DNA of 64,000 nucleotides. It comes from Rhodohalobacter barkolensis. GTDB taxonomy: Bacteria; Bacteroidota; Rhodothermia; Balneolales; Balneolaceae. Location of the stretch: NCBI RefSeq assembly GCF_002834295.1, contig NZ_PISP01000006.1, positions 248,001-312,000 on the forward strand, read 5' to 3'. The notes under the pieces are model-generated. The model did not search any database. It was not told the DNA's origin and was given only the letters and a program-made list of their open reading frames with translations. The translations under genes and the position numbers were made by a program. Below, one piece after another: positions 1 through 64,000 of the stretch (position 1 is its first letter; each line of letters opens with the position of its first letter).

Positions 1-118
1 CCTGAATTTTGAGGTAGATCAAAACCTCAACATAAGACGTGGCTAAACCGAATTCCTTGAAATAGGAATCAAAATGTTTGGATACTGATCGGCTGAACGT
101 ATTGGCTTCTGTATGCAT
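1..118 (-). CDS. MarR-like transcriptional regulator, N-terminal fragment
   Basis: The leftward reading frame opens with ATG at 118 and runs off the left edge, giving 39 residues. The peptide (starting MHTEANTFSRSVSKHF and later GLATSYVE) resembles the first helix of MarR-family winged-helix regulators, where a Gly-Leu-(x)-Ser/Thr-Tyr stretch precedes the DNA-binding domain. The family call rests on a short, weakly specific region, and the wing and recognition helix lie outside the window. A terminator at 182-214 separates it from the upstream protease gene, so it should have its own promoter between 119 and 181. Confidence 0.45.
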   Translation of the reverse strand, partial: MHTEANTFSRSVSKHFDSYFKEFGLATSYVEVLIYLKIQ

Positions 119-133
119 ATTTAAAAAGTTTTA

Positions 134-145
134 TGTGCATGTACA
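134..145. promoter_or_regulatory. Near-palindrome upstream of the MarR-like gene
   Basis: TGTGCATGTACA matches its own reverse complement at five of six base pairs and lies 16 bases upstream of the start at 118. MarR proteins commonly autoregulate through palindromes overlapping their own promoter, so this is a possible operator. Chance occurrence is not excluded. Confidence 0.2.
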
Positions 146-181
146 ATAATGTCACTACTTCCTGCTTCAAAAGCAATTATC

Positions 182-214
182 AAAAAAAAGAAAGGGCACC
201 GCACGCGATGCCCT
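182..214 (-). terminator. Rho-independent terminator of the matrixin gene
   Basis: On the minus strand a stem AGGGCA/TGCCCT with a 10-base loop is followed by a T-rich run (the A-run at 182-189 on the plus strand). It lies 24 bases after the stop of the leftward protease gene. Confidence 0.75.
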
Positions 215-237
215 GACATTTTATTGATTCTGCCCCC

Positions 238-1224
238 TTAATTTTTTGGCCATTTGCCATATATACTGTTATAAGAAGCACGATCTGTACCCAGTGGAGT
301 TCTAACCGGGCCAAGATACGAAGCGTTCATTACCGCTCTTGGCGATACATGAAGTTTACCATTACTATTTGTAATGGATAACTTGCCGAAGTGACCCATT
401 CCGAGTGCATGACCATTTTCATGTAATGCAACAGTTTCAATATCTACGGCTCCTGCTCTGCCGTCTGTTGCCCATGCAAAACTATCATTATACCAAACCT
501 CCTTTAGAGCCACTTCATTAGTGTCCGTCCAATTAAAAGTAAATGCCACGCCCAACACGGAGTTGCTCGCCCCGGGACCTAAAACAGCATCAAATATCGG
601 CCCCGGTAAAAAACCAAGAGTTACGATATCTGCAACAAAAGGATTTCCGGCCGAACCTCTAATTGATAAGATCGCACTTGGATTTTCACCGGTATCAGCT
701 ACTTTCTCAATTTCAGGGCCTGAGTTTGACATCAAGTTATTCCATGTATCAAACGAAGAGTCTATATGTGGCTCCGCGTCTATCGAACCGTTTGCAGTGG
801 CAAAAGGGCTGAACACCATATGTGTTAATTTATTTCCATCCGCGTTGCGACGTTCATCTCCCGGCACCCACTGCGCTGCTAATCGCAGAGTACGGTCGTT
901 GGCAAAGATGGTCTGTCCCGACTGAAACTCACCGTCAACTGACATGGTAATCGTCTCTGCCATCACCAATTCATACTCAGTAACACCCCGGTCGGCTAAA
1001 TCTTGATTGATTTGAGCCAAATGCTCACTGTATACGGCTTCTTCAACTCCGCCTGTATGTTCCTGATTCTTTTGGTCAGGTAGTTCGCCTTCAGTAAAGG
1101 AAAGAACCGTTCCCTCTTTACTCTCTTCCTCTATTGAATTAATTGATGATTGTTCACTACATGAAATAAAAATAAATGCAGTTACAGCAATTATCAGATA
1201 GGTTTTATTTAGATAAGTAATCAT
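238..1224 (-). CDS. Matrixin-like zinc metalloprotease lipoprotein
   Basis: A 328-residue protein with an N-terminal hydrophobic segment ending in a lipobox (FISCSEQ, Cys at about residue 22), so probably an outer-membrane-anchored lipoprotein. Near residue 268 it has HENGHALGMGH, the extended zinc motif HExxHxxGxxH of metzincins. About 20 residues later comes PRAVMNASY, which fits the Met-turn that follows the zinc motif in matrixins (peptidase M10 family). These features support an active secreted endopeptidase; the substrate is unknown. The central region has no motif I recognise. The gene stands alone: a terminator follows it and scpA is transcribed divergently upstream. Confidence 0.8.
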   Translation of the reverse strand: MITYLNKTYLIIAVTAFIFISCSEQSSINSIEEESKEGTVLSFTEGELPDQKNQEHTGGVEEAVYSEHLAQINQDLADRGVTEYELVMAETITMSVDGEFQSGQTIFANDRTLRLAAQWVPGDERRNADGNKLTHMVFSPFATANGSIDAEPHIDSSFDTWNNLMSNSGPEIEKVADTGENPSAILSIRGSAGNPFVADIVTLGFLPGPIFDAVLGPGASNSVLGVAFTFNWTDTNEVALKEVWYNDSFAWATDGRAGAVDIETVALHENGHALGMGHFGKLSITNSNGKLHVSPRAVMNASYLGPVRTPLGTDRASYNSIYGKWPKN

Positions 1225-1470
1225 AAGCCTTTTGATTTTGGTTTAAGGTAAGTTTAGCGCCAACGTTACTACCTCTCATTTTTTTTAGTAACACAGACTC
1301 AATTATTATCATACAAAAATCGATAATATCCAAAATAAACAGCATGATATCTATAAGTAACTGTGTGGCAATTCTCTTGGTCTGGCGTACAATGACTTGG
1401 TTGCACGAAACATCGTCCCACATTTCTATTTCTTAGCAGAAATTGCGAAATTAGGGGAACCCATTTGCCT

Positions 1471-2250
1471 ATGTACAGAGTTCAGCTAAAAAATTTCGAA
1501 GGCCCGTTAGATCTGCTCCTTTTCTTTATCAGAAGAGATGAGCTTAATATCTACGACATACCCATCTATCACATCACACACGAGTTTCTCGATTATATCC
1601 GCTTGATGGAAGAACTGGATCTCGATGTAGCCAGCGAGTTCATCTACATGGCCAGTATGCTGATGTCGATCAAAGCGAAAATGATGCTGCCTCGCGATCC
1701 CAATGACGAGGATGAGCTCGATGAAGATGATCCGCGTTACGAACTGGTTCAGAAGCTGCTCGAGTACAAACGGTATAAAGAGATGGCAGAAAAGCTGACC
1801 ATCATTGATGAAGAGACTCAAAAGAAATACTTCCGCGGTTATCTTGAAGAAGATGAGGTGGAAAAGCAGGCAACCGGCGAAGCCCTAAAGGATGTGACAC
1901 TCTTTGACCTAATGGCTGCCTTCAGAAAAGTTCTTGCCGACATTAAGCGCCAAAATGTATACCATAAGGTAGAGAAAGTTCAAATGACGGTTGAACAGCA
2001 GGCAGAATATGTTTTAACCCGTCTGCAGGACAAAGGCAGAACATCTTTTTATGATTTCTGTATGGAGTTGAAGACAAGAACGTCCATTGTTGTCACGTTC
2101 TTGGCTGTACTTGAGATGTTAAAAGAACAACAAATCAATCTATTTATCGAGGAGAACGATCCCACCAACTTCTACATCGACCTGAAACCTGTTGATGAAA
2201 TTATTGGCGATTCCGATCCCAGCAAAACATTTAAGTCTGAATTCTCATGA
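1471..2250 (+). CDS. scpA: Segregation and condensation protein A
   Basis: About 259 residues. The N-terminus (YRVQLKNFEGPLDLLLFFI) is the signature of ScpA, the kleisin that bridges the SMC dimer and recruits ScpB in the bacterial condensin complex. The middle is the usual acidic linker (about residues 75-100) and the C-terminal third carries the winged-helix part that contacts the SMC head. I chose ATG 1471 rather than the in-frame TTG at 1465 because an AGGGGA Shine-Dalgarno-like stretch at 1453-1458 gives better spacing to it. No scpB is adjacent. The stop codon overlaps the start of the next gene by four bases, so the two are translationally coupled. Confidence 0.92.
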   Translation: MYRVQLKNFEGPLDLLLFFIRRDELNIYDIPIYHITHEFLDYIRLMEELDLDVASEFIYMASMLMSIKAKMMLPRDPNDEDELDEDDPRYELVQKLLEYKRYKEMAEKLTIIDEETQKKYFRGYLEEDEVEKQATGEALKDVTLFDLMAAFRKVLADIKRQNVYHKVEKVQMTVEQQAEYVLTRLQDKGRTSFYDFCMELKTRTSIVVTFLAVLEMLKEQQINLFIEENDPTNFYIDLKPVDEIIGDSDPSKTFKSEFS

Positions 2251-3929
2251 AAAAATTACTACTACCTGTTTTAATCCTGTTTGCAGGATGTGCCACTCAA
2301 AATTCACTTCAGGAAATTACATCCACTGAACAGTTGACGGAGTACCGATCCCAAATAACTCCTCAATTTTTACAGCAACACCTTGAAGTGCTCGCACACG
2401 ATTCACTTGAGGGACGAGCAACCGGTTTAGAGGGTCAAAAAGTCGCTGCGCAATATCTTGCCGATTATTACAATGAATTGGGATTTACTCCAATGGGAGA
2501 TGACAACTCCTTTTTTCAATCCTACAGATTAAACGCCGAATACACAGACAGTTTGGTTTACCGTACGTATCAGATATCCGGTTCTGATACTACAGCCGTT
2601 AACCACAGTATTGAATCACCGGAATTGACCGGGAATTTCGTTCGTATGTTTGGCGGAACAGTCCCTTTAGAGGGAGATGTTGTGTTTGCCGGATTCGGTG
2701 TTAACGACAGTGAGAGAGGAGTTCAACACTTGGAAGGCGAGGACATTCAGGGTAATTGGGTAATGATATTTGAAGATATTCCATATGTAGTTGACGGTGA
2801 TACCCTGGTCAATCCAAATATTACAAGCAACAGCCGGTTGCGTAATTTATTGGGAGAAATGGATGCCGCCGGAATTTTGCTGATATCAGATTATGACAGA
2901 GATGAGTTTCAAGACCTGGCAGAGATGAGTTCTGAAATGATGAACCAGCCATCAAACATCAGCCTTGCCTATCTCGAACAAAACAGTGAGCCCGGATTCC
3001 CAAAAGGGTTTCTGCAAATTAGCCCGGAAATGGCTGCAACATATCTGGGTCTCTCATCAGCCGATGAAGTAGCTGACAAAAAACAGGAACTGATTGATGA
3101 GATTACATCTTTTTCACCGCGTAAAACCGGTTATTATCTGGATTATGTTCCCTATGACGGACCGGGACACATGGATGCGGAGAACGTGATCGCATATTTT
3201 GAAGGTGCCGATCCGGAACTGAAGGATGAGGTTGTGGTACTGATGGCGCATTACGATCATGTTGGAATTGGAGCACCGGATGAGTCAGGAGATGGTCTCT
3301 ACAATGGAGCCGATGATAACGGAAGCGGTACAACTTCCCTGATGTCCATTGCAAATGCTTTAAATGAAGCTCAAAAGAATGGTTATAAAACAAAAAGAAG
3401 CGTCCTGTTTCTGCATGTGAGCGGTGAGGAAAATGGACTGCTCGGGTCACGCTACTATTCCGATCACCCGGTAATCCCGATTGAACAGACGGTAACCAAC
3501 TTTAATGCAGACATGATTGGCCGGAGTGACCCCGAAAATATTCAAAAAGGTGATACCGATTATGTCTACCTGATTGGAGGGGAAATAATCTCATCAGAAC
3601 TGGACAGTCTGGTTCAAACCGCCAACAGCAATTCTGTGAATTTAAGGCTTGATCGAAAATACAACGACCTTCAGGATTCAAATCAGTTTTATCGCAGAAG
3701 TGATCATTGGAATTTTGGTCGTCTCGGTGTGCCCTTTGTCTTCTTTTTTACCGGAGTACATGAAGACTATCACAGACCTTCCGATACGGTTGATAAGATT
3801 GATTTTGAAAAACTCTCCAGAGTTAGCCAGCTGATCTACACATCAACGATTAAAGTTGCTAATTACGATGGAAGGCCAACAATTGACAACCAGGAGTTTA
3901 TTGAAATTACCCGTCAGCTCCCCAGGTAG
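2247..3929 (+). CDS. M28 family metallopeptidase lipoprotein
   Basis: A 560-residue protein with a lipoprotein signal (LILFAGCATQ, Cys about residue 15). A PA-like insert covers roughly residues 130-250. The M28 di-zinc peptidase domain follows, with AHYDHVG and NGADDNGSG supplying metal ligands, SGEENGLLGS carrying the catalytic Glu pair, NADMIGR, and a late HRPSDTVDKID motif with the final His ligand. This fits aminopeptidases that trim peptides in the periplasm or at the outer surface, feeding amino acid uptake. It overlaps scpA by four bases (ATGA), an unexpected functional pairing, and is followed by a terminator shared with the convergent TPR-CHAT gene. Confidence 0.88.
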   Translation: MKKLLLPVLILFAGCATQNSLQEITSTEQLTEYRSQITPQFLQQHLEVLAHDSLEGRATGLEGQKVAAQYLADYYNELGFTPMGDDNSFFQSYRLNAEYTDSLVYRTYQISGSDTTAVNHSIESPELTGNFVRMFGGTVPLEGDVVFAGFGVNDSERGVQHLEGEDIQGNWVMIFEDIPYVVDGDTLVNPNITSNSRLRNLLGEMDAAGILLISDYDRDEFQDLAEMSSEMMNQPSNISLAYLEQNSEPGFPKGFLQISPEMAATYLGLSSADEVADKKQELIDEITSFSPRKTGYYLDYVPYDGPGHMDAENVIAYFEGADPELKDEVVVLMAHYDHVGIGAPDESGDGLYNGADDNGSGTTSLMSIANALNEAQKNGYKTKRSVLFLHVSGEENGLLGSRYYSDHPVIPIEQTVTNFNADMIGRSDPENIQKGDTDYVYLIGGEIISSELDSLVQTANSNSVNLRLDRKYNDLQDSNQFYRRSDHWNFGRLGVPFVFFFTGVHEDYHRPSDTVDKIDFEKLSRVSQLIYTSTIKVANYDGRPTIDNQEFIEITRQLPR

Positions 3930-3948
3930 TTCAGAATTTCAGAAAGAG

Positions 3949-3986
3949 TTAAATCAGCCGGAAGCAACATACCCGGCTGGTTTAAT
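3949..3986. terminator. Bidirectional terminator between convergent genes
   Basis: AAATCAGCCGG at 3951-3961 pairs with CCGGCTGGTTT at 3973-3983 around an 11-base loop. A/T-rich ends on both sides let it serve both the rightward M28 gene and the leftward TPR-CHAT gene. Confidence 0.6.
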
Positions 3987-3987
3987 A

Positions 3988-6900
3988 TTACCTTCCATTT
4001 AATATAAAAGCAGCCCAGTTAATTGGGTGAGCCGTTTCCGGGTTTTCAATCATTTTTAATTTCGCTTTTTGAAGAGCATCTCCGTACTGCATTCCCTGCC
4101 GGATATTTTTGTAAAAGTCGATCATCAAAAGAGCTGTGGGTTGATCGCTTACCCGCCACATAGAAACCACCAGATTAGAAGCTCCGGCATAGGTAAAAGC
4201 CCGGGTGAAACCTATCATTCCTTCCCCTCGGCGCACAGGCCCCAGTCCGGTCTCACAAGCTCCCAATACTACCAAATCGGCATTCATCTGCAGGTTATAG
4301 ATATCACTCACATATAACATGCCATCTTCCCGGTCATCTCCGCGCAGAACAATACCGGACAGATCGGGGTTGGATTCATTTACAAATGCGTGGGTTGCAA
4401 AATGAAGGAAATTATACTCCTGCAACTCAACCTGATGTAGCCTTTTCTTTGTGGCTTCGTCACTTTGATACACGTTGGCTTTTTCAGGAAAGATATAGTC
4501 CATAAAAGATCTTCGTTCTCTGAAAAGTTCTGAAATCTGATTGGTTTCGTAAGCTGTTAAAGGCAGAGGAGAAAGGTCATCCAGGTATCGCTCTGTATTT
4601 GATTCCATATCGCTGCCGTCATCAAAACTCGCAGAATCATTAAAAGGAGCAAAGGCCAGTAAATTTCTCGGATTTTCAGGTTTTTGTCGCTGCATAGATA
4701 AGAAAACCGTGCCCGATGATGCATATTGTATTTTAAACCTTTTCACCAAATAGGATAGCTGATGAAACTGTTTCCCGTTTGCCGGTTCTTCAATCAATAG
4801 TTCGAACGGCAGATAGTGCAAGCCCTGGTCCGGTAAAATAATCAGAGAGCTTCCTGAAATATGCGGTATCAGCGGTTCAACCAGTGATGAGTATAAATTA
4901 AAGGCTGAATTGAAATATTCATCATTATCATTTTCAACCACACTATTTGTTAAAAATTTAACGTCCCTTTCTACCTCTTCAACAGCTGCAGTTTTTTCAA
5001 TTTCAATACTCTCTTTATTCACAACAATGCCGTATACATCGTCCTTTCCAAAAATATAGTACAGTGCCGATTCATCCTGAATTAATGCTTTTTGCAGATC
5101 CTCAACCGTGGCTGTATTCCGGTCATACTTTAGTGCGTAATAGGATGGATACCCCTCTTCAAGGGAGCGAGTAAAATTGACCAATTCTCTGCGTGTGTGA
5201 AATAGCGAATCCTCATACATTCTGATCAAACCACTATCGGCTTCCAGCCCTTTCTCCTGCTCTACATTAAGATTTTGGAAATAGCTTGTTACTTTTTCAT
5301 TTAAATCTCTCTCTGTAGCCAGTACGTCGTCCGGAACACCGCCGAAATTCCTTGCTTGTACATTTTGCAGGAGGTCGAGGGCAATTCGTGCCCGACCTTT
5401 TTCTGCAAACTCAAACAGCTCCCTCAGCCAGACTTCTTCACCGGTTTCGGAATAAAGTTCATAATAAATATCCACAGCTCCCGAGTAGATTGAATAGTGA
5501 TTTTCAATCAACATGAGTTTAGACGATTCACTTTGATACTGCGTTTGCATCAAGTCAATTCCCGAGGATGACACTTTAAACATGCGAAGTGCTTCATACA
5601 GATTATCCCGAACTCCGGTTTCTCGGTATTGTTGAACATTCAGTTCCCCAAGTGATTTAGCTGTTTCGATTAAACGAACCGGGTAGCTCACACTGCTCAC
5701 ATCAATTTTGGTAATCATCGGTTGGTACGGCTCCCCGATTAAAATGGAAAGCGTTTGATGGTAAAACTCGCCGGCTTCATCCAGTTTTTCTTCCTCTTTC
5801 AGCACATCACCGAGTTGTGAATATATACTGAATACATTTGGATGCCTTTCACCAAGACGATCCAGCCCTATATCCAATGCTTTATTGAGCACCTCTCTTG
5901 CTTCAACATACCGCTCAGTTTGTATGTACAAATTTGCAATATTTGTATAAGGCAGGATTAAATTTGGATGATCATCTCCGTAAATATTCTGTCTGATCTG
6001 CAGTGATAAAAAGTAATTTTCCTCTGCCCGGTCATACTCCTCATTTCTTAAATAGTTTGACGCCAGATTATGATAACCTATGGCCGTATCGAGATGCTCG
6101 GTTCCGTAAATATTTTCCTTAATTCTCTGGGCCAGCTCCAAATAGTGCAGGGCAGTGTCGAGGTTATCCATCTCAATATTGATCAATCCAATATTATTGT
6201 AGATGATCGCAAGCCGATTGGAATTTTCGCCCTCTACTTCTTTAAATATCGAAGCCGCTTGTCTGAAATACTCCGCCGCAGTACCTAAATCACCAATGGA
6301 ATAGTAAAATGTTCCAAACCCATTGTAGATCAATGCAATTTCGGTATGACTTTCTCCATAGGCTTCAATCGCTGAATCCAAAGCAAACTGGTAGTGTTCC
6401 AAAGCTTCATCATACATTCCCAGCTTTCGATAGGAGATCCCCATATTATTATGAGTCATAGAGAGCGCTCGAATTATCCTAAAGCTTTTTTCACTCTGTT
6501 TTAAAGCTTCCACGGCCACCAGGTAACTCGCAACTGCATCTTCATAATTACCCATCGTGTCCTCGACATATCCGCGGCTGGTAAATGCCTGAGAAACAGC
6601 CAACTTCTGATCAGGGTATTTCATAGCTGAATTAACCGCTTTCTCACTCCACTCAAGGGCTTCCGTAAGATTTGATTTGGATTCCTCCAGGTAAGTGTAT
6701 TGTACATACACATCTGTCATTTTGGAATCTTCTTCCCCTCCGTGCTCCAGTACAACGTTGTTCGCTTTTTTAATTAAGTTGCGAGCTTCTTCAAATTCAC
6801 GGTTGTTCCTGTAAAAATAGGATTGGTACAGATAGGCATCGGCGCACTCTGCATAAAGATTAGCCTGATCACAAATTGCAGGTGTTATTTCATCAAATAT

Positions 6901-7095
6901 TGCACGCGACTCAGAATGCTCTCCAACCTGATATAATCGGATAGCCTCGTTAAGTTTTTCTCTAAGGTCTTCATCCGACTGAGCCTTAGCCGGCCCGACT
7001 ACGAGAAGAGTAAGTATGATCAAACAGGCTGCAAAAAAAGTAGAGCAGAACTTTTTATAACATACAGCCAAATTTTCAAATTGAGCTTTTTTCAT
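3988..7095 (-). CDS. Exported TPR-CHAT domain protein
   Basis: A 1035-residue protein. A hydrophobic N-terminal stretch (about residues 17-38) ending in AKAQ looks like a signal peptide. Residues 40-470 form tandem tetratricopeptide repeats, several of the kinesin-light-chain type (HYQFALDSAIEAYGESH, ALDIGLDRLGERHPN). The C-terminal 330 residues are a CHAT domain, a caspase-like fold, with the His in HFATHAF and the Cys in LGACETGLG, so the protease dyad is intact. Cytoplasmic CHAT proteins act in defence, for example beside type III-E CRISPR; exported TPR-CHAT proteins are common in Bacteroidota-like genomes and their role is unknown. It lies 55 bases downstream of ftsY on the same strand and may be co-transcribed. 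Confidence 0.85.
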   Translation of the reverse strand: MKKAQFENLAVCYKKFCSTFFAACLIILTLLVVGPAKAQSDEDLREKLNEAIRLYQVGEHSESRAIFDEITPAICDQANLYAECADAYLYQSYFYRNNREFEEARNLIKKANNVVLEHGGEEDSKMTDVYVQYTYLEESKSNLTEALEWSEKAVNSAMKYPDQKLAVSQAFTSRGYVEDTMGNYEDAVASYLVAVEALKQSEKSFRIIRALSMTHNNMGISYRKLGMYDEALEHYQFALDSAIEAYGESHTEIALIYNGFGTFYYSIGDLGTAAEYFRQAASIFKEVEGENSNRLAIIYNNIGLINIEMDNLDTALHYLELAQRIKENIYGTEHLDTAIGYHNLASNYLRNEEYDRAEENYFLSLQIRQNIYGDDHPNLILPYTNIANLYIQTERYVEAREVLNKALDIGLDRLGERHPNVFSIYSQLGDVLKEEEKLDEAGEFYHQTLSILIGEPYQPMITKIDVSSVSYPVRLIETAKSLGELNVQQYRETGVRDNLYEALRMFKVSSSGIDLMQTQYQSESSKLMLIENHYSIYSGAVDIYYELYSETGEEVWLRELFEFAEKGRARIALDLLQNVQARNFGGVPDDVLATERDLNEKVTSYFQNLNVEQEKGLEADSGLIRMYEDSLFHTRRELVNFTRSLEEGYPSYYALKYDRNTATVEDLQKALIQDESALYYIFGKDDVYGIVVNKESIEIEKTAAVEEVERDVKFLTNSVVENDNDEYFNSAFNLYSSLVEPLIPHISGSSLIILPDQGLHYLPFELLIEEPANGKQFHQLSYLVKRFKIQYASSGTVFLSMQRQKPENPRNLLAFAPFNDSASFDDGSDMESNTERYLDDLSPLPLTAYETNQISELFRERRSFMDYIFPEKANVYQSDEATKKRLHQVELQEYNFLHFATHAFVNESNPDLSGIVLRGDDREDGMLYVSDIYNLQMNADLVVLGACETGLGPVRRGEGMIGFTRAFTYAGASNLVVSMWRVSDQPTALLMIDFYKNIRQGMQYGDALQKAKLKMIENPETAHPINWAAFILNGR

Positions 7096-7150
7096 AATAA
7101 CATACCAGTTGATCGATATGTTAATGAACCAAACTCATATTGTAAAGGGT

Positions 7151-8107
7151 TTAATTCAATCCAAACAGTGCATTAACAAATGCTACGCGGTCAAACACCT
7201 GTAAATCCTCTATTTGTTCGCCTACACCAATATATTTTACGGGTACATTCAGCTCATTCGAAACACCAATTACAATTCCCCCTTTTGCCGTGCCATCCAG
7301 TTTAGTAAGGATAAGCCCGGTTACATCAACAACATCCGTGAATGCTTTTGCCTGCTGCATAGCGTTCTGCCCGGTTGAGGCATCCAAAACCAATAATATT
7401 TCGTGAGGAGCTCCATCCACAACTTTTCCCATAACTCTCTTGATCTTTCCCAGCTCTTCCATAAGTGATTTTTTATTATGAAGCCGGCCGGCGGTATCAA
7501 CAAGGGCAATGTCTGCGCCTTTGGCTTTTGCCGACGCAACCGTATCGTAGGCTACAGCTGCAGGATCGGCATTTTGTCCCTGCTGAATAATTGAGACTCC
7601 CGCTCTTTCACTCCATATTTTAAGCTGATCTACTGCAGCAGCTCGAAATGTATCTGCCGCCCCTAAAACCACACTTTTCCCGGCCATTTTATAAAGGTGA
7701 GCCAATTTGCCAATAGAAGTTGTTTTTCCTACACCATTAACTCCCACAACCAATACAATATGTGGTTTGTGTGGAAAATCAGCGTCAAATTCTGCCGGCT
7801 GATCCGGGTTGTTATCCTTCAGCAGCGCCACGATCTCATCTCGCATTAACTCCTGAAGTTCATTTTGTGTAATAAACTTATCCTTGGCTACTCTCTCTTC
7901 AATCCGGTCGATGATTTCAACAGTGGTTTTAACACCCACGTCAGATGTGATCAGCGCGTCTTCGAGATCATCGAGTGTTGCTGCATCTACAGTATCTTTA
8001 CCGGCAATACTTTTGCCGATTTTTGAAAGCAACCCATCACGGCTTTTTTCTACACCTTGTTCGAGTTTCTCTTTTTTCTTTAAACCTAGTTTATTTAACC
8101 AACTCAT
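7151..8107 (-). CDS. ftsY: Signal recognition particle receptor FtsY
   Basis: A 318-residue SRP receptor GTPase that docks ribosome-nascent chain-SRP complexes at the inner membrane and passes them to SecYEG. A short charged N-terminus and N domain (to about residue 100) precede the G domain with the P-loop GVNGVGKTT (about 121), DTAGR (about 203) and TKLDGTAKGG (about 267), ending in the usual GVGEQIEDLQVF. The long acidic A domain of E. coli FtsY is absent, as in many bacteria. Its partner ffh lies at 62405-63748. It sits between the phosphatidyltransferase upstream and the TPR-CHAT gene downstream, all leftward. Confidence 0.95.
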   Translation of the reverse strand: MSWLNKLGLKKKEKLEQGVEKSRDGLLSKIGKSIAGKDTVDAATLDDLEDALITSDVGVKTTVEIIDRIEERVAKDKFITQNELQELMRDEIVALLKDNNPDQPAEFDADFPHKPHIVLVVGVNGVGKTTSIGKLAHLYKMAGKSVVLGAADTFRAAAVDQLKIWSERAGVSIIQQGQNADPAAVAYDTVASAKAKGADIALVDTAGRLHNKKSLMEELGKIKRVMGKVVDGAPHEILLVLDASTGQNAMQQAKAFTDVVDVTGLILTKLDGTAKGGIVIGVSNELNVPVKYIGVGEQIEDLQVFDRVAFVNALFGLN

Positions 8108-8148
8108 AATCTTCTATTCTAAAACTGTCTATTTTTTTCACTGAACCG

Positions 8149-8739
8149 TTAATTAAAATCTGCGCCATTGATAATTTTATGATATCGCTGTTTATATTCA
8201 ACAAACGACACAATCATCATCACCGCTGATGAAACCATAAAAAATATGTGAACGTTTTCTGCGCCGGGAAAGAAAAACACGGAGATCCAGTAAAAAGCCA
8301 TAAAATTGACCGTTACCTTACCCGACATAATCGACATAGCAACCTTGCCACGCTCTTTTTTAATGTGGGCTGATCCCGCCATAATCAGTGTATCCCTCAT
8401 CACACCTAACACAAAGTACCACAGTGGAATCCATCCCAACCACACCGTGTAGATAAACAGAAAAAATGCCGCGAGTTTATCTGCAATCGGGTCGAGTGAT
8501 TTCCCAAGTTCAGAAATTTCATTTCTCCATCGCGCAACCAAACCGTCCAGATAATCAGAAAAGGCTCCATACAGTATCAATCCCCAAATAAAGGAATTGA
8601 CCTGGTAGTCGTTGTGCATGTGGAGATATATAATCGGAAAAACCACAAGAACGCGGGAAAAAGAGATCAGATTAGACCATGTGTAAATGTCGTCTCTAAC
8701 CAATACCTTTTTACCATCTATGTTAGCGGTTTCTCTCAT
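8149..8739 (-). CDS. CDP-alcohol phosphatidyltransferase (PgsA-like)
   Basis: A 196-residue integral membrane protein with five or six hydrophobic segments. The catalytic signature D(x2)DG(x2)AR(x8)G(x3)D(x3)D is present as SDYLDGLVARW followed by GKSLDPIADK. This family transfers a CDP-activated phosphatidyl group onto an alcohol; PgsA-type members make phosphatidylglycerol phosphate. Exact substrate (glycerol-3-phosphate or another alcohol) cannot be told from sequence alone, so no symbol is given. It is the first gene of a leftward run with ftsY and is divergent from the Nudix gene across a 70-bp promoter region. Confidence 0.85.
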   Translation of the reverse strand: MRETANIDGKKVLVRDDIYTWSNLISFSRVLVVFPIIYLHMHNDYQVNSFIWGLILYGAFSDYLDGLVARWRNEISELGKSLDPIADKLAAFFLFIYTVWLGWIPLWYFVLGVMRDTLIMAGSAHIKKERGKVAMSIMSGKVTVNFMAFYWISVFFFPGAENVHIFFMVSSAVMMIVSFVEYKQRYHKIINGADFN

Positions 8740-8809
8740 ATATTTTATTTAGAGTTAAAATTATTAACTGTAAGAAAATACGTTTTTTAACACAGTAATA
8801 AATATTGAA

Positions 8810-9415
8810 ATGAAAAAGAAGAAAATGCAGGACCAACCGTCAGATGAAAGCAAGCTTTTTGAAGAAACGATCACTTCCAGCCATGTATTCGACGGCACGC
8901 TTCTTCAAGTATATGTAGACGAGGTAAAACTCCCCGATGGCAGTACGTCTACGCGCGATTGGATTAAACACCCCGGAGCGAGCGCCGTTGTTCCGGTGTT
9001 TGAAGATGGTACCATCATGCTTCTTAAGCAGTTTAGATATCCGGCACAAAAACTTTTCATCGAAGTTCCTGCAGGAAAAATTGATCCGGGTGAAACCCCG
9101 CTTACCACGGCAAGACGTGAGTTAGAGGAGGAGAGCGGACTCTCCTGTAAAAATCTGGAAAAAGTCGGATCTCTCTATCCCGCTATCGGTTATGCTGATG
9201 AAGAAATTTTTGTCTACGTTGGATGGGGACTGCAGGAAACGGGAAAACAGACTGATCATGATGAATTTCTTATCAACTACCGAATTCCCTTTTCCAAAGC
9301 TCTGCAGATGATTGAAGATGGCGAGATTAAAGATGGCAAAACAATAAGTGCCATCACTCAAACCTACTTATGGTGGAAAAGAAATGAGCCCTTTCCGATC
9401 AACTTTAAATGTTAA
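8810..9415 (+). CDS. Nudix hydrolase, ADP-ribose pyrophosphatase type
   Basis: A 201-residue protein with a perfect Nudix box GX5EX7REUXEEXGU (from GKIDPGE to RELEEESGL, about residues 88-110) preceded by the EVPAGK motif typical of ADP-ribose/NDP-sugar pyrophosphatases. It would hydrolyse ADP-ribose or a related nucleoside diphosphate derivative to AMP and a sugar phosphate, with Mg2+ held by the Nudix glutamates. Substrate preference is an inference from the box context. It is convergent with the next leftward gene, with only 17 bases between the stops. Confidence 0.88.
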   Translation: MKKKKMQDQPSDESKLFEETITSSHVFDGTLLQVYVDEVKLPDGSTSTRDWIKHPGASAVVPVFEDGTIMLLKQFRYPAQKLFIEVPAGKIDPGETPLTTARRELEEESGLSCKNLEKVGSLYPAIGYADEEIFVYVGWGLQETGKQTDHDEFLINYRIPFSKALQMIEDGEIKDGKTISAITQTYLWWKRNEPFPINFKC

Positions 9416-9432
9416 ATCTGTGCCGGCTTTAG

Positions 9433-9717
9433 CTAAACAATTCCCTCTTCGGAAGCTAGTTTGTAAATAGATTCATGTAGATTATCCTCAGATGCATCTC
9501 CGCGCCGGATAATCTCTTCCACCTCCTCTCCGCTGAGCATAAGCAAACAGCCTCTTTCCTTAAATTGCAGGTCGATATTTCTGGGGTCTGCCAGCTTCAT
9601 CTTCTGCAGATCCATTCCATGAGGGCTAACACGCAGGTCCACCAAACAGTAAAAGGTGTCTTCCGGGGTATCTCCAAATTCAAATACCTGTAGAGTTGTC
9701 TGTTCTAACTTTGTCAT
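9433..9717 (-). CDS. Small hypothetical protein paired with HTH gene
   Basis: A 94-residue acidic protein that I do not recognise. It has no membrane segment or cysteine cluster beyond isolated residues. Its start overlaps the stop of the upstream helix-turn-helix gene by four bases, so the two are translationally coupled and probably act together. A partner of a DNA-binding protein or a regulator of its activity are possible roles; neither can be shown from the sequence. Confidence 0.6.
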   Translation of the reverse strand: MTKLEQTTLQVFEFGDTPEDTFYCLVDLRVSPHGMDLQKMKLADPRNIDLQFKERGCLLMLSGEEVEEIIRRGDASEDNLHESIYKLASEEGIV

Positions 9718-10130
9718 TTGTTTGAATGTCTGTCTATAAAATCTCTGGCTTTTACCAACTCAATCATTTCACCTGTACTCTGGTCTCTGATCTCAACCTG
9801 AAACAGGCTGATGATCGCCTGACTGTTGAGGCAGTCCAGTGTTTCAGCAATTGTAGAGCACTCTTCCGTTTCACTTACCAAATCGTTCACACCCTGAACC
9901 ACATATTTGTATGATCTTTTCCCGGGTTTGGGCTTCGGTTTCTGTTCCGTTTCATCTACATCAAAATAACTCCGGATCGCTTCTTCAGTTACATACCACT
10001 GCACACCGAGTTTTCTTCCCTTCAGCCTTCCTTCACGAAGGTACGCCCGAATTGTCATTTTACTTACTCCAAGCATCTCGTGCAGATCATCTACAGAATA
10101 GAGCGTTAGAGAACCAATTTTTTTAGGCAT
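9714..10130 (-). CDS. Excisionase-type helix-turn-helix protein
   Basis: A 138-residue protein. Residues 8-58 form a MerR/excisionase-type winged helix (LYSVDDLHEMLGVSKMTIRAYLREGRLKG followed by a WYVTEEAIRSYF wing), the fold seen in DNA-binding excisionases and in many stand-alone regulators. A basic linker (KPKPKPGKRSYKY) joins it to a C-terminal region of about 65 residues resembling no family I know, perhaps a ligand or partner domain (LFQVEIRDQSTGEMIELVKA). No phage genes flank it, so a regulatory role is more likely than excision. It is coupled to the downstream 94-residue ORF. Confidence 0.7.
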   Translation of the reverse strand: MPKKIGSLTLYSVDDLHEMLGVSKMTIRAYLREGRLKGRKLGVQWYVTEEAIRSYFDVDETEQKPKPKPGKRSYKYVVQGVNDLVSETEECSTIAETLDCLNSQAIISLFQVEIRDQSTGEMIELVKARDFIDRHSNK

Positions 10131-10410
10131 TGTATGATCCTTTGATTGTCATTAATTACACTTTAAATATAATAAGTTAGCTATAGATTATCATTACTTA
10201 TATATTGTTGTACCTATACTAAATTCGTTTGGTCGTGTGGGTGAAATCTCATTATATTATTAGGAGTTGCTTGAAACATAAGCCTTTCTACCAAGCAATC
10301 GAGCCAAAAAACCTACTCCATCTGTGAGATAGTTATATCCTGTTTTCGCACATCTCCACCAAACTTCGATAACCGGGTTTACGTTTCTATTCTATTTAAA
10401 TTCATTTAGC
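10131..10410. other. Intergenic region, no gene seen
   Basis: The first 100 bases upstream of the helix-turn-helix gene are very AT-rich and probably hold its leftward promoter. Beyond that I see neither a convincing ORF nor a structured RNA up to the terminator at 10411-10445. Confidence 0.5.
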
Positions 10411-10445
10411 AAAAAAAATCCGCGAAAGCTTTTGCTCCGCGGATT
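10411..10445 (-). terminator. Terminator of the RND efflux operon
   Basis: AATCCGCG at 10417-10424 and CGCGGATT at 10438-10445 form an 8-bp stem. On the minus strand it is followed by eight T residues, placing it 30 bases after the permease stop. Confidence 0.85.
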
Positions 10446-10474
10446 CAATGATTAAACAACGTTTCGCAGATCCA

Positions 10475-13400
10475 TTAACTCGTTTGAGTTGCCGGTACAG
10501 TTTTACCCGACTCCTGAAACGCTGCTTTTTTCTCAACAACATATTCTTTGAGTTCATTAGCCGAAATGTAAACAACCGGTATCAACACCAGGGTAATCAG
10601 TGTTGATGCTGTAAGCCCGCCAATTACAACGCGTGCTAAAGCGGCTTGAATTTCTCCCCCGGCTCCAAAACCAAATGAGAGCGGAAGCAGTCCCAGAACT
10701 GTGGTTAAGGTTGTCATCAGAATGGGCCGCAGTCTCAGTCGCCCTGATTCAATCACGGCTTTTAGCACGTTCATCTCTTTGTCGCGACGCATCAGGTTGA
10801 TGTAATCAACGAGTACAATAGCGTTGTTTACAACAATTCCAATCAACATTATGACCCCCATGATACTCTGCATATTGAGGGTTGTTCCGGTGAGCAGCAG
10901 AGTCGGAACCACTCCAATCACCGCCACGGGAACTGAAAACATCACAATCAGTGGGTCGAGGAATCGTTCAAACTGGGCCGCCATTACCATGTAAATAAGC
11001 ACCAGTGCCATCAAAATGGAAATCACAAAATCTGCCTGGGCTTTTTGCTGCTCCTCATACTCTCCGCCATACACAATAGAGAACCCCGTCGGCAGTTCCA
11101 TACCAGACAATGATGCCTGTACTTTCTCAACCGCTTCGCCGAGCGGAACTCCCGCTTCAAGGTTGGCCGTAATATAGGTTACTCGCTGGCCATTTATACG
11201 GTTAATGGTCTCCGGCCCCTCCGCAGCATTTTGGTCGATTACCGTAGACACAGGAACTGTTTCACCATCAGCGGTTCGCACTGAAATATTATTCAAATCC
11301 AGGGTACTCATCCGGTCCGACTCCTGAAGACGAACTGTAATATCAAATTCATCACCGCCTTCGCGGTATACACCGGCCCGAACCCCGCCAATATTTGCCT
11401 GAATAGACTGGGCAACTTCGCGACCGGTCAGGCCAAGAGCAGAAATGCGTTCTCTGTCAAAAACAATATTTTGTTCAGGACGTCGATCTTCCCTGTCTGA
11501 ACGAACATCCCGCACTTCCGGAATTTCTTCCATTCGATATCGAATCTGTTCGGCAAGTTCATCGGCAATATCCATATCGTACCCTCTCAACTGCAGCTGA
11601 AGGGCTTCATCCCCGCCATTTCCAAAAATTCGCCTTAAAATCCACAACCCGGTTTGGGCCTGAACTCTGAAACTACCACCCGGAATAGTGCCTTCAATCT
11701 GATCCCGGATATCATCTGCCAGATCGTAAGAGTTAATGGATCGCTCGGATGCATCCACCAGCTTCAATTCCACTTCAGCCCGTCCATTTCGTACTTCGGT
11801 CGACATGTACTCTACCTCATCCATCGGGGCGATCTCTTTTACTTTTGCAACCAGCTCATCGAGGTATTCATTGGCAACCGCTATGTTCATGCCGTCCCCA
11901 AGGTAAAAGTTAATACTGATCTCATCTGCCTCAGTTTCCGGGGCAAGTTCAGTATCCACATAACTAAGACCATAAAAAGAGATTCCTACCAATACCGCAG
12001 AAATAGCGAATACGGTATATCTTCGTTTTATAGCACTCTCCAAAAACCGAGAATATCGATTTTCAAAACGCTCAAACCATTTCTGAAACCATCCCTTATC
12101 TTTATCTGTCAATTCAGAATCCGGTTTTATGGTCATAAACTTGCTGGCCAGCATGGGTACTAACGTCAAAGCAACCAGCAGGGAACAGGCAAGCGCAAAC
12201 ACAACGACAAGAGCAAGTTCCTGAAACAGAGTTCCGGTGATGGTCTGCATGAACACCACAGGCAGGAAAATCACTGATGTTGTGATGGTTGATGCGATGA
12301 TGGCGCCACCTACTTCTTTCGTCCCAATAAGTGAACTCTCTGCCAGGGATTTCCCCTTACTCCTGAGCCTCACAATATTCTCGAGAACCACAATGGCGTT
12401 GTCAACAATCAAGCCGACACCTAGCGCGAGCCCCCCAAAACTCATTTGATTCAGTGTTAATCCGCCAAAGTAGAGCAGGCCGAACGTTGCCACAATAGAA
12501 ACCGGAATAGCCGTAGCAATTATAAAGGTTGTAGACCCATTTCTGAGAAACAGGTACAGAACAACGATCGCAAGGAGAGCTCCCCAAATGGCGGCTTCCT
12601 GCACGTTATCTATCGAGTCCTGAATAAACTCACTTTGATCTATCACCATCAGAAGATTGATGTCATTGCGCTCGGAGTTAATCCGTTCAATTTCCCGCTG
12701 AATTCCTTCTGATACAGCCACGGTGTTTGCCCCGGTCTGCTTACGGATTCCCATCCGAATCATAGGTTCATCGTTAATTCGAACTACGCGCCCAACATCT
12801 TCAAAGGCATCCTCAACCGTTGCCACATCCCGGACCCGAACTGGCTGCCCGTCTACCCGGGTAATAATCGTCTCTGATATCTGATTGACATCCGTATACT
12901 CACCAAGTGTTCTCACATAGAGCTCTGTAAGGCCATCTCTAACATTACCGCCGGGTAATGTATTATTTTCGGCAACAATGGCATTTTGAACGTCAATCGC
13001 CGTCAAGTTACTGGCCGCAAGGCGATCCCGTTTCAGGTCAACGCGAATTTCGCGCCGGATTCCTCCCCATACGTCAATAGAGCCAACACCGGGAATTTGC
13101 TCCAACCGGCTGGCAATTTCTTCTTCTAAAATCAAGGTCAACTCATCGAGAGACCGGGTCGACTGTGCCCCCACAATAACAATAGGGGAGTCATTGGGAT
13201 CAAACTTTCGAACCCTGGGGTTATCGGCTTCATCGGGCAACGAACGGCGAACATCATCAAGAGCGGCCCGTACATCATTTGCAGCCTCATCTAGATTGGT
13301 ATTTTGTGAAAAATTCAGACTAACCCAGCTTGACCCCTCCTGGGAACGGGACGTCATCTCTTCAACATTGGCCACGCCGGATAGGGCGTTTTCGATCTGA

Positions 13401-13594
13401 TCGGTTATTATGGTCTCAATCTCTTCCGATCCAACATTTGGATAGCTTGTTTGAACCGAAAGCCGGGGATATTCAATCGGCGGGAGAAGATCCACCGGTA
13501 AGTAACGAAACCCGACCACACCCAAAACGAGCACAATAAGGTAGACCATCGTTGTTGCAATTGGCCGTTTAATTGATGTATCTGTAATGCCCAT
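10475..13594 (-). CDS. RND efflux permease (HAE1/AcrB family)
   Basis: A 1039-residue inner-membrane pump of normal AcrB length. TM1 near residues 12-30 is followed by a porter domain, the TM2-6 block (from about 335), a second periplasmic loop (540-850) and TM8-12. The relay aspartates in the TM4 stretch GLALGVGLIVDNAIVVLENI indicate proton-driven export; the matching TM10 stretch reads MLIGIVVNNAIVLVDYIN. It would expel hydrophobic compounds, acting with the adaptor encoded 20 bases upstream. No TolC-type channel gene is adjacent, so an outer-membrane partner must come from elsewhere; one candidate is encoded at 29362-30693. The operon ends at the terminator 10411-10445. Confidence 0.92.
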   Translation of the reverse strand: MGITDTSIKRPIATTMVYLIVLVLGVVGFRYLPVDLLPPIEYPRLSVQTSYPNVGSEEIETIITDQIENALSGVANVEEMTSRSQEGSSWVSLNFSQNTNLDEAANDVRAALDDVRRSLPDEADNPRVRKFDPNDSPIVIVGAQSTRSLDELTLILEEEIASRLEQIPGVGSIDVWGGIRREIRVDLKRDRLAASNLTAIDVQNAIVAENNTLPGGNVRDGLTELYVRTLGEYTDVNQISETIITRVDGQPVRVRDVATVEDAFEDVGRVVRINDEPMIRMGIRKQTGANTVAVSEGIQREIERINSERNDINLLMVIDQSEFIQDSIDNVQEAAIWGALLAIVVLYLFLRNGSTTFIIATAIPVSIVATFGLLYFGGLTLNQMSFGGLALGVGLIVDNAIVVLENIVRLRSKGKSLAESSLIGTKEVGGAIIASTITTSVIFLPVVFMQTITGTLFQELALVVVFALACSLLVALTLVPMLASKFMTIKPDSELTDKDKGWFQKWFERFENRYSRFLESAIKRRYTVFAISAVLVGISFYGLSYVDTELAPETEADEISINFYLGDGMNIAVANEYLDELVAKVKEIAPMDEVEYMSTEVRNGRAEVELKLVDASERSINSYDLADDIRDQIEGTIPGGSFRVQAQTGLWILRRIFGNGGDEALQLQLRGYDMDIADELAEQIRYRMEEIPEVRDVRSDREDRRPEQNIVFDRERISALGLTGREVAQSIQANIGGVRAGVYREGGDEFDITVRLQESDRMSTLDLNNISVRTADGETVPVSTVIDQNAAEGPETINRINGQRVTYITANLEAGVPLGEAVEKVQASLSGMELPTGFSIVYGGEYEEQQKAQADFVISILMALVLIYMVMAAQFERFLDPLIVMFSVPVAVIGVVPTLLLTGTTLNMQSIMGVIMLIGIVVNNAIVLVDYINLMRRDKEMNVLKAVIESGRLRLRPILMTTLTTVLGLLPLSFGFGAGGEIQAALARVVIGGLTASTLITLVLIPVVYISANELKEYVVEKKAAFQESGKTVPATQTS

Positions 13595-13614
13595 AATTCT
13601 ACCGGATCTTTAAA

Positions 13615-14913
13615 TTAGTTTGCTGTCGATTGGTCGGCCACGCCGTTATTCAAAATCTCCTGAAGCAGATCCTGCGGCTGCATTTTTTGCATATTCATAA
13701 TCTTTTCCCAGCTTGTTGCACGAACCCGGGCATCATCTCCCTGATCCCGAACCAAAAGATTTTGTCCGACCGTAACCACCCAGTCGCCACTCTGTATTCC
13801 TGCAACACCGGCCGCTTCACGCCCTTTTGCTATAACTTCTATAGGGACGAACTCTACTTCAGTAGGATTACTCAGCTGTCCAACACTTCCGTTGTCTTCA
13901 ATCTCTTCAAGAATTTCCGTCTCTATCCCAAACCCGGGTGCAACATAAACTCCGGTTTCTCCGGTTTGAGGATTGTTATAAATAGCACTTAGCGGAATAA
14001 GGGTAGCCTGCTCACTCTCCCCATAAAGGACATCTACTGTGACAAACATTCCCGGCAACAGTAACCGGTCTGGGTTTTGAACATCAATTTCAGCTTGTGT
14101 ACTAAAGCTTCCCTCACCTAAAAACGGGGAAATTCTGGACACCTCACCGGTTAGCACTGTATCCGGAAAATTTTCTGAGTAGATTCGGACAGACTGCCCG
14201 CTCTCGATATACTGCAACATGCGTTCTGTAACATTGATCGTAATTTTTGATCTGGACAGATCACCAATCACAAACAGGCGATTATTCGGTGTTGCCTGCA
14301 TTCCTGTTTCTGCAGCTCTATCACCAACTGTTCCGCTGATGGGAGCCCTGATCGTAGTTTGCTCCAAGGCGTCTTTCTGCTCCTGTACGGTAGATTCGGC
14401 CTGTTCTACCTGTGCATTTGATAACTCTACACTCGCCTCAGCTGACTCAACTTCGGCCGCCAGCTGCTCCATTTCCATATCGGTAACCAAGTCTCTTTCG
14501 GCCAGAATACGCTGTCTGTTTAGATCAGCTTCCACTTCACCAAGGGCTGCTTCTGCCTGGCGCAGCTGGGCCTTTGTAATTCTAAGATTTGCTTCGGCTT
14601 GTCGCAATCTCTCTCTATACTCATTATCCCTCAATTGAACCAGAACTTCTCCACGCTCAACACTCTCACCCGATTCTACATATACCTCTTCAACGGGTGC
14701 AGAAATTCGGGAAAAAATTTCGACCTGATTTCCGGCTCGCACGGTTCCGCTCAATCTCTCTTCAAGTGGAAGCGATCCAAATTGAGCCTGCACGGCTTCA
14801 ACTGCAGGTACCGTTCTATTTTGTCCCTGAAATCCCCCTTCTTCTTCACCCCCGCAGTTCGTTAAAATCAGTCCGCTAAGTAGTAGTAATGTAATGTACT
14901 TCGTTTTATTCAT
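13615..14913 (-). CDS. RND periplasmic adaptor (membrane fusion protein)
   Basis: A 432-residue lipoprotein (signal ending ILTNCGGEE, Cys about residue 20). A split lipoyl/barrel-sandwich hybrid flanks a long alpha-hairpin (about 105-190, rich in EAxLxxAxAxLxxAE heptads), followed by a beta-barrel domain and a membrane-proximal domain. It links the RND permease to an outer-membrane channel. It is the promoter-proximal gene of the two-gene operon, divergent from the YdjM-like gene at 15084. A short Gln/Met-rich C-terminal tail (MQKMQPQDLLQEIL) is unusual and may be lineage-specific. Confidence 0.9.
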   Translation of the reverse strand: MNKTKYITLLLLSGLILTNCGGEEEGGFQGQNRTVPAVEAVQAQFGSLPLEERLSGTVRAGNQVEIFSRISAPVEEVYVESGESVERGEVLVQLRDNEYRERLRQAEANLRITKAQLRQAEAALGEVEADLNRQRILAERDLVTDMEMEQLAAEVESAEASVELSNAQVEQAESTVQEQKDALEQTTIRAPISGTVGDRAAETGMQATPNNRLFVIGDLSRSKITINVTERMLQYIESGQSVRIYSENFPDTVLTGEVSRISPFLGEGSFSTQAEIDVQNPDRLLLPGMFVTVDVLYGESEQATLIPLSAIYNNPQTGETGVYVAPGFGIETEILEEIEDNGSVGQLSNPTEVEFVPIEVIAKGREAAGVAGIQSGDWVVTVGQNLLVRDQGDDARVRATSWEKIMNMQKMQPQDLLQEILNNGVADQSTAN

Positions 14914-15083
14914 CAGAAATTCCGTTCAGTGTGTTCATTGCAACAGTAAATTAACGATATTTACAGCCGTTCATTCCCGAGGGTTTGTTAAAGGTTATAA
15001 AATCAAATACGGGATTGTTAAAATTTGAACCACTTTTCAGTCTTCATTGTTCGGCTGATTCAACTTTACAATTAATCAATTAG

Positions 15084-16106
15084 ATGGAATCGATTACACA
15101 GGCAACACTGGGTGCTGCCGTTGGTGAGGCAATTTTAGGAAAAAAAGCGGGTTATCGTGCGGCGGCATGGGGTGTTGCGTTGGGCACACTACCGGACCTC
15201 GATATTATTGTGAATCCATTTGTAGACAACGTTATTGAGCTTCAGACTCATCGCGGTTTTACTCACTCCATCGTTTTCTGCTTCCTTGCGGCTCCTGTAG
15301 CCGGTGTGCTGATCGACAAAATTCATAAAACTCTCGGCATTGGATGGAAAAGGTGGAGCGTGATGGCATTCTTCACTTTCCTTACACACATTTTTATTGA
15401 TCTGCCAACAACCTACGGTACCCAGATCTGGATGCCGTTTACAAACACCCCTTATACCCTCGACTCGTTATTCATCATCGATCCGCTTTTTACCCTGCCA
15501 CTTTTATCCGGGCTGTTAATCTCTCTTTTTATGCGAAGGGATTCAAACGTAAGACGATATACAAACCTGGCCGGACTATCCCTTGCAACACTCTACATGT
15601 TTTGGGGATATGGTATTAAAAGTCACGTTCACTCTGTATTTGAATCCTCATTTAAAAACCAATATGGCTCTTACGAGAAGATCAAAACCACTCCAAATGG
15701 TCCCTCCACATTCATTTGGACCGGATACATCGAAAAGAATGACACCCTCTATAATTCTGTCTACTCCATATTTGATGACGATAAGCTGTTGCAGTTTACG
15801 GCCATACCTAAAAACAGTGAGCTGATTGAACCCTACTTGAACGACCGCGCTCTTGAAACACTTTTATGGTTTTCGAGAGGTTATTACACTGCTGAAATAG
15901 AAGATGGGCAGCTCATTTTTTACGATTTGCGATTTGGCCGTGATGATTTCTGGGTCACAGATGAGGGGCAGTACATTTGGAAAAATGTTGTGATAATTGA
16001 TGATCAGGGAACTGCACATACATTTGAACAATCCATTCCTGCTTTTAATACAAGAACAGAGAACCTTAACCGTTATTGGAGTCGATTATGGGGCGATCAA
16101 AACTAA
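15084..16106 (+). CDS. YdjM/DUF457 membrane metal-dependent hydrolase
   Basis: A 340-residue protein with four or five hydrophobic segments in the first 190 residues. TLPDLDI and HRGFTHS give the conserved Asp/His residues of the DUF457/YdjM family of inner-membrane putative metal-dependent hydrolases. The C-terminal 150 residues are soluble and probably periplasmic. The reaction is not established for the family. A thioredoxin-like gene follows after 57 bases on the same strand, so the two may form an operon. Confidence 0.8.
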   Translation: MESITQATLGAAVGEAILGKKAGYRAAAWGVALGTLPDLDIIVNPFVDNVIELQTHRGFTHSIVFCFLAAPVAGVLIDKIHKTLGIGWKRWSVMAFFTFLTHIFIDLPTTYGTQIWMPFTNTPYTLDSLFIIDPLFTLPLLSGLLISLFMRRDSNVRRYTNLAGLSLATLYMFWGYGIKSHVHSVFESSFKNQYGSYEKIKTTPNGPSTFIWTGYIEKNDTLYNSVYSIFDDDKLLQFTAIPKNSELIEPYLNDRALETLLWFSRGYYTAEIEDGQLIFYDLRFGRDDFWVTDEGQYIWKNVVIIDDQGTAHTFEQSIPAFNTRTENLNRYWSRLWGDQN

Positions 16107-16163
16107 ATCTTTGTATCTTCTCATCGAACAGCGAAATTTAAATCCATTTGATACTCAATATTT

Positions 16164-16664
16164 ATGAATCGTAAGGTTCTTATAGCTTCACTCATTACCA
16201 TTTTTATCGCGATCTTTGCTTTTTACTCATTCCGTGAAATTCAGCCAAAGGAAATTGATAATGAACCCGACTGGATGAATTTGACTGAAGCCCTGACAGT
16301 AGCCCCTGAAAGTGACAGACTGATCCTGATTGATATCTATGAAGTGGGTTGTCAGTTCTGCCGAAAAATGACCCGTGAAGTCTACCCGTCCAATACCATA
16401 AGGGCTGTACTTGATCGCAGCTATTATCCCGTAAAACTGAATGGAAACTCCAACTCGAACCGCATTGTGTATCAGGGTGAAGAGATGACGGAAAAAGAGT
16501 TTGCCGGGAAGATGGGAGTAACCGCTTTTCCATTTACGGTAATCATGGATTCGGAAGGTAACGTGATCGATCGCCGCCGTGGCTATCTGGATATCCGTGG
16601 CCTGGCTCAAATGCTGCGAAGCGCTGAATCTGAAATGGGACTGCAGGCAGCCAATCTGAATTGA
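16164..16664 (+). CDS. Membrane-anchored thioredoxin-like protein
   Basis: A 166-residue protein with an N-terminal hydrophobic anchor (about residues 5-24) and a thioredoxin-like fold. The active site reads VGCQFCRKM, a CxxC pair with Gln-Phe between, as in the SoxW/DUF255-like thioredoxin branch, and the cis-Pro motif is AFPFTVIM. This suggests a periplasm-facing thiol oxidoreductase that reduces or isomerises exported proteins; the partner is unknown. It lies downstream of the YdjM-like gene and ahead of the repeat-rich gap at 16682-17400. Confidence 0.82.
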   Translation: MNRKVLIASLITIFIAIFAFYSFREIQPKEIDNEPDWMNLTEALTVAPESDRLILIDIYEVGCQFCRKMTREVYPSNTIRAVLDRSYYPVKLNGNSNSNRIVYQGEEMTEKEFAGKMGVTAFPFTVIMDSEGNVIDRRRGYLDIRGLAQMLRSAESEMGLQAANLN

Positions 16665-16681
16665 TTTCTTTTTGAAGTTTT

Positions 16682-17400
16682 AGAGTTTAGACCATCCCCC
16701 GGCTCAACAACCCAGGGTACATTGTGCAACGGGTCGCCTGATCCGTAGATTCAAAAAACTCCGTCAGGAGTTCCCTGTTTGTAGCAAAATCCTTCTCGTT
16801 TTTTTATGGCTCCAGCGGAGCCTCCTGATATAGCCCCCTACTCTCAAGATTAATCAACAGAGAAGGACGCACCTCCGGAGCGTGAAAAATCTACATACGG
16901 ATTGCTATAAACAGGGTATTCCTCCGGAATTGTATGAGATTCTAAAAATTAGCTTCAATCAACCACCCCTATTTCCCCTCCTTGAAAAGAAGGGGATTCT
17001 TTGATATTGCCATATTCAGATATTTTAAATCAAACACACTCCTCAGTCCCCTCTTGTTTTTCGAAGCTAGCCTAGGAAGGCTCAAAGGGTGAATATTTAT
17101 TCTGCTAATACTCATTTAACCAACCCTGAAAGGGTTAAACGTGATTAGCCCCGGGTGTAGTGCAGCGAAACCCAGGGTAGTAGAGAGCACATACATCCCC
17201 GCCGAATAAAGAGCGTTGATTGAAATGAAGAATTTAGATGAGGCGGTACGACTCAAGGACGACTTTTGATAGCAATCCGAGTGAATCGTTTGATTTCGAG
17301 GTTTAAACCAAACCTTTTGAACACACCCCTCAATCCCCTCTCCCCGAAGCACTCGGGGCAGGCGTGAGGGGAGGTCATTGTCACATATGCCGAATGAATC
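16682..17400. repeat. Repeat-rich intergenic region (mosaic of dispersed elements)
   Basis: The 774-base gap holds no gene I can support. It contains several repeat types. First, two inverted copies of an element with core CCCTGTTTRTAGCA: plus orientation near 16765, minus orientation near 16905. Second, CCCCTCCTT hairpins at 16975-17000. Third, an AACCCTGAAAGGGTT palindrome near 17123 followed by CCCCGGGTGTAGTGCAGCG and its partner near 16700. Fourth, a CCCCTC/GAGGGG arm pair near 17336-17375. Such REP-like mosaics are scattered in related genomes and are usually mobilised in trans by RAYT-type transposases, a known idea; no such transposase is in the window. Confidence 0.7.
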
Positions 17401-17438
17401 ATTCGTCTGACGGCGGGAAGCCGTCGGACGAGGTTCTT

Positions 17439-18902
17439 TTACCCTGCGGCGTAGGCACGCACATCGGCCATATCTACCATCAGGTCGAAGAGGGCGGTGT
17501 TTCGTACGAATGTAGGGATTCGATCACTTCCGGGGCCCCAGGCAGCTATCTCTACATAATCGGCAGTGTGACTCGTACTGATAAAATTGATTCCGTTGTA
17601 GTTGGCCAGCACACCCGACAACACACCCGATGGCTGCTGACGATTCTGGAACGGTGAGCGGAATGTTCCCTGAAAAGCCTGTTTCAGCATCAATCCCTGT
17701 TCCCGGGTAATTTTGGTGTTCATAGCGTACTCCACGTGGTCCATAATATCCTTTACAGTAACACCTTTAAGTGAATCATCCGACCAGTGATAACCCATCT
17801 CACTGTACATCCACTCAAAACTGTGGCGGTAATCCTGAATCGTATCCAGCATGGCAGGTGAGTCACCGTAACCGGAGCCAAGCCCGCTCAGTCCGGGATT
17901 TGCATTACCATGATCTGTCGTCAGAATAACCAGTGTATCATCACGGCCATCGGTAAAATCCATCACTTCTTTGATGGTGTCATCAAAAGCGATCTGATCA
18001 TAAATCAGTCCGGCAGGGTCATTACCGTGTGCGGCGTGATCCACCCGTCCACCTTCAACCTGAAGAATAAATCCATCCTGGTTTCTGTTCAATCTGTCCA
18101 ATGCTGTTTTTGTCATCTCGGCGAGCGTGGGAACCCTCTCCTGAAGTTCAGGCAGTGTATTGTGATCAACCATGTATGGAAGGTGAGAGTCGTAAAACAG
18201 GCCCAGAAGTTTACTGTTCCTGGTAGCGCGATTCATCTCTGTCTTACTTCTGGCCACCGTGTAACCGTTCTGCTCAAAGACAGAGTAGAGGTCCTTTCCG
18301 TCGTCCCGGCTATCTGCCGAAAAGTGACGGGCGCCTCCACCCATCAGCAGATCATATCCCCGCTCTGCATACTGCTCAGCAATTTCATCCTCCTGGCCTC
18401 GCGACGGCATATTAATTCCAAATCCTGAAGGAGTGGCGTGGGTTATACGCGCTGAGGTTACCAATCCGGTTGCCTTACCCGCATCACGGAATATTTCACA
18501 AATCGTTTTATACTCTTCGCCTTTGGGTCCTGTATTTAAGGCTCCATTGTTAATTCGGTTACCGCTTCCCCATGATGATGCTGCCGCGGCTGATCCGGTT
18601 ACTACAGAGTTCAATGATGCCATATCCATCAGCCCGCGATGATACTCACGGTCAGACTCATACAGTTTAATCCAATTGGTTTTTTCTCCGTACTGCCGCT
18701 GTTTTAGCAGGTCGGCCAGTGCCAGGGTACCCGCGCTCATCCCATCCACAACCAGAAAGATGACATTTTTTGCATCCCCAAAGGATGATTTTTTTGTATC
18801 CGGTTTTTGAAATGTTCGTCCGAGTGCCCCGGTTCCCAATGCAGCGGTAGACATGGCCCCGGCTTTCAAAAATTCTAATCGGCTAAATCCTTTTTTACTC
18901 AT
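17439..18902 (-). CDS. Alkaline phosphatase (PhoA superfamily), exported
   Basis: About 487 residues from ATG 18902; the frame is open 84 bases further upstream, but the signal begins here. It has the alkaline phosphatase metal and nucleophile motifs: FLVVDGMSAG with the first metal Asp, VVTGSAAAASSWG with the nucleophilic Ser, GGRVDHAAHGND, LTTDHGNANPG and SHTADYVEIAAWG with metal-binding Asp/His. It would release phosphate from periplasmic phosphomonoesters. The leader FSRLEFLKAG resembles a Tat motif in which the second Arg is Leu, so export through Tat is uncertain. A HAD acid phosphatase gene lies just upstream on the same strand. Confidence 0.9.
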   Translation of the reverse strand: MSKKGFSRLEFLKAGAMSTAALGTGALGRTFQKPDTKKSSFGDAKNVIFLVVDGMSAGTLALADLLKQRQYGEKTNWIKLYESDREYHRGLMDMASLNSVVTGSAAAASSWGSGNRINNGALNTGPKGEEYKTICEIFRDAGKATGLVTSARITHATPSGFGINMPSRGQEDEIAEQYAERGYDLLMGGGARHFSADSRDDGKDLYSVFEQNGYTVARSKTEMNRATRNSKLLGLFYDSHLPYMVDHNTLPELQERVPTLAEMTKTALDRLNRNQDGFILQVEGGRVDHAAHGNDPAGLIYDQIAFDDTIKEVMDFTDGRDDTLVILTTDHGNANPGLSGLGSGYGDSPAMLDTIQDYRHSFEWMYSEMGYHWSDDSLKGVTVKDIMDHVEYAMNTKITREQGLMLKQAFQGTFRSPFQNRQQPSGVLSGVLANYNGINFISTSHTADYVEIAAWGPGSDRIPTFVRNTALFDLMVDMADVRAYAAG

Positions 18903-19010
18903 GGATGTTTGTTTGTGTTTTGGAAAAATCAGGTTTAATAAAGTTATCTTATAAAAAACGAACTCCCTGACTAAAAGGCGAATCAAGAAATTGTTAAATC
19001 TTTTACGAAA

Positions 19011-19838
19011 TCAATTACGCTTATCTTTCAGAAGATTGAGCCTGGTTTGTTGTATTTCTTCTTCAGATTGTTCATCTCCTGTATAGAGAGCCCGTTCCCA
19101 GGAACCGTAATTTGGGTTGGGCAGCACAAACCACTTAACCCCCCAGTGATCCGAATATTGCTCAGCTAGTGCTTTTCGTTCGTCAATAGAAATTCCGCGC
19201 GCCGGCACAAAATCATTCAGATCATCGCCAAAAAGCATCAAAACCCTGAAATTTTCAGTAACCCTTTTTCTTCTGTTTACTTTTGCTGATGTCCAGTCGG
19301 GTTGGCCGCCATTGCTCATTACCGAACCTTCTTCAACAGGGAAGCCCAACTCAACTAAATTTTGCTCCGTATAGGGCTGAACTTCTGCATCCCGATTGGT
19401 GATATAGTAAACGGCAATTCCAAGATCATTTGCGGCATTCGTAAGCTCCACAGCTCCTTTTATTGCTTCAGCTTCGGCCTCCCGCACCCAGTTGTTCCAC
19501 GTTACGGCGTCAAATCCGGTTTGATCCAAAATACCCCTCGCTTCGTAAAAAGAGTTATCGATGGCGGTCTCATCCAGGTCCAGAATAATGGCCGGTGGTT
19601 TGTCGAAATAGGGATCTTCCTGTTCCAAAGAAGCCGTCCATGAAGAATCTTCAAGAGCAACCGGAAGAAGTGTTTCAGCCGTATTGTACGCCTGATACGT
19701 TAGAGCTTCGTACTCTGCGGCCGTCTGAATCCAAAGAGTGGAGTAGAGGGTATTGTTGGAATAATCTACGGTCTGGTTTGAGGTTTGACAAGCCGTAAAC
19801 AGGGCGATGAATAGAACTGGCAGTACACTTTTTTTCAT
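19011..19838 (-). CDS. Class C acid phosphatase lipoprotein (e(P4)-like, HAD)
   Basis: A 275-residue lipoprotein (ALFTACQTS lipobox, Cys about residue 17) of the HAD acid phosphatase class B/C family. The nucleophile motif is LDLDETAIDNS (DxDxT, about residue 88); later come YYITNRD and MLFGDDLNDF, the other HAD motifs. Members such as Haemophilus e(P4) dephosphorylate 5'-nucleotides and NMN at the outer membrane. It is upstream of and co-directional with the alkaline phosphatase (109 bases between coding regions), suggesting a shared role in scavenging phosphate or nucleosides. Confidence 0.88.
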   Translation of the reverse strand: MKKSVLPVLFIALFTACQTSNQTVDYSNNTLYSTLWIQTAAEYEALTYQAYNTAETLLPVALEDSSWTASLEQEDPYFDKPPAIILDLDETAIDNSFYEARGILDQTGFDAVTWNNWVREAEAEAIKGAVELTNAANDLGIAVYYITNRDAEVQPYTEQNLVELGFPVEEGSVMSNGGQPDWTSAKVNRRKRVTENFRVLMLFGDDLNDFVPARGISIDERKALAEQYSDHWGVKWFVLPNPNYGSWERALYTGDEQSEEEIQQTRLNLLKDKRN

Positions 19839-19914
19839 GTTGTTAACCGATTTTCTGGTCTGATTAATAAACGTTGAGTTACTTATTAACCTGAGTTCGA
19901 CTCTGAGACAATGA

Positions 19915-20330
19915 CATCAAAAGTCCCCCTAAGCAAAGGGGGATTGAGGGGGATGTTCATAACATTTATGAAAAACCCGATAGACACCCCTCTGCATCTC
20001 CCCTTGTTAGGGGAGAATTCTTCATTGGTTCAAATAAGATTATTAATCGAATTGAGGTTATTAAGAACATCTTTAAAATACAAAACCCATTGACCAAAAA
20101 TGAGTAAAACACATTTTCATTCCGGGTATTTAGCTCTTGTTCATTTTCATTATATTTTAAATAATATAAGTTCGACATAAAAATCTTGAGTATGATTATC
20201 CACTCTTTAAGGAGGAGTTGGGGGAGGCAACCTTGTTGATTTCAGATTTCAAACCTGATCCGATTTCGGTTTCAACCACCCCTAAATCCCCTCCTTGAAA
20301 AAGGAGGGGACTTTTTCAATGACTTTATAT
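19915..20330. repeat. Intergenic cluster of G/C-hairpin repeats
   Basis: The gap 19839-20393 carries at least four hairpin-forming copies: CCCCCT...AGGGGG near 19923-19944, CTCCCC..GGGGAG near 19999-20015, GGAGGAG..GGGGGAGG near 20210-20228, and CCCCTCCTT (20288-20296)/AAGGAGGGG (20301-20309). The last is preceded by ACCACCCC, and 22508-22550 holds the inverted arrangement. A TTG inside the last hairpin opens the longest version of the peptidase frame but is an unlikely start. Confidence 0.65.
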
Positions 20331-20393
20331 TCATTTTATATCGAACTTTCGTTTAATATGTATCCATTAAACCGTAACGAAAAGAATAAAACT

Positions 20394-22472
20394 ATGAAGT
20401 TGAGAGTACATGATAGAGCTCCCAATCAGACAAGTTTGGCTAAAATTTTCAGCCTGCTGATTGGGTTTACATTTTTACTTTCATTTTCGGCATTACAGGC
20501 TCAGGGCGTAACCCCGGAGCATATTGCCAAAATGAAATCCGTTTCCGGATCGGTTATTTCCGATGATGGCAGTCATATCGCCTACACCGTGAGCGTACCG
20601 GCCGATCCATACGAAGAGAATGCCGGCAACAGCAATCATCTCTACGTATTAGATGTAGCCGAGGGCACCACCAAGCCTTATTACACATCCGGTTCGGTAG
20701 CATCCGTACAGTTCAGACCTAATCATAACAGTATCTCGTTCCTGGCCAGCCGCGACGGAGATAACGGCCGGGCACTGTATGAGCTGCCGCTGGATGGAGG
20801 AGAAGCTGTGCAGCTTTTCAGTTTTGAGCGCAATATTGTTTCCTATACCTGGCACAACGATGGAAATCACGTAGCCTTTACCGCTTTTAATGCTGCTGAG
20901 GAATCGGAATCTCCGCTGCCGTACACAGCCGATGTGTATGAAGAGAATCAAACCAATCGAATAGCATACATTACCAATGTAACTGTTGATGACCATGAAC
21001 CTCATCAGCTGAATGTAGACGGCTCCATCTACATGGTTGAGTGGAGTCCGGACGGAAGCAAGCTGGCCGTATCTGCAGCGCCAACTCCCGAGGTGGATGA
21101 CTTCTACATGAAGCAGCAAATTTTTATCGTAGACTACCGCTCCCGAGATATTATTGCAGAGATAAACAATGAAGGGAAACTTGGCGAGTTCAAGTGGAGC
21201 CCGAACGGTGAGCAGCTGGCCTTGAGAACCGCCTACGATATCAACGACCCGACGGACGGGCGCCTTAAAATTGTATCTGCCGAAGGAGGAACTCCCGAGA
21301 ACATTGATGAAGATTTTGATGGAAAGTATGAGCAGATCGAGTGGACATCCAACAACGAAATCCACTTTGTTGCCAGCCAGGGCACCAACACCATGATTGG
21401 TTCCATCCGTCCGAACGGATCCAACAAGAACGTGCTTTTTAATGCCGATGCACATGCTATTTCCTCATTTTCTCGATCCGCAAACGGAACCATCTCTTTT
21501 GTAGCCAGCTCACCGGAGCACCCGAATGAACTGTTTACACTAAGCCGCGGACAAAATGCACAGCCGCAAAAAGTAACCGACCACAATCCGTGGCTCGAAG
21601 AGGTTGAACTGGGCAACCAGGAAGTTGTTCGATACACTGCCCGCGACGGTGAATTTGAAATAGAAGGAATGCTGATGTACCCGCTTGGCTATGAAGATGG
21701 AAATCGCGTTCCCGTCATCACGGTTGTTCACGGTGGACCGGAAGCACATTACAGCAATGGCTGGCTGACCGGCTACTCCAGTCCGGGACAGATGGCTACC
21801 GCAAAAGGATATGCCGTTTTTTATCCGAACTATCGCGGAAGCACCGGACGCGGCGTTGAATTTGCCTACAGCAGCCAGGGTGATCTTGCCGGAAAAGAGT
21901 TTGATGATGTAGTGGACGGCGTAGACTACCTGATTGACCAGGGAATTGCCGATGGCGACCGAGTTGGTGTTACCGGCGGATCTTACGGCGGATACGCTTC
22001 TGCCTGGATGAGCACCTACTATAGCGACCGCTTTGCCGCATCCGTAATGTTTGTGGGAATCAGCAACAACCTCTCAAAATGGGGAACCAGCGACATTCCG
22101 AATGAACTCTACCTGGTTCACTCACGCGAGCGCATGTGGGACTCTGATGAGAAATGGATGGACTACCTGAAACGAAGCCCGATCTACTGGGTTGACCGAG
22201 CGGAAACTCCAACACTGATTATGCACGGCGCCAACGATACACGTGTACATCCTGCACAGTCGCTCGAGCTTTATCGACATCTGAAAGTTCGCAAACCGGA
22301 TGTACCGGTTCGCCTGGTCTGGTACCCCGGTGAAGGACACGGCAACAGTCGATCAGCTTCCAAATTCGACTATAACCACCGAATGCTGGAATGGTTTGAT
22401 GCCTACCTGATGACGGGCGATGCATCCGCGGAAATGCCGCACTGGGATGCGCCAATTCCAACACACGACTGA
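20394..22472 (+). CDS. S9 family prolyl oligopeptidase-type peptidase
   Basis: About 692 residues from ATG 20394. That start places a clean signal peptide (LLIGFTFLLSFSALQAQG) after a short basic region; an earlier TTG at 20295 lies in a hairpin repeat. The N-terminal half is a beta-propeller of WD/TolB-like blades (SPDGSKLAV, SPNGEQLAL). The C-terminal alpha/beta hydrolase domain has TVVHGGPEAHY, the nucleophile elbow GGSYGGYAS, the Asp in HGANDTRV and the His in PGEGHGN. This is the DPP/acylaminoacyl-peptidase group, cleaving short peptides in the periplasm. A rho-independent terminator follows at 22619-22648. Confidence 0.9.
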   Translation: MKLRVHDRAPNQTSLAKIFSLLIGFTFLLSFSALQAQGVTPEHIAKMKSVSGSVISDDGSHIAYTVSVPADPYEENAGNSNHLYVLDVAEGTTKPYYTSGSVASVQFRPNHNSISFLASRDGDNGRALYELPLDGGEAVQLFSFERNIVSYTWHNDGNHVAFTAFNAAEESESPLPYTADVYEENQTNRIAYITNVTVDDHEPHQLNVDGSIYMVEWSPDGSKLAVSAAPTPEVDDFYMKQQIFIVDYRSRDIIAEINNEGKLGEFKWSPNGEQLALRTAYDINDPTDGRLKIVSAEGGTPENIDEDFDGKYEQIEWTSNNEIHFVASQGTNTMIGSIRPNGSNKNVLFNADAHAISSFSRSANGTISFVASSPEHPNELFTLSRGQNAQPQKVTDHNPWLEEVELGNQEVVRYTARDGEFEIEGMLMYPLGYEDGNRVPVITVVHGGPEAHYSNGWLTGYSSPGQMATAKGYAVFYPNYRGSTGRGVEFAYSSQGDLAGKEFDDVVDGVDYLIDQGIADGDRVGVTGGSYGGYASAWMSTYYSDRFAASVMFVGISNNLSKWGTSDIPNELYLVHSRERMWDSDEKWMDYLKRSPIYWVDRAETPTLIMHGANDTRVHPAQSLELYRHLKVRKPDVPVRLVWYPGEGHGNSRSASKFDYNHRMLEWFDAYLMTGDASAEMPHWDAPIPTHD

Positions 22473-22507
22473 GGCAGGTGCTATAATGTGGTCTAGCAGC
22501 AGACCCA

Positions 22508-22550
22508 AAAAATCCCCTCCTTAAAAAAGGAGGGGCTGGGGGTGGTTGTA
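22508..22550. repeat. CCCCTCC hairpin repeat
   Basis: CCCCTCCTT at 22514-22522 pairs with AAGGAGGGG at 22527-22535, followed by CTGGGGGTGGTTG. It is an inverted relative of the copy at 20280-20310, so the peptidase gene is bracketed by oppositely oriented repeats. Confidence 0.7.
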
Positions 22551-22618
22551 GTTTTTTTGAATAAAACTCAATTTTTTATTTGCCCCATTTCAAGAGTCAA
22601 ATAATAGAAATGAATTCA

Positions 22619-22648
22619 CAACCCGGACTGATGAGCCCGGGTTTTTTT
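22619..22648 (+). terminator. Rho-independent terminator of the S9 peptidase gene
   Basis: ACCCGG at 22621-22626 pairs with CCGGGT at 22637-22642 and is followed by a run of seven T on the plus strand. It lies between the peptidase and the leftward integrase. Confidence 0.7.
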
Positions 22649-22652
22649 ATGC

Positions 22653-23615
22653 TCACTTTTCGTCCAACGGGCTTTTTACACCATGTCCACCCCTATTGAG
22701 CACATGTAGGTAAATAGAGGTTGTATTGAGACTTTTGTGACCTAAAAGATCTTGTACTGTTCTAATATCATATCCACCCTGAAGTAAATGCGTAGCAAAA
22801 GAATGACGAAATGTATGAGGGGTTACGCGTTTCGGAATATTCAGCTTTTTTGAAATCCGGCTCAGCTCACGCCTAATATTTCTTGCCGAAATATGGTATC
22901 GATGCCTAACACCGGAGCGAGGTTCTTTTCGCCTGTATCTGGACGGGAAAAGATATTGCCATATAAATTCGCTTTCGGCCCCGGGATACTTTTTTGACAG
23001 GGCATTCGGCAGAATCGTCTTCCCAAAACCTTTTCTCAAATCTGACCGATGAAGTCGTCTCACTTTCTCGATATGAATTTTTAGTTTTGGTATTACCCTT
23101 TCAGGCAGCATCGTAATACGATCTTTCCTGCCTTTTCCATTCCAAACTGTTAATTGACGGTAGTCAAAATCAATATCCTGAACTCTAAGGCTAAGCGCCT
23201 CAGATACACGTAACCCGGCACCGTAAATAAGTTCCATAACCAATTGGTTAACGCCATCCAGTTCATTGATAGTCGCAAGGGCTTGTTCTTTAGAAAGAAC
23301 GACAGGAAGTCTCTTCGGTTTTTTTGCCCTCTTCAGATTATTCAGTTCTCCGACTGGAATTTTCAGCACATGTTCATAGAGAAAAATGAGAGCTGAAAGC
23401 GCCTGATTTTGAGTTGATGCGGCTAAGTTGCATTCATTAGCCAGGTAGTTCAGATATTTCACAATATCACGGTTTCCCAAATCGCGGGGATGAGTAAGGT
23501 TGTGATACCGAACATATCGAATGACCCACTGACAATATGATTGTTCCGTGCTATAACTATAGTTTCGTCTTCTGATTTCTCTTTTAACTCTGTCTAACAG
23601 TTTATGTTTACCCAT
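22653..23615 (-). CDS. intI: Integron integrase (IntI-type tyrosine recombinase)
   Basis: A 320-residue tyrosine recombinase with an N-terminal SAM-like core-binding domain (about 1-95) and a catalytic domain. The catalytic residues are visible: Arg in YGAGLRVSEAL, Lys in the WNGKGRKDR turn, HTFRHSFATH, LLGHKS and Tyr in TTSIYLHV. Between the first Arg and the HxxR box it has the extra segment found only in integron integrases, here LPNALSKKYPGAESEF and EPRSGVRHRYHI, which parallel LPDALERKYPRAG and DPRSGVVRRHHM of IntI1. The C-terminus GGHGVKSPLD also matches the IntI1 style. It is read leftward, opposite to the cassettes, the usual integron layout, and would recombine attI with attC. Confidence 0.93.
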   Translation of the reverse strand: MGKHKLLDRVKREIRRRNYSYSTEQSYCQWVIRYVRYHNLTHPRDLGNRDIVKYLNYLANECNLAASTQNQALSALIFLYEHVLKIPVGELNNLKRAKKPKRLPVVLSKEQALATINELDGVNQLVMELIYGAGLRVSEALSLRVQDIDFDYRQLTVWNGKGRKDRITMLPERVIPKLKIHIEKVRRLHRSDLRKGFGKTILPNALSKKYPGAESEFIWQYLFPSRYRRKEPRSGVRHRYHISARNIRRELSRISKKLNIPKRVTPHTFRHSFATHLLQGGYDIRTVQDLLGHKSLNTTSIYLHVLNRGGHGVKSPLDEK

Positions 23616-23674
23616 AGCTTTTACATGTAAGAGTGTAAAAATCCATTTCCCTTACATAAAAAGATAAAAACTAT

Positions 23675-23779
23675 TATTTAACCCTTTTACCTAACCTTTT
23701 TATTTAACCTGAAAGACTTTTATTTAACCAATTTATATTTCTAATTGCTGAATTAGACGCTTTCAACTATTATGTAACC
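23675..23779. repeat. Five direct repeats between intI and the putative attI
   Basis: TATTTAACC occurs at 23675, 23701 and 23721, TACCTAACC at 23688 and TATGTAACC at 23771. The first three lie 13 bp apart. The copies at 23721 and 23771 extend to a shared TATKTAACCAATTTA. On the other strand each reads GGTTA..., which fits the GTTRRRY integrase core consensus for the TATTTAACC copies. They could be IntI-binding repeats of attI, or sites for a regulator of intI and the cassette promoter. Confidence 0.65.
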
Positions 23780-23821
23780 AATTTAAGCACTAAGCTTAAA
23801 TTGAATAAATACATGTTATGC
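23771..23821 (+). other. Putative attI recombination site
   Basis: GTTATGC at 23815-23821 is a GTTRRRY-like core that lies 200 bases from the integrase start and 20 bases before the first cassette ORF, exactly where attI should join the first cassette. The same ACATGTTATG string recurs at 33759-33768. The boundary is an inference; attI sites are not conserved between integron classes. Confidence 0.45.
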
Positions 23822-23840
23822 AACCCAAACAAATAATGCT

Positions 23841-24044
23841 ATGAAGATTTTAAAAGAGAAAAAATGGGGTATTAACTTTGAGACAGTAAATTGTCCACAA
23901 TGCGATGAAAGAATGTCCAAGACCCGTACTCCTGATAATCTGCGTCAACTGCTTTGGGGAGGTTGGAAATGTCCTGTATGCGGTTGCGAGATGGACAAAT
24001 GGGGAAAACCGATTGATGAAAAACAAAAACAACAAATGGGTTAG
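23841..24044 (+). CDS. Small zinc-ribbon protein, first integron cassette
   Basis: A 67-residue protein with two CxxC knuckles, NCPQCDE (about residue 17) and KCPVCGCEMDKWG (about residue 43), that would hold one zinc ion as a zinc ribbon. No further function can be assigned; such mini-proteins may bind nucleic acid or a protein partner. It starts 20 bases after the putative attI core, and its stop codon shares a base with the R'' box of the following attC (24044), the compact form typical of a gene cassette. Expression probably comes from a promoter in the integrase-attI interval. Confidence 0.75.
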   Translation: MKILKEKKWGINFETVNCPQCDERMSKTRTPDNLRQLLWGGWKCPVCGCEMDKWGKPIDEKQKQQMG

Positions 24045-24134
24045 CATAACAATGTGTTTCCTGCTGACTTGTTCAGATTTTTTGCTCAACATTTGAGTTA
24101 GTAGCCCCACAGCAGAATTGCCAAACCGTTATAC
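24044..24134 (+). other. attC site 1
   Basis: R'' is GCATAAC at 24044-24050 and R' is GTTATAC at 24128-24134. L'' (24058-24066, TTCCTGCTG) and L' (24110-24117, CAGCAGAA) pair with one unpaired C in the left arm, the extrahelical-base pattern that sets strand choice in attC recombination. The right end GCCAAACCGTTA is shared with attC at 34605-34692, and the interior resembles the truncated copy at 35815-35880. Confidence 0.68.
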
Positions 24135-24240
24135 TGCTTAGCGAGCCTATTCTAAACATTAAATTTTGAGCTTCTTATTAGATTTATTACTATTGTTTTA
24201 GTAGATATATCTTATTCAACCCATATTTAGATTAGTTTAC

Positions 24241-25344
24241 ATGGTACACTTCGCGAAATTTTTCTTAAAAAGAGCTTCCGTACTCAGTTTGTTGTTACTA
24301 TTTACAGTCCAATGTTCACAAGATCCAGATACACCATTGGTACTTGATATAGAATACGAAGAGACCCTATTGCTTGGTACAGATGACAGCGAAGCACCTG
24401 ATCATAAAATATTCAGAAGTGTTACCCACGTTGAAGTTGATGATCAAGGGTGGATGTATGTAGTTAATTCCGGGGAATCTTCCATTCGGGTTTTTGATGA
24501 TAATGGCGACTTTCAATCCAGTTTTGGCAGTCAAGGATCCGGCCCGGGTGAATTTCAAGCGATTAGCTCGCTTTTTATTGACTCACACAATCGACTATTA
24601 ATTGTGGATTCTAACCAGGCCAGAATTACCGCCTATTCATTGGATGGGAATTTTCTTTCAACATGGCAATTACCCTCCATTACCCGTGTACATCAGATCG
24701 CAGAACTGTCGAATAGTAAATTTGCACTCGTTGGTCAACACAATGATAAGATGATACACATAACCGACGACGAATTTTCAACCATCGAAGCCAGTTTTAT
24801 GCCTGTTCAAGATCTACTTACATCAAATGAAAGAGAAGAAAGAGTATTGCTTCAATTTTTCCCAGGCTCCATTGCGGTGTTGCCCGATCTATCCATTGCA
24901 TACGCTCCGGCTCTTTACGGAGGTGAGCTATTTGTTTATAGCGCCACTCAAAAGGGAAACTGGAATTTAACAAAGACAATCGAAGGCCAAAGTTTTCACA
25001 TTCAACCCGCAAGTTTCACAGCTTTTGATCAGGCAGATCGAGTTGACATGCCCATTACATTTCCCGAAGAGGGGCGGTATGCAGCTCAGTTTCATTCTTT
25101 TTCACAAGGAATCTTTTCAATTGATGATCTATTGGTTCACTATTCATTTCAGGAGTCAAATGATGGGGAACTTGAATTACGCTCTGAACATTTTACTATG
25201 GATGGAGATCGTATAGGAACAGCATTTATAGACAAAATGGAAAGGTTGAGTGTCTCTATTCTAAACCTTGATGATCAGGCTAATCTTTACCTCTCCGACA
25301 GCAGGGACTTTCCAAAACTACGCAGATTAAAAGTCATAGATTGA
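24241..25344 (+). CDS. 6-bladed beta-propeller lipoprotein
   Basis: A 367-residue lipoprotein (signal to LLFTVQCSQD, Cys about residue 25). From about residue 55 it has NHL/6-bladed propeller blades, marked by FGSQGSGPGEFQ, VDSNQARITAYSLDGNF and similar repeats. It fits the family of surface 6-bladed beta-propeller proteins of Bacteroidota-like bacteria, usually of unknown ligand. It starts 106 bases after attC 1 with its own leader, longer than usual for a cassette, and no attC follows before the IS at 25514. It may be a cassette whose attC was lost, or an inserted gene. Confidence 0.72.
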   Translation: MVHFAKFFLKRASVLSLLLLFTVQCSQDPDTPLVLDIEYEETLLLGTDDSEAPDHKIFRSVTHVEVDDQGWMYVVNSGESSIRVFDDNGDFQSSFGSQGSGPGEFQAISSLFIDSHNRLLIVDSNQARITAYSLDGNFLSTWQLPSITRVHQIAELSNSKFALVGQHNDKMIHITDDEFSTIEASFMPVQDLLTSNEREERVLLQFFPGSIAVLPDLSIAYAPALYGGELFVYSATQKGNWNLTKTIEGQSFHIQPASFTAFDQADRVDMPITFPEEGRYAAQFHSFSQGIFSIDDLLVHYSFQESNDGELELRSEHFTMDGDRIGTAFIDKMERLSVSILNLDDQANLYLSDSRDFPKLRRLKVID

Positions 25345-25524
25345 AGCTTCCAAAATATTTAATATTAGTTGCCAAAGAAAAGCATTTCAGCAGTATAACC
25401 TCTTTAAAAAGGACTTTGTCAAGGGCATATAGTTTCCCCACCGTCAATTAACGTTCTCATTCATTCTCTTCAGCATTCTGACATTAATTGCATACTAATG
25501 GAAAGACCGGTCATTGATCTTTAG

Positions 25525-25687
25525 CTGACACTACCGGCGTCCAAACATCTTTACGGGCTTACTTCCGGCACTACGGCCGAATCTGTTCTGGATTAACCTG
25601 AACGATCCCAGATCTAAAACCGAACCAACAACCCATGTCCCAATCAAGCGGTGCGAACTTGGCTGCTTTGTAAAAGCAGTGTCTCTG
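25525..25687 (-). ncRNA. Candidate target-guide RNA region of the IS1111-type element
   Basis: This noncoding stretch lies 3' of the transposase, inside the element end. On the minus strand it starts with a hairpin CTGCTTT/AAAGCAG (25662-25678) and contains CCATGTCCC, CAATCAAGCG and other GC-rich segments. In IS1111-group elements this position encodes the guide (seek/bridge) RNA that recognises donor and target DNA. No fold or conservation was computed, so the call is positional. Confidence 0.3.
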
Positions 25688-26739
25688 TTATGCGCCCGGG
25701 CTTATGGGTTGTGGCCAGTAGTTTTGAGTGGTAATTCTTGTCATTCTGCCTTTATATCCTTTATACTCTTCGCCTTTACTAAGCATCTGCCAGACAATCC
25801 TGGCCAGCTCTTTACCCACCACCGTTCGAGCGACTTATTTGCCGCTACGCCGCTTCACTTTCTTGAAGTGTTCCTTTAATCCCGATAGGCGACTATGGCC
25901 GCCTGGTTGAAGGCGATGCGCAGATACCGGTTGCCATCTTTGTTTTTGCTGCGATGGCGATGTTTACCGCCCGAATCCTTACTCCCCGGTACCCGCCTGC
26001 AATAACTGACGAATTGTTTATCCGATGGAAACCGAGCAATGTCGCCAATCTCAGCCACCACCGTCCAGGCGCAGACCAGCCCGAATCCGGGAAGGACCTT
26101 GAGTCGTTCTACATTCTCGTGAAAACCGGTTTGTTGCTCAATGGCCTGCTCCAGGGCAATAATATGATTCTGTGTCAAACGGATCTGATCCAGTAGCGGC
26201 TGCGTCTCCATCCATGCTACCTCGGGGAGCTGTTGCTGTAGAAATTCACCCAGCCGGTCCAGATACCGCCAGCCTACATCCTGTACAAGGACATTATACT
26301 TGGCGGCAACATGCCAAAGGCTGGACTGTAAACTTGAGCGGCGTTCGATCATGCGAAGCCGACCACGGGTGAGTTCGCGCAGGTCACGCTGTTCTTTCCG
26401 GCACTGATGAGCTTCGGGAATCAAGCCAACCCGAAGTAGATCTGCCAGCGTCCGTGCATCCACGGAGTCGGTTTTCACCTTTGCATAGCTGATGGCCTTG
26501 AGCATCTTGGCGTGGGCCAGAGTTAATGGCACTTGGTGTGCGTTGCACCAGTCTGCCACCCAATACCAGTAGCTGGTGCACTCCACCACAGACTGTACCG
26601 GCTCGTTAAATTGCCGAAAAAACTAGCTTAAATTTGCAGGCGTATTGTTCACCTTTTCTTCCGCCAGCAACTTTCCGTTGTCAATTATTGCTACAAGAGT
26701 CATATTACGGCTATGTAAATCGTTTCCAACGTGAATCAT
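25688..26739 (-). pseudogene. IS110/IS1111-family transposase, three lesions
   Basis: Reading from ATG 26739, the conserved N-terminus IHVGNDLHSRNMTLV (RuvC-like DEDD domain) continues to an in-frame TAG at 26623-26625 inside ANLS-FFRQFN. The frame then stays open through KTDSVDARTLADLL and the C-terminal Transposase_20 part (LPGFGLVCAWTVVAEIGD, YLRIAFNQAAIVAY) and breaks near 25878, where the homologous sequence shifts frame (LKEHFKKVKRRSGK). A second stop (TAA, 25835-25837) lies in that frame before VARTVVGKELARIVW. The enzyme cannot be made intact, so the element is no longer autonomous. Confidence 0.85.
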
Positions 26740-26802
26740 GACGTCCTCCTTAGTTTGGTTAGTGTGGTAACTACAATCTAGGTGGGGACGTCCTTTTTGT
26801 AA

Positions 26803-26921
26803 AGATCAAGCGTTTTAAATTGGACGCGGACGGGGTGCGATGGAAACTTATTTACCAAGAATAAATTTCGCTACTTCAACTAAATTTTAATCCCCGCGCC
26901 GTTTAAACGCTGGGCCGATCT
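26803..26921. repeat. Long imperfect inverted repeat next to the IS
   Basis: AGATCAAGCGTTTTAAAT with GGACGCGGACGGGG (26803-26834) pairs imperfectly with CCCCGCGCCGTTTAAACGC to GATCT (26892-26921) around a loop of about 55 bases. The length (119 bases) and bulged arms are attC-like, but no GTTRRRY core is evident at the right end. It overlaps the right IS boundary and may be a remnant attC or an unrelated structure. Confidence 0.4.
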
Positions 26922-27014
26922 ATTAACCCCTGATAAAGAAATAATAAGGTATTTGCAGTACCGGGGTAATCTGCTAAATATGTATCTTGTTGTTTTAGAA
27001 TCGAACTCAGGCAG

Positions 27015-28001
27015 ATGCAGAAAAAGCACGAAAAGTTACTTCCCATTATTATATCCCTGCTGCTGCCGGGGCTTAATATTTTAAACAACTCCCTGTTCCA
27101 GGAAAATTGGGACTTGGTTGCAATTATACCAACCTGGCTGTTTACCTCTGCGATTTTACTGGGCTTATGGTATATCAATGACAAACTATGGCCCCGCAAC
27201 ACCGTGCCAATCAATTACATCAAAGTGGGAGCGGGGAATATTACCGCTATCGGATTGGCAATCGGGATACAGCAGATCCTCTCTTTTACCGGGATTATTT
27301 TCCCTGGCAGGCCCCCGGCGTGGAGCCTTGGATTACGATTGCTGGTGGCATCCGCATTATTTATCACTATTCAGCAGATGCTGCGATCTGTGAGGGAAAA
27401 TGAACGGCTTCGGAGCGAAAACTATGCTCTGCAATCCGAAAATTACCGGGCACAGCTTGAACAGTTGAAAAAGCAGCTCAATCCCCATTTCCTGTTCAAT
27501 TCGCTGAGTACTCTCCGTACGGTCATCCGTTCGGACAAAGATCAATCCGAGGAGTTTGTGTTAAAACTGTCTGATGTGTACCGCCAGATACTGCAAACAC
27601 GAGAATCACATCAGATCACCTTAGAAGAGGAACTCAACTTTTTGAATAACTATCTCTACTTATTAAACGTACGCTTTGACAGTGCCTTGTCGGTAACCAT
27701 CGACACCCGGCCGGAATCGATGCACGATTCGCTGCCGGTATTTGCTCTGCAGTTGCTGGTTGAAAATTGTATTAAACACAATGTAATTTCAGAGCAACAA
27801 CCGTTAATTATCCGGATTTTTCAGGAAGATGCAAAAAGTATCACGGTGGCAAACAACTACCAGCCCCAAAAAACGGAACAGCAATCTTTTCGGATGGGAC
27901 AAGAAAACCTTAAGAAACGCTACAATCTGATTGGGATACCAGACGGGGTTGAGATCCGGCAAAACAAAGAAGAATACTCAGTGACCATTAAACTGTTTTA
28001 G
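27015..28001 (+). CDS. LytS-like sensor histidine kinase
   Basis: A 328-residue protein with about four N-terminal membrane segments (residues 10-120), a short coiled-coil linker (ENERLRSENYALQSENYRAQ) and a His_kinase domain with the phosphoacceptor in LNPHFLFNSLSTLR (about residue 157). The catalytic ATPase part (VENCIKHN N-box) follows. There is no large sensing domain, so the membrane helices themselves probably sense the signal. It pairs with the LytTR regulator two bases downstream and likely controls the efflux block at 28952-33725. Confidence 0.88.
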   Translation: MQKKHEKLLPIIISLLLPGLNILNNSLFQENWDLVAIIPTWLFTSAILLGLWYINDKLWPRNTVPINYIKVGAGNITAIGLAIGIQQILSFTGIIFPGRPPAWSLGLRLLVASALFITIQQMLRSVRENERLRSENYALQSENYRAQLEQLKKQLNPHFLFNSLSTLRTVIRSDKDQSEEFVLKLSDVYRQILQTRESHQITLEEELNFLNNYLYLLNVRFDSALSVTIDTRPESMHDSLPVFALQLLVENCIKHNVISEQQPLIIRIFQEDAKSITVANNYQPQKTEQQSFRMGQENLKKRYNLIGIPDGVEIRQNKEEYSVTIKLF

Positions 28002-28003
28002 TT

Positions 28004-28771
28004 GTGAATGTTTTAATCGTTGAAGACGAAAAAAAGACCGCAGAACTGCTCAAGGAGCTCATCGAAGAGCGATCCGATTATCTGGTCGTCCACACCTGCC
28101 CGGGCATTGAAAGTACAGTGACGTATCTTAAGAAGCATCAAAATAAACTGGATCTCATATTCATGGATATCCAGCTGGCAGACGGCGAAAGTTTTGCGAT
28201 TTTTGAGGAAGCAGAGGTTCGTATCCCGGTAATTTTTTGTACAGCCTACGACCAGCACGTACTAAAAGCGTTCAAGAGCAACGGCATCGATTACATTTTA
28301 AAACCGTTTAAAGAAGAAGATATCCACAAGGCGCTTGAGAAAGTAGAGGCCATGAAATCGTCCCTGTCCAAAGGAATTGCACCTGATGCTCAGACCATTA
28401 AATACCTGTTTGCAGAAGAGCCTGCCTACCAAAAAACATTTCTTGTTCGCCACCAGGAAAATATGGTACCGGTCCGGGTATCAGATATTGCCTTTGTGTA
28501 TCTGGCCAATGAAATGGTGAACATCTACAATTTTAAGGGCCGGAAAAATGTCATTTTTAAAAGCCTGGAAGAGATTGAATCATCAGTCGATCCGGCGCAG
28601 TTTTTTCGTATCAACCGGCAGATGATTGTGAATCGGGATGCCATCAAGGAAATTTCCCCATACTTCAAGCGCAAAGTAATCGTCAAACTACCGTTTGATA
28701 TCCCCGAAAAAGCCGTCGTCAGCCGTCTGAAAGTTGCCACGTTTTTGGACTGGATGGAAAAGCCGGTATAA
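28004..28771 (+). CDS. LytTR-family response regulator
   Basis: A 255-residue protein starting with GTG two bases after the kinase stop. The receiver domain (1-115) has the acidic pocket VEDEKK, phosphoacceptor Asp in LIFMDIQLADG and Lys in YILKPF. The C-terminal LytTR DNA-binding domain (about 150-250) shows FLVRHQENMVPV, IAFVYLANEMVNIY and FFRINRQMIVN. It would be phosphorylated by the adjacent kinase and bind promoters with paired 9-bp repeats. The 180-base gap to the DUF2147 gene is the nearest candidate target. Confidence 0.9.
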   Translation: MNVLIVEDEKKTAELLKELIEERSDYLVVHTCPGIESTVTYLKKHQNKLDLIFMDIQLADGESFAIFEEAEVRIPVIFCTAYDQHVLKAFKSNGIDYILKPFKEEDIHKALEKVEAMKSSLSKGIAPDAQTIKYLFAEEPAYQKTFLVRHQENMVPVRVSDIAFVYLANEMVNIYNFKGRKNVIFKSLEEIESSVDPAQFFRINRQMIVNRDAIKEISPYFKRKVIVKLPFDIPEKAVVSRLKVATFLDWMEKPV

Positions 28772-28951
28772 GCCTGTCAATTCAAACGGCTGGATGTACC
28801 GTTCAGTTGCCAATCTGTTCAATAGAGTACCTTTTTCCTTCCTTTAGGGTCCACAACGCTTCATATTTGCACTAGGAACAGTCCCAAGTTTATCACGCTT
28901 TCTGTTTCGAAAAAGCATAAAGATAACAGTACATATTAATGCAAATATTCC

Positions 28952-29365
28952 ATGAAGCGATTACTACTCTTTTTATTTGCCCTGTTAGCCAGCCAGGTAA
29001 CCCTGGGGCAGTCAGCCGACCAAATTGCCGGCATCTGGATCACCGAAAATGAGAAAGCCCATGTCGAAATATATAAGCAATCTGGGCAGTACTTTGGAAA
29101 GATTATCAGGGTTGAGGGGATAGATGATACTACCTCAACCGCCTCATCAAAGGATCCAAATTCCAACTTAAACCGTGAATCGGTTCTGGGCACAATTCTT
29201 TTGTCAGATGTTACTTACGATAAGGGAAAATGGCAGGGTACGCTCTACATACCGAAGAAAGATCGAGAAGTAAAATGCACCCTGGAACTTGTTAATGAGG
29301 ATGAACTGAAAATTACGGTCTCCAGGTTTTTTCGCTCCTCATCCAAAACATGGACCCGGTTATGA
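28952..29365 (+). CDS. DUF2147 domain secreted protein
   Basis: A 137-residue protein with a signal peptide (LLFLFALLASQVTLGQ) and the DUF2147 pattern: IAGIWITENEKAHVEIYK, QYFGKIIRV, GTILLSDV, KGKWQGTLY and KTWTRL. The fold is lipocalin-like in this family and the function is unknown. It precedes a TolC-HlyD-FtsX-ABC export set and shares a four-base overlap (ATGA) with the TolC gene, so it is part of that operon rather than a free gene. A role as an accessory envelope-stress protein is inference. Confidence 0.8.
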   Translation: MKRLLLFLFALLASQVTLGQSADQIAGIWITENEKAHVEIYKQSGQYFGKIIRVEGIDDTTSTASSKDPNSNLNRESVLGTILLSDVTYDKGKWQGTLYIPKKDREVKCTLELVNEDELKITVSRFFRSSSKTWTRL

Positions 29366-30693
29366 AAGTGAAAAATCACATATTACCACTGCTATTTTTT
29401 TGCTTTTATGCCTTTCCAACGCTTGCCCAGCAGCCCGATTCGCTGCACCAACTGAAGCTGCAATCGGTGCAGGTGGCCATCGAGTTTGCCCTTGAAAACA
29501 ATCCTGACCTGGACGTCTACAACTTGAATTACCAGAAGGCACGCAAGGAGGTCTCCATCTCTAAGAGTAGCCGCTATCCTACAGTCTCCGGCACGTTTAC
29601 CGGTCAGTATAACCGGGACCTGCCTACCTCTGTGCTTCCGGGCGAAATCTTTGGACAGCCCGGTCAAACGATAGAAACCCAATTCGGGCAGGAATACAAT
29701 TTTAATACCGGCGTTACCATTTCAAAAAACATCCTGGACTGGCAGTCGCGTATGAAAACAAAGATTGCCGAAGCCCAAGTCATGATTACCGAAGCAGAGA
29801 CCGACCTCTACAGGCAGCATCTGAGCGAGCAGGTTGCCTTCTACTATTACACGGCAATTATTACCCAGAAAGCAATTCAGATCAGCGAGAAAGATCGGAG
29901 TATCGCCGACAGCCTGCTTTTTTTGACGCGGCAGAATTTTGAGAAAGGTATGGTTGATCGCTCTGCTTTAAACCACGCCAAAATCAACGTGAATAACATC
30001 GCGCAGAGTATCTCCGAAAGCACCTCGATGTACGATCAGGCTGTTTCCAGCTTAAAGATACTGCTGGGGCTGGAAGCCAATGCTGACATTCATTTTGAGG
30101 ATCAGGCGGCCATTACATCCGCAGTCCTGCCCGACTCTCCACAGATCGAAGCAGACAAGGAGCTTGATTTGTTCATACAACAAACCGATCAAACCCTGGT
30201 TAATGTTCGTCTACAAAAGACGGCATATCTGCCCAAGCTCTCATTAACCTCTTATTGGGGCCAGCAGCAGTTCCGCGATGATTTCGGCCTTTCTTTTAGC
30301 GACAGTGACTGGAATCCATACAGTTATATCGGGTTCAGCCTGTCGGTACCCATCTTTAATGGATTTGCAAAAAGGAATCAGGTCAATGTTGCAAAGATTG
30401 AGCGGTCCATCGCTCAGCAAAACCTGCAGCAGGTACAGATTCAATCTGAAATCCAGGATCAACTACTTCTAAGTAACTACCGTAATAGCCTTTCACAAGT
30501 TGAATCGGCATATGATACCTACCAGCTTTGGGATCAGAACCGTACGCTTGCATTGCAAAAATATGAGAAGGGACTGATTTCGCTCGCAGATTATTTCAAA
30601 ACGTTTGAAGACTACCTAAAGGCTGAAAACAACTATCTGAATACCCTTTCAAGCATGTACAGTTATTATTCAACCATCATTTCAAGACAATAG
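29362..30693 (+). CDS. TolC-family outer-membrane efflux protein
   Basis: About 443 residues from ATG 29362, which overlaps the upstream stop (ATGA); an upstream ATG at 29350 is less likely. A signal peptide ends at LAQQ. Two related halves, each a long helical coiled-coil segment (KEVSISKSSRYPTVSG first, YLPKLSLTSYWG second), form the beta-barrel plus alpha-tunnel of the TolC trimer. It would give the outer-membrane exit for the HlyD adaptor and the FtsX/ABC pair encoded downstream. It could also serve the RND pump at 10475-14913, which has no channel gene. Confidence 0.9.
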   Translation: MKVKNHILPLLFFCFYAFPTLAQQPDSLHQLKLQSVQVAIEFALENNPDLDVYNLNYQKARKEVSISKSSRYPTVSGTFTGQYNRDLPTSVLPGEIFGQPGQTIETQFGQEYNFNTGVTISKNILDWQSRMKTKIAEAQVMITEAETDLYRQHLSEQVAFYYYTAIITQKAIQISEKDRSIADSLLFLTRQNFEKGMVDRSALNHAKINVNNIAQSISESTSMYDQAVSSLKILLGLEANADIHFEDQAAITSAVLPDSPQIEADKELDLFIQQTDQTLVNVRLQKTAYLPKLSLTSYWGQQQFRDDFGLSFSDSDWNPYSYIGFSLSVPIFNGFAKRNQVNVAKIERSIAQQNLQQVQIQSEIQDQLLLSNYRNSLSQVESAYDTYQLWDQNRTLALQKYEKGLISLADYFKTFEDYLKAENNYLNTLSSMYSYYSTIISRQ

Positions 30694-30697
30694 AGTC

Positions 30698-31792
30698 ATG
30701 AAAACCCCAACACTATTCCTCTTCCTTTTTGTTTGTTACCTGAGCTTCGCGTTTACCGGTTGCTCAGACAACCAAACCACCCGTCCCGAGCGAAAAACGA
30801 TCCTCGATGCGGTATTTGCCAGCGGTCATATTACCACGTCGGATGAATACCTGGTGACCTCTTTTGCCGAGGGGTACCTGCAGCAATCCTACGTACAGGA
30901 AGGTGACTCGGTCACCTCGGGAATGCCCCTGTTTCAACTTTCCAGCGACGTACAGTCGGCCAACCTGGAGATTGCCGAGGCCAATTACCGTGATGCCAAA
31001 CGCAAGGCTCAAGCCGATTCCCCTGAACTGCAGCAAGCGAAACTGCAGGTGGAGCAGGCGCAAAAACAATTGGAGCTAGACCGGAAAATCCTCGATCGCT
31101 ATTCCGAGCTCGTAACTACCGAAGCCGTATCACAATTGGATTATGAAAAAGCACAGCTTCAGCACGAGAGCTCGCAGAAGAACGTCGAGATCCTCGAAAA
31201 GTCACTGGCAGATCTGCAATACGCCCTTGAGTTAAACCTGCTGAATGCGGAAAAACAGTTTGACATTCAACGCGAAAGCAGTCATGATTATGTACTCAGC
31301 GCTTCCACCAACGGACAGGTACTGAATGTTTTCAAAAGTCAGGGTGAACTGGTGCGCCGCGGCGAGACAATTGCACAAATCGGTGGTGGTGAAACACTCA
31401 TCAAACTCTATATAGCCGAGGAAGATATCGACGAGATTGCGCTGGGACAGGAAGCGGTCATCTCCCTGAATACCCATCCCGACCGGACCTACAAAGCAAA
31501 CATTAGTAAAATATATCCTGCGTTTAATGAGCAAGAGCAATCATTTATCGTGGAAGCCCAATTCTCTGATGATCTTCAAACGCTGTTCCCCGGCACCCAA
31601 CTGCAGGCCAACATCATCATCCAGCAAAAAGAGGACGTCCTGGTAATTCCAGCTGTTTATTTGATGGAGGGAGATACTGTTTTAAGTCGAACAGGGAATA
31701 AAATTCCTATTAAAACAGGCATCAAAAATACCGAATGGGTGGAGATTACGAGCGGCATTGATACTACGGACACTATAATGCTTAAACTATGA
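30698..31792 (+). CDS. HlyD/MacA-type periplasmic adaptor lipoprotein
   Basis: A 364-residue lipoprotein (SFAFTGCSDN, Cys about residue 22). Lipoyl half-motifs (SFAEGYLQQSYVQEGDSV and STNGQVLNVFKSQGELVRRGE) flank a long helical hairpin of about 100 residues, followed by a beta-barrel domain. It is the bridge between the MacB/FtsX-type ABC transporter and the TolC channel. It starts five bases after the TolC stop and overlaps the permease gene by four bases. Confidence 0.9.
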   Translation: MKTPTLFLFLFVCYLSFAFTGCSDNQTTRPERKTILDAVFASGHITTSDEYLVTSFAEGYLQQSYVQEGDSVTSGMPLFQLSSDVQSANLEIAEANYRDAKRKAQADSPELQQAKLQVEQAQKQLELDRKILDRYSELVTTEAVSQLDYEKAQLQHESSQKNVEILEKSLADLQYALELNLLNAEKQFDIQRESSHDYVLSASTNGQVLNVFKSQGELVRRGETIAQIGGGETLIKLYIAEEDIDEIALGQEAVISLNTHPDRTYKANISKIYPAFNEQEQSFIVEAQFSDDLQTLFPGTQLQANIIIQQKEDVLVIPAVYLMEGDTVLSRTGNKIPIKTGIKNTEWVEITSGIDTTDTIMLKL

Positions 31793-33045
31793 GATTATTT
31801 CCAATAAATTCTACCAACACGAAGATTGCTCTGGTGCATCTAACCTCTCGACTAAAGCAGTTGCTGGTAGCGGTATTGAGTGTGACCTTCGGGATATCCA
31901 TGTATATCTTTTTGAATGGATTTCTCAACGGTGTTAACGATACGCAGACCGAACTGGCCTTTAGCACCATGGCTCACATCCGCATATACAACGATCTGCC
32001 TGAGGACAAAACCAACCTGCTGGAGATGGCCCCAGATAACACCGTGGCGGTGAATATTCGGAATCCACGGGTCATCAAGTATACTGAAGGCATCCAAAAT
32101 GCAGACCAATACGTTAGGGTGGCCGAGCGGCAACCGGAAGTGAAGGCGGTTTCAAAACAGGTAAACATCAATATCTTCTATCGAAATGGTGCCATACAGG
32201 TGAACGGGCAATTATCGGGAGTTGATGTAGCAAGCGAGGACAAGCTGTTCGATACTTCAAAATATGTCACCAGCGGCTCATGGGAAAATCTTTCTACGCG
32301 CAGCAATGGCATTGTACTTGGCAAAGGTCTGGCTCGCAAGCTGAGTCTGAATATGGGGGATCGCGTTCAGGTGACCACCGCTGACGGCTTATCCAAAAGC
32401 TATGAGATTGTAGGGTTGTTGGAAACCTCCATTATAAGCGTGGACAATTCCAAAGGGTATATACGAATCTCATCTGCCCGCCAGCTGCTCTCCAAGAACA
32501 TGAGCTATGTAACCGACATACAGGTAAACGTCCGGGATTTCAATAAGTCGGAACAGACGGCGACTACCCTTTCCCGGGTGATACCCTACAAGGTGGAACC
32601 CTGGATGGAAGCCAGCGGCCAGTTGGAAGCGGGTAGTGAATTGCGGGATATTCTCGGAATAGCTGTTTCTCTGACTATTTTGCTGGTTGCCGGCTTCGGT
32701 ATCTATAACATCATGAATATGACCGTGAATGAGAAGATTAAAGAGATCGCCATATTAAAAGCGATGGGATTTGACGGTGACGATATTGTAGAAATATTCC
32801 TGACCCAGTCTGTGATTATCGGTTTGTTGGGCGGAATCGTCGGCATGGCTTTTGGGTATGTGGTCTCAAGACTTATTAACAACATTCCTTTCAATGTCGC
32901 CGGCCTGGAGGTGCTGCCGATGACCTACAACCTCGACGATTACGGGCTAGCCTTCATGTTCGGACTCATCACCACATTTATAGCAGGCTACCTGCCGGCG
33001 CGGAAAGCCGCTAGCATTGATCCTGTAGAAATTATAAGAGGATAA
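31789..33045 (+). CDS. FtsX/MacB-type ABC transporter permease
   Basis: A 418-residue membrane protein. TM1 (about residues 25-45) precedes a periplasmic domain of 220 residues (MacB-PCD type), then three C-terminal TMs (about 285-310, 335-355, 380-405) with the FtsX pattern EIAILKAMGFDGDDIVEIFL and the final motif ARKAASIDPVEIIRG. This is a mechanotransmission permease that does not move substrate across the membrane but drives export through TolC. It pairs with the ABC ATPase three bases downstream. Confidence 0.9.
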   Translation: MRLFPINSTNTKIALVHLTSRLKQLLVAVLSVTFGISMYIFLNGFLNGVNDTQTELAFSTMAHIRIYNDLPEDKTNLLEMAPDNTVAVNIRNPRVIKYTEGIQNADQYVRVAERQPEVKAVSKQVNINIFYRNGAIQVNGQLSGVDVASEDKLFDTSKYVTSGSWENLSTRSNGIVLGKGLARKLSLNMGDRVQVTTADGLSKSYEIVGLLETSIISVDNSKGYIRISSARQLLSKNMSYVTDIQVNVRDFNKSEQTATTLSRVIPYKVEPWMEASGQLEAGSELRDILGIAVSLTILLVAGFGIYNIMNMTVNEKIKEIAILKAMGFDGDDIVEIFLTQSVIIGLLGGIVGMAFGYVVSRLINNIPFNVAGLEVLPMTYNLDDYGLAFMFGLITTFIAGYLPARKAASIDPVEIIRG

Positions 33046-33047
33046 TC

Positions 33048-33725
33048 ATGAATAATTACGCTTTATCAGTCCAACATATTTCCAAGTTTTTTTATGAACC
33101 CAAAAAATTCCAGGTACTAAAAGACATCAGCTTCGATGTGAAGCAGGGCGAATTCCTGGCCTTGATTGGCAAATCCGGTTCTGGTAAGTCAACTCTACTG
33201 TATGTGCTTTCCACTATGGATACCGATTATGACGGATCCATTTCGATTAACGGAACGATGCTGAAGGGGAAAAGCCAAAATGACCTGGCTGCATTTCGTA
33301 ACCGCAATATCGGTTTTGTATTCCAGTTCCATTATCTGCTACCGGAATTTTCGGCCCTGGATAATGTGATGCTGCCTGCACTGAAATTGAAGCAGAAACC
33401 CGATGAACAAATTCGGGAAGAGGCACTCGAAAATTTGAACCTCCTGGGGATCAAAGACCAGGCGTTCAAATTGGCCAGCAAACTATCCGGCGGACAGCAG
33501 CAACGGGTGGCCATTGCACGGGCACTCATCAATGAGCCTGCAATTATCATGGGAGATGAACCTACCGGTAACCTTGACTCAGAAAATACCAAAATCGTCT
33601 TTGACATATTTCGTCAACTTGCCAGAGACCGGGGGCAGACGATAATTGCTGTAACCCATGATGATGATTTCGCCGACAACTGCGACCGGGTAATTGAGCT
33701 CGCGGACGGGAAGTTGTATCGCTAA
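33048..33725 (+). CDS. ABC transporter ATP-binding protein (LolD/MacB type)
   Basis: A 225-residue ATPase with Walker [10 protein letters not shown] (about residue 44), Q-loop [12 protein letters not shown], signature [15 protein letters not shown], Walker [14 protein letters not shown] and H-loop VTHDDDF. This is the LolD/MacB subfamily that drives FtsX-like permeases. It is the last gene of the TCS-DUF2147-TolC-HlyD-FtsX-ABC block; no terminator is evident before the next integron element begins at about 33827. Confidence 0.93.
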
Positions 33726-33826
33726 ATATTTTATTGCTAAGTGCTGTAAATGTTTACAACATGTTATGTCTCGTTGGAGTCAGCGTAATTTGAATTTAAG
33801 AATACTAAAATCATAAATCCTAGCCC

Positions 33827-33954
33827 ACTAAACAGCGCATTAACTTGGACGAGCCTCGCCTATTCTCTGCCGCTCTTGGTTTTTATGACTCATCATTCGT
33901 TAGTTGCTAATTCAACAGTAATCCGTACGCCAGTTATGCGCCATACTGTTATGC
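33827..33954 (+). other. attC-like site 0, upstream of the first HigBA cassette
   Basis: R''-like ACTAAAC at 33827-33833 and GTTATGC at 33948-33954 flank an imperfect inverted repeat, GCGCATTAACTTGGACG (33835-33851) against GTACGCCAGTTATGCGC (33925-33941). It lies 52 bases before the toxin ORF of the first HigBA cassette, so it fits the attC expected there. The R'' box is weak. Confidence 0.5.
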
Positions 33955-34006
33955 CCTCACAAAACAATTTCGTTGCATGGATACCGTTAATCCATTAATT
34001 TAAGGA

Positions 34007-34297
34007 ATGATCAAATCATTCGGAGATAAAGCAACCTCAGATCTGTTTCATGGCAACTCAAGCAGTAAGGTCAGGAAGCTTCCGACCCAAATTCTTGAAT
34101 CTGCCACCTATAAACTAGATATCCTGAATGCAGCCACTTCTCTTGATGATTTGAGTTCACCACCCGGCAACAGGCTGGAAGCATTGCGGGGTGATTACAA
34201 AGGTTTTCATAGTATTCGAATCAACGCCCAATGGAGAATCGTATTCCGCTGGCAGGATTCAAGTGCTTATGACGTTGCCATTGCCGATTATCATTAA
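34007..34297 (+). CDS. higB: HigB/RelE-type toxin (host inhibition of growth)
   Basis: A 96-residue type II toxin. The pattern IKSFGDKATSDLFHG, LNAATSLDDLSSPPGNRLEALRGD, FHSIRINAQWRIVFRW and VAIADYH is the plasmid-maintenance killer (HigB) family, a RelE-fold mRNA interferase that cleaves translated mRNA on the ribosome. The antitoxin gene follows after 22 bases. Toxin-first order is typical of higBA. It sits in an integron cassette: attC-like site 0 upstream and attC at 34605 downstream, consistent with toxin-antitoxin cassettes that stabilise large arrays. Confidence 0.88.
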   Translation: MIKSFGDKATSDLFHGNSSSKVRKLPTQILESATYKLDILNAATSLDDLSSPPGNRLEALRGDYKGFHSIRINAQWRIVFRWQDSSAYDVAIADYH

Positions 34298-34319
34298 TGA
34301 ATAACATGAATGAATCATC

Positions 34320-34610
34320 ATGATTCCAAAAAACAGAGTAACCACACATCCCGGAACCATCCTACTCAAAGAGTATCTTGAACCGATGGGTTTGACCCAA
34401 AAGGAATTGGCAGATCATCTTGATATACCGATTCAAAGAGTTAACGAAATTGTAAGAGGTAAAAGAGGAGTCTCTCCGGATACAGCATGGCTACTATCCG
34501 AGGCGTTCGATACCTCTCCTGAATTTTGGCTGAATTTACAGTCTATGCACGATCTGTCATCAAATCGTCCAAACAGACACATCAAATCCCTAAAAACTGT
34601 TCAGGCATAA
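34320..34610 (+). CDS. higA: HigA-type antitoxin
   Basis: A 96-residue antitoxin with the HigA/VapI XRE-type helix-turn-helix (THPGTILLKEYLEPMGLTQKELADHL, IPIQRVNEIVRGKRGVSPDTA) and the FDTSPEFWLNLQ motif. It neutralises the cognate HigB and represses the operon by binding its own promoter. The stop TAA (34608-34610) lies inside the R'' box of the next attC, showing cassette structure. Confidence 0.9.
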   Translation: MIPKNRVTTHPGTILLKEYLEPMGLTQKELADHLDIPIQRVNEIVRGKRGVSPDTAWLLSEAFDTSPEFWLNLQSMHDLSSNRPNRHIKSLKTVQA

Positions 34611-34692
34611 CCAGCGGTTTGTGCGGATTCGTATTAGCTTTGGGGCTATGGAATATTTTTCAGCTCAACGCACAACCGCCAAACCGTTAATT
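34605..34692 (+). other. attC site 2
   Basis: R'' GCATAAC at 34605-34611 and R' GTTAATT at 34686-34692. L'' GCGGTTTGTGCG (34614-34625) pairs with L' CGCACAACCGC (34669-34679) over 11 bp with a single extrahelical T, the hallmark of attC folding. The loop contains TTTGGGGCT and TGGA, also found in the attC at 35007-35094, and the right end GCCAAACCGTTA is shared with attC 1. Confidence 0.85.
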
Positions 34693-34797
34693 GAACATTA
34701 CAAGAAAAAACTTGGTGCCACGCATTTCAAAGGACAACGAATGTACATCGAAACCGTTAACGCATTGAAGCTTGTGAAAAAATATTTTAAGGATTAA
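34648..34797 (+). CDS. Tiny cassette ORF starting inside attC
   Basis: A 49-residue frame opens with ATG 34648 inside the attC hairpin and ends TAA 34795. The C-terminal 35 residues (ATHFKGQRMYIETVNALKLV) are basic and predicted helical, resembling a small DNA- or RNA-binding protein, but I recognise no family. If real, recombination at R' (34686) would cut the ORF, so the functional start may be later. Alternatively it is the 3' part of an older cassette gene. Confidence 0.35.
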   Translation: MEYFSAQRTTAKPLIEHYKKKLGATHFKGQRMYIETVNALKLVKKYFKD

Positions 34798-34801
34798 TCC
34801 C

Positions 34802-34978
34802 ATGGCTATAGTTAAAGAACCCAAAGGAATTGATTTCGTTGTTAAGTCAGAACCCTGGTCTGATGAAGAGCTGAAGGAGTTCAGGAAACTGATGAAGAAG
34901 CAGAAGTCTGAGCTTGGTGAAAAAATGCGATCGAAGATCAAAGAGAACTATAAAAAAGTTTCTAAGCAACCAGCATAG
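34802..34978 (+). CDS. Small basic/acidic cassette protein
   Basis: A 58-residue frame from ATG 34802 (four bases after the previous stop) to TAG 34978, reading MAIVKEPKGIDFVVKSE and then a strongly charged helix. A run of Lys/Glu residues (EFRKLMKKQKSELGEKM) suggests a helical protein partner. No known family is evident. It is in the same cassette as the 49-residue frame, bounded by attC 2 and attC 3. Confidence 0.5.
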   Translation: MAIVKEPKGIDFVVKSEPWSDEELKEFRKLMKKQKSELGEKMRSKIKENYKKVSKQPA

Positions 34979-35006
34979 CTTCCACTCACCTTTCCTGTGC
35001 TACACC

Positions 35007-35094
35007 AAATAACCAGCGGCTCAAGCGGATGAGTTTGCAGTTTGGGGCTTTGGATAATTGATCGACTCGCCGCAGAAATACCGCACTGTTATGT
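35007..35094 (+). other. attC site 3
   Basis: R'' AAATAAC at 35007-35013 and R' GTTATGT at 35088-35094. L'' GCGGATGAGT (35025-35034) pairs with L' ACTCGCCGC (35065-35073) with one bulged base; GCGG at 35016 pairs with CCGC at 35081. The R''-adjacent ACCAGCGG and the loop TTTGGGGCTTTGGA match attC 2, as expected for a family of sites in one sedentary integron. Confidence 0.82.
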
Positions 35095-35143
35095 AACCTA
35101 ACTTTATACTTGTTCCCAATAATGGAACTTTCTATATTCATCT

Positions 35144-35437
35144 ATGCGAGTATTTGCCCGAAAAACATTACGCGAATTTTGGATTAATCATTCGGACAGT
35201 GAAGATGCATTAAAGGCGTGGTTTTCTGAAGCTGAAAATTCTCAATGGGAATCTCCAGCAGATATAAAGAATAATTATCCATCTGCCAGTATTCTTCCTG
35301 ACAATCGAGTGGTTTTCAATATTAAGGGCAATAACTATCGGTTAGTAGTCAAAATTAATTATGACTACGGACAGGTATTCATCCGTTTTGTAGGTACTCA
35401 TGCCGAATACGACAAAATTGATGCAACGACAATTTAA
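35144..35437 (+). CDS. HigB-type toxin, second family
   Basis: A 97-residue toxin of the HigB_toxin group (RelE-like mRNA interferase), with MRVFARKTLREFWINHSDSE, WESPADIKNNYPSASIL, NRVVFNIKGNNYRLVVKI, FIRFVGTHAEYDKID. This differs from the plasmid-killer type at 34007. The antitoxin follows after 14 bases. The cassette begins at the attC 3 core (35088) with a 50-base leader. Confidence 0.88.
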   Translation: MRVFARKTLREFWINHSDSEDALKAWFSEAENSQWESPADIKNNYPSASILPDNRVVFNIKGNNYRLVVKINYDYGQVFIRFVGTHAEYDKIDATTI

Positions 35438-35451
35438 AACGGATAGTAATT

Positions 35452-35820
35452 ATGCAAATTCAACCCATACATACCGAAAACGATTATCAAAAAGCATTAG
35501 ATCGTATCGAAGAAATCTTTGATGCCAAGCCCGGAAGTATCGAAGGCGACGAATTGGAAATACTGGGAATTTTAGTGGATGAATACGAAAAAAAGCACTT
35601 TCCTATAGAAGCACCAAAACCGGTTGAAGCGATTAAGTTTAGAATGGACCAACTTGGAATGGAGCAAAAAGATTTGGCAAAAATTTTAGGTTCGAAATCC
35701 CGAGCGAGCGAAATTCTATCTGGTAAGAGATCACTATCGCTACGTCAAATTAAAATCTTGTACAGAAAACTTGGTATACCGGCTGAAATTTTAATTCAGG
35801 AAGCAGAACCGGTTTCATAA
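35452..35820 (+). CDS. HigA-like antitoxin, second family
   Basis: A 122-residue antitoxin with an N-terminal dimerisation/toxin-binding part (IHTENDYQKALDRIEEIFDA) and a C-terminal XRE helix-turn-helix (MEQKDLAKILGSKSRASEILSGKRSL), the COG5499 arrangement that accompanies HigB_toxin genes. It would bind the toxin and its own promoter. Its TAA (35818-35820) lies within the R''-like TCATAAC of the following truncated attC, showing it once was a cassette end. Confidence 0.88.
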   Translation: MQIQPIHTENDYQKALDRIEEIFDAKPGSIEGDELEILGILVDEYEKKHFPIEAPKPVEAIKFRMDQLGMEQKDLAKILGSKSRASEILSGKRSLSLRQIKILYRKLGIPAEILIQEAEPVS

Positions 35821-35880
35821 CAAAGTGCTTCCTACTGACAGTTTCGCGTTGATTGCTTGGCTTTTGAGTTGACTGCCCCA
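35815..35880 (+). other. Truncated attC remnant at the array end
   Basis: TCATAAC (35815-35821) and the downstream TTTTGAGTTGACTGCCCCAC match the left part and interior of attC 1 (24044-24134), then homology stops at about 35880 with no L' complement or GTTRRRY. The last site therefore lacks its right half, so the array probably cannot exchange cassettes at this end. Confidence 0.55.
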
Positions 35881-35899
35881 CCGTACAAATGCAGGGTCT

Positions 35900-36049
35900 T
35901 TATTTGACTAAAGTGCCTCCAGTTAATTCGTGAATCTCTTCGTATAATTTCTCAAGTTCTTTGTCCCAGGGCTTTAAAACTCTAATTGAATGATTCCTGT
36001 GGACCGATTTAGTATTACAGAATTCAAAGTAACCCTTACACCAAAACAT
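35900..36049 (-). CDS. Small hypothetical ORF beyond the integron end
   Basis: A leftward 49-residue frame from ATG 36049 to TAA 35900 (MFWCKGYFEF then KPWDKELEKLYEEIHEL). The amphipathic C-terminal half looks protein-like, but there is no recognised domain and its start overlaps the leader of the DUF302 gene. It could be a relic of a gene cut by the array. Support is weak. Confidence 0.25.
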   Translation of the reverse strand: MFWCKGYFEFCNTKSVHRNHSIRVLKPWDKELEKLYEEIHELTGGTLVK

Positions 36050-36062
36050 GAAGGAGATTCAT

Positions 36063-36515
36063 ATGAAAAGGTTCATACCCACATTACTGGCGCTACTGAT
36101 TGTAACCCTTAGTGCCTGCACAGACGACGGTATGGTTGATGTTAAAAGTTCTTTCGGGGTGGAGGAAACAGGCGACAGATTAGAAGAAGTACTTAAAGAC
36201 AAAGGAATGACCATATTTGACAGAGTTATGCATTCTGAGGCAGCAAAAGATGTAGGGGTAGAGTTGCGTGAAACGGAATTGATTATTTTTGGAAATCCCA
36301 AAGCAGGAAGCCCGCTTATGAAGTGTCAGCAAAGTGTTGCCCTTGATCTTCCCCAAAAAGCTTTGGTTTGGGAAGACAGTGAAGGGATCACATGGATATC
36401 CTATAACCATCCAAGGTATTTAGAAAAAAGACACAGTATATCCAATTGCGACGATGTACTTTCAAACATTGAGGAGGCCCTGGCCGCTATAGTAAATGAA
36501 GCAGCATCTGATTAA
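36063..36515 (+). CDS. DUF302 domain lipoprotein
   Basis: About 150 residues from ATG 36063, which has an AAGGAG Shine-Dalgarno at 36052-36057 and a lipoprotein signal (LLIVTLSACTDD). The body has the DUF302 pattern (VEETGDRLEEVLKDKGMTIFDRVMHSEAA, TELIIFGNPKAGSPLMKC, LPQKALVWEDSEG). The fold is a small alpha/beta domain of unknown role, often found with metal or envelope-stress genes. An upstream ATG (36048) precedes the ribosome site and is not used. Confidence 0.85.
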   Translation: MKRFIPTLLALLIVTLSACTDDGMVDVKSSFGVEETGDRLEEVLKDKGMTIFDRVMHSEAAKDVGVELRETELIIFGNPKAGSPLMKCQQSVALDLPQKALVWEDSEGITWISYNHPRYLEKRHSISNCDDVLSNIEEALAAIVNEAASD

Positions 36516-36731
36516 AAGTTAAAGTAGTGATAAATTTGCCGGTACAAATTTTCGTGTAATTTTCAGGTTCCTGTATGGGTTATACATAAACCGCAGACAT
36601 CCGACACCGCAATATGTAACTATCCCAGAGCAGATCTTTCGGTAAATCCAAAAACCGTTCATCGCCCGGGCCTTATGTGAGACGTGCATCCTGAAGTTTA
36701 GGTCTTTGGTCAAATTTATATTTTAACTGTT

Positions 36732-37501
36732 ATGATAAAAGCTCTGTTACTGACTCCATTTTTCTTACTCGTCTCAGCGGCTGCTGCATTAGCCTGCAGC
36801 TGTATGCCTCCACCGGATATCAATGAGCAGTTTATCCGCTCCGGTTTTACTGGTACTGTAAAAATCATCGAGACAGAAAACATCAACAATCATCAGTATA
36901 GTGTTCAAATTGAGCCCGTTTTATCTTTTAAAGGTGAGGCACCCTCGAAGTTGTTGCGGCCGGCAGAGCGGAGGGACCCGTTCACGGATCGATGTGCGAA
37001 ATAAGCCTGAAGCCCGGCCAAGAGTGGCTGTTGTCTTTAACTGAAACAGAAGAGGGTGATTTTTTTATCAACACTTGCAGCTATGCCTCTCTCATTAAAA
37101 CATCGGATGGAAATCTTGTAAGGGAGGAGATTAATAACCGCAGGGTCAGTCACCTGCAACAGTTGAAGAGACTGATTCCAAACCTGAAGAGACCATTTGT
37201 TATCGAAGAGAAAACCGGCAACCTCAATGAATTCTTATCCACTCAAAGCTTTACAAAAACGGAAGAAACCACTGCACACTACCTTATTCATTTCAACTCC
37301 AATTTGAAAATTCAAGAGATAGTTACACAATCGGGATTGGGTGAAAACTTTGATCAGAAACTGATTGATTATGTAAATTATGAGACTGAATGGGAAATAC
37401 ATACAAGGTTCAATCATGAGCCCGGAGAAACCGATCTCATCCGGTATCTGCTGAGCATCCATGTGGAAAACAATTCACCCCGAATTCTTAAACAGTTTTA
37501 G
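36732..37501 (+). pseudogene. NTR/TIMP-like secreted protein, frameshifted
   Basis: Two frames overlap at 36992-37004. The first (36732-37004) has a signal peptide ending ALA followed by CSCMPPPDINEQFIRSGFTGTV, the start of an NTR/TIMP-like fold; it ends at RDPFTDRCAK. The second, 169 residues, continues CEISLKPGQEWLLSL, where a CG/CxI-x-L-K-x-G-Q step is expected in that fold. The single-base slip near 36995 would rejoin them into one protein of about 255 residues. It is either a real mutation or a sequencing error; a programmed slip has no evident signal. Confidence 0.6.
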
Positions 37502-37663
37502 CTGCAGCTAACCAACGTGTCGTGAGTTAATTTGCCATTTCATTTCTTAAATCTTTTTTTTGGCACAATAGAGCCATTTTTTACCGGGGATTATTTATAA
37601 TAAAAAGTTTTATTAGATTTTCTTAACTTTATTGCTCGTCTACCGAACCAAAAGTCCAAAGCC

Positions 37664-39079
37664 ATGAGAGATTTAAACAGTTGGTATTGGGTTTGGAATC
37701 TTGAAAATCAAGAGATTACATGTAGTTCGCGTTTACTGGAACGGATTGGGGTTAACCCTTCCCGCGAATTGCCACCCCATGAGTTTTGGGAATTTTTGAT
37801 TGATCCTGATAACCAGCCCTCATTTTTTTCAAAAATAGAAGAGCTTTTAGAAAATCCTGATTGTACTGCATTCCTTCAATATTGTGCATTCAAAAACGGG
37901 GAAAGCCCATCTCATCCAATAAAAGTTTCCGGGGAGTTATTGAACGGCCAAATCATATCCGGTCAGATAGAGTTTGAATCCGATGACCTTTCTGAAAGTG
38001 ATAGCTACCTGTTGAAGCTGCTGATGGATCACTTGCCTCACAGTATCTTTTTTAAAGATCGGGAGAGTCGTTTTATACGGATCAACCAAACGTGTGCTGA
38101 GAAATTTGGCCTGGAAAATCCCGGGGAAGCAGTAGGTAAAACTGATTTCGATTTCTTTCAAGATGAACATGCACAACAAGCCCTGGAAGATGAAAAATAT
38201 GTTCTCCGTTCAGGAAAACCGATTATTGACAAATCTGAAAGGGAAGTCTTTTCGGATGGTCAGCAGAGCGTTAAATGGGCATCTACTTCAAAAATTCCAA
38301 TGTACGGTGTAAACGGTGAGATTATTGGGACGTTTGGAATCACAAAAGACATCACAAAAAGTAAACGGCAGCAAGATGAACTGAATGAAACGATCGATAT
38401 TATCAGTGATCAGAATAACCGGTTCCAAAATTTTGCGCACATCGTTTCTCATAACCTAAGGAATCACGCCGGGAATATTACCATGATTCTGTCTCTTGTA
38501 GAAGTAGCCGAATCTGACCAGGAGCTGGACGAACTGCTTGCTCATTTAACTACCGCCTCGGATCGTCTTAACGAAACGATTGAAGATTTAAACGAGATAG
38601 TAGATAGTCAGTCCAAATCTGATTACGATTTAAAGCCGGTAAATCTATTTACAGTATATCAAAAAGTGAAAGATATTTTGTCTACGGAGATCATGATTCA
38701 CAATGTGGATTTTGAGTCGTTGATTCCGGAAGAATTTGAAGTACACTACAATCAAGCCTACATGGAGAGTATTTTATTAAACCTGATGTCAAACGCCATC
38801 AAATACAGACATCCAAAGCGTAATCCCGTAATCGGGGTTAAAGTCTATCAAAGTGAGAGTGGTCCGGTTCTTAAAGTAACAGACAACGGTGTTGGTATTG
38901 ATTTGGATAAGTATGGCGAGAAACTGTTTGGGATGTACAACACTTTTCACAGTAATAAAAATTCTAAGGGAATTGGCCTCTACATCACCAAGAATCAGGT
39001 AGAGAGCCTTGGGGGCTGTATTGAGGTAGACAGTAAACCGGATAAAGGAACGACATTTACCGTTTATTTTGGATCCTGA
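37664..39079 (+). CDS. PAS domain sensor histidine kinase
   Basis: A 471-residue soluble kinase. Two PAS-like regions (about 1-105 and 118-230, the second with KDRESRFIRINQTCAEKFGL and GVNGEIIGTFGITKDIT) precede a dimerisation helix with phosphoacceptor His in FAHIVSHNLRNHAG (about residue 265). The HATPase has N-box LMSNAIKYRHP, DNGVGIDLDKYGE and GKGIGLYITKNQ-like KGIGLYITKNQVE. No membrane segments, so it senses an internal cue or acts through a partner. No response regulator is adjacent: an orphan kinase. Confidence 0.87.
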   Translation: MRDLNSWYWVWNLENQEITCSSRLLERIGVNPSRELPPHEFWEFLIDPDNQPSFFSKIEELLENPDCTAFLQYCAFKNGESPSHPIKVSGELLNGQIISGQIEFESDDLSESDSYLLKLLMDHLPHSIFFKDRESRFIRINQTCAEKFGLENPGEAVGKTDFDFFQDEHAQQALEDEKYVLRSGKPIIDKSEREVFSDGQQSVKWASTSKIPMYGVNGEIIGTFGITKDITKSKRQQDELNETIDIISDQNNRFQNFAHIVSHNLRNHAGNITMILSLVEVAESDQELDELLAHLTTASDRLNETIEDLNEIVDSQSKSDYDLKPVNLFTVYQKVKDILSTEIMIHNVDFESLIPEEFEVHYNQAYMESILLNLMSNAIKYRHPKRNPVIGVKVYQSESGPVLKVTDNGVGIDLDKYGEKLFGMYNTFHSNKNSKGIGLYITKNQVESLGGCIEVDSKPDKGTTFTVYFGS

Positions 39080-39153
39080 CTCCCATTTTATCTGAATTTC
39101 TGCGTTATTACCTCTTGATTACTCATTCATTTAATCAATCAGGTTCATTCTAA

Positions 39154-40104
39154 ATGGAAACCCATCCGGCAGAAACCAGAGTCCCTTTTTATAAACGGTG
39201 GTCATTTTATCTGATCTCCGCACTTGGGTTGATTGCACTTCTCCTGTTTCTATTTTTGGCTTCCGTAATTGCTCTTCGATGGGTCAATCCGTCTGCCACA
39301 AGCTTTACGCTGCAACAGGATTGGACGGAATTACAAACTGAGCGATACAGTTTAAAAGAGTTCTGGGTGCCGGCCGAAGAAATTCCTGAGCATATGAAAT
39401 GGGCCGTGATTGCATCCGAAGATCAGTTGTTTTGGGACCACAGCGGATTTGATATGGAGTCTATTCGTGAGGCCTGGGAGGAGAGGCAAAGCGGAGAGCG
39501 AACGCGTGGGGCCAGCACCATAACCCAGCAGGTTGCCAAGAATCTCTACCTCTCACCGTCTCAGTCATTTTTAAGAAAAGGTATTGAGGCTGGCATAACC
39601 CTGTCAATTGAACTTTTTTGGAGCAAAGAGCGAATTATAGAAGTCTACCTGAACATTGCCGAATTTGGTCCCGGAATATTTGGTATCGGCAAAGCTGCCG
39701 ATGAGTTCTGGGGAATAAACGGATCAGAAATTACTCCCGAAATGGCTTCTCGTCTTGCAGCTGTACTTCCGAGCCCGAAACGGATGAGGGTAGAACCTCC
39801 ATCACCTTTTGCAGAAGAAAGAAGCGTATGGATTCTCCGACAAATGACGCAACTAAGCGGCATTGCATACTATCAAACGGACGATCCGGATGAGATTCCT
39901 GATGAATTTGATGATATCGATCCACTTCTGTTGGAAACTGAATTTGAAATGGATCAATACCTCACTTCAGAAGAGCGGGATACGACCTCATCGGATAGCA
40001 GTGATGATCAGGAGCTCAATGAGATGGATTTACCCGATTCACTGCTTCAGATATCCGAACCGGACACAACCGCAACTATTCCCGATTCGATCAAATCTTT
40101 TTAA
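39154..40104 (+). CDS. mtgA: Monofunctional peptidoglycan transglycosylase
   Basis: A 316-residue protein with one N-terminal TM (about 18-40) and a GT51 glycosyltransferase domain: ASEDQLFWDHSGFDMESIREAW holds the catalytic Glu, then RGASTITQQVAKNLYLSPSQSFLRK and ERIIEVYLNIAEFG. It polymerises lipid II into glycan strands and lacks a transpeptidase domain. The C-terminal 90 residues are an acidic, Asp/Ser/Pro-rich tail absent from E. coli MtgA and probably disordered. It is not co-operonic with obvious cell-wall genes. Confidence 0.88.
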   Translation: METHPAETRVPFYKRWSFYLISALGLIALLLFLFLASVIALRWVNPSATSFTLQQDWTELQTERYSLKEFWVPAEEIPEHMKWAVIASEDQLFWDHSGFDMESIREAWEERQSGERTRGASTITQQVAKNLYLSPSQSFLRKGIEAGITLSIELFWSKERIIEVYLNIAEFGPGIFGIGKAADEFWGINGSEITPEMASRLAAVLPSPKRMRVEPPSPFAEERSVWILRQMTQLSGIAYYQTDDPDEIPDEFDDIDPLLLETEFEMDQYLTSEERDTTSSDSSDDQELNEMDLPDSLLQISEPDTTATIPDSIKSF

Positions 40105-40176
40105 AATCCAAAACCGGATTCGCATCGCAATCGATACTATTGATCTCTCAGCCTTCCCAAAATAAACAGCTCAACC

Positions 40177-41334
40177 TTAGTTCTCCAGCAAGCGCCGGTT
40201 TCTGGATATTACGGTCTTGGACCGGTTTTTGAGTAATTCCGTAGCATCCATCAACATCTGCTCGTTACTTGGAAACGAAACAGCACGACCGCCGATAATT
40301 TCTGCCGTCTCTTCAGAAAGGGCATCACTGTTTCCTTTCGCCTCTCCATAACGATGTTCAAAAACCGCTTCAACAGAGGCTGTTTCCGTTCGAAGCAGCT
40401 GGTCGGTTTTCAGATCATAAAAATCCAGAGAGCCTGCAACGAATGCCGTTTTGGACTGTTCAGATTCCGTAATTTCGGCCGTAACTGTAACCATGTTGGG
40501 TACTCGAATATCCGTACCGGTTGAATCTTTTTTCACATTCCCGTCATCATCATACTCGTACCGCATACCATCCTGTATCTCTTTCGACTCTGAATAGACT
40601 TTTCGCTCCACCGTTTCGGGTGAAAAAGAGATCTCTGTAATATTCAAAATCAGAAAATAGTCGTACTCCGTATTTTCATTTTCGTACGTATCGAAGTTTA
40701 ACCAATGGGTATTAAGATCTTTCAGTGTGGTTTTTTTCATCTCCACATCGAAAAAATCGGGCAGTACCATACCGGAGTTATTCTCTATAAAGTAGAGCGC
40801 GTGGTTCATTCCTAATTGATGGCTCTCAGCCAGTTTTTGGTCTACATCTTCAAAACCGGGATAGATCTCTGCAGCCGTATCAAATTCATAATAAGCCTGA
40901 CGGGCACTCATTTTATCGCCGCGCTCCAGAAAATCGAGGCCTCTGTTGTAAGAAACCTCCGCAGCGGCCATTTTTGATTCCACAATCTGGTTATCATAAT
41001 TGTAGAACGTAAACTCATTCCGGATTTGAGAAGGAAGTCTACGGACCTTGTTTTGTCTCCAGTTAAGCTGCTCATAGAGCTCATAAATTTCGACCCAGCT
41101 CTCTTCGCGCCCCTCAAGTTCCAAAAACTCAATTCGTTCCTTATCGAACATATTGGCCAGTTCGAACGCCTCCTTTAACACACCCAGTTCTTTAGAGTTA
41201 TTGGGTTTTTTCATCAGCTTCTCAGTGGCCCGGTCAATGGCCTGGTCATACTGACCGCGTTCGAGCATTTTTTGCGAAGACGTGCACGAGATCAATAAAA
41301 ATGAGAACAGCAGGAGATAGCTTAATTTTTTCAT
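40177..41334 (-). CDS. Lipoprotein with TPR-like repeats
   Basis: About 385 residues from ATG 41334, preceded by AAGGTGG; a GTG nine bases upstream is less likely. The lipobox is FLLISCTSS. Residues 30-170 contain helical pair repeats (ERGQYDQAIDRATEKLMKKP, LDFLERGDKMSARQAYYEFDTAAEIYPG), and the later part is beta-rich (ILNITEISFSPETVERKVYSE, TVTAEITESEQSKTAFVAGSL). No family symbol can be given; an outer-membrane assembly or surface scaffold role would be a guess. It converges with the transglycosylase gene. Confidence 0.6.
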   Translation of the reverse strand: MKKLSYLLLFSFLLISCTSSQKMLERGQYDQAIDRATEKLMKKPNNSKELGVLKEAFELANMFDKERIEFLELEGREESWVEIYELYEQLNWRQNKVRRLPSQIRNEFTFYNYDNQIVESKMAAAEVSYNRGLDFLERGDKMSARQAYYEFDTAAEIYPGFEDVDQKLAESHQLGMNHALYFIENNSGMVLPDFFDVEMKKTTLKDLNTHWLNFDTYENENTEYDYFLILNITEISFSPETVERKVYSESKEIQDGMRYEYDDDGNVKKDSTGTDIRVPNMVTVTAEITESEQSKTAFVAGSLDFYDLKTDQLLRTETASVEAVFEHRYGEAKGNSDALSEETAEIIGGRAVSFPSNEQMLMDATELLKNRSKTVISRNRRLLEN

Positions 41335-41495
41335 GAACACCACCTTATGTTTTAATTGAGCACAGATTACTAAAAAACAGTTGTAAAAGCCAACATTTTG
41401 AAAACTGAAACGTCAATTATGTTCCTCTGTTAAAACTGTTTAATCTCGCTTTTTTTCCGCGCCAATCATCTTGTATATTTGTTTAAAACAAACTC

Positions 41496-43757
41496 ATGAT
41501 GCAAGATAAGGTTCAGCTTTCAGTTATACTTACCACACATGCCCGGAAGGCACATTTTAAAGACCTTCTTACCAAAACCACGGAATTTGGCATACCCGGA
41601 ATTGAGATCATTATCATTAATGATGCGGCTGATATTGAAACCTCTCAGTTTATTCATCAAACCCTGAACACGGCAAACAGTGATAGGGTCTATCTTTTTG
41701 AGCATGAATCGCCGGCAGGCCGCGGCAATTCTCTAAATGAGGCAATTTTACAATCAACTGCTCCATTGATGTGGGCACCTCTGCAGGCCGAACGTCTGAA
41801 TGAATCTCTGCTCACTGAAGCCATCCGTCGATATAAATCTGATCCGGCCGGTATCTGGGTTTTAGATTACACATTTCCGAACTCTTTGAAAGGTTGGATT
41901 AGTGGCGCCACCGAGGGTGATTTGCCATCAGACGGCTGTCTGATCTGGAATCGAAGTGTATTGCAGGGTTCTGAACTTTTTTTTAATCCGCATCTTCAAA
42001 ACTTGCACGGTGCAGAACTTGCAATGAGACTGCATCAGCACAATGCCTGGCATCAGACCGATCCATTTTTTGTGGTATCAGAGAGCCAGTCCGTTCATGC
42101 TTCTGCTTCAGATATTCGCGAATTTCTTTTTTCAGCCATGCGAATTTCAGACAGTGACGAGGAGCAGAACCAATTAATTGAACTGCTAAAAAACGTCAAA
42201 TCGGACGAGAGCATGGCACAGTCTGAAGATGACCTGTTGGTGAAGGCACGTCAACTGCTAATGCAGGGTGATGCTAATAAATCGCTCGATATCGTCAACA
42301 AGTTGTTGAAAAAAGAGCCGGATCACTACGAGGCTTTTCGGATCAAAATTCAATCTCTTGAAAAACTTCGGCGACATGTTGAAGCTGCTGAGTTGAAGCA
42401 TTCCCTGCATAAACTGGAAAGCAGGCCGCAGTCTCAGGCTGAACTCTTCCGGGAAGAAACTGAAAAGAAAAAGATCGCCGAACCCGAAAAAATATCCCTC
42501 AGCATTATCATCCCTACAACAGGACGAGGCAAGGGTCTGCTGGAAGACACGTTGGTTCACCTGGACCAGATTACAGATTCTGATTCATCTGAACTGATCG
42601 TCATCGATAATGCCAGTATTGACGACACGTTTGAGTATCTGCATCAGCTTAAAGAAGATGATTTTTTAAATATCAACGTGATAACCAACCCGAACAACCG
42701 CGGGTTTGGTTCTTCTGTTAATCAGGGCCTGGAAGCCGCAAAAGGTGAGCACGTTCTGGTTATGCACAACGATGTTCATCCCGGTGAAAACTGCATTCAG
42801 ACCCTGGTAGAAGTTCTTAAAAAGAGTAGTGATGCAGGACTTGTAGCACCGGTTATTCAATCTGATAAGGAATCGCCGGATACTCCGGATGAAGAAATCT
42901 CAGATGCCGATGTGGTAGACAGTTGCTGTTTTATGATCAACAATCAATCCGGTTTTCGGTTTGATGAGGAGTACAGACTTTGCCATTTCGATATGGAGGA
43001 CTTTTGCTTTCAAATTTTAGATTCAGGTCATAAGATTTTAGTAGCCAACCGGGCTGCGGTAACTCATCAAAAAGGGCGCACTCTGGATATGATGGGAATT
43101 TCTCTTGTACCGCACTTAAAATGGAAAAACCGGAAACGATATTTCGAAAAGTGGGATGGAGAACCGTCTTTTTCAATGCCAAATCAGGGATCACATCCCG
43201 ATCGGTTTGAAATGCTGGGAATGCCGGAAGATCCCCTTCAGCCCGAACCGGAGTGGATTCATCTTGTTCAGGATTATCTGACGGATGAAATAAAAACGGA
43301 AATTCTGCGAACGGATTGGAATGATCGGGAACTGATGACTATCGTTTCGGCACTGCTGATTGCAGATGAACGGGAGCTGCTCCGCACACTGGAAGACAGA
43401 CTGGACGACATTCAGCTTCCGCCGGCTCTCCTGATTCTTTTTGTCCACTACTATTTTGGAAAAAATATCTATTCACGCTGTAAACACTACCTGGAAAAGG
43501 CCGGGAATTCTCACCCTGTTTTTGACCTGTTCCGCCTTAAAATTCATGTAGCTGATAAAGAGACCGAGGCAGCAGCCCCTTTACTTACCAAGATGCTGAA
43601 ACTGTACCCCGCCAGCCCGGATCTGTTTTACCTTGCCGGAGAACTCTACAAGCAGACGGGAGAAAATGAAGAGGCAGAGTCTTTCCATAAAATGGCTGCA
43701 CAAATGGATCCTTACCGATTTTCGCCGGAAGAGAATACCATCGAGTTCACGCTGTAG
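41496..43757 (+). CDS. Two-module glycosyltransferase (GT2) with TPR tail
   Basis: A 753-residue protein. An N-terminal GT2-like module (LSVILTTHARKAHFKDLL, IINDAADIETS) lacks some usual motifs; a linker with a TPR pair follows (about 250-310). The second GT2 module (about 325-560) is clearer: LSIIIPTTGRGKGLLEDTL, IVIDNASIDDTFEYL, NRGFGSSVNQGLEAAKGEHVLVMHNDV. The last 190 residues are helical TPR-like repeats. It probably transfers sugars onto a surface glycan or protein, with the repeats binding a partner. No glycan cluster surrounds it, so the acceptor is unknown. Confidence 0.8.
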   Translation: MMQDKVQLSVILTTHARKAHFKDLLTKTTEFGIPGIEIIIINDAADIETSQFIHQTLNTANSDRVYLFEHESPAGRGNSLNEAILQSTAPLMWAPLQAERLNESLLTEAIRRYKSDPAGIWVLDYTFPNSLKGWISGATEGDLPSDGCLIWNRSVLQGSELFFNPHLQNLHGAELAMRLHQHNAWHQTDPFFVVSESQSVHASASDIREFLFSAMRISDSDEEQNQLIELLKNVKSDESMAQSEDDLLVKARQLLMQGDANKSLDIVNKLLKKEPDHYEAFRIKIQSLEKLRRHVEAAELKHSLHKLESRPQSQAELFREETEKKKIAEPEKISLSIIIPTTGRGKGLLEDTLVHLDQITDSDSSELIVIDNASIDDTFEYLHQLKEDDFLNINVITNPNNRGFGSSVNQGLEAAKGEHVLVMHNDVHPGENCIQTLVEVLKKSSDAGLVAPVIQSDKESPDTPDEEISDADVVDSCCFMINNQSGFRFDEEYRLCHFDMEDFCFQILDSGHKILVANRAAVTHQKGRTLDMMGISLVPHLKWKNRKRYFEKWDGEPSFSMPNQGSHPDRFEMLGMPEDPLQPEPEWIHLVQDYLTDEIKTEILRTDWNDRELMTIVSALLIADERELLRTLEDRLDDIQLPPALLILFVHYYFGKNIYSRCKHYLEKAGNSHPVFDLFRLKIHVADKETEAAAPLLTKMLKLYPASPDLFYLAGELYKQTGENEEAESFHKMAAQMDPYRFSPEENTIEFTL

Positions 43758-43770
43758 GCGAGTTTAAAGT

Positions 43771-43816
43771 ACACCCCCTTTGAAGGGGGAAGCGAACGCA
43801 GTGAGCAAGGGGGATG
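43771..43816. repeat. G/C hairpin repeat after the glycosyltransferase gene
   Basis: CCCCCTTTGAAGGGGG at 43774-43789 is a 16-base palindrome followed by GCAAGGGGGATG, related to the hairpins at 19.9-22.5 kb. It lies between convergent genes and may help terminate transcription. Confidence 0.6.
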
Positions 43817-43916
43817 ATTAGCTGAATTTCAGATTAGTTCTCACATTCATTATGTAATTTCAAACTAACTTTATTGAATACCCCTCTAAATATCTCCTTA
43901 CCAAAACTTTAAGTGT

Positions 43917-44768
43917 CTACCCCTTCAATTCAACCAGTTGGAGCAACTGGCGTAAATCTTTCACTTTTCTTTGCTGACCGGTTTTGCTGTAGGAGTGTAT
44001 CAGGTTACGAATACATCGTGCCAGGATCTCAATCTCGTCTGCTTTTTTCAAGTGATCGGGTCGGGGTTCCACACCATTTTTTTTCAGAAAGTAGTAGCAC
44101 TGATCATAGCTCACAATTGATCCCCCATCAAACGGATCTATTATAACTCCTTCACTTGGGCTCTCAAAAAGAATCAGAAAATGAATAGGCATATTCACCC
44201 CATAGAATGGGAGATTTAGTCGCCGGGCCAGAAAAATCACAATGAGCCCCAGCATAATAGGTACTCCTTTTCGCCTGTCAATCACGCGATCCATCAAAGA
44301 ATTTTCAGGATGATGGTAGTTGGCTGCGTCCCCTCTAAACCTGAGCTCACGAAAAACATACTGCAACATAATGTGCATTTTTTCACGGAGAGAAGGAGTG
44401 TAGGCAATATCAGAACTGATCTGCTGTGCTAGCTTATCCAGCTTCCTCGAATAATTTTCGGCTCGCAAGGTGGGTGTGCCAAATTTTGACAACTTTAGAA
44501 CAGCTTTCTCCAATTGACGGCTGTTATGAATTCCCTCATCCATCAGATCTGCAAACTCTTCGAGAAGTGAGCCGATCGTGATGTTGTAGATAATGTTGTT
44601 AATAATCTCCTTTTCCGATTCACCGACCGTTTCGCTTTTATGCTGATCCAATAATGGAACTGCATCTTCACCCAATTCTCTCAGCCGACTGTGTACACCG
44701 GATTGTACTTCGGGATCAGGATCATCCAGTAGAAAAATCAATGATTCTATTTCGGACTTTGTTGCCAT
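43917..44768 (-). CDS. SirB1/transglutaminase-like (Transglut_core2) protein
   Basis: A 283-residue protein. The region from about residue 95 (SRKLDKLAQQI, HIMLQYVFRELRFRGDAANYHHPENSLMDRVIDRRKGVPIMLG) is the SirB1/Transglut_core2 signature, and HFLILFESPSEGVIIDPFDGG matches its second half, with TPR-like helices at the end. The family is a transglutaminase-like fold of unclear activity; in proteobacteria it lies beside prmC/sirC. Here the neighbours give no clue. The N-terminus holds a HEAT-like helical region (RLRELGEDAVPLLDQ). Confidence 0.78.
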   Translation of the reverse strand: MATKSEIESLIFLLDDPDPEVQSGVHSRLRELGEDAVPLLDQHKSETVGESEKEIINNIIYNITIGSLLEEFADLMDEGIHNSRQLEKAVLKLSKFGTPTLRAENYSRKLDKLAQQISSDIAYTPSLREKMHIMLQYVFRELRFRGDAANYHHPENSLMDRVIDRRKGVPIMLGLIVIFLARRLNLPFYGVNMPIHFLILFESPSEGVIIDPFDGGSIVSYDQCYYFLKKNGVEPRPDHLKKADEIEILARCIRNLIHSYSKTGQQRKVKDLRQLLQLVELKG

Positions 44769-44943
44769 ATAAAACTTCAGTTATTGCCTAAAAACACTCA
44801 TTACAACGGATAAAACCGCCTTATGATTCATCAAAAGATACAGTTCTTTCCACTCAATGGTTAGTACATCAAAATTAAATTGAGACAGACCGATCTCTCT
44901 TCGATTTTTTATATCTTACAAGCTTCAAATTTGGACTTAAATT

Positions 44944-46179
44944 ATGATCATGAATGTAGGTATTCCTTCGGAAATTCATCCGCTCAAAAAAGTAATTGTT
45001 CACACGCCGGGCCACGAAGTCTCACTGGTTAATCCGGTCATTAAAGACGAACTCCTTTTTGATGATATCATCTTTGAAAATGACGCCAGGCAGGAGCATC
45101 TGGATATGCTCAAAATCTTCAAGGCGGCAATGCCGGAAGACGGTGAAGTGATTGAAATTCTGGACCTGGCATTGAAATGTTTCCGGGAAGAATCCGTTCG
45201 CGAAGAGTTTATCGAACTAATGATTAAGGAGCTGCCGTACGAGAATATTCATACCATTCAATCCGATCTGAAAGAACTTCCCGCCGAAAAACTGCTTCAG
45301 TTTGTTGTAGAGGGCTCCATTCCTCCTAAACGCGCATTCAATCTGAATCCGGCTCCGAACCTTTTATTCACGCGTGATTTATCAGCAGTGGTGGGGGATC
45401 ATATCATTTTGTCTCGCGCTGCAAAAAAAGCACGCGCCCGTGAGTTCCTTCTGATGAATATGATTGTAAAGCATCATCCGCTTTTTAGCGAAGTAAAGAA
45501 CAACACCATCAACATAACCGGCAATCAATCTATTGAAGGTGGAGATGTGCTTGTTGCTACAGATAAAGTTGTTCTGATTGGAATGAGTGAGCGAACATCC
45601 TTCAGCGGCCTGATGAACGTTGCTGAGAAACTGATCGAAACCGGTGTGGAGCATGTACTGGCCGTTGATATTCCAAAACAGCGTTCATCCATGCATTTGG
45701 ATACGATCTTTACCTTTGCCGATAAAAATGAATGTATTGTGTTTCCACCCGCAATTGAAGAGCAAAAAGATAATGTTGTAGACCTCTACGCTTCGGGTGA
45801 TCACGTACAAACCCGCAGGTGCAAATCCCTGAAGGATGCTCTTGAAGAGGTAACCGAACAGGATTTTAACTTTATCAAATGCGGTGGAGAAGAGCAGATC
45901 AATCAGTACCGCGAGCAGTGGACAGACGGTGCAAATGTTTTTGCGCTGGCTCCCGGCGTAATTGTAGGATATGGACGAAATACAAAAACCTTTGAAATGA
46001 TGGCTGAACACGGCTATAAGCAGATGGATCAGTACGATTTTATTGAGGAGTTCACCGACAAATCTTTCGACTATAAAAACGAGGGTAAAATCGCGATTAG
46101 CTTCCAGGGCCATGAATTGTGCCGCGGACGAGGTGGAGCACGGTGTATGACAATGCCTGTTCTTCGTTCTCAACTTTAA
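44944..46179 (+). CDS. arcA: Arginine deiminase
   Basis: A 411-residue enzyme converting arginine to citrulline and ammonia. The catalytic motifs are present: FTRDLSAVVGDHIILSRAAKKARARE, SIEGGDVLVATDKVVLIGMSERTS, MHLDTIFTFAD with the catalytic His/Asp region, and the Cys-containing CRGRGGARCMTMPVLR. No carbamate kinase or ornithine transcarbamylase is adjacent, so the classical ADI operon is not complete here; the citrulline may be used otherwise. Two Met codons lie in the first three positions, so the exact start (44944 or 44950) is uncertain. Confidence 0.92.
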   Translation: MIMNVGIPSEIHPLKKVIVHTPGHEVSLVNPVIKDELLFDDIIFENDARQEHLDMLKIFKAAMPEDGEVIEILDLALKCFREESVREEFIELMIKELPYENIHTIQSDLKELPAEKLLQFVVEGSIPPKRAFNLNPAPNLLFTRDLSAVVGDHIILSRAAKKARAREFLLMNMIVKHHPLFSEVKNNTINITGNQSIEGGDVLVATDKVVLIGMSERTSFSGLMNVAEKLIETGVEHVLAVDIPKQRSSMHLDTIFTFADKNECIVFPPAIEEQKDNVVDLYASGDHVQTRRCKSLKDALEEVTEQDFNFIKCGGEEQINQYREQWTDGANVFALAPGVIVGYGRNTKTFEMMAEHGYKQMDQYDFIEEFTDKSFDYKNEGKIAISFQGHELCRGRGGARCMTMPVLRSQL

Positions 46180-46215
46180 TTGCTATAGAATCAAAATCAC
46201 TTAACAGGCTATAAT

Positions 46216-47421
46216 TTGTCATTTCCCCAATACAACATTCCTCAGGAAGAGAATTCAGACATCAAACCGGTAAAGAAGAATAACCCTTCGGCATGGACAA
46301 TGACCAAGCACTTCCTTCTTTTCGTGGCGACTTTCATATGCGTTACGTTTGTGGGTATTTTTTGGGTTGGTCATACGGCAAATGTTGAATCCTATTGGGA
46401 GATGTGGCCGCAGGGAGCCATTTTTGCAGCACTGCTTCTGGCTTTTTTAGGCACCCATGAGTTTGGGCACTACTTTGCTGCCGTATACCACAACGTAAAA
46501 GTAACCTTGCCATACTTTATACCTATTCCTCTCGGTATCGGTACGATGGGAGCTGTCATCAAAATTGAAGAGAAGATCCGCGATACCAAAAAACTCTTTG
46601 ATATCGGGATTTCCGGGCCCGTTGCCGGTTTTGTGGTTTCATTGGTTATTTTGATCTACGGATTTTCCACGCTTCCTGATCCTTCCTTCGTTGAAAACTT
46701 TGCCGGACATGAAGAAGTCATTTCACATGTTCAGGAAACCGGAAATTTCCCGGATGAAGCGCCTGAGCCTCAATCGGAAGAAGCCGCCACAATTCTAATT
46801 GGTGATACTATTCTCTTCTCTTTTCTGGCATCATTCTTTGATAATGTTCCTCCCATGTACGAGATGTATCACTACCCATTCCTTTTTGCAGGATGGCTTG
46901 GTCTCTTTTTTACCGCTTTAAATCTGACTCCTGTAGGGCAGCTCGATGGAGGACATATACTCTACTCGTTAATCGGGTATAAAAAACATCAACGAGTTGC
47001 ACGTATCAGTTTTGGTTTTATCACTGCATTGGGAGGAATCGAGGCAATCCCATTCCTCTTCTTATCCATCGAGGAGTGGTTTCCCGGCTATGGGTATACT
47101 TCGCTAATTATTTGGGCACTTGCTCTGCTATTTCTAGTGCGAAAAGGCTTCTACGGAGAACATAAGTGGATTGCCCCTGTTTGGGCATTATCGCTCATAG
47201 TTTCTATCGCTTATCTCTATTTTTGGGTAGGAAGTTTTGCTCAATCCGGGTCATTAATATGGGTGGTATGGAGTTTCTTTCTCGTTTATTTTGTTAAAAT
47301 TGAACATCCGCCGGTAATCTATGAACAGACTCTTTCTCCGGGCAGAAGACGCCTTGGATGGATCAGCATGGTTATTTTCCTGCTTTGTATCAGCCCAACG
47401 CCAATTTATTTTGTCAACTAA
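46216..47421 (+). CDS. Site-2 protease family protein (M50)
   Basis: A 401-residue integral membrane metalloprotease with seven or so TMs. The zinc motif THEFGHYFAA lies near residue 90 and the second metal/catalytic motif LTPVGQLDGGHILYSLIG near residue 245, the S2P arrangement. It likely cleaves anti-sigma factors or signal-peptide remnants within the membrane. The start is TTG 46216; no earlier ATG in frame is available after a stop. It follows arginine deiminase at 36 bases. Confidence 0.85.
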   Translation: MSFPQYNIPQEENSDIKPVKKNNPSAWTMTKHFLLFVATFICVTFVGIFWVGHTANVESYWEMWPQGAIFAALLLAFLGTHEFGHYFAAVYHNVKVTLPYFIPIPLGIGTMGAVIKIEEKIRDTKKLFDIGISGPVAGFVVSLVILIYGFSTLPDPSFVENFAGHEEVISHVQETGNFPDEAPEPQSEEAATILIGDTILFSFLASFFDNVPPMYEMYHYPFLFAGWLGLFFTALNLTPVGQLDGGHILYSLIGYKKHQRVARISFGFITALGGIEAIPFLFLSIEEWFPGYGYTSLIIWALALLFLVRKGFYGEHKWIAPVWALSLIVSIAYLYFWVGSFAQSGSLIWVVWSFFLVYFVKIEHPPVIYEQTLSPGRRRLGWISMVIFLLCISPTPIYFVN

Positions 47422-47437
47422 AGAACCAAAAAACACA

Positions 47438-47872
47438 ATGCTAAAAAAATTAATCCCCCTTTTACTCCTGGTAACTCTTATCTCTTGCAGTAATGAGGAT
47501 ACCGATGTTGAAATTGATCCCAACTTAAGCCTTTCTGATCAGATTGATCAGTTGATTGATCAAAACAGGTATGAAACAGCACTCGATCTTCTGGAAGATG
47601 AAGATCCTCAAAACCCGGATACCCGATTTTTACTGGAAAAGACTCATCTGAATTATGGTCTTCACAGCATGAATACGTTCGATCAAACAGAAATGAGAAC
47701 ACGTATGAATAATGCTTTGATCCAGTTCACAGAGGTGCTCAAATTAAACCCTGATAACCAAATGGCGCGCGATCAGATTATTCAGATAATGGATATCTAT
47801 TCAACGATACCCGATCGTCAGCCTGAACCTGAAGTACTCGAGGCTCTTCGGGAAGTCGGATTCGACTACTGA
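47438..47872 (+). CDS. TPR-like lipoprotein
   Basis: About 144 residues from ATG 47438, where the lipoprotein signal MLKKLIPLLLLVTLISCSNE begins; a longer upstream frame exists but lacks a signal. The mature part is helical with TPR-like units (QLIDQNRYETALDLLEDED, IQFTEVLKLNPDNQMARDQIIQIMD). It follows the site-2 protease by 16 bases and could share its operon. No function is evident. Confidence 0.7.
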   Translation: MLKKLIPLLLLVTLISCSNEDTDVEIDPNLSLSDQIDQLIDQNRYETALDLLEDEDPQNPDTRFLLEKTHLNYGLHSMNTFDQTEMRTRMNNALIQFTEVLKLNPDNQMARDQIIQIMDIYSTIPDRQPEPEVLEALREVGFDY

Positions 47873-47959
47873 TTTAGTGTATAATCTTTGGTATCAAATG
47901 CATTAGCTGATACCTTTAGAATTGAAGCGTCGTTTTAATATTTAAAACAACAGAGAACT

Positions 47960-48445
47960 TTGGCTAAAAAAGAATCCAAAAAAAGCGCTCCTCCCAAAAT
48001 TGAGAATCGTAAGGCTCGTCACGACTATCACGTAGATGAAACGTACGAAGCGGGAATCGTATTGAAGGGTACTGAAGTGAAGTCTATACGTGAAGGTAAA
48101 GCGAGCCTGAATGAAGCATTTGCTTATTTTAAGAATGGGGAGATTTGGCTAAAAAACATGTATATCAAGCCGTACAAGTTCGGTTCTTACAGCAATCATG
48201 ATGAACGCCGGGAGAGAAAGCTTCTTTTAAAAAAGCGTGAGATTCGTGAAATCGATAAGAGTATGCACCAGAAGGGATTTACCCTGGTTCCTCTTAAACT
48301 CTATTTCAAAGGGGGCTACGCCAAAGTACTGATGGGTCTGGCTCGCGGTAAAAAACAGTATGACAAGCGGGAAGACATCAAACAGAAAGATGTGCGCCGT
48401 GAACTGGATCGCAAAATCAAAGGCTCCTACAAAGTGAACCTTTAA
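47960..48445 (+). CDS. smpB: SsrA-binding protein SmpB
   Basis: A 161-residue protein that binds tmRNA and helps rescue stalled ribosomes. Signatures: NRKARHDYHVDETYEAGIVLKGTEVKSIREGKASLNEAF, LLLKKREIREI and GYAKVLMGLARGKKQYDKREDIKQKD with the C-terminal basic tail. Starts at TTG 47960. No tmRNA gene is seen in the window. A strong bidirectional terminator follows. Confidence 0.95.
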   Translation: MAKKESKKSAPPKIENRKARHDYHVDETYEAGIVLKGTEVKSIREGKASLNEAFAYFKNGEIWLKNMYIKPYKFGSYSNHDERRERKLLLKKREIREIDKSMHQKGFTLVPLKLYFKGGYAKVLMGLARGKKQYDKREDIKQKDVRRELDRKIKGSYKVNL

Positions 48446-48463
48446 ACGATCTCCTGAAATTAT

Positions 48464-48502
48464 ACAAAAAAAGGGTGTTGCTCATCACAACACCCTTTTT
48501 TA
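48464..48502. terminator. Bidirectional terminator after smpB
   Basis: AAAAAAAGGGTGTTG and CAACACCCTTTTTT form an 8-bp stem with A- and T-runs on either side. It serves both the rightward smpB and the leftward DUF4168 gene. Confidence 0.9.
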
Positions 48503-48524
48503 TATCAATCGAATTTAAATTCGC

Positions 48525-49040
48525 TTATTCTTCTTCGTCTTCAAGAAGAGCTTCAACTCTGCTTCTGAGTTCCTGATCCTGCTGAGCAGCCATTACGATA
48601 TTTTGATATCGCTCGACAGATATACCGTTACTTTCGATTTTTTCCATCATCTTCTCGTCTGCTTCAGACTGAATTTCCATCAGTGCCGGTTGCAGGGTTT
48701 GAAGTTTTTCCATCTCTTCGTCAGTAACATCTACCTGATCAGCCGCTTGTGGATTTTGCATGGCCATCATCATTTGCTGAAATCGTTCAAAGGTTATGTC
48801 TTCTTTTTCAACAGCTTCAGCCATTTTTTCCTGAGCTTCAACCTGAATAGGGCCCAGTTCGTTGATCGCATTGGCAACTTGCTCTATTTCTTCATCACTT
48901 ACATCATCAGATGAAGGCAGGTCCGGCATCTCTTGTTGTTGCTGTGGCGGTGGCGTTTGTTGTTGCACTTGGGCAAACAGTGAACCTGCTCCAAAGAGGA
49001 TAGCTATCAGTGCGATATTTATGCTTTTAAAAAACTTCAT
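48525..49040 (-). CDS. DUF4168 domain secreted protein
   Basis: A 171-residue protein with a signal peptide (IALIAILFGAGSLFAQ) and a Gln/Pro-rich linker (about 26-38). Two related helical repeats follow (ISDEEIEQVANAINELGPIQVEAQEKM and VTDEEMEKLQTLQPALMEIQSEADEKM, each ending with a QRYQxIxxAxQ-like helix), the DUF4168 pattern. The function is unknown; it is likely periplasmic. It precedes the rnpB terminator, in the same leftward direction. Confidence 0.75.
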   Translation of the reverse strand: MKFFKSINIALIAILFGAGSLFAQVQQQTPPPQQQQEMPDLPSSDDVSDEEIEQVANAINELGPIQVEAQEKMAEAVEKEDITFERFQQMMMAMQNPQAADQVDVTDEEMEKLQTLQPALMEIQSEADEKMMEKIESNGISVERYQNIVMAAQQDQELRSRVEALLEDEEE

Positions 49041-49150
49041 GTAGTCTGTCTATTATTTAGTATTGATTATTCTAGGTCTATAACCTAAAATATTGGTTTT
49101 TATTATCCATTAACTTCTCTGTCAAAATCTTCTTTTTTTTCTCCAATAAC

Positions 49151-49185
49151 AAAAAAGGCTACCAGATATAACCCTAATAGCCTTT
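49151..49185 (-). terminator. Terminator of rnpB
   Basis: AAAGGCTA at 49154-49161 pairs with TAGCCTTT at 49178-49185 and, on the minus strand, is followed by a T-run. It lies just downstream of the RNase P RNA. Confidence 0.85.
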
Positions 49186-49196
49186 AAAATTCGTAA

Positions 49197-49561
49197 AGAT
49201 TTCCTGTAAGCCGAATTCTGTGTCCCGATAAATCGGGATGACAATCATTTGTCTAGGCTCCGGATCGCTCCGAAGCTCAAGCGTTCTACCCGGCTGTATA
49301 GCGACGAGAGGCGCACAGCCTGCGTGAACTTGCACCCCGTGAGGTTTACCCTGCCCCCCGACGTCACCGTGGGGGCGGTGAGCTCTTACCTCACCTTTTC
49401 ACCATCACCCGTCCGGCTAAACCGGAAAGGCTGTCTGTTTTCTGTGGCACTTTCTGTCCTCTTTAAAAAAGAGACCTTCCTGTTAGGAAGCACGGTTCTC
49501 GTTGGTGTTCGGACTTTCCTCTTCCCGACACGTCGGGAAGCGATTGCCCGGAAATCTTCAC
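49197..49561 (-). ncRNA. rnpB: RNase P RNA (bacterial type A)
   Basis: On the minus strand the 5' end GATTTCC pairs with GGAAATC at the 3' end. It contains GAGGAAAGTCCG, GCCACAGAAA, GGTGAGGTAAGAGCTCACC, GGGTAAACC, CTAGA.AAATGATTGTC and ends ACAGAATTCGGCTTACAG, the diagnostic conserved blocks of type A RNase P RNA. It processes the 5' ends of tRNA precursors with the protein RnpA. Length about 365 bases, normal for the class. Terminator at 49151-49185. Confidence 0.96.
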
Positions 49562-49640
49562 TTTAAATCGATGCAGTGATAACGTTTAGAGTTGCTTTAA
49601 ACGTATAAATGTCAAAAGAAGTAAATAAAGAGAGAGTATT

Positions 49641-50375
49641 TTAAACTTTGAGCTGTTTCTTGGCTTCTTCAAAGAAAGAAGGATCCACAACAATTCGCCC
49701 GCTGTTTTCGTCAATAATGATTTTATTCTTTCTTCGAACTTCTACCTGTGTCTGAGGCGGCAGAGCCATTCCGTGTGCGGCTCCCCTGTCCATTGCAACA
49801 ACAGCCATTCCGTTGGCAAGTCCATCTCTTAAACGGTTGTAGCTCCTCACATAGCGACTGTCAAGCTCTTCTTCGAGCTCATCGCGTTTTTCAAGAAGCT
49901 TCTCTTCTTCCTCTTTTGTGCTTGCTACGACCTTGTCCAGATTTTTCTTTTTATCTGCATGGAGCTCTTCAGTCTCTTTCAGCTTCTCTTTGTTCACTTC
50001 GAGCTCACCTTCAACCTCTTCCTGTCTCTTTGCGATCTCTTCCAACCTTGATTCAGCATTTTCAACAAATGTTTTCTGTGCTTCAATCTCTTTGGTTAAA
50101 GCATCATACTCGCGATTGTTTCGAACGGATAACTGCTGTTCTTCATATTTTTTAGTTTTATCCAAAGACTCTTCGATGCCCACTTCCAGTTTTTTCTTTT
50201 CAGATTTTAAACTGTCGGCTTCCTCTTCAAGCTGGTTGATACGAGCATTATATCGGTTAATATTCGTTTCAATATCAAGAATTTCTTCAGGCAGATCGCC
50301 GCGAAGTTGTCTGATCTCGTCGATTCGACTGTCGATGTACTGTAAATTGGCTAATTGTTGAAGTACCTCTTGCAT
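49641..50375 (-). CDS. CdsZ-like coiled-coil protein lacking zinc cysteines
   Basis: A 244-residue protein, mostly coiled coil (about 1-180), followed by YVRSYNRLRDGLANGMAVVAMDRGAAHGMALPPQTQVEVRRKNKIIIDENSGRIVVD. This matches the zf-RING_7/CdsZ (CT398) layout, but the four zinc-binding Cys normally found around LPPQ and before GRI are replaced: DRGAAHGM in place of RGxCxGC, and DENSGR in place of CPxCGR. It is next to the NIF3 gene, as in related genomes. The function of the family is not settled (RNA-polymerase or secretion links proposed for chlamydial members). Confidence 0.75.
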   Translation of the reverse strand: MQEVLQQLANLQYIDSRIDEIRQLRGDLPEEILDIETNINRYNARINQLEEEADSLKSEKKKLEVGIEESLDKTKKYEEQQLSVRNNREYDALTKEIEAQKTFVENAESRLEEIAKRQEEVEGELEVNKEKLKETEELHADKKKNLDKVVASTKEEEEKLLEKRDELEEELDSRYVRSYNRLRDGLANGMAVVAMDRGAAHGMALPPQTQVEVRRKNKIIIDENSGRIVVDPSFFEEAKKQLKV

Positions 50376-50393
50376 GGCTTTATATAGAGAAGT

Positions 50394-51446
50394 TTAGATG
50401 TTTTTATTTTCAAAATCGGTGACGTAGACCTTCATTGGATTGGTTACCGTTTCGGTTGCATCTACGGATAGGTGTTCAAAAGCTTCAGAAAGTTCTTTTC
50501 GGATGGCTTCCACTACAGGAAATTCACTTTCGTAGTGACCGGCATCCACAAGCAGGAAATCCTGCTTTTCAGTAAAGTAGTCGTGATATTTAATATCTGC
50601 GGTAACAAATGCGTCTGCTCCGGCTTTAATCGCTTTTTTCTTGAGAAAAACTCCGGCTCCTCCACAAACTGCTACTTTTTTAATTCGATCTGATTTTCCG
50701 GAAAAGCGGAGGGCTGGCACATCAAGAGCTCTGCAAACCAAGTGAAGAAATTCATCCATCGCAATTCCCTCTTCGGGATAATCTCCCAAAACTCCCATTC
50801 CAAAATTGTTGGAAGGAGTAGTGAGCTCCATCTCCTGAAAACTTCCTTTTTTCAATAAACCTTCTTTTTCCAGAGCGCCTCGCAACTGTGAAACATTCTG
50901 TTGATCAATGGTTGCTTCAAAACAGAATTGCCCTTCTTTGCGATTATCTACACTGAAAAAGTGAGCCTCTTCGGCAGAGAAGTAGTTCAGAAGTTTTAAT
51001 ACAGCTTTTGTGTCGTCTGTACTGGTTACCAGCGAAATTTTTCGACTGATGTTATAACTCTTATCCAGAAACTGGAGATTATCAAGGCCAAGGTTATTGG
51101 CCAATACAAATGAAACTCCATCCAGGGCTGCATCCAGATTCGTGTGTGCAGTCATGAGAGCAATATTATTACGGATCATTTTGTAAATAATCCGTCCCTG
51201 CTCATCTGTAGGGTTGATACTGGAAATTTCTTTAAAAATAAGGGGGTGATGCGAAACTATAAGTTCACATTTTTTATCCAATGCCTCATCAACAATATCC
51301 TCTGTTACATCGAGGCAGACCAAAACTCTGGATACAGAAGCGGTGGGGTCGCCAACTAAAAGTCCTACATTGTCATAACTCATCTTTATGCCGGGAGGTG
51401 CCCACTGATGCATAAAGTCTGTTATATGGCGAACCTGAGTATTCAA
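50394..51446 (-). CDS. NIF3-like dinuclear metal protein
   Basis: A 350-residue NIF3/YbgI family protein. The metal motif SHHPLIFKEIS (about residue 60) and TAHTNLDAALDGVS sit in the first half, and a CutA-like insert domain (about 125-225) separates them from GSDKIRKVAVCGGAG-like RIKKVAVCGGAGVFL, DAFVTADIKYHDYF and VDAGHYESE. The family forms toroidal hexamers with a di-metal site and probably acts as a hydrolase. It precedes the CdsZ-like gene by 18 bases in a leftward operon. Confidence 0.87.
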   Translation of the reverse strand: MNTQVRHITDFMHQWAPPGIKMSYDNVGLLVGDPTASVSRVLVCLDVTEDIVDEALDKKCELIVSHHPLIFKEISSINPTDEQGRIIYKMIRNNIALMTAHTNLDAALDGVSFVLANNLGLDNLQFLDKSYNISRKISLVTSTDDTKAVLKLLNYFSAEEAHFFSVDNRKEGQFCFEATIDQQNVSQLRGALEKEGLLKKGSFQEMELTTPSNNFGMGVLGDYPEEGIAMDEFLHLVCRALDVPALRFSGKSDRIKKVAVCGGAGVFLKKKAIKAGADAFVTADIKYHDYFTEKQDFLLVDAGHYESEFPVVEAIRKELSEAFEHLSVDATETVTNPMKVYVTDFENKNI

Positions 51447-51450
51447 GTCT

Positions 51451-51494
51451 GGGGGCCTCCGGTTGTTTGATGTGCTTTTGTCTCGGCCGGGAGG
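51451..51494. other. Inverted repeat upstream of the NIF3 gene
   Basis: CCTCCGG at 51456-51462 and CCGGGAGG at 51487-51494 can pair with one bulge around a 24-base loop, in the leader of the NIF3 gene. It may be a 5'-UTR structure; no known riboswitch or RNA class is recognised. Confidence 0.25.
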
Positions 51495-51701
51495 TAAGAA
51501 CCCGCTAAACCCTTTATGTAAGATATTTGCTGATGTATCATAATCTTTTTCACAGGCTTGTAAAATACGATTATTTTTAAACCATTAAAAAACTAAATTC
51601 GGGATTTATTTGTGTTTTCAATTACTTTTTGAAATGTTTTCAGGCTTATCTTAATTAACAGTGTAAAGAGGTAAATTGTAGAAAATAAATGGCTGATATT
51701 T

Positions 51702-52400
51702 ATGAGTAGTGATATTATTTCACGATATAATCAGGTTCAGGAAAGAATTGACAAAGCGTGTAAAGATGCCGGCCGGGATCCCGGCGAAGTGATGCTGGTA
51801 GCGGTTAGTAAAACCAAGCCCGATGAAGATGTTCTTAAATTGATAGAACATGGCCACTTCCATTTTGGTGAAAACAGGGCAAAAGCCCTTCAGGACCGTA
51901 TGGAGTCTATCAAAAACCCGGCTGCCGTATGGCATTTTATCGGTAACCTTCAGACCAATAAAATTAAATATATGGTTGAGAGGGTTAACTGGATTCAATC
52001 CATCCATAAAATGAAAGCATTGAAAGAGGTAGAGAAAAGAGCCTCCGAAATTAACCGGGTCATTAATGTTTTAATCCAGGTTAATATCAGCGATGAGGAT
52101 CAGAAAAGCGGCTGTGATCCGGAGAAATTAGAAGGGATACTGAAATATGCTCAGGACTTAAAATACACTAAAGTCAGAGGTTTGATGGGAATGGCTACCT
52201 TTACTGATGATCTGGATGTTGTCCGGCCCGAATTTAAACTTTTGAAAAAACTTCGCGACGAGCATAAACATCTGAGTGAGGGTTCGGTAGACCTGAAACA
52301 CCTGTCGATGGGAATGACCAATGATCTGGAGGTAGCCATTCAGGAAGGTTCCACGATGGTACGGGTTGGCACTGCCATTTTTGGCGAACGCAACTATTAA
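51702..52400 (+). CDS. YggS family pyridoxal phosphate homeostasis protein
   Basis: A 232-residue PLP-binding protein. KTKPDEDVLKLIEHGHFHFGENRAKALQDR with the PLP Lys in AVSKTKP (about residue 36), WHFIGNLQTNKIKY, VNISDEDQKSGC and LSMGMTNDLEVAIQEGSTMVRVGTAIFG are the family signatures. Members balance free pyridoxal phosphate and amino acid pools. Gene context with DivIVA two genes downstream mirrors the yggS-sepF-divIVA cluster of Gram-positives, but sepF is absent here. Confidence 0.92.
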   Translation: MSSDIISRYNQVQERIDKACKDAGRDPGEVMLVAVSKTKPDEDVLKLIEHGHFHFGENRAKALQDRMESIKNPAAVWHFIGNLQTNKIKYMVERVNWIQSIHKMKALKEVEKRASEINRVINVLIQVNISDEDQKSGCDPEKLEGILKYAQDLKYTKVRGLMGMATFTDDLDVVRPEFKLLKKLRDEHKHLSEGSVDLKHLSMGMTNDLEVAIQEGSTMVRVGTAIFGERNY

Positions 52401-52468
52401 AAAATCATTCCGTTATAATGAAAGTCTAAATAGCATATTTACTATTTTAAACGAACCGGTAAATAGAT

Positions 52469-52783
52469 ATGGGAGCTTTTGCATGGGTTTTGATCGCACT
52501 TGCAGTTATTATTGGCGGTTATATTATTGATTATCAGAAGAATAAATTAAAATGGCAGGATAAGTCGTCTCAAACTACGGACGACCTTGAAGAGATTCGC
52601 AGCCTGCTTCATCAAATGAAAAAACGTATTGAAAATCTGGAAGCCATTGCGGCAAATGATCCGGATAGTTTCAAATCAGAGTCGATGGATCCGCTGGATC
52701 GAATTGAAATTAATGAGGAAGAAAACATCAAAAAGGATAACGAAAACAGAGTTTCTAATTTAGCAAAATCAAAAGGTGATTAA
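52469..52783 (+). CDS. Small single-TM protein (PspB-like), first of a pair
   Basis: A 104-residue protein: one N-terminal TM (WVLIALAVIIGGYII), then an amphipathic helix ending in LHQMKKRIENLEAIAAND and an acidic tail. The TM-coiled-coil layout recalls phage-shock PspB/PspC-type envelope proteins, though homology is not shown. It ends three bases before the next gene, which repeats the layout and the RxxNLEAI motif, so the two are probably paralogues working as a pair. Confidence 0.6.
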   Translation: MGAFAWVLIALAVIIGGYIIDYQKNKLKWQDKSSQTTDDLEEIRSLLHQMKKRIENLEAIAANDPDSFKSESMDPLDRIEINEEENIKKDNENRVSNLAKSKGD

Positions 52784-52785
52784 TT

Positions 52786-53148
52786 ATGGGTGGGGATGAT
52801 GTAGCCATTTTAAGTGTAATTTTTGGGAGTGTAATTGCAATTGTATTTATCACAACGGTAGGAAGTATTATCAAAGCGGCTATAAAACGTAAATCAAGCA
52901 GCAGCGTAGCCGATAATAAAGAATTTTTAGCTGCCTTGAGAGAATTTAAAGAGAAAACCGATCGTCGTTTACAAAACCTTGAAGCCATCGTTTCTGGAGA
53001 TGAACCGATGCCATCTAAAACAACCAAAAAGGAAGAAAAAAAGACGGAACGTAAAAGCGCAATTGAGATAGAAATAGAAGATCAACAAAAAAAAGAGGAC
53101 AATAACCAATCGAATAGCGGAAAACTGAAAAACATGTTAAATCAGTAA
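52786..53148 (+). CDS. Small single-TM protein, second of a pair
   Basis: A 120-residue protein with an N-terminal TM (ILSVIFGSVIAIVFITTVG), a helix AALREFKEKTDRRLQNLEAIVSG parallel to that of the previous gene, and a Lys/Glu-rich tail. The two proteins share NLEAI and the overall plan but little else. They lie between yggS and divIVA, so a role in envelope stress or division is possible. No known family can be named. Confidence 0.6.
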   Translation: MGGDDVAILSVIFGSVIAIVFITTVGSIIKAAIKRKSSSSVADNKEFLAALREFKEKTDRRLQNLEAIVSGDEPMPSKTTKKEEKKTERKSAIEIEIEDQQKKEDNNQSNSGKLKNMLNQ

Positions 53149-53213
53149 TCGTTATGTTCTTTAAGTGTCGTTTTTTAGCTGTCAATTTATAACCTGTATA
53201 TCATAACCTAACT

Positions 53214-53849
53214 ATGGGATCACAACCGATGAAACTCACCGCCCTGGAAATTAAACAACAGCAGTTCGAAAAATCTTTGCGCGGATATGATACGGCTGAA
53301 GTTCACGCGTATCTGAATTTGATTGCCAGTGAGTGGGAACACATGGTAGGTAAAATGAGAGAGCTTGAAGCTCAAATTGATAAGATGGATGATAAACTGA
53401 AACACTATGAACGTGTTGAAGAAGCTCTTCACGAAACCCTTCAAACGGCAAAAGACAGTGCTGAGCAAAAGTTAACCGGTGCAAAAAAAGAGTCTATAAA
53501 TATCATTGAAAAAGCTGAAATGGAAGCAGACTCAATTGTTCGGGAAGCCCACCAGCAGAGACAGCAAATTCGCCAAAGTATTTTAAGATTATTGGACCGA
53601 CGTAAAGAAATTATCGGTGGAATAAATTCCTATCTGGAAATTGCACAGGAGTCTCTCAGTCAATTCAGTAAAGATGAAGCTTCACTTTTCCGCTTGCCAA
53701 AAGAGCCGGAGATTGAAGAATCAAACTCTCCATATAAATCCACTTCTGAAAAGAAAAAATTCCAATTTGATGATTCAGAAAATGATGATTTATCATCAAA
53801 GTCATCCGTACCACAATCTTTGGATGATATTTTAGACGAACTCGATTAA
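53214..53849 (+). CDS. DivIVA domain protein
   Basis: A 211-residue protein. The N-terminal DivIVA domain is clear: KLTALEIKQQQFEKSLRGYDTAEVHAYLNLIASEWEHM, followed by a long coiled coil to about residue 150 and an acidic tail ending PQSLDDILDELD. In Gram-positives DivIVA marks poles and septa; in Bacteroidota-type bacteria related proteins may organise division or secretion. Start at 53214, with Met 6 (53229) as an alternative. Its neighbours yggS and two membrane proteins reinforce a division link. Confidence 0.82.
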   Translation: MGSQPMKLTALEIKQQQFEKSLRGYDTAEVHAYLNLIASEWEHMVGKMRELEAQIDKMDDKLKHYERVEEALHETLQTAKDSAEQKLTGAKKESINIIEKAEMEADSIVREAHQQRQQIRQSILRLLDRRKEIIGGINSYLEIAQESLSQFSKDEASLFRLPKEPEIEESNSPYKSTSEKKKFQFDDSENDDLSSKSSVPQSLDDILDELD

Positions 53850-53958
53850 AAAACGATATAACAATTCCCATCTTAGAAGAACTTATCAAAAGGAGATCGG
53901 GAATTTGTTATCTTCTCCATTCTTTCAAATAAGCACCAATTCATCATTTTAAATAATT

Positions 53959-54789
53959 ATGGAATCTGTAGAAACCTTTCGAAAAAACCGAAATGAAGCC
54001 TTGGAACACATTCAAAGTATAACGGATATGCGTCCGGAGTACATGCTCATTTTGGGTACCGGTTTGGGACAGCTTGCAGATGAAATGGACATCAAAACAG
54101 AGATTCCTTATAACGAAATTCCACACTTTCCTGTCTCTACTGTTGAGAGTCACGCCGGTAAGCTTCTGTTCGGAAATTTAGGTGGAAAAGATGTTGTTGC
54201 CATGCAGGGACGTTTTCACTTTTATGAAGGATATACCATGCAGCAGATTGTCTTTCCAATTCGTGTACTAAAAGCCAACGGAGCTAATACTCTTTTTGTA
54301 AGCAATGCGAGCGGGGGCATGAATCCAAATTTTAAAAGAGGGGATATCATGCTGATTAATGATCATATCAATTTGTTGGGAGATAACCCCTTAATTGGTC
54401 CAAATGATGATGAATTGGGCCTTCGGTTTCCTGATATGAGCGAACCCTATACTGAAAGACTCATCGATATTGCACACACTGTAGCATTGGAAGAAAATAT
54501 TTTTATGCACCAGGGAGTTTATGCAGCCATGAGCGGTCCAATGTTGGAAACCAAATCTGAGTATCGATTTTTACGACTGATTGGTGCTGATGTAATTGGT
54601 ATGAGCACAATTCCTGAAGTAATTGCTGCTGTACACATGGGAATGGAAGTTTTGGGTATTTCTGTAATCACCGATGAATGTTTCCCAGACTCACTCCAAC
54701 CCGTTGTAATGGAAGATATTCTTGAAGCTGCCGGAATGGCCGAACCAAAAATGACAAAAGTGATGATTGGAGTACTTGAAAAACTATAA
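53959..54789 (+). CDS. Purine nucleoside phosphorylase (PNP-I type)
   Basis: A 276-residue enzyme of the trimeric PNP family that splits purine nucleosides with phosphate into free base and ribose 1-phosphate. Visible motifs: ILGTGLGQLAD, the phosphate-binding region with HAGKLL, MQGRFHFYEGY, NASGGMNPNFKRGDIMLINDHINLLGDNPL and GPMLETKSEYRFLRLIGADVIGMSTIPEVIAA, then ISVITDECFPD. It is a salvage enzyme, probably single in its transcript, since AT-rich gaps flank it. Confidence 0.9.
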   Translation: MESVETFRKNRNEALEHIQSITDMRPEYMLILGTGLGQLADEMDIKTEIPYNEIPHFPVSTVESHAGKLLFGNLGGKDVVAMQGRFHFYEGYTMQQIVFPIRVLKANGANTLFVSNASGGMNPNFKRGDIMLINDHINLLGDNPLIGPNDDELGLRFPDMSEPYTERLIDIAHTVALEENIFMHQGVYAAMSGPMLETKSEYRFLRLIGADVIGMSTIPEVIAAVHMGMEVLGISVITDECFPDSLQPVVMEDILEAAGMAEPKMTKVMIGVLEKL

Positions 54790-54959
54790 ATTATTTTAAA
54801 TCAATTAGATAAATAGTTTTTAAAGGTTCAATAAGAAACTCAAATCAAAAGCGTTCTTATAGTTACTTTTAGTTTTAAAAGTCGTATTTTTACACTTGTA
54901 TTTAATTGGGTTTTTTAATTAAATACAATAACCAATAATTCTTTAGCACATCACTGCGC

Positions 54960-55733
54960 ATGAGCTTTCACGATTTTGACGATGGCCCCATCTGGAATGA
55001 ATTTCAATGGGAGTCTCACTTAAACGAGATCGAGAAAAGAAGCGAACAACTTCGACGATTTATCACTTCCGATCCGCATGGAAACACTCCTCGCTGGCTC
55101 ATTTTATTACAAGAGAGTATAGATGAGCTGGATGCAGTTGAAACCTTTATTGAAGAAGAACTTCTTTTAGATGACGCCTACTTCCCGGAAGATGAGGATG
55201 ATTGGGAAGACGAAGAAGATGATGAATGGGATGATGATGATTTTTTCCTGGATAACGACTTTCCGTTTGATCAAGACGAAGATTTTGACGATTACGACAG
55301 TGGCGAGGACTGGAAAGAGCTGAGTGAAGATTACACGATGGACGAATATGGCTCTATTGAAAATCTGGCCATTTACAAGGAAGCTCGAAATTATGCCGTA
55401 GATGTATTAAAGTGGGGTGAAACCATTTCTCCATCTAATCAATCTAAAGCCGTTCATGATTTTGTAAGTAATACCCTCATTATATCTGCTAAGTTAGCCG
55501 GGGGGTATTCATTCGGTTTTGATCTGGATGTATTGGGTGGAAATATTGCCTACACTAAAAAAGCTCTTTTCAGTGCAAACGAAGCTCTTAACAATCTTCA
55601 AAAACTAAAGAAAGGCGCTCTTTTAAAAAGCGAACTATATTACGAATTTCACAACAGGCTTTTCGAAATTCGTAACGATATAGGAATTTATATACAAGAG
55701 CTTCGCGAACGCTTTGATGTAGGCATGGAGTAA
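54960..55733 (+). CDS. Acidic hypothetical protein
   Basis: A 257-residue protein. The start (WNEFQWESHLNEIEKRSEQLRRF) and end (YYEFHNRLFEIRNDIGIYIQELRERF) are helical, while the middle (about 76-115) is a run of Asp and Glu with few other residues, probably disordered or cation-binding. The helix-rich C-terminal half holds a mildly hydrophobic stretch (FVSNTLIISAKLAGGYSFGFD) but no TM. I recognise no family. Weak resemblance to a TPR-like alpha-helical scaffold is possible. Confidence 0.5.
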   Translation: MSFHDFDDGPIWNEFQWESHLNEIEKRSEQLRRFITSDPHGNTPRWLILLQESIDELDAVETFIEEELLLDDAYFPEDEDDWEDEEDDEWDDDDFFLDNDFPFDQDEDFDDYDSGEDWKELSEDYTMDEYGSIENLAIYKEARNYAVDVLKWGETISPSNQSKAVHDFVSNTLIISAKLAGGYSFGFDLDVLGGNIAYTKKALFSANEALNNLQKLKKGALLKSELYYEFHNRLFEIRNDIGIYIQELRERFDVGME

Positions 55734-55753
55734 AACAGTTTTATAGAATTGTT

Positions 55754-56095
55754 TTACTCAACCAAATCAATCAACTCCTGAGGTGCTTCAATATCCATTC
55801 TTAACAGGGTAGATGCGTGTGTTTTTCCCTGAGCGTCCAATTTCAGTGATACTGTTCCGCCTCCACCCAAACTCTCGTTGAGGATAAAGTTTAGCGCACC
55901 AATATTATCCATTTCATAGCGTTCAACTTCACCTTTACAAATATGCTTCATATGTTCTTTCACCCGGTCTGCCGAAAGTTCATTTTTCAGGAAAGGATAG
56001 ATCTCAGGATGACGTGCAATGATCCCCACATTACTTCCATTTCCTTTATCTCCGCTGCGACCGTGGGCTAATTTCAATAGTTTTACAGTAGGCAT
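55754..56095 (-). CDS. AtuA-related ferredoxin-fold domain protein
   Basis: A 113-residue protein matching the small C-terminal domain of acyclic terpene utilisation protein AtuA: KLLKLAHGRSGDKGNGSNVGIIARHPEIYPFL and LNFILNESLGGGGTVSLKLDAQGKTHASTLLRM. As a stand-alone domain it lies in genomes outside the atu pathway, where its function is unknown. The larger AtuA domain partner is not adjacent in this window. It precedes purM on the same strand, with 61 bases between. Confidence 0.72.
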   Translation of the reverse strand: MPTVKLLKLAHGRSGDKGNGSNVGIIARHPEIYPFLKNELSADRVKEHMKHICKGEVERYEMDNIGALNFILNESLGGGGTVSLKLDAQGKTHASTLLRMDIEAPQELIDLVE

Positions 56096-56156
56096 CTCAA
56101 TAGTTGTTTAGTTTATTCAATCGTTAACTCCATTTGTTTATAAAATGGAATATTTT

Positions 56157-57161
56157 CTACTCAATTTCACCTATCAGGAATAGTTCTTCATCGTATGTAG
56201 CAGCTCTCTTTTTCACCTCATCCAATGAGTCAGGAGAAACAATAGCAATGAGTCCAATTCCAAGATTAAACGTCTGTCTCATATCCTGTTCTTCTACATT
56301 TCCTGTCTTTTGAATCAATTCAAAAACTGCAGGTCTTTTCCAGCTATCCCAGTTAATATGGATTGATAAACCATCAGGAACAACTCTCTTTGTATTGCCA
56401 ATAATCCCCCCACCGGTAATGTGAGAAAAGCCATTAACTCCCTGAACAGATTTTAAATCCGTTATCAGTTTTAAATATGATTTATGAACTTGAAGCAGTT
56501 CTTCACCAATGGTTCTATTTAATTCATCCGGTTGATCATCTACACTATATTCACTGAATAGAACATTTCTGGCCAGTGAGTATCCATTGGTATGCAGGCC
56601 ACTGCTTTTAAAACCTACCAGGAGATCACCTTTCTTAATTTTTGATCCGTCAATGAGCTCCTCTTTATCGACTACACCTACAATGGTTCCGGCCAGATCA
56701 AACTCACCTTTTTTATAAATATCCGGCATTTCAGCTGTTTCACCACCTATCAGTGCTACACCATTCTCCTTACACGCTTTAGAAAAACCTTTAATTACAT
56801 CGAAACCTACATGCTGTTCCAGCTTACCGGTAGAAAAGTAGTCTAAAAAGAAAAGAGGTTTTGCACCACATACTGCAATATCGTTCACACAATGGTTCAC
56901 CAGGTCCTGTCCCACTGTATCAAATCGATTGGTTTTAAATGCTACAATTAATTTGGTTCCCACTCCGTCTACGCTGCTTACAAGTACCGGCTGTTTGTAC
57001 GATGAAAAGTCTGCATTAAACAGAGCTCCAAATCCCCCGATGTTCGTCAATACGTTTTCGTTATGTGTTTCCTGAACAACGTCTTTAATGGAGTCGACTA
57101 ACTCTTCTCCGGCTTTTATATCTACGCCTGAATCTTTGTAACTGAATGTTTTTTTACTCAC
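56157..57161 (-). CDS. purM: Phosphoribosylformylglycinamidine cyclo-ligase
   Basis: A 334-residue AIR synthase that closes the imidazole ring in purine synthesis with ATP. SSVDGVGTKLIVAFKT, GQDLVNHCVNDIAVCGAKPLFFLDYFSTGKLE, ALIGGETAEMPDIYKKGEFDLAGTIVGV and FKSSGLHTNGYSL are the signature blocks. The first residues KTFSYKDSGVDIKAGEELV are typical. It lies leftward beside the origin candidate, with no other pur gene adjacent. Confidence 0.95.
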   Translation of the reverse strand: MSKKTFSYKDSGVDIKAGEELVDSIKDVVQETHNENVLTNIGGFGALFNADFSSYKQPVLVSSVDGVGTKLIVAFKTNRFDTVGQDLVNHCVNDIAVCGAKPLFFLDYFSTGKLEQHVGFDVIKGFSKACKENGVALIGGETAEMPDIYKKGEFDLAGTIVGVVDKEELIDGSKIKKGDLLVGFKSSGLHTNGYSLARNVLFSEYSVDDQPDELNRTIGEELLQVHKSYLKLITDLKSVQGVNGFSHITGGGIIGNTKRVVPDGLSIHINWDSWKRPAVFELIQKTGNVEEQDMRQTFNLGIGLIAIVSPDSLDEVKKRAATYDEELFLIGEIE

Positions 57162-57318
57162 TGTATCGGGATCAATAATTGAACTTAACTTGATAAGATT
57201 ACCAATAAACCGTTAGTGAAAAGAATCTTTCTATGCCTGGGAAGTAGAATAAGGTTCATTTATAATCTTGCCTAAATATAGAAAGAATGAGAGAATGGAT
57301 TTGATTTAATTCCTAATG

Positions 57319-57678
57319 TTTTCCACACGTATATACGATAAGGATTAGATTAATATTTTGTCTTTTAGTAGTAGTGCCTGTGGATATGTTTATAACTTTT
57401 TTATCCTTTCTTTTACAGTGATGTTTGGTTTATTGTTGATAATTTTGTGGATAAATAAAGAAGTAAAATCAATTACTTAGGTTGCAATAAAAAAAGTAAT
57501 TAACATTTTATAAGGATCACACCTATCTTAACATATTAATCTATCCACATCAAAAGTTGTTCTTTTCGGATGTGTAAAATCCCGGATTTTTGTGAATTGC
57601 TGTGGATAGATATTTGAAATAATTACAAATTCATTTTGTCCACATAGTAATCTCGAATTATTAACACTCTTTTCCACA
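57319..57678. other. Candidate replication origin (cluster of DnaA boxes)
   Basis: In the 518-base gap between purM and dtd, seven 9-mers match the DnaA box TTATCCACA with no more than one mismatch: TTTTCCACA at 57319, TGTGGATAT at 57379, perfect TGTGGATAA at 57446, CTATCCACA at 57541, TGTGGATAG at 57601, TTGTCCACA at 57636 and TTTTCCACA at 57670. They occur in both orientations, separated by AT-rich DNA (57481-57540) that could unwind. No gene is supported in the gap. Confidence 0.72.
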
Positions 57679-57679
57679 T

Positions 57680-58120
57680 ATGAAAGTTGTTGTTCAGCGC
57701 GTAAACAGAGCATCAGTAACCGTCGAAAATGAAATTACAGGGAAAATTAAAAAGGGATTACTTCTCTTGGTTGGTATACACGAAACGGATACAAAGAAGG
57801 AAATCGACTGGTGCTGTAATAAAATATCTAAGCTACGGATATTTGAAGATGATGAGGGAAAAATGAACAGATCGGTCCAGGATATAAAGGGAGGAATTCT
57901 GGTTGTTTCTCAGTTTACGCTATATGGGGATACAAAAAAGGGAACCAGACCCAGTTTTATTGAAGCGGCTAAACCTGATGTTGCTGAACCACTTTATAAT
58001 TACATGGTTGAGAGATTTAAAAAGAGTACGGATCTCAATATTCAGGAAGGAAAATTCGGAGCAATGATGCAGGTTGAATTGCTAAACGACGGACCTGTAA
58101 CCATAATTGTTGAGAAATAG
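57680..58120 (+). CDS. dtd: D-aminoacyl-tRNA deacylase
   Basis: A 146-residue enzyme that removes D-amino acids from mischarged tRNA. MKVVVQRVNRASVTVENEITGKI, LLLLVGIHETD, LVVSQFTLYGDTKKGTRPSFIEAA with the SQFTLYGD motif and the C-terminal GAMMQVELLNDGPVTIIVE with the NxGPVT Thr are all present. It directly abuts the next gene (TAGATG). Its start lies two bases after the last DnaA box, so the origin candidate and the promoter overlap. Confidence 0.95.
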   Translation: MKVVVQRVNRASVTVENEITGKIKKGLLLLVGIHETDTKKEIDWCCNKISKLRIFEDDEGKMNRSVQDIKGGILVVSQFTLYGDTKKGTRPSFIEAAKPDVAEPLYNYMVERFKKSTDLNIQEGKFGAMMQVELLNDGPVTIIVEK

Positions 58121-59041
58121 ATGTCTGTACTGTTTGTATTTATTGATGGAGTTGGAGTAGGTGATAAGACAAAAAATAATCCTCTTGCTGATTCAACCTT
58201 AAAATCGTTCTCTTATTTTACCAATGGGGATGGCCTACATAGTGGGTTGGATGAAGTAATTGAGGATGATAAACTCTTTTTAAAAATAGACGCAAATTTG
58301 GATGTTGAGGGTCTGCCTCAAAGTGGAACGGGACAGGCATCTTTATTTTCAGGTGAAAATGCTTCAAAGATTGCTGGAAAACACTTTGGACCCTTTCCCT
58401 ATTCATCAACAAAATTTCTTTTAGAAAAGCGGAGTCTGTTTCACAAAGCAATAGAGAGTGGATTTAAACCTCACTTTTTAAATGCTTATCCGGAATTGTT
58501 TTTTACAAAATCGGAAAAAAGAGATCGATGGACCTGTACTACATTAATGGCAAAATCTGCAGGTTTAAAATTAAATGGAATAGATGAAATTCTAAATGAG
58601 GAAGCTTTAACAGCAGAAATTATTCAAAAAGCGTGGAGAGAGTCTTTGAATCTGGATGTTCCTGTAATTACCCCGGAAGATGCATCAGTAAGGGCATTAA
58701 GGAGTATGAATAAGTATGACCTGGTTCTGTACGAATATTACCTGACAGATAAAGCAGGTCATGCAATGAGTAAAAAGAAATCAAGAGAAGTTTTAAATAT
58801 TTTGGATCGGTTTTTGAGTTCTGTTATTCAGAATTTAGAGAAAGATGATACACTGGTAATAACAAGTGATCATGGGAATCTGGAAGATCTTTCTATAAAA
58901 ACCCACACTCGCAATCCTGTGCCTCTTTTTGTAAAGGGAGATACCAAGCCATTTCTGGAGACAAAATCGATATTGGATATAACGCCGGCAATTATAGAAG
59001 TTTTAAAAAGGGATAGAAACAAAAAAAGCCCTTCAAAATGA
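58121..59041 (+). CDS. Phosphomutase-like metalloenzyme (alkaline phosphatase superfamily)
   Basis: A 306-residue protein of the alkaline phosphatase superfamily, metalloenzyme type. LFVFIDGVGVGD supplies the first metal Asp, PQSGTGQASLFSG carries the likely nucleophilic Ser/Thr, LYEYYLTDKAGHA and VITSDHGNLED supply Asp/His metal ligands, and THTRNPVPLFVKG is the conserved end. This fits phosphopentomutase or bisphosphoglycerate-independent phosphoglycerate mutase-like members of unknown substrate. It is co-transcribed with dtd, since they abut. Confidence 0.72.
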   Translation: MSVLFVFIDGVGVGDKTKNNPLADSTLKSFSYFTNGDGLHSGLDEVIEDDKLFLKIDANLDVEGLPQSGTGQASLFSGENASKIAGKHFGPFPYSSTKFLLEKRSLFHKAIESGFKPHFLNAYPELFFTKSEKRDRWTCTTLMAKSAGLKLNGIDEILNEEALTAEIIQKAWRESLNLDVPVITPEDASVRALRSMNKYDLVLYEYYLTDKAGHAMSKKKSREVLNILDRFLSSVIQNLEKDDTLVITSDHGNLEDLSIKTHTRNPVPLFVKGDTKPFLETKSILDITPAIIEVLKRDRNKKSPSK

Positions 59042-59053
59042 AGAGCTTTTTTA
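59020..59053. terminator. Bidirectional terminator after the metalloenzyme gene
   Basis: A-run, AGCCCTTC, loop, GAAGAGCT, T-run: a stem of about 10 bp with one mismatch located between the metalloenzyme stop and adk. It overlaps the last codons of the metalloenzyme gene. Confidence 0.75.
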
Positions 59054-59082
59054 TAAAAAGGTATCTAATGGAGCTGATAGAA

Positions 59083-59637
59083 TTAAGACACAGCATCTTT
59101 GATTCGATCGAAAATCTCCTCAATAGATCCTACACCGTCAATTTCTTTAACAGCACCTTTTTCTTTGTAGTAGTTTAAAACAGGGGCTGTCTCTTTTTGA
59201 TAAACGCTCAAACGATTTTTTACTTTTTCGGGAGTGTCATCAGATCGTCCTTCACCGCGGCTCAAAATTCGATTGATAAGTTCTTCTTCCGGAACGGTAA
59301 GAGTTAAGAATGCATCAATTTTTTTACCATTCTCTTCAAAAAAAGAATCGAGAGCTTCAGCCTGTGCTACTGTTCTGGGAAACCCGTCGAGAATGACACC
59401 TTTGTCATACTTCGGCTTGCTGAGTTCATCTTTAACCAGATCAACAACCGTTTCGTCCGGTACAAGATTACCGGCATCCAGGATGGATTTAACCTTTTTA
59501 CCTAAAGGAGTTTCATTTTTGATATTTTCTCTGAAAATATTTCCGGTAGATAAATGAGGAATGTTAAAGTGCTTCTGCATCTTTTCAGCCTGAGTACCTT
59601 TACCCGCTCCCGGAGGGCCAAAAATTATAATATTCAT
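59083..59637 (-). CDS. adk: Adenylate kinase
   Basis: A 184-residue enzyme that interconverts ATP, AMP and ADP. P-loop FGPPGAGKGTQAEKM, AMP site STGNIFRENI, LDGFPRTVAQAE and the short LID region (SRGEGRSDDTPEKVKNRL) mark the short form without the zinc-type LID insert. It lies leftward downstream of rplS across a terminator, so it has its own promoter. Length is normal for the short class. Confidence 0.95.
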   Translation of the reverse strand: MNIIIFGPPGAGKGTQAEKMQKHFNIPHLSTGNIFRENIKNETPLGKKVKSILDAGNLVPDETVVDLVKDELSKPKYDKGVILDGFPRTVAQAEALDSFFEENGKKIDAFLTLTVPEEELINRILSRGEGRSDDTPEKVKNRLSVYQKETAPVLNYYKEKGAVKEIDGVGSIEEIFDRIKDAVS

Positions 59638-59721
59638 GATAGCCTAATTATTTTATAGTTAGCGCATAGTCTCTCTGAACGCATCAGGAAGGACTGATTT
59701 AAAATGACAACGTACATGTCA

Positions 59722-59750
59722 TAAAAAAGGCGATGCATTAATGCATCGCC
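59722..59750 (-). terminator. Terminator of the rpsP-rplS operon
   Basis: GGCGATGCATTAATGCATCGCC at 59729-59750 is a perfect palindrome, followed on the minus strand by a T-run (the A-run at 59723-59728). Confidence 0.9.
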
Positions 59751-59765
59751 TGTATAAAATAGATA

Positions 59766-60134
59766 CTACTTCTTATTATTGGTAGTATTCGTAGAATCTT
59801 TTTCACGGATTCGGGCTGCTTTTCCTCTTCTGTCACGAAGGTAGAAAAGCTTAGAACGGCGAACACGTCCTTTCTTTTTCACTTCAATTTTAGCAATGAA
59901 AGGAGAGTATAGAGGGAAAATTCTTTCTACGCCCACGCTGCCTGACATTTTACGCACAGTAAACGTTTTATTGGCACCACTTCCGCGTTCGTTAATAACA
60001 ACGCCCTGGTACTGCTGAATTCGCTCTTTATCCCCTTCACGAACACGATAGTGAACGTTTACGGTATCACCGGCTGTAAATTCCGGTAGATCGTCGCGTA
60101 CAACGGTCTGTTCTACAAGTTTCAATTTATCCAT
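59766..60134 (-). CDS. rplS: Ribosomal protein L19
   Basis: A 122-residue L19 located at the subunit interface of the 50S particle. Key parts: [49 protein letters not shown] and [19 protein letters not shown]. It is the last gene of the leftward ffh-rpsP-rimM-trmD-rplS cluster, 24 bases after trmD. The strong terminator at 59722-59750 ends the transcript. Confidence 0.97.
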
Positions 60135-60158
60135 GATTATTGTCCTCGTTACTGGGCT

Positions 60159-60854
60159 TTAGTTTTTCTTTTTAAATTTTTCGTATAAATCGGGTCGTCT
60201 CTGTTTGGTTCGTTTAATCGCCATTTCGGATCGCCATTCAGTAATTTTTTTATGATCACCTGATCGTAAAATGTCCGGTACTTTTAAACCTTCAAACTCT
60301 GCGGGTCGTGTGTATGTGGGTGGTTCAAGCAGATCATCCTGAAATGAATCTGTAAGAGCACTTTCTGCATCTCCCAGAACTCCGGGAAGCAGTCGAACAA
60401 TAGCATCAGTCATAACCAATGCCGGAAGCTCACCGCCTGATAATACATAATCACCGATTGAAAATTCACCGGTAATCAGTTCATCCCTCACACGCTGATC
60501 AACACCTTTATAGTGACCGCAAAGAATGATGATATTCTTTTTAAGTGACAGCTTATTAGCATTTTTTTGCTCAAACTTTTTTCCGTCGGCTGCTGTAAAG
60601 AGTACATCATCGTATGTTCGTTCACTTTGCAGTTTACGAATACAGGAAAAAATAGGCTGTGCTGTCATTACCATTCCGGCTCCGCCTCCATATGGATAGT
60701 CATCAATTTTGTGATGTTTATCCTCAGAATATTCGCGAAGATCATGAGTGTAGATTTCTACCAGTTTATTATCCCTGGCACGTCCCACAATACTATTTTC
60801 AAGCGGGCTGTTCAGCAGTTCAGGTACACCTGATATGATATCAATTCTCAGCAT
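60159..60854 (-). CDS. trmD: tRNA (guanine-N1)-methyltransferase
   Basis: A 231-residue SPOUT methyltransferase that methylates G37 of tRNAs to prevent frameshifting. The knot motifs IILCGHYKGVDQRVRDEL and GEFSIGDYVLSGGELPALVMTDAIVRLLPGVLG are intact, and DDLLEPPTYTRPAEFEG is the C-terminal signature. It directly abuts rimM (no intergenic base), so the two are coupled. Confidence 0.97.
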   Translation of the reverse strand: MLRIDIISGVPELLNSPLENSIVGRARDNKLVEIYTHDLREYSEDKHHKIDDYPYGGGAGMVMTAQPIFSCIRKLQSERTYDDVLFTAADGKKFEQKNANKLSLKKNIIILCGHYKGVDQRVRDELITGEFSIGDYVLSGGELPALVMTDAIVRLLPGVLGDAESALTDSFQDDLLEPPTYTRPAEFEGLKVPDILRSGDHKKITEWRSEMAIKRTKQRRPDLYEKFKKKN

Positions 60855-61403
60855 TTAACCTTCTTCAATAAGTTGGTCGAGGTTTTTGCAGTGAATAGTA
60901 CTGCTGTTGTGATCTACACGATCTATATACTCATCCACAAAGGGAATAAGCAGCGAACCGGTTTGATACTTAATTTCGAGAATTGGATGTGCAGGATTTT
61001 CAAAAACATCCAGCACAAGGCCAATCTCTGTATCATCAGAGATGATGCTGTAGCCTGTTACATCAACAGAGTCGGAATCATCCTTCTCCTGTTTGATCTG
61101 GTTTAGCTCTTCATTTACAGCAAAGAGAGCTTTATTCATTGCGGCTTGGGCATCATCCCGGTCAGCGATTAAATCAAATTTTACAAAGAACGTTTGTTGG
61201 TTTCTTTTTTTTTCAACCCTGTAAGATTCAATTCTTGCGGGTATCAGATCAGAGCGTTCGTTCTTCATATAGAAGAGATCAATCTGATCAAAAAGGCCAT
61301 CAATAAAGTTTTCATTTGGCTGAAATCGAATGTTTCCATCCAATCCTCTGGGCCTGCCAAAGCGGCCAATTTCGATAAACCGGTTATTAACAATATTACT
61401 CAT
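60855..61403 (-). CDS. rimM: Ribosome maturation factor RimM
   Basis: A 182-residue factor for 30S maturation. The N-terminal barrel (FIEIGRFGRPRGLDGNIRFQP) and C-terminal PRC-barrel (VTGYSIISDDTEIGLVLDVFENPAHPILEIKYQTGSLLIPFVDEYI) are recognisable. It follows rpsP by 15 bases and abuts trmD, the usual order in this operon. Confidence 0.93.
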   Translation of the reverse strand: MSNIVNNRFIEIGRFGRPRGLDGNIRFQPNENFIDGLFDQIDLFYMKNERSDLIPARIESYRVEKKRNQQTFFVKFDLIADRDDAQAAMNKALFAVNEELNQIKQEKDDSDSVDVTGYSIISDDTEIGLVLDVFENPAHPILEIKYQTGSLLIPFVDEYIDRVDHNSSTIHCKNLDQLIEEG

Positions 61404-61418
61404 AACCGGTTTAATGAA

Positions 61419-62357
61419 TTACTCTTCCTGCTTGCTTTCCCATGCACGCTGAACCGTAACACGATCTTCATCTTTAGGAACAAATCCTTTCAATTCTTCA
61501 AGAGAGGTGTTTTTAATATGGTCAATCGCTTCAGTAGCATTCATATCTGTTGAAACTTGAGAAGGAGCCGTTTCTTTTTCTTCAGCTTTTTTCTCCTCTT
61601 TTGGAGCTTCTTCCTTCTTCTCTTCCGCAGGTTCTGCTTCAGCTTTTTCTTCTGTTTTTTCCTCTTCTTCAGAGTCGTCAGCTTTTACTTCCTCTTCAGC
61701 AGGTGCCTCTTCGGCTTCCTCTGCTTTAGCTTCTTCCTTCTCTTCAGATTTTTCAGCTTTAGCTTCTTTTTTCTCTTCTGCTTTTGGCTCAGCAGACTCC
61801 TCAGCGACTGCTTCCTTTTCTTCCTCTTTTACTTCATCGGCAGTTTCTTCTGCAGCTTCAGCTTTTTCTTCTTCAGCAGCTTCTTTGGCTTCGGCCTCTT
61901 CTTTAGCTTTCTTTTGCTCGAGTTCTTTGGCTGCAGCGGCAGCTTTTTCTTCCAGCTGTTTCTTATACTCTTTCTCTTCAGCTTTCAGAATTTCTTGCTG
62001 TTTAGCTTTACGGCTGCTGTCTTTATCAGCATTTTTCTCTTCACGAGCGGTTCTCCACTCTTCGAGAGCAGCTTCAATCTCTTCTTCACTTTTACCCCAT
62101 CGTATCAGGTGCATTTTGTAGAGGATACCCTCTTTTTTGAAAATGCTGCGAACAGTGTCGCTGGGTTGTGCTCCAATTTTGAGCCAATGCATTACGCGTT
62201 CTTCGTCGTAAGAGAGCTGTTTGTCTTCACTCACATTGTCGAATCGGCCAAGTCTTTCGATGATTCGGCCATCACGAGGAGAACGGCTGTCTGCTACCAC
62301 GATGTGGTAAAAAGGTCGTTTCTTTCTTCCTTTTCGTTGTAAGCGTATTTTAATCAA
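61419..62357 (-). CDS. rpsP: Ribosomal protein S16 with very long C-terminal extension
   Basis: A 312-residue S16. The first 80 residues are standard (MIKIRLQRKGRKKRPFYHIV, SPRDGRIIERLGRFD). Residues about 80-115 continue the region common in this lineage (KMHLIRWGKSEEEIEAALEEW). Then comes a low-complexity tail of about 150 residues made of Glu, Lys and Ala, and a conserved-looking end (MNATEAIDHIKNTSLEELKGF, VTVQRAWESKQEE). Most S16 proteins are 80-180 residues, so the length is unusual. It is the second gene after ffh. Confidence 0.93.
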   Translation of the reverse strand: MIKIRLQRKGRKKRPFYHIVVADSRSPRDGRIIERLGRFDNVSEDKQLSYDEERVMHWLKIGAQPSDTVRSIFKKEGILYKMHLIRWGKSEEEIEAALEEWRTAREEKNADKDSSRKAKQQEILKAEEKEYKKQLEEKAAAAAKELEQKKAKEEAEAKEAAEEEKAEAAEETADEVKEEEKEAVAEESAEPKAEEKKEAKAEKSEEKEEAKAEEAEEAPAEEEVKADDSEEEEKTEEKAEAEPAEEKKEEAPKEEKKAEEKETAPSQVSTDMNATEAIDHIKNTSLEELKGFVPKDEDRVTVQRAWESKQEE

Positions 62358-62404
62358 TGATGTACTCCTTTAAGGTTTTGTTAAGTATATATTCGTTTTG
62401 TTAT

Positions 62405-63748
62405 TTATTGTCGGCCAAACGGCAGATTTTTCAATCCTTCCATTGCCCGGCCTACTTTATTCATTTTGGTCATCGTCTTCATCATCTTCTTCATCTGTTC
62501 AAACTGCTTCATCAACTCATTGATTTCCCGAACAGATGTGCCGGACCCTTTTGCAATACGCCGGCGACGACTACCATTTAGTAATGAAGGATCATGTCGT
62601 TCTTCAGGTGTCATTGAATCAATAATGGCTTCAATGGGCTTAAATGAATCTTCATCCAGATCCTGATCCTTCATGGCTTTATCAGCACCGGGAATCATAC
62701 CAACCAGGTCGGTAATATTTCCCATTTTTTTGATCTTCTGTATCTGATCATAAAAGTCTACGAGATCGAACTTGTCAGACTTTATTTTCTTCTGAAGTTT
62801 CTGGGCCTGATCTTCGTCAAACTCTTTTTGAGCTTTTTCTACCAAAGAAACTACATCTCCCATACCGAGAATTCGCTGTGCAAGACGATCCGGATAGAAA
62901 GGTGAGAGCGCGTCCAGCTTTTCGCCGGTACTCATAAATTTGATAGGCTTTTGAACTACAGATCGGATAGAGAGTGCAGCACCACCGCGTGTATCTCCAT
63001 CCATCTTTGTCAGTACTACTCCATCAAAATTGATTGTGTCGTTAAATGCCTTGGCTGTGTTAACAGCATCCTGGCCGGTCATGGCATCAACCACAAAAAG
63101 AATCTCGTCGGGGTTGACCGCTTTTTTAATTTCGGCAACCTCTTCCATCATTTTTTCATCCACGTGAAGCCGGCCGGCTGTATCAATAATAACGGTATCG
63201 AGTGCCAGGCTCTTTGCCATTGATACGGCTTCTTTGGCTACACGTACCGGATCTTTTTGGTTAATGGAGTAGACAGGAACATCAATTTCAGATGCCAGGG
63301 TTTTTAACTGATCGATTGCAGCGGGACGATAAACGTCGGCAGCTGCTAAAATAGGGTTTCTGTTATTCTCTTTTTTCAGGTATCGGGCCAGTTTACCTAC
63401 AAATGTGGTTTTCCCGGATCCCTGGAGTCCTGCAATAAGAATAACGGTAGGGGGAGTATTTGCAACGGCGAGATCGGCTCTCTCTTCGCCAAGCATTTTC
63501 ACCATTTCGTCATAAACAATCTTGGTGAACTGCTGACCGGGATTCACAGCGGTTAAAACATCGGATCCCATTACCCGTTCTTTAATATCATCGGTGAATT
63601 GACGGGCTACTTCTAAATTTACATCTGCATCCAGGAGGGCGCGACGGATTTCCCGTACGGTTTCAGCGATGTTGACATCGGTGATTTTCGACTGCCCCTT
63701 TAGGGACTGTACGGCTGATTCTATTTTAGAAGACAAATCTTCAAACAT
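62405..63748 (-). CDS. ffh: Signal recognition particle protein Ffh
   Basis: A 447-residue SRP GTPase that binds signal peptides and 4.5S RNA. N domain, then the G domain with P-loop LQGSGKTTFVGKLARYL (about 108), IIDTAGRLHVDEKM (about 192) and LTKMDGDTRGGAALS (about 250); the Met-rich M domain (about 300-447) ends MTKMNKVGRAMEGLKNLP. It starts the leftward operon and partners FtsY encoded at 7151-8107. The 180 bases upstream hold its promoter. Confidence 0.96.
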   Translation of the reverse strand: MFEDLSSKIESAVQSLKGQSKITDVNIAETVREIRRALLDADVNLEVARQFTDDIKERVMGSDVLTAVNPGQQFTKIVYDEMVKMLGEERADLAVANTPPTVILIAGLQGSGKTTFVGKLARYLKKENNRNPILAAADVYRPAAIDQLKTLASEIDVPVYSINQKDPVRVAKEAVSMAKSLALDTVIIDTAGRLHVDEKMMEEVAEIKKAVNPDEILFVVDAMTGQDAVNTAKAFNDTINFDGVVLTKMDGDTRGGAALSIRSVVQKPIKFMSTGEKLDALSPFYPDRLAQRILGMGDVVSLVEKAQKEFDEDQAQKLQKKIKSDKFDLVDFYDQIQKIKKMGNITDLVGMIPGADKAMKDQDLDEDSFKPIEAIIDSMTPEERHDPSLLNGSRRRRIAKGSGTSVREINELMKQFEQMKKMMKTMTKMNKVGRAMEGLKNLPFGRQ

Positions 63749-63895
63749 TACACAGGCTCGTTTAATTAAAATATCAAATGATGCAGAGTCTCAAATGATA
63801 CGGACATTCCCTTGAATTATCAACATGTAATATTAGAAAAGTTTCTCTCCGCCAATAGAGAATGACCTTCTTTCGATCAGTTTTATCAAAAAGGA

Positions 63896-63927
63896 TTAAA
63901 AAAGGCTCTTTATAGTATATAAAGGGA
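63896..63927 (-). terminator. Possible terminator of the right-edge gene
   Basis: CTTTATA and TATAAAG form a 7-bp AT stem; on the minus strand a T-run follows after AGCC. The stem is weak, but it lies directly after the stop of the cut gene. Confidence 0.35.
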
Positions 63928-63928
63928 T

Positions 63929-64000
63929 CTATTCACGGTTTATTTTCTCCACTTCTACGATTCCATTACGGGTAAAGGTGTCTAAAATAAGAGAGGTTGT
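63929..64000 (-). CDS. C-terminal fragment of a leftward gene
   Basis: A 23-residue end (LILDTFTRNGIVEVEKINRE before TAG at 63929-63931) of a gene whose body lies beyond the right edge. The peptide has no diagnostic motif, so no product is proposed. Confidence 0.35.
   Translation of the reverse strand, partial: TTSLILDTFTRNGIVEVEKINRE

Follow-up and report, generated by a model that had tools for sequence, protein, structure and literature searches.

A predicted DnaA-type chromosomal replication origin between purM and dtd, away from dnaA and kept in place across the Balneolales

Where does chromosome replication begin in Rhodohalobacter barkolensis, given a dense array of DnaA boxes that adjoins neither dnaA nor dnaN? 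Proximity to these genes is a common but non-defining trait of bacterial origins. The array lies at C6:305,319-305,678, 153 kb from dnaA on the same contig, and dnaN is found on contig C2. The window, by which we mean the whole stretch of DNA that was analysed (64 kb, C6:248001-312000), is part of a 3.6-Mb assembly of seven contigs (C1 to C7), across which the GC skew was sampled. The genome encodes DnaA, with a TIGR00362 score of 530 bits (cut-off 344) and the C-terminal GGRDHSTV motif. As we argue below, the purM-dtd array is very probably the chromosomal oriC, of the DnaA type and located away from dnaA, and its position has been kept across the Balneolales.

A pattern scan of positions 57319-57678 of the window found eight DnaA boxes with at most one mismatch to TTATCCACA (Table 1). 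The cluster described in the initial annotation is thus real, and it includes one perfect box as stated, but it comprises eight boxes rather than seven. The setting proved to be as described: no gene was found in the gap between the divergent purM and dtd, and 72% of this gap is A or T. The box density is likewise far above chance, with eight boxes in 360 bp compared to a background of 0.13 (average over a 1.96-Mb sample that covers each of the seven contigs of the 3.6-Mb genome). Because 5,000 simulations from the gap's own dinucleotide frequencies never yielded more than three boxes in the gap (mean 0.24), a chance origin of the cluster is excluded. Additional sites with two mismatches fall at -293, -109 and -22 from the dtd start, where relatives carry good boxes.

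Table 1. Features of the predicted origin region and its flanking genes (window positions; offsets in base pairs from the dtd start)
Feature	Position	Strand	Remarks
purM	56157-57161	-	TIGR00878
Predicted oriC region, purM-dtd divergent intergenic	57162-57679		gene-free; 72% AT
DnaA box TTTTCCACA, leftmost of the array	57319-57327	+	kept near -361 from dtd in relatives
Candidate AT-rich unwinding element, overlaps trios	57325-57374		by stability, in the lowest 1% of 50-mers in the window
DnaA-trios TAGTAGTAG, 3'-GAT-5' type	57366-57374	+	same position in 26/40 relatives
TGCC spacer, 4 nt, trios to box	57375-57378	+	4-5 nt in relatives
BUS DnaA box ATATCCACA, adjoins trios	57379-57387	-	conserved at -301
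Weak tandem DnaA box TTATAAACA, 2 mismatches, same direction	57387-57395	-	conserved position -293; good box in several relatives
DnaA box TTATCAACA	57434-57442	-	scan; conserved at -246
Perfect DnaA box TTATCCACA, 12 bp from the 57434 box	57446-57454	-	conserved at -234
AT-rich centre of the array, separating its two arms	57464-57513		lowest 50-mer stability in the region; among about the 0.3% least stable of the window
DnaA box CTATCCACA	57541-57549	+	scan; conserved at -139 in closest relatives
Conserved 13-mer AAAGTTGTTCTTT (consensus AAAGTTATTCTTT), not a DnaA box	57553-57565	+	fixed offset -127/-128
Weak DnaA box TTTTACACA, 2 mismatches	57571-57579	-	good box at -109 in relatives
DnaA box CTATCCACA	57601-57609	-	scan; conserved at -79
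DnaA box TTGTCCACA	57636-57644	+	scan; offset -44
Weak DnaA box TTATTAACA, 2 mismatches	57658-57666	+	conserved -22 position; perfect in several relatives
DnaA box TTTTCCACA, ends one base before the dtd start codon	57670-57678	+	conserved at -10
dtd	57680-58120	+	TIGR00256

The left part of the array contains a candidate unwinding module. On the plus strand, positions 57366-57387 read TAGTAGTAG-TGCC-TGTGGATAT, in which four bases separate three trios from a DnaA box. Published BUS elements are described by a rule that requires three or more NAN trios no further than 16 bp from a box, with the GAT-type trio being the commonest beside the box, and judged by its sequence the module at 57366-57387 fits this description (PMC8287927). 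It is the only clear trio-spacer-box arrangement in the 1.96 Mb sampled, in which four weaker, A-rich matches were also found. Easily melted AT-rich DNA, as calculated from the nearest-neighbour energies of 50-mers across the 64-kb window, adjoins the boxes in two places, one at the trios and one between the arms (Table 1). In 26 of 40 relatives, two or more TAG/TAA-type trios follow one another at a distance of 4-5 bases from the box; the module is degenerate or missing in the other 14, which belong mostly to one branch and to more distant loci. With the BUS of Bacillus subtilis (PMC6669920, PMC8287927), the locus shares the same-direction box pair, the short spacer and the repeated 3'-GAT-5' trios that run into an AT-rich stretch. 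In contrast to Bacillus subtilis, it has three trios of the clear type and a weak second box, it does not adjoin dnaA or dnaN, and it includes a conserved 13-mer.

The array is conserved upstream of dtd, at fixed offsets, in about 40 independent Balneolales loci. Among named records, those nearest by dtd come from Balneolaceae, with Rhodohalobacter among them, and the array was also detected in two loci of another Balneolales family (L218, L220). Box positions shared among these loci lie at about -361, -301/-293, -246/-234, -185/-139, -109, -79, -44, -22 and -10 from dtd, the right-end boxes being shifted by about 11 bp in one branch. Outside the Balneolales, none of five sampled loci carries the array upstream of dtd (L137, L158, L219 and L223 none, L150 a single box). 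The 13-mer shows a similarly fixed placement: 31 of 49 loci carry the exact consensus AAAGTTATTCTTT at offset -127/-128, and the copy in the window differs from it by one change. No exact copy was present in the 1.96 Mb sampled of the Rhodohalobacter barkolensis genome. All 11 relatives that were searched whole have a copy at the origin, which is the sole or nearly sole one in most of them, and one genus has a second copy after the left box pair. The 13-mer might help to set up the right arm, either by binding an origin protein specific to the lineage or as a DnaA site of a new, low-affinity kind, a tentative suggestion that we consider rather unlikely.

Genome-wide composition points to the same locus. 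The cumulative GC skew has a trough at C6:299-311 kb that includes the array, and the sampled skew has no other minimum inside a contig; the minimum, proposed in the initial annotation as a check, thus lies at the array and not far off. On this contig, negative skew gives way to positive skew at about 300-310 kb. Contigs C2, C3, C4, C5 and C7 are essentially single-signed in the sampled skew, and C1 turns from positive to negative at about 845 kb, which marks the maximum. An origin-like switch inside a contig is therefore found only at the C6 trough. The lowest point at single-base resolution is C6:298,954, 6.4 kb left of the array; the trough is flat and dips again near 311 kb, and skew alone therefore cannot fix the exact base. 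A single dif-like match, GTCGTATAATATATATTATGTAAA, lies on the skew maximum (C1:847,989-848,012; two mismatches to the dif pattern used). Two parS sites, at C6:324,082 (one mismatch) and C6:324,236 (perfect), are 154 bp apart at and inside gidB, a gene that was named by its position and sequence and had no NCBIfam match at the cut-off used. No other parS match with fewer than two mismatches was found, and the nearer of the two sites is 18.7 kb from the array.

These parS sites bear on the question of whether the true origin could lie elsewhere on C6. The initial annotation had noted that dnaA, dnaN and gidA are not nearby, which holds within the window, but in the genome gidA (C6:322190-324079) follows 16.5 kb to the right of the array, about 10 kb past the window edge. 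It belongs to a gidA-gidB-parS-gyrA order located 16-23 kb right of the array, just outside the window, and the locus is thus not remote from every classical origin gene. Replication could accordingly be thought to start at gidA-gidB-parS (C6:322-325 kb), as gidA and gidB, which harbour the two parS sites, are classical neighbours of an origin, or at dnaA (C6:152 kb), which has four conserved boxes upstream, while the array would merely titrate DnaA. However, the surroundings of gidA contain no box cluster, and the cumulative skew has already turned upwards at 323 kb and continues its descent past 152 kb. Two complete relatives lead to the same answer. In CP051242.1 and G068, the skew sign flips at dtd (320 kb and 955 kb, respectively), and parS is found 25-28 kb from dtd in both (348.8-348.9 kb in CP051242.1, 929.8 kb in G068), CP051242.1 likewise having two near-perfect sites 154 bp apart. 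Its dnaA gene, at 3,618.8 kb, and the skew switch are about 449 kb apart and dtd is at the switch, which indicates that the origin tracks dtd and not dnaA. We therefore regard an origin at gidA or dnaA as very improbable. The window also contains, at 61419-62357, an open reading frame that resembles ribosomal protein S16 and has a long Glu/Lys/Ala-rich tail (312 aa in total).

An even less probable explanation is that the array has no origin function and is either a promoter region through which DnaA controls dtd, purM or both, or a reservoir of DnaA comparable to datA. The boxes do adjoin the dtd start codon, and groups of DnaA boxes upstream of genes exist in this genome. One of them comprises five boxes at C1:1,031,948-1,032,171, 177-392 bp upstream of nrdJ, which encodes a B12-dependent class II ribonucleotide reductase; all 12 of the other Balneolaceae examined have a TTATCCACA/TTTTCCACA pair with a spacing of exactly 20 bp, located about 140-180 bp upstream of nrdJ. 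This cluster was rejected as an origin because it lies on an arm of negative skew where the sign does not switch, and because of its conserved pair upstream of nrdJ. It probably mediates DnaA control of DNA precursor supply, in parallel to the control of nrdAB by DnaA in E. coli (PMC8203912). The other group, four same-direction boxes at C6:151,562-151,821 just upstream of dnaA, is conserved in three relatives and probably serves autoregulation; it was rejected as an origin on account of the absence of a lasting skew change. Both clusters are smaller than the purM-dtd array and neither is at the skew minimum. The array is the densest in the 1.96 Mb sampled of 3.6 Mb, with at most five boxes per 400 bp elsewhere, and a better candidate cluster was thus not found there. 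A purely regulatory cluster would, moreover, predict neither the coincidence of skew switch, parS and trio module at the array, nor that the array remains with dtd where an extra gene separates purM, as is the case in CP051242.1 (L123), in which an additional reading frame lies between purM and the array.

The initial reading of the purM-dtd array as oriC is hence supported by several features observed here: the boxes and their conservation, the BUS-type module with its trios and AT-rich DNA, the skew trough with its sign switch, and the placement of parS and of the dif-like site. By analogy to Bacillus subtilis and other species, firing of this origin would begin with the binding of DnaA to the boxes between purM and dtd. 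A DnaA filament would then start at the box pair 57379-57395, grow leftwards onto the single-stranded TAGTAGTAG trios and open the AT-rich stretch at about 57325-57374. This unwinding would allow the helicase to load, and two forks would proceed to a terminus near C1:848 kb.

The E. coli oriC is also separate from dnaA and contains several DnaA boxes and an AT-rich unwinding region. In the locus described here, gidA is not adjacent, few GATC sites were counted, and a trio-type module replaces the E. coli layout. Origins away from dnaA are known from other bacteria, for example from Synechococcus lividus PCC 6715 in DoriC 10, where the box cluster is likewise distant from dnaA and dnaN (PMC6323995). 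Unlike that origin, the Balneolales array has kept its place upstream of dtd across an order, and gidA, gidB, parS and gyrA lie within 23 kb. Among the open-access papers searched, we found none that maps a Balneolales origin; DoriC may already list a prediction for a complete genome. A recognizable unwinding module in these bacteria allows the BUS model to be tested in a further lineage. The Balneolales origin can furthermore be used as a rotation point for genome maps and, being conserved and well delimited, as a marker for estimating growth rates from metagenome coverage.
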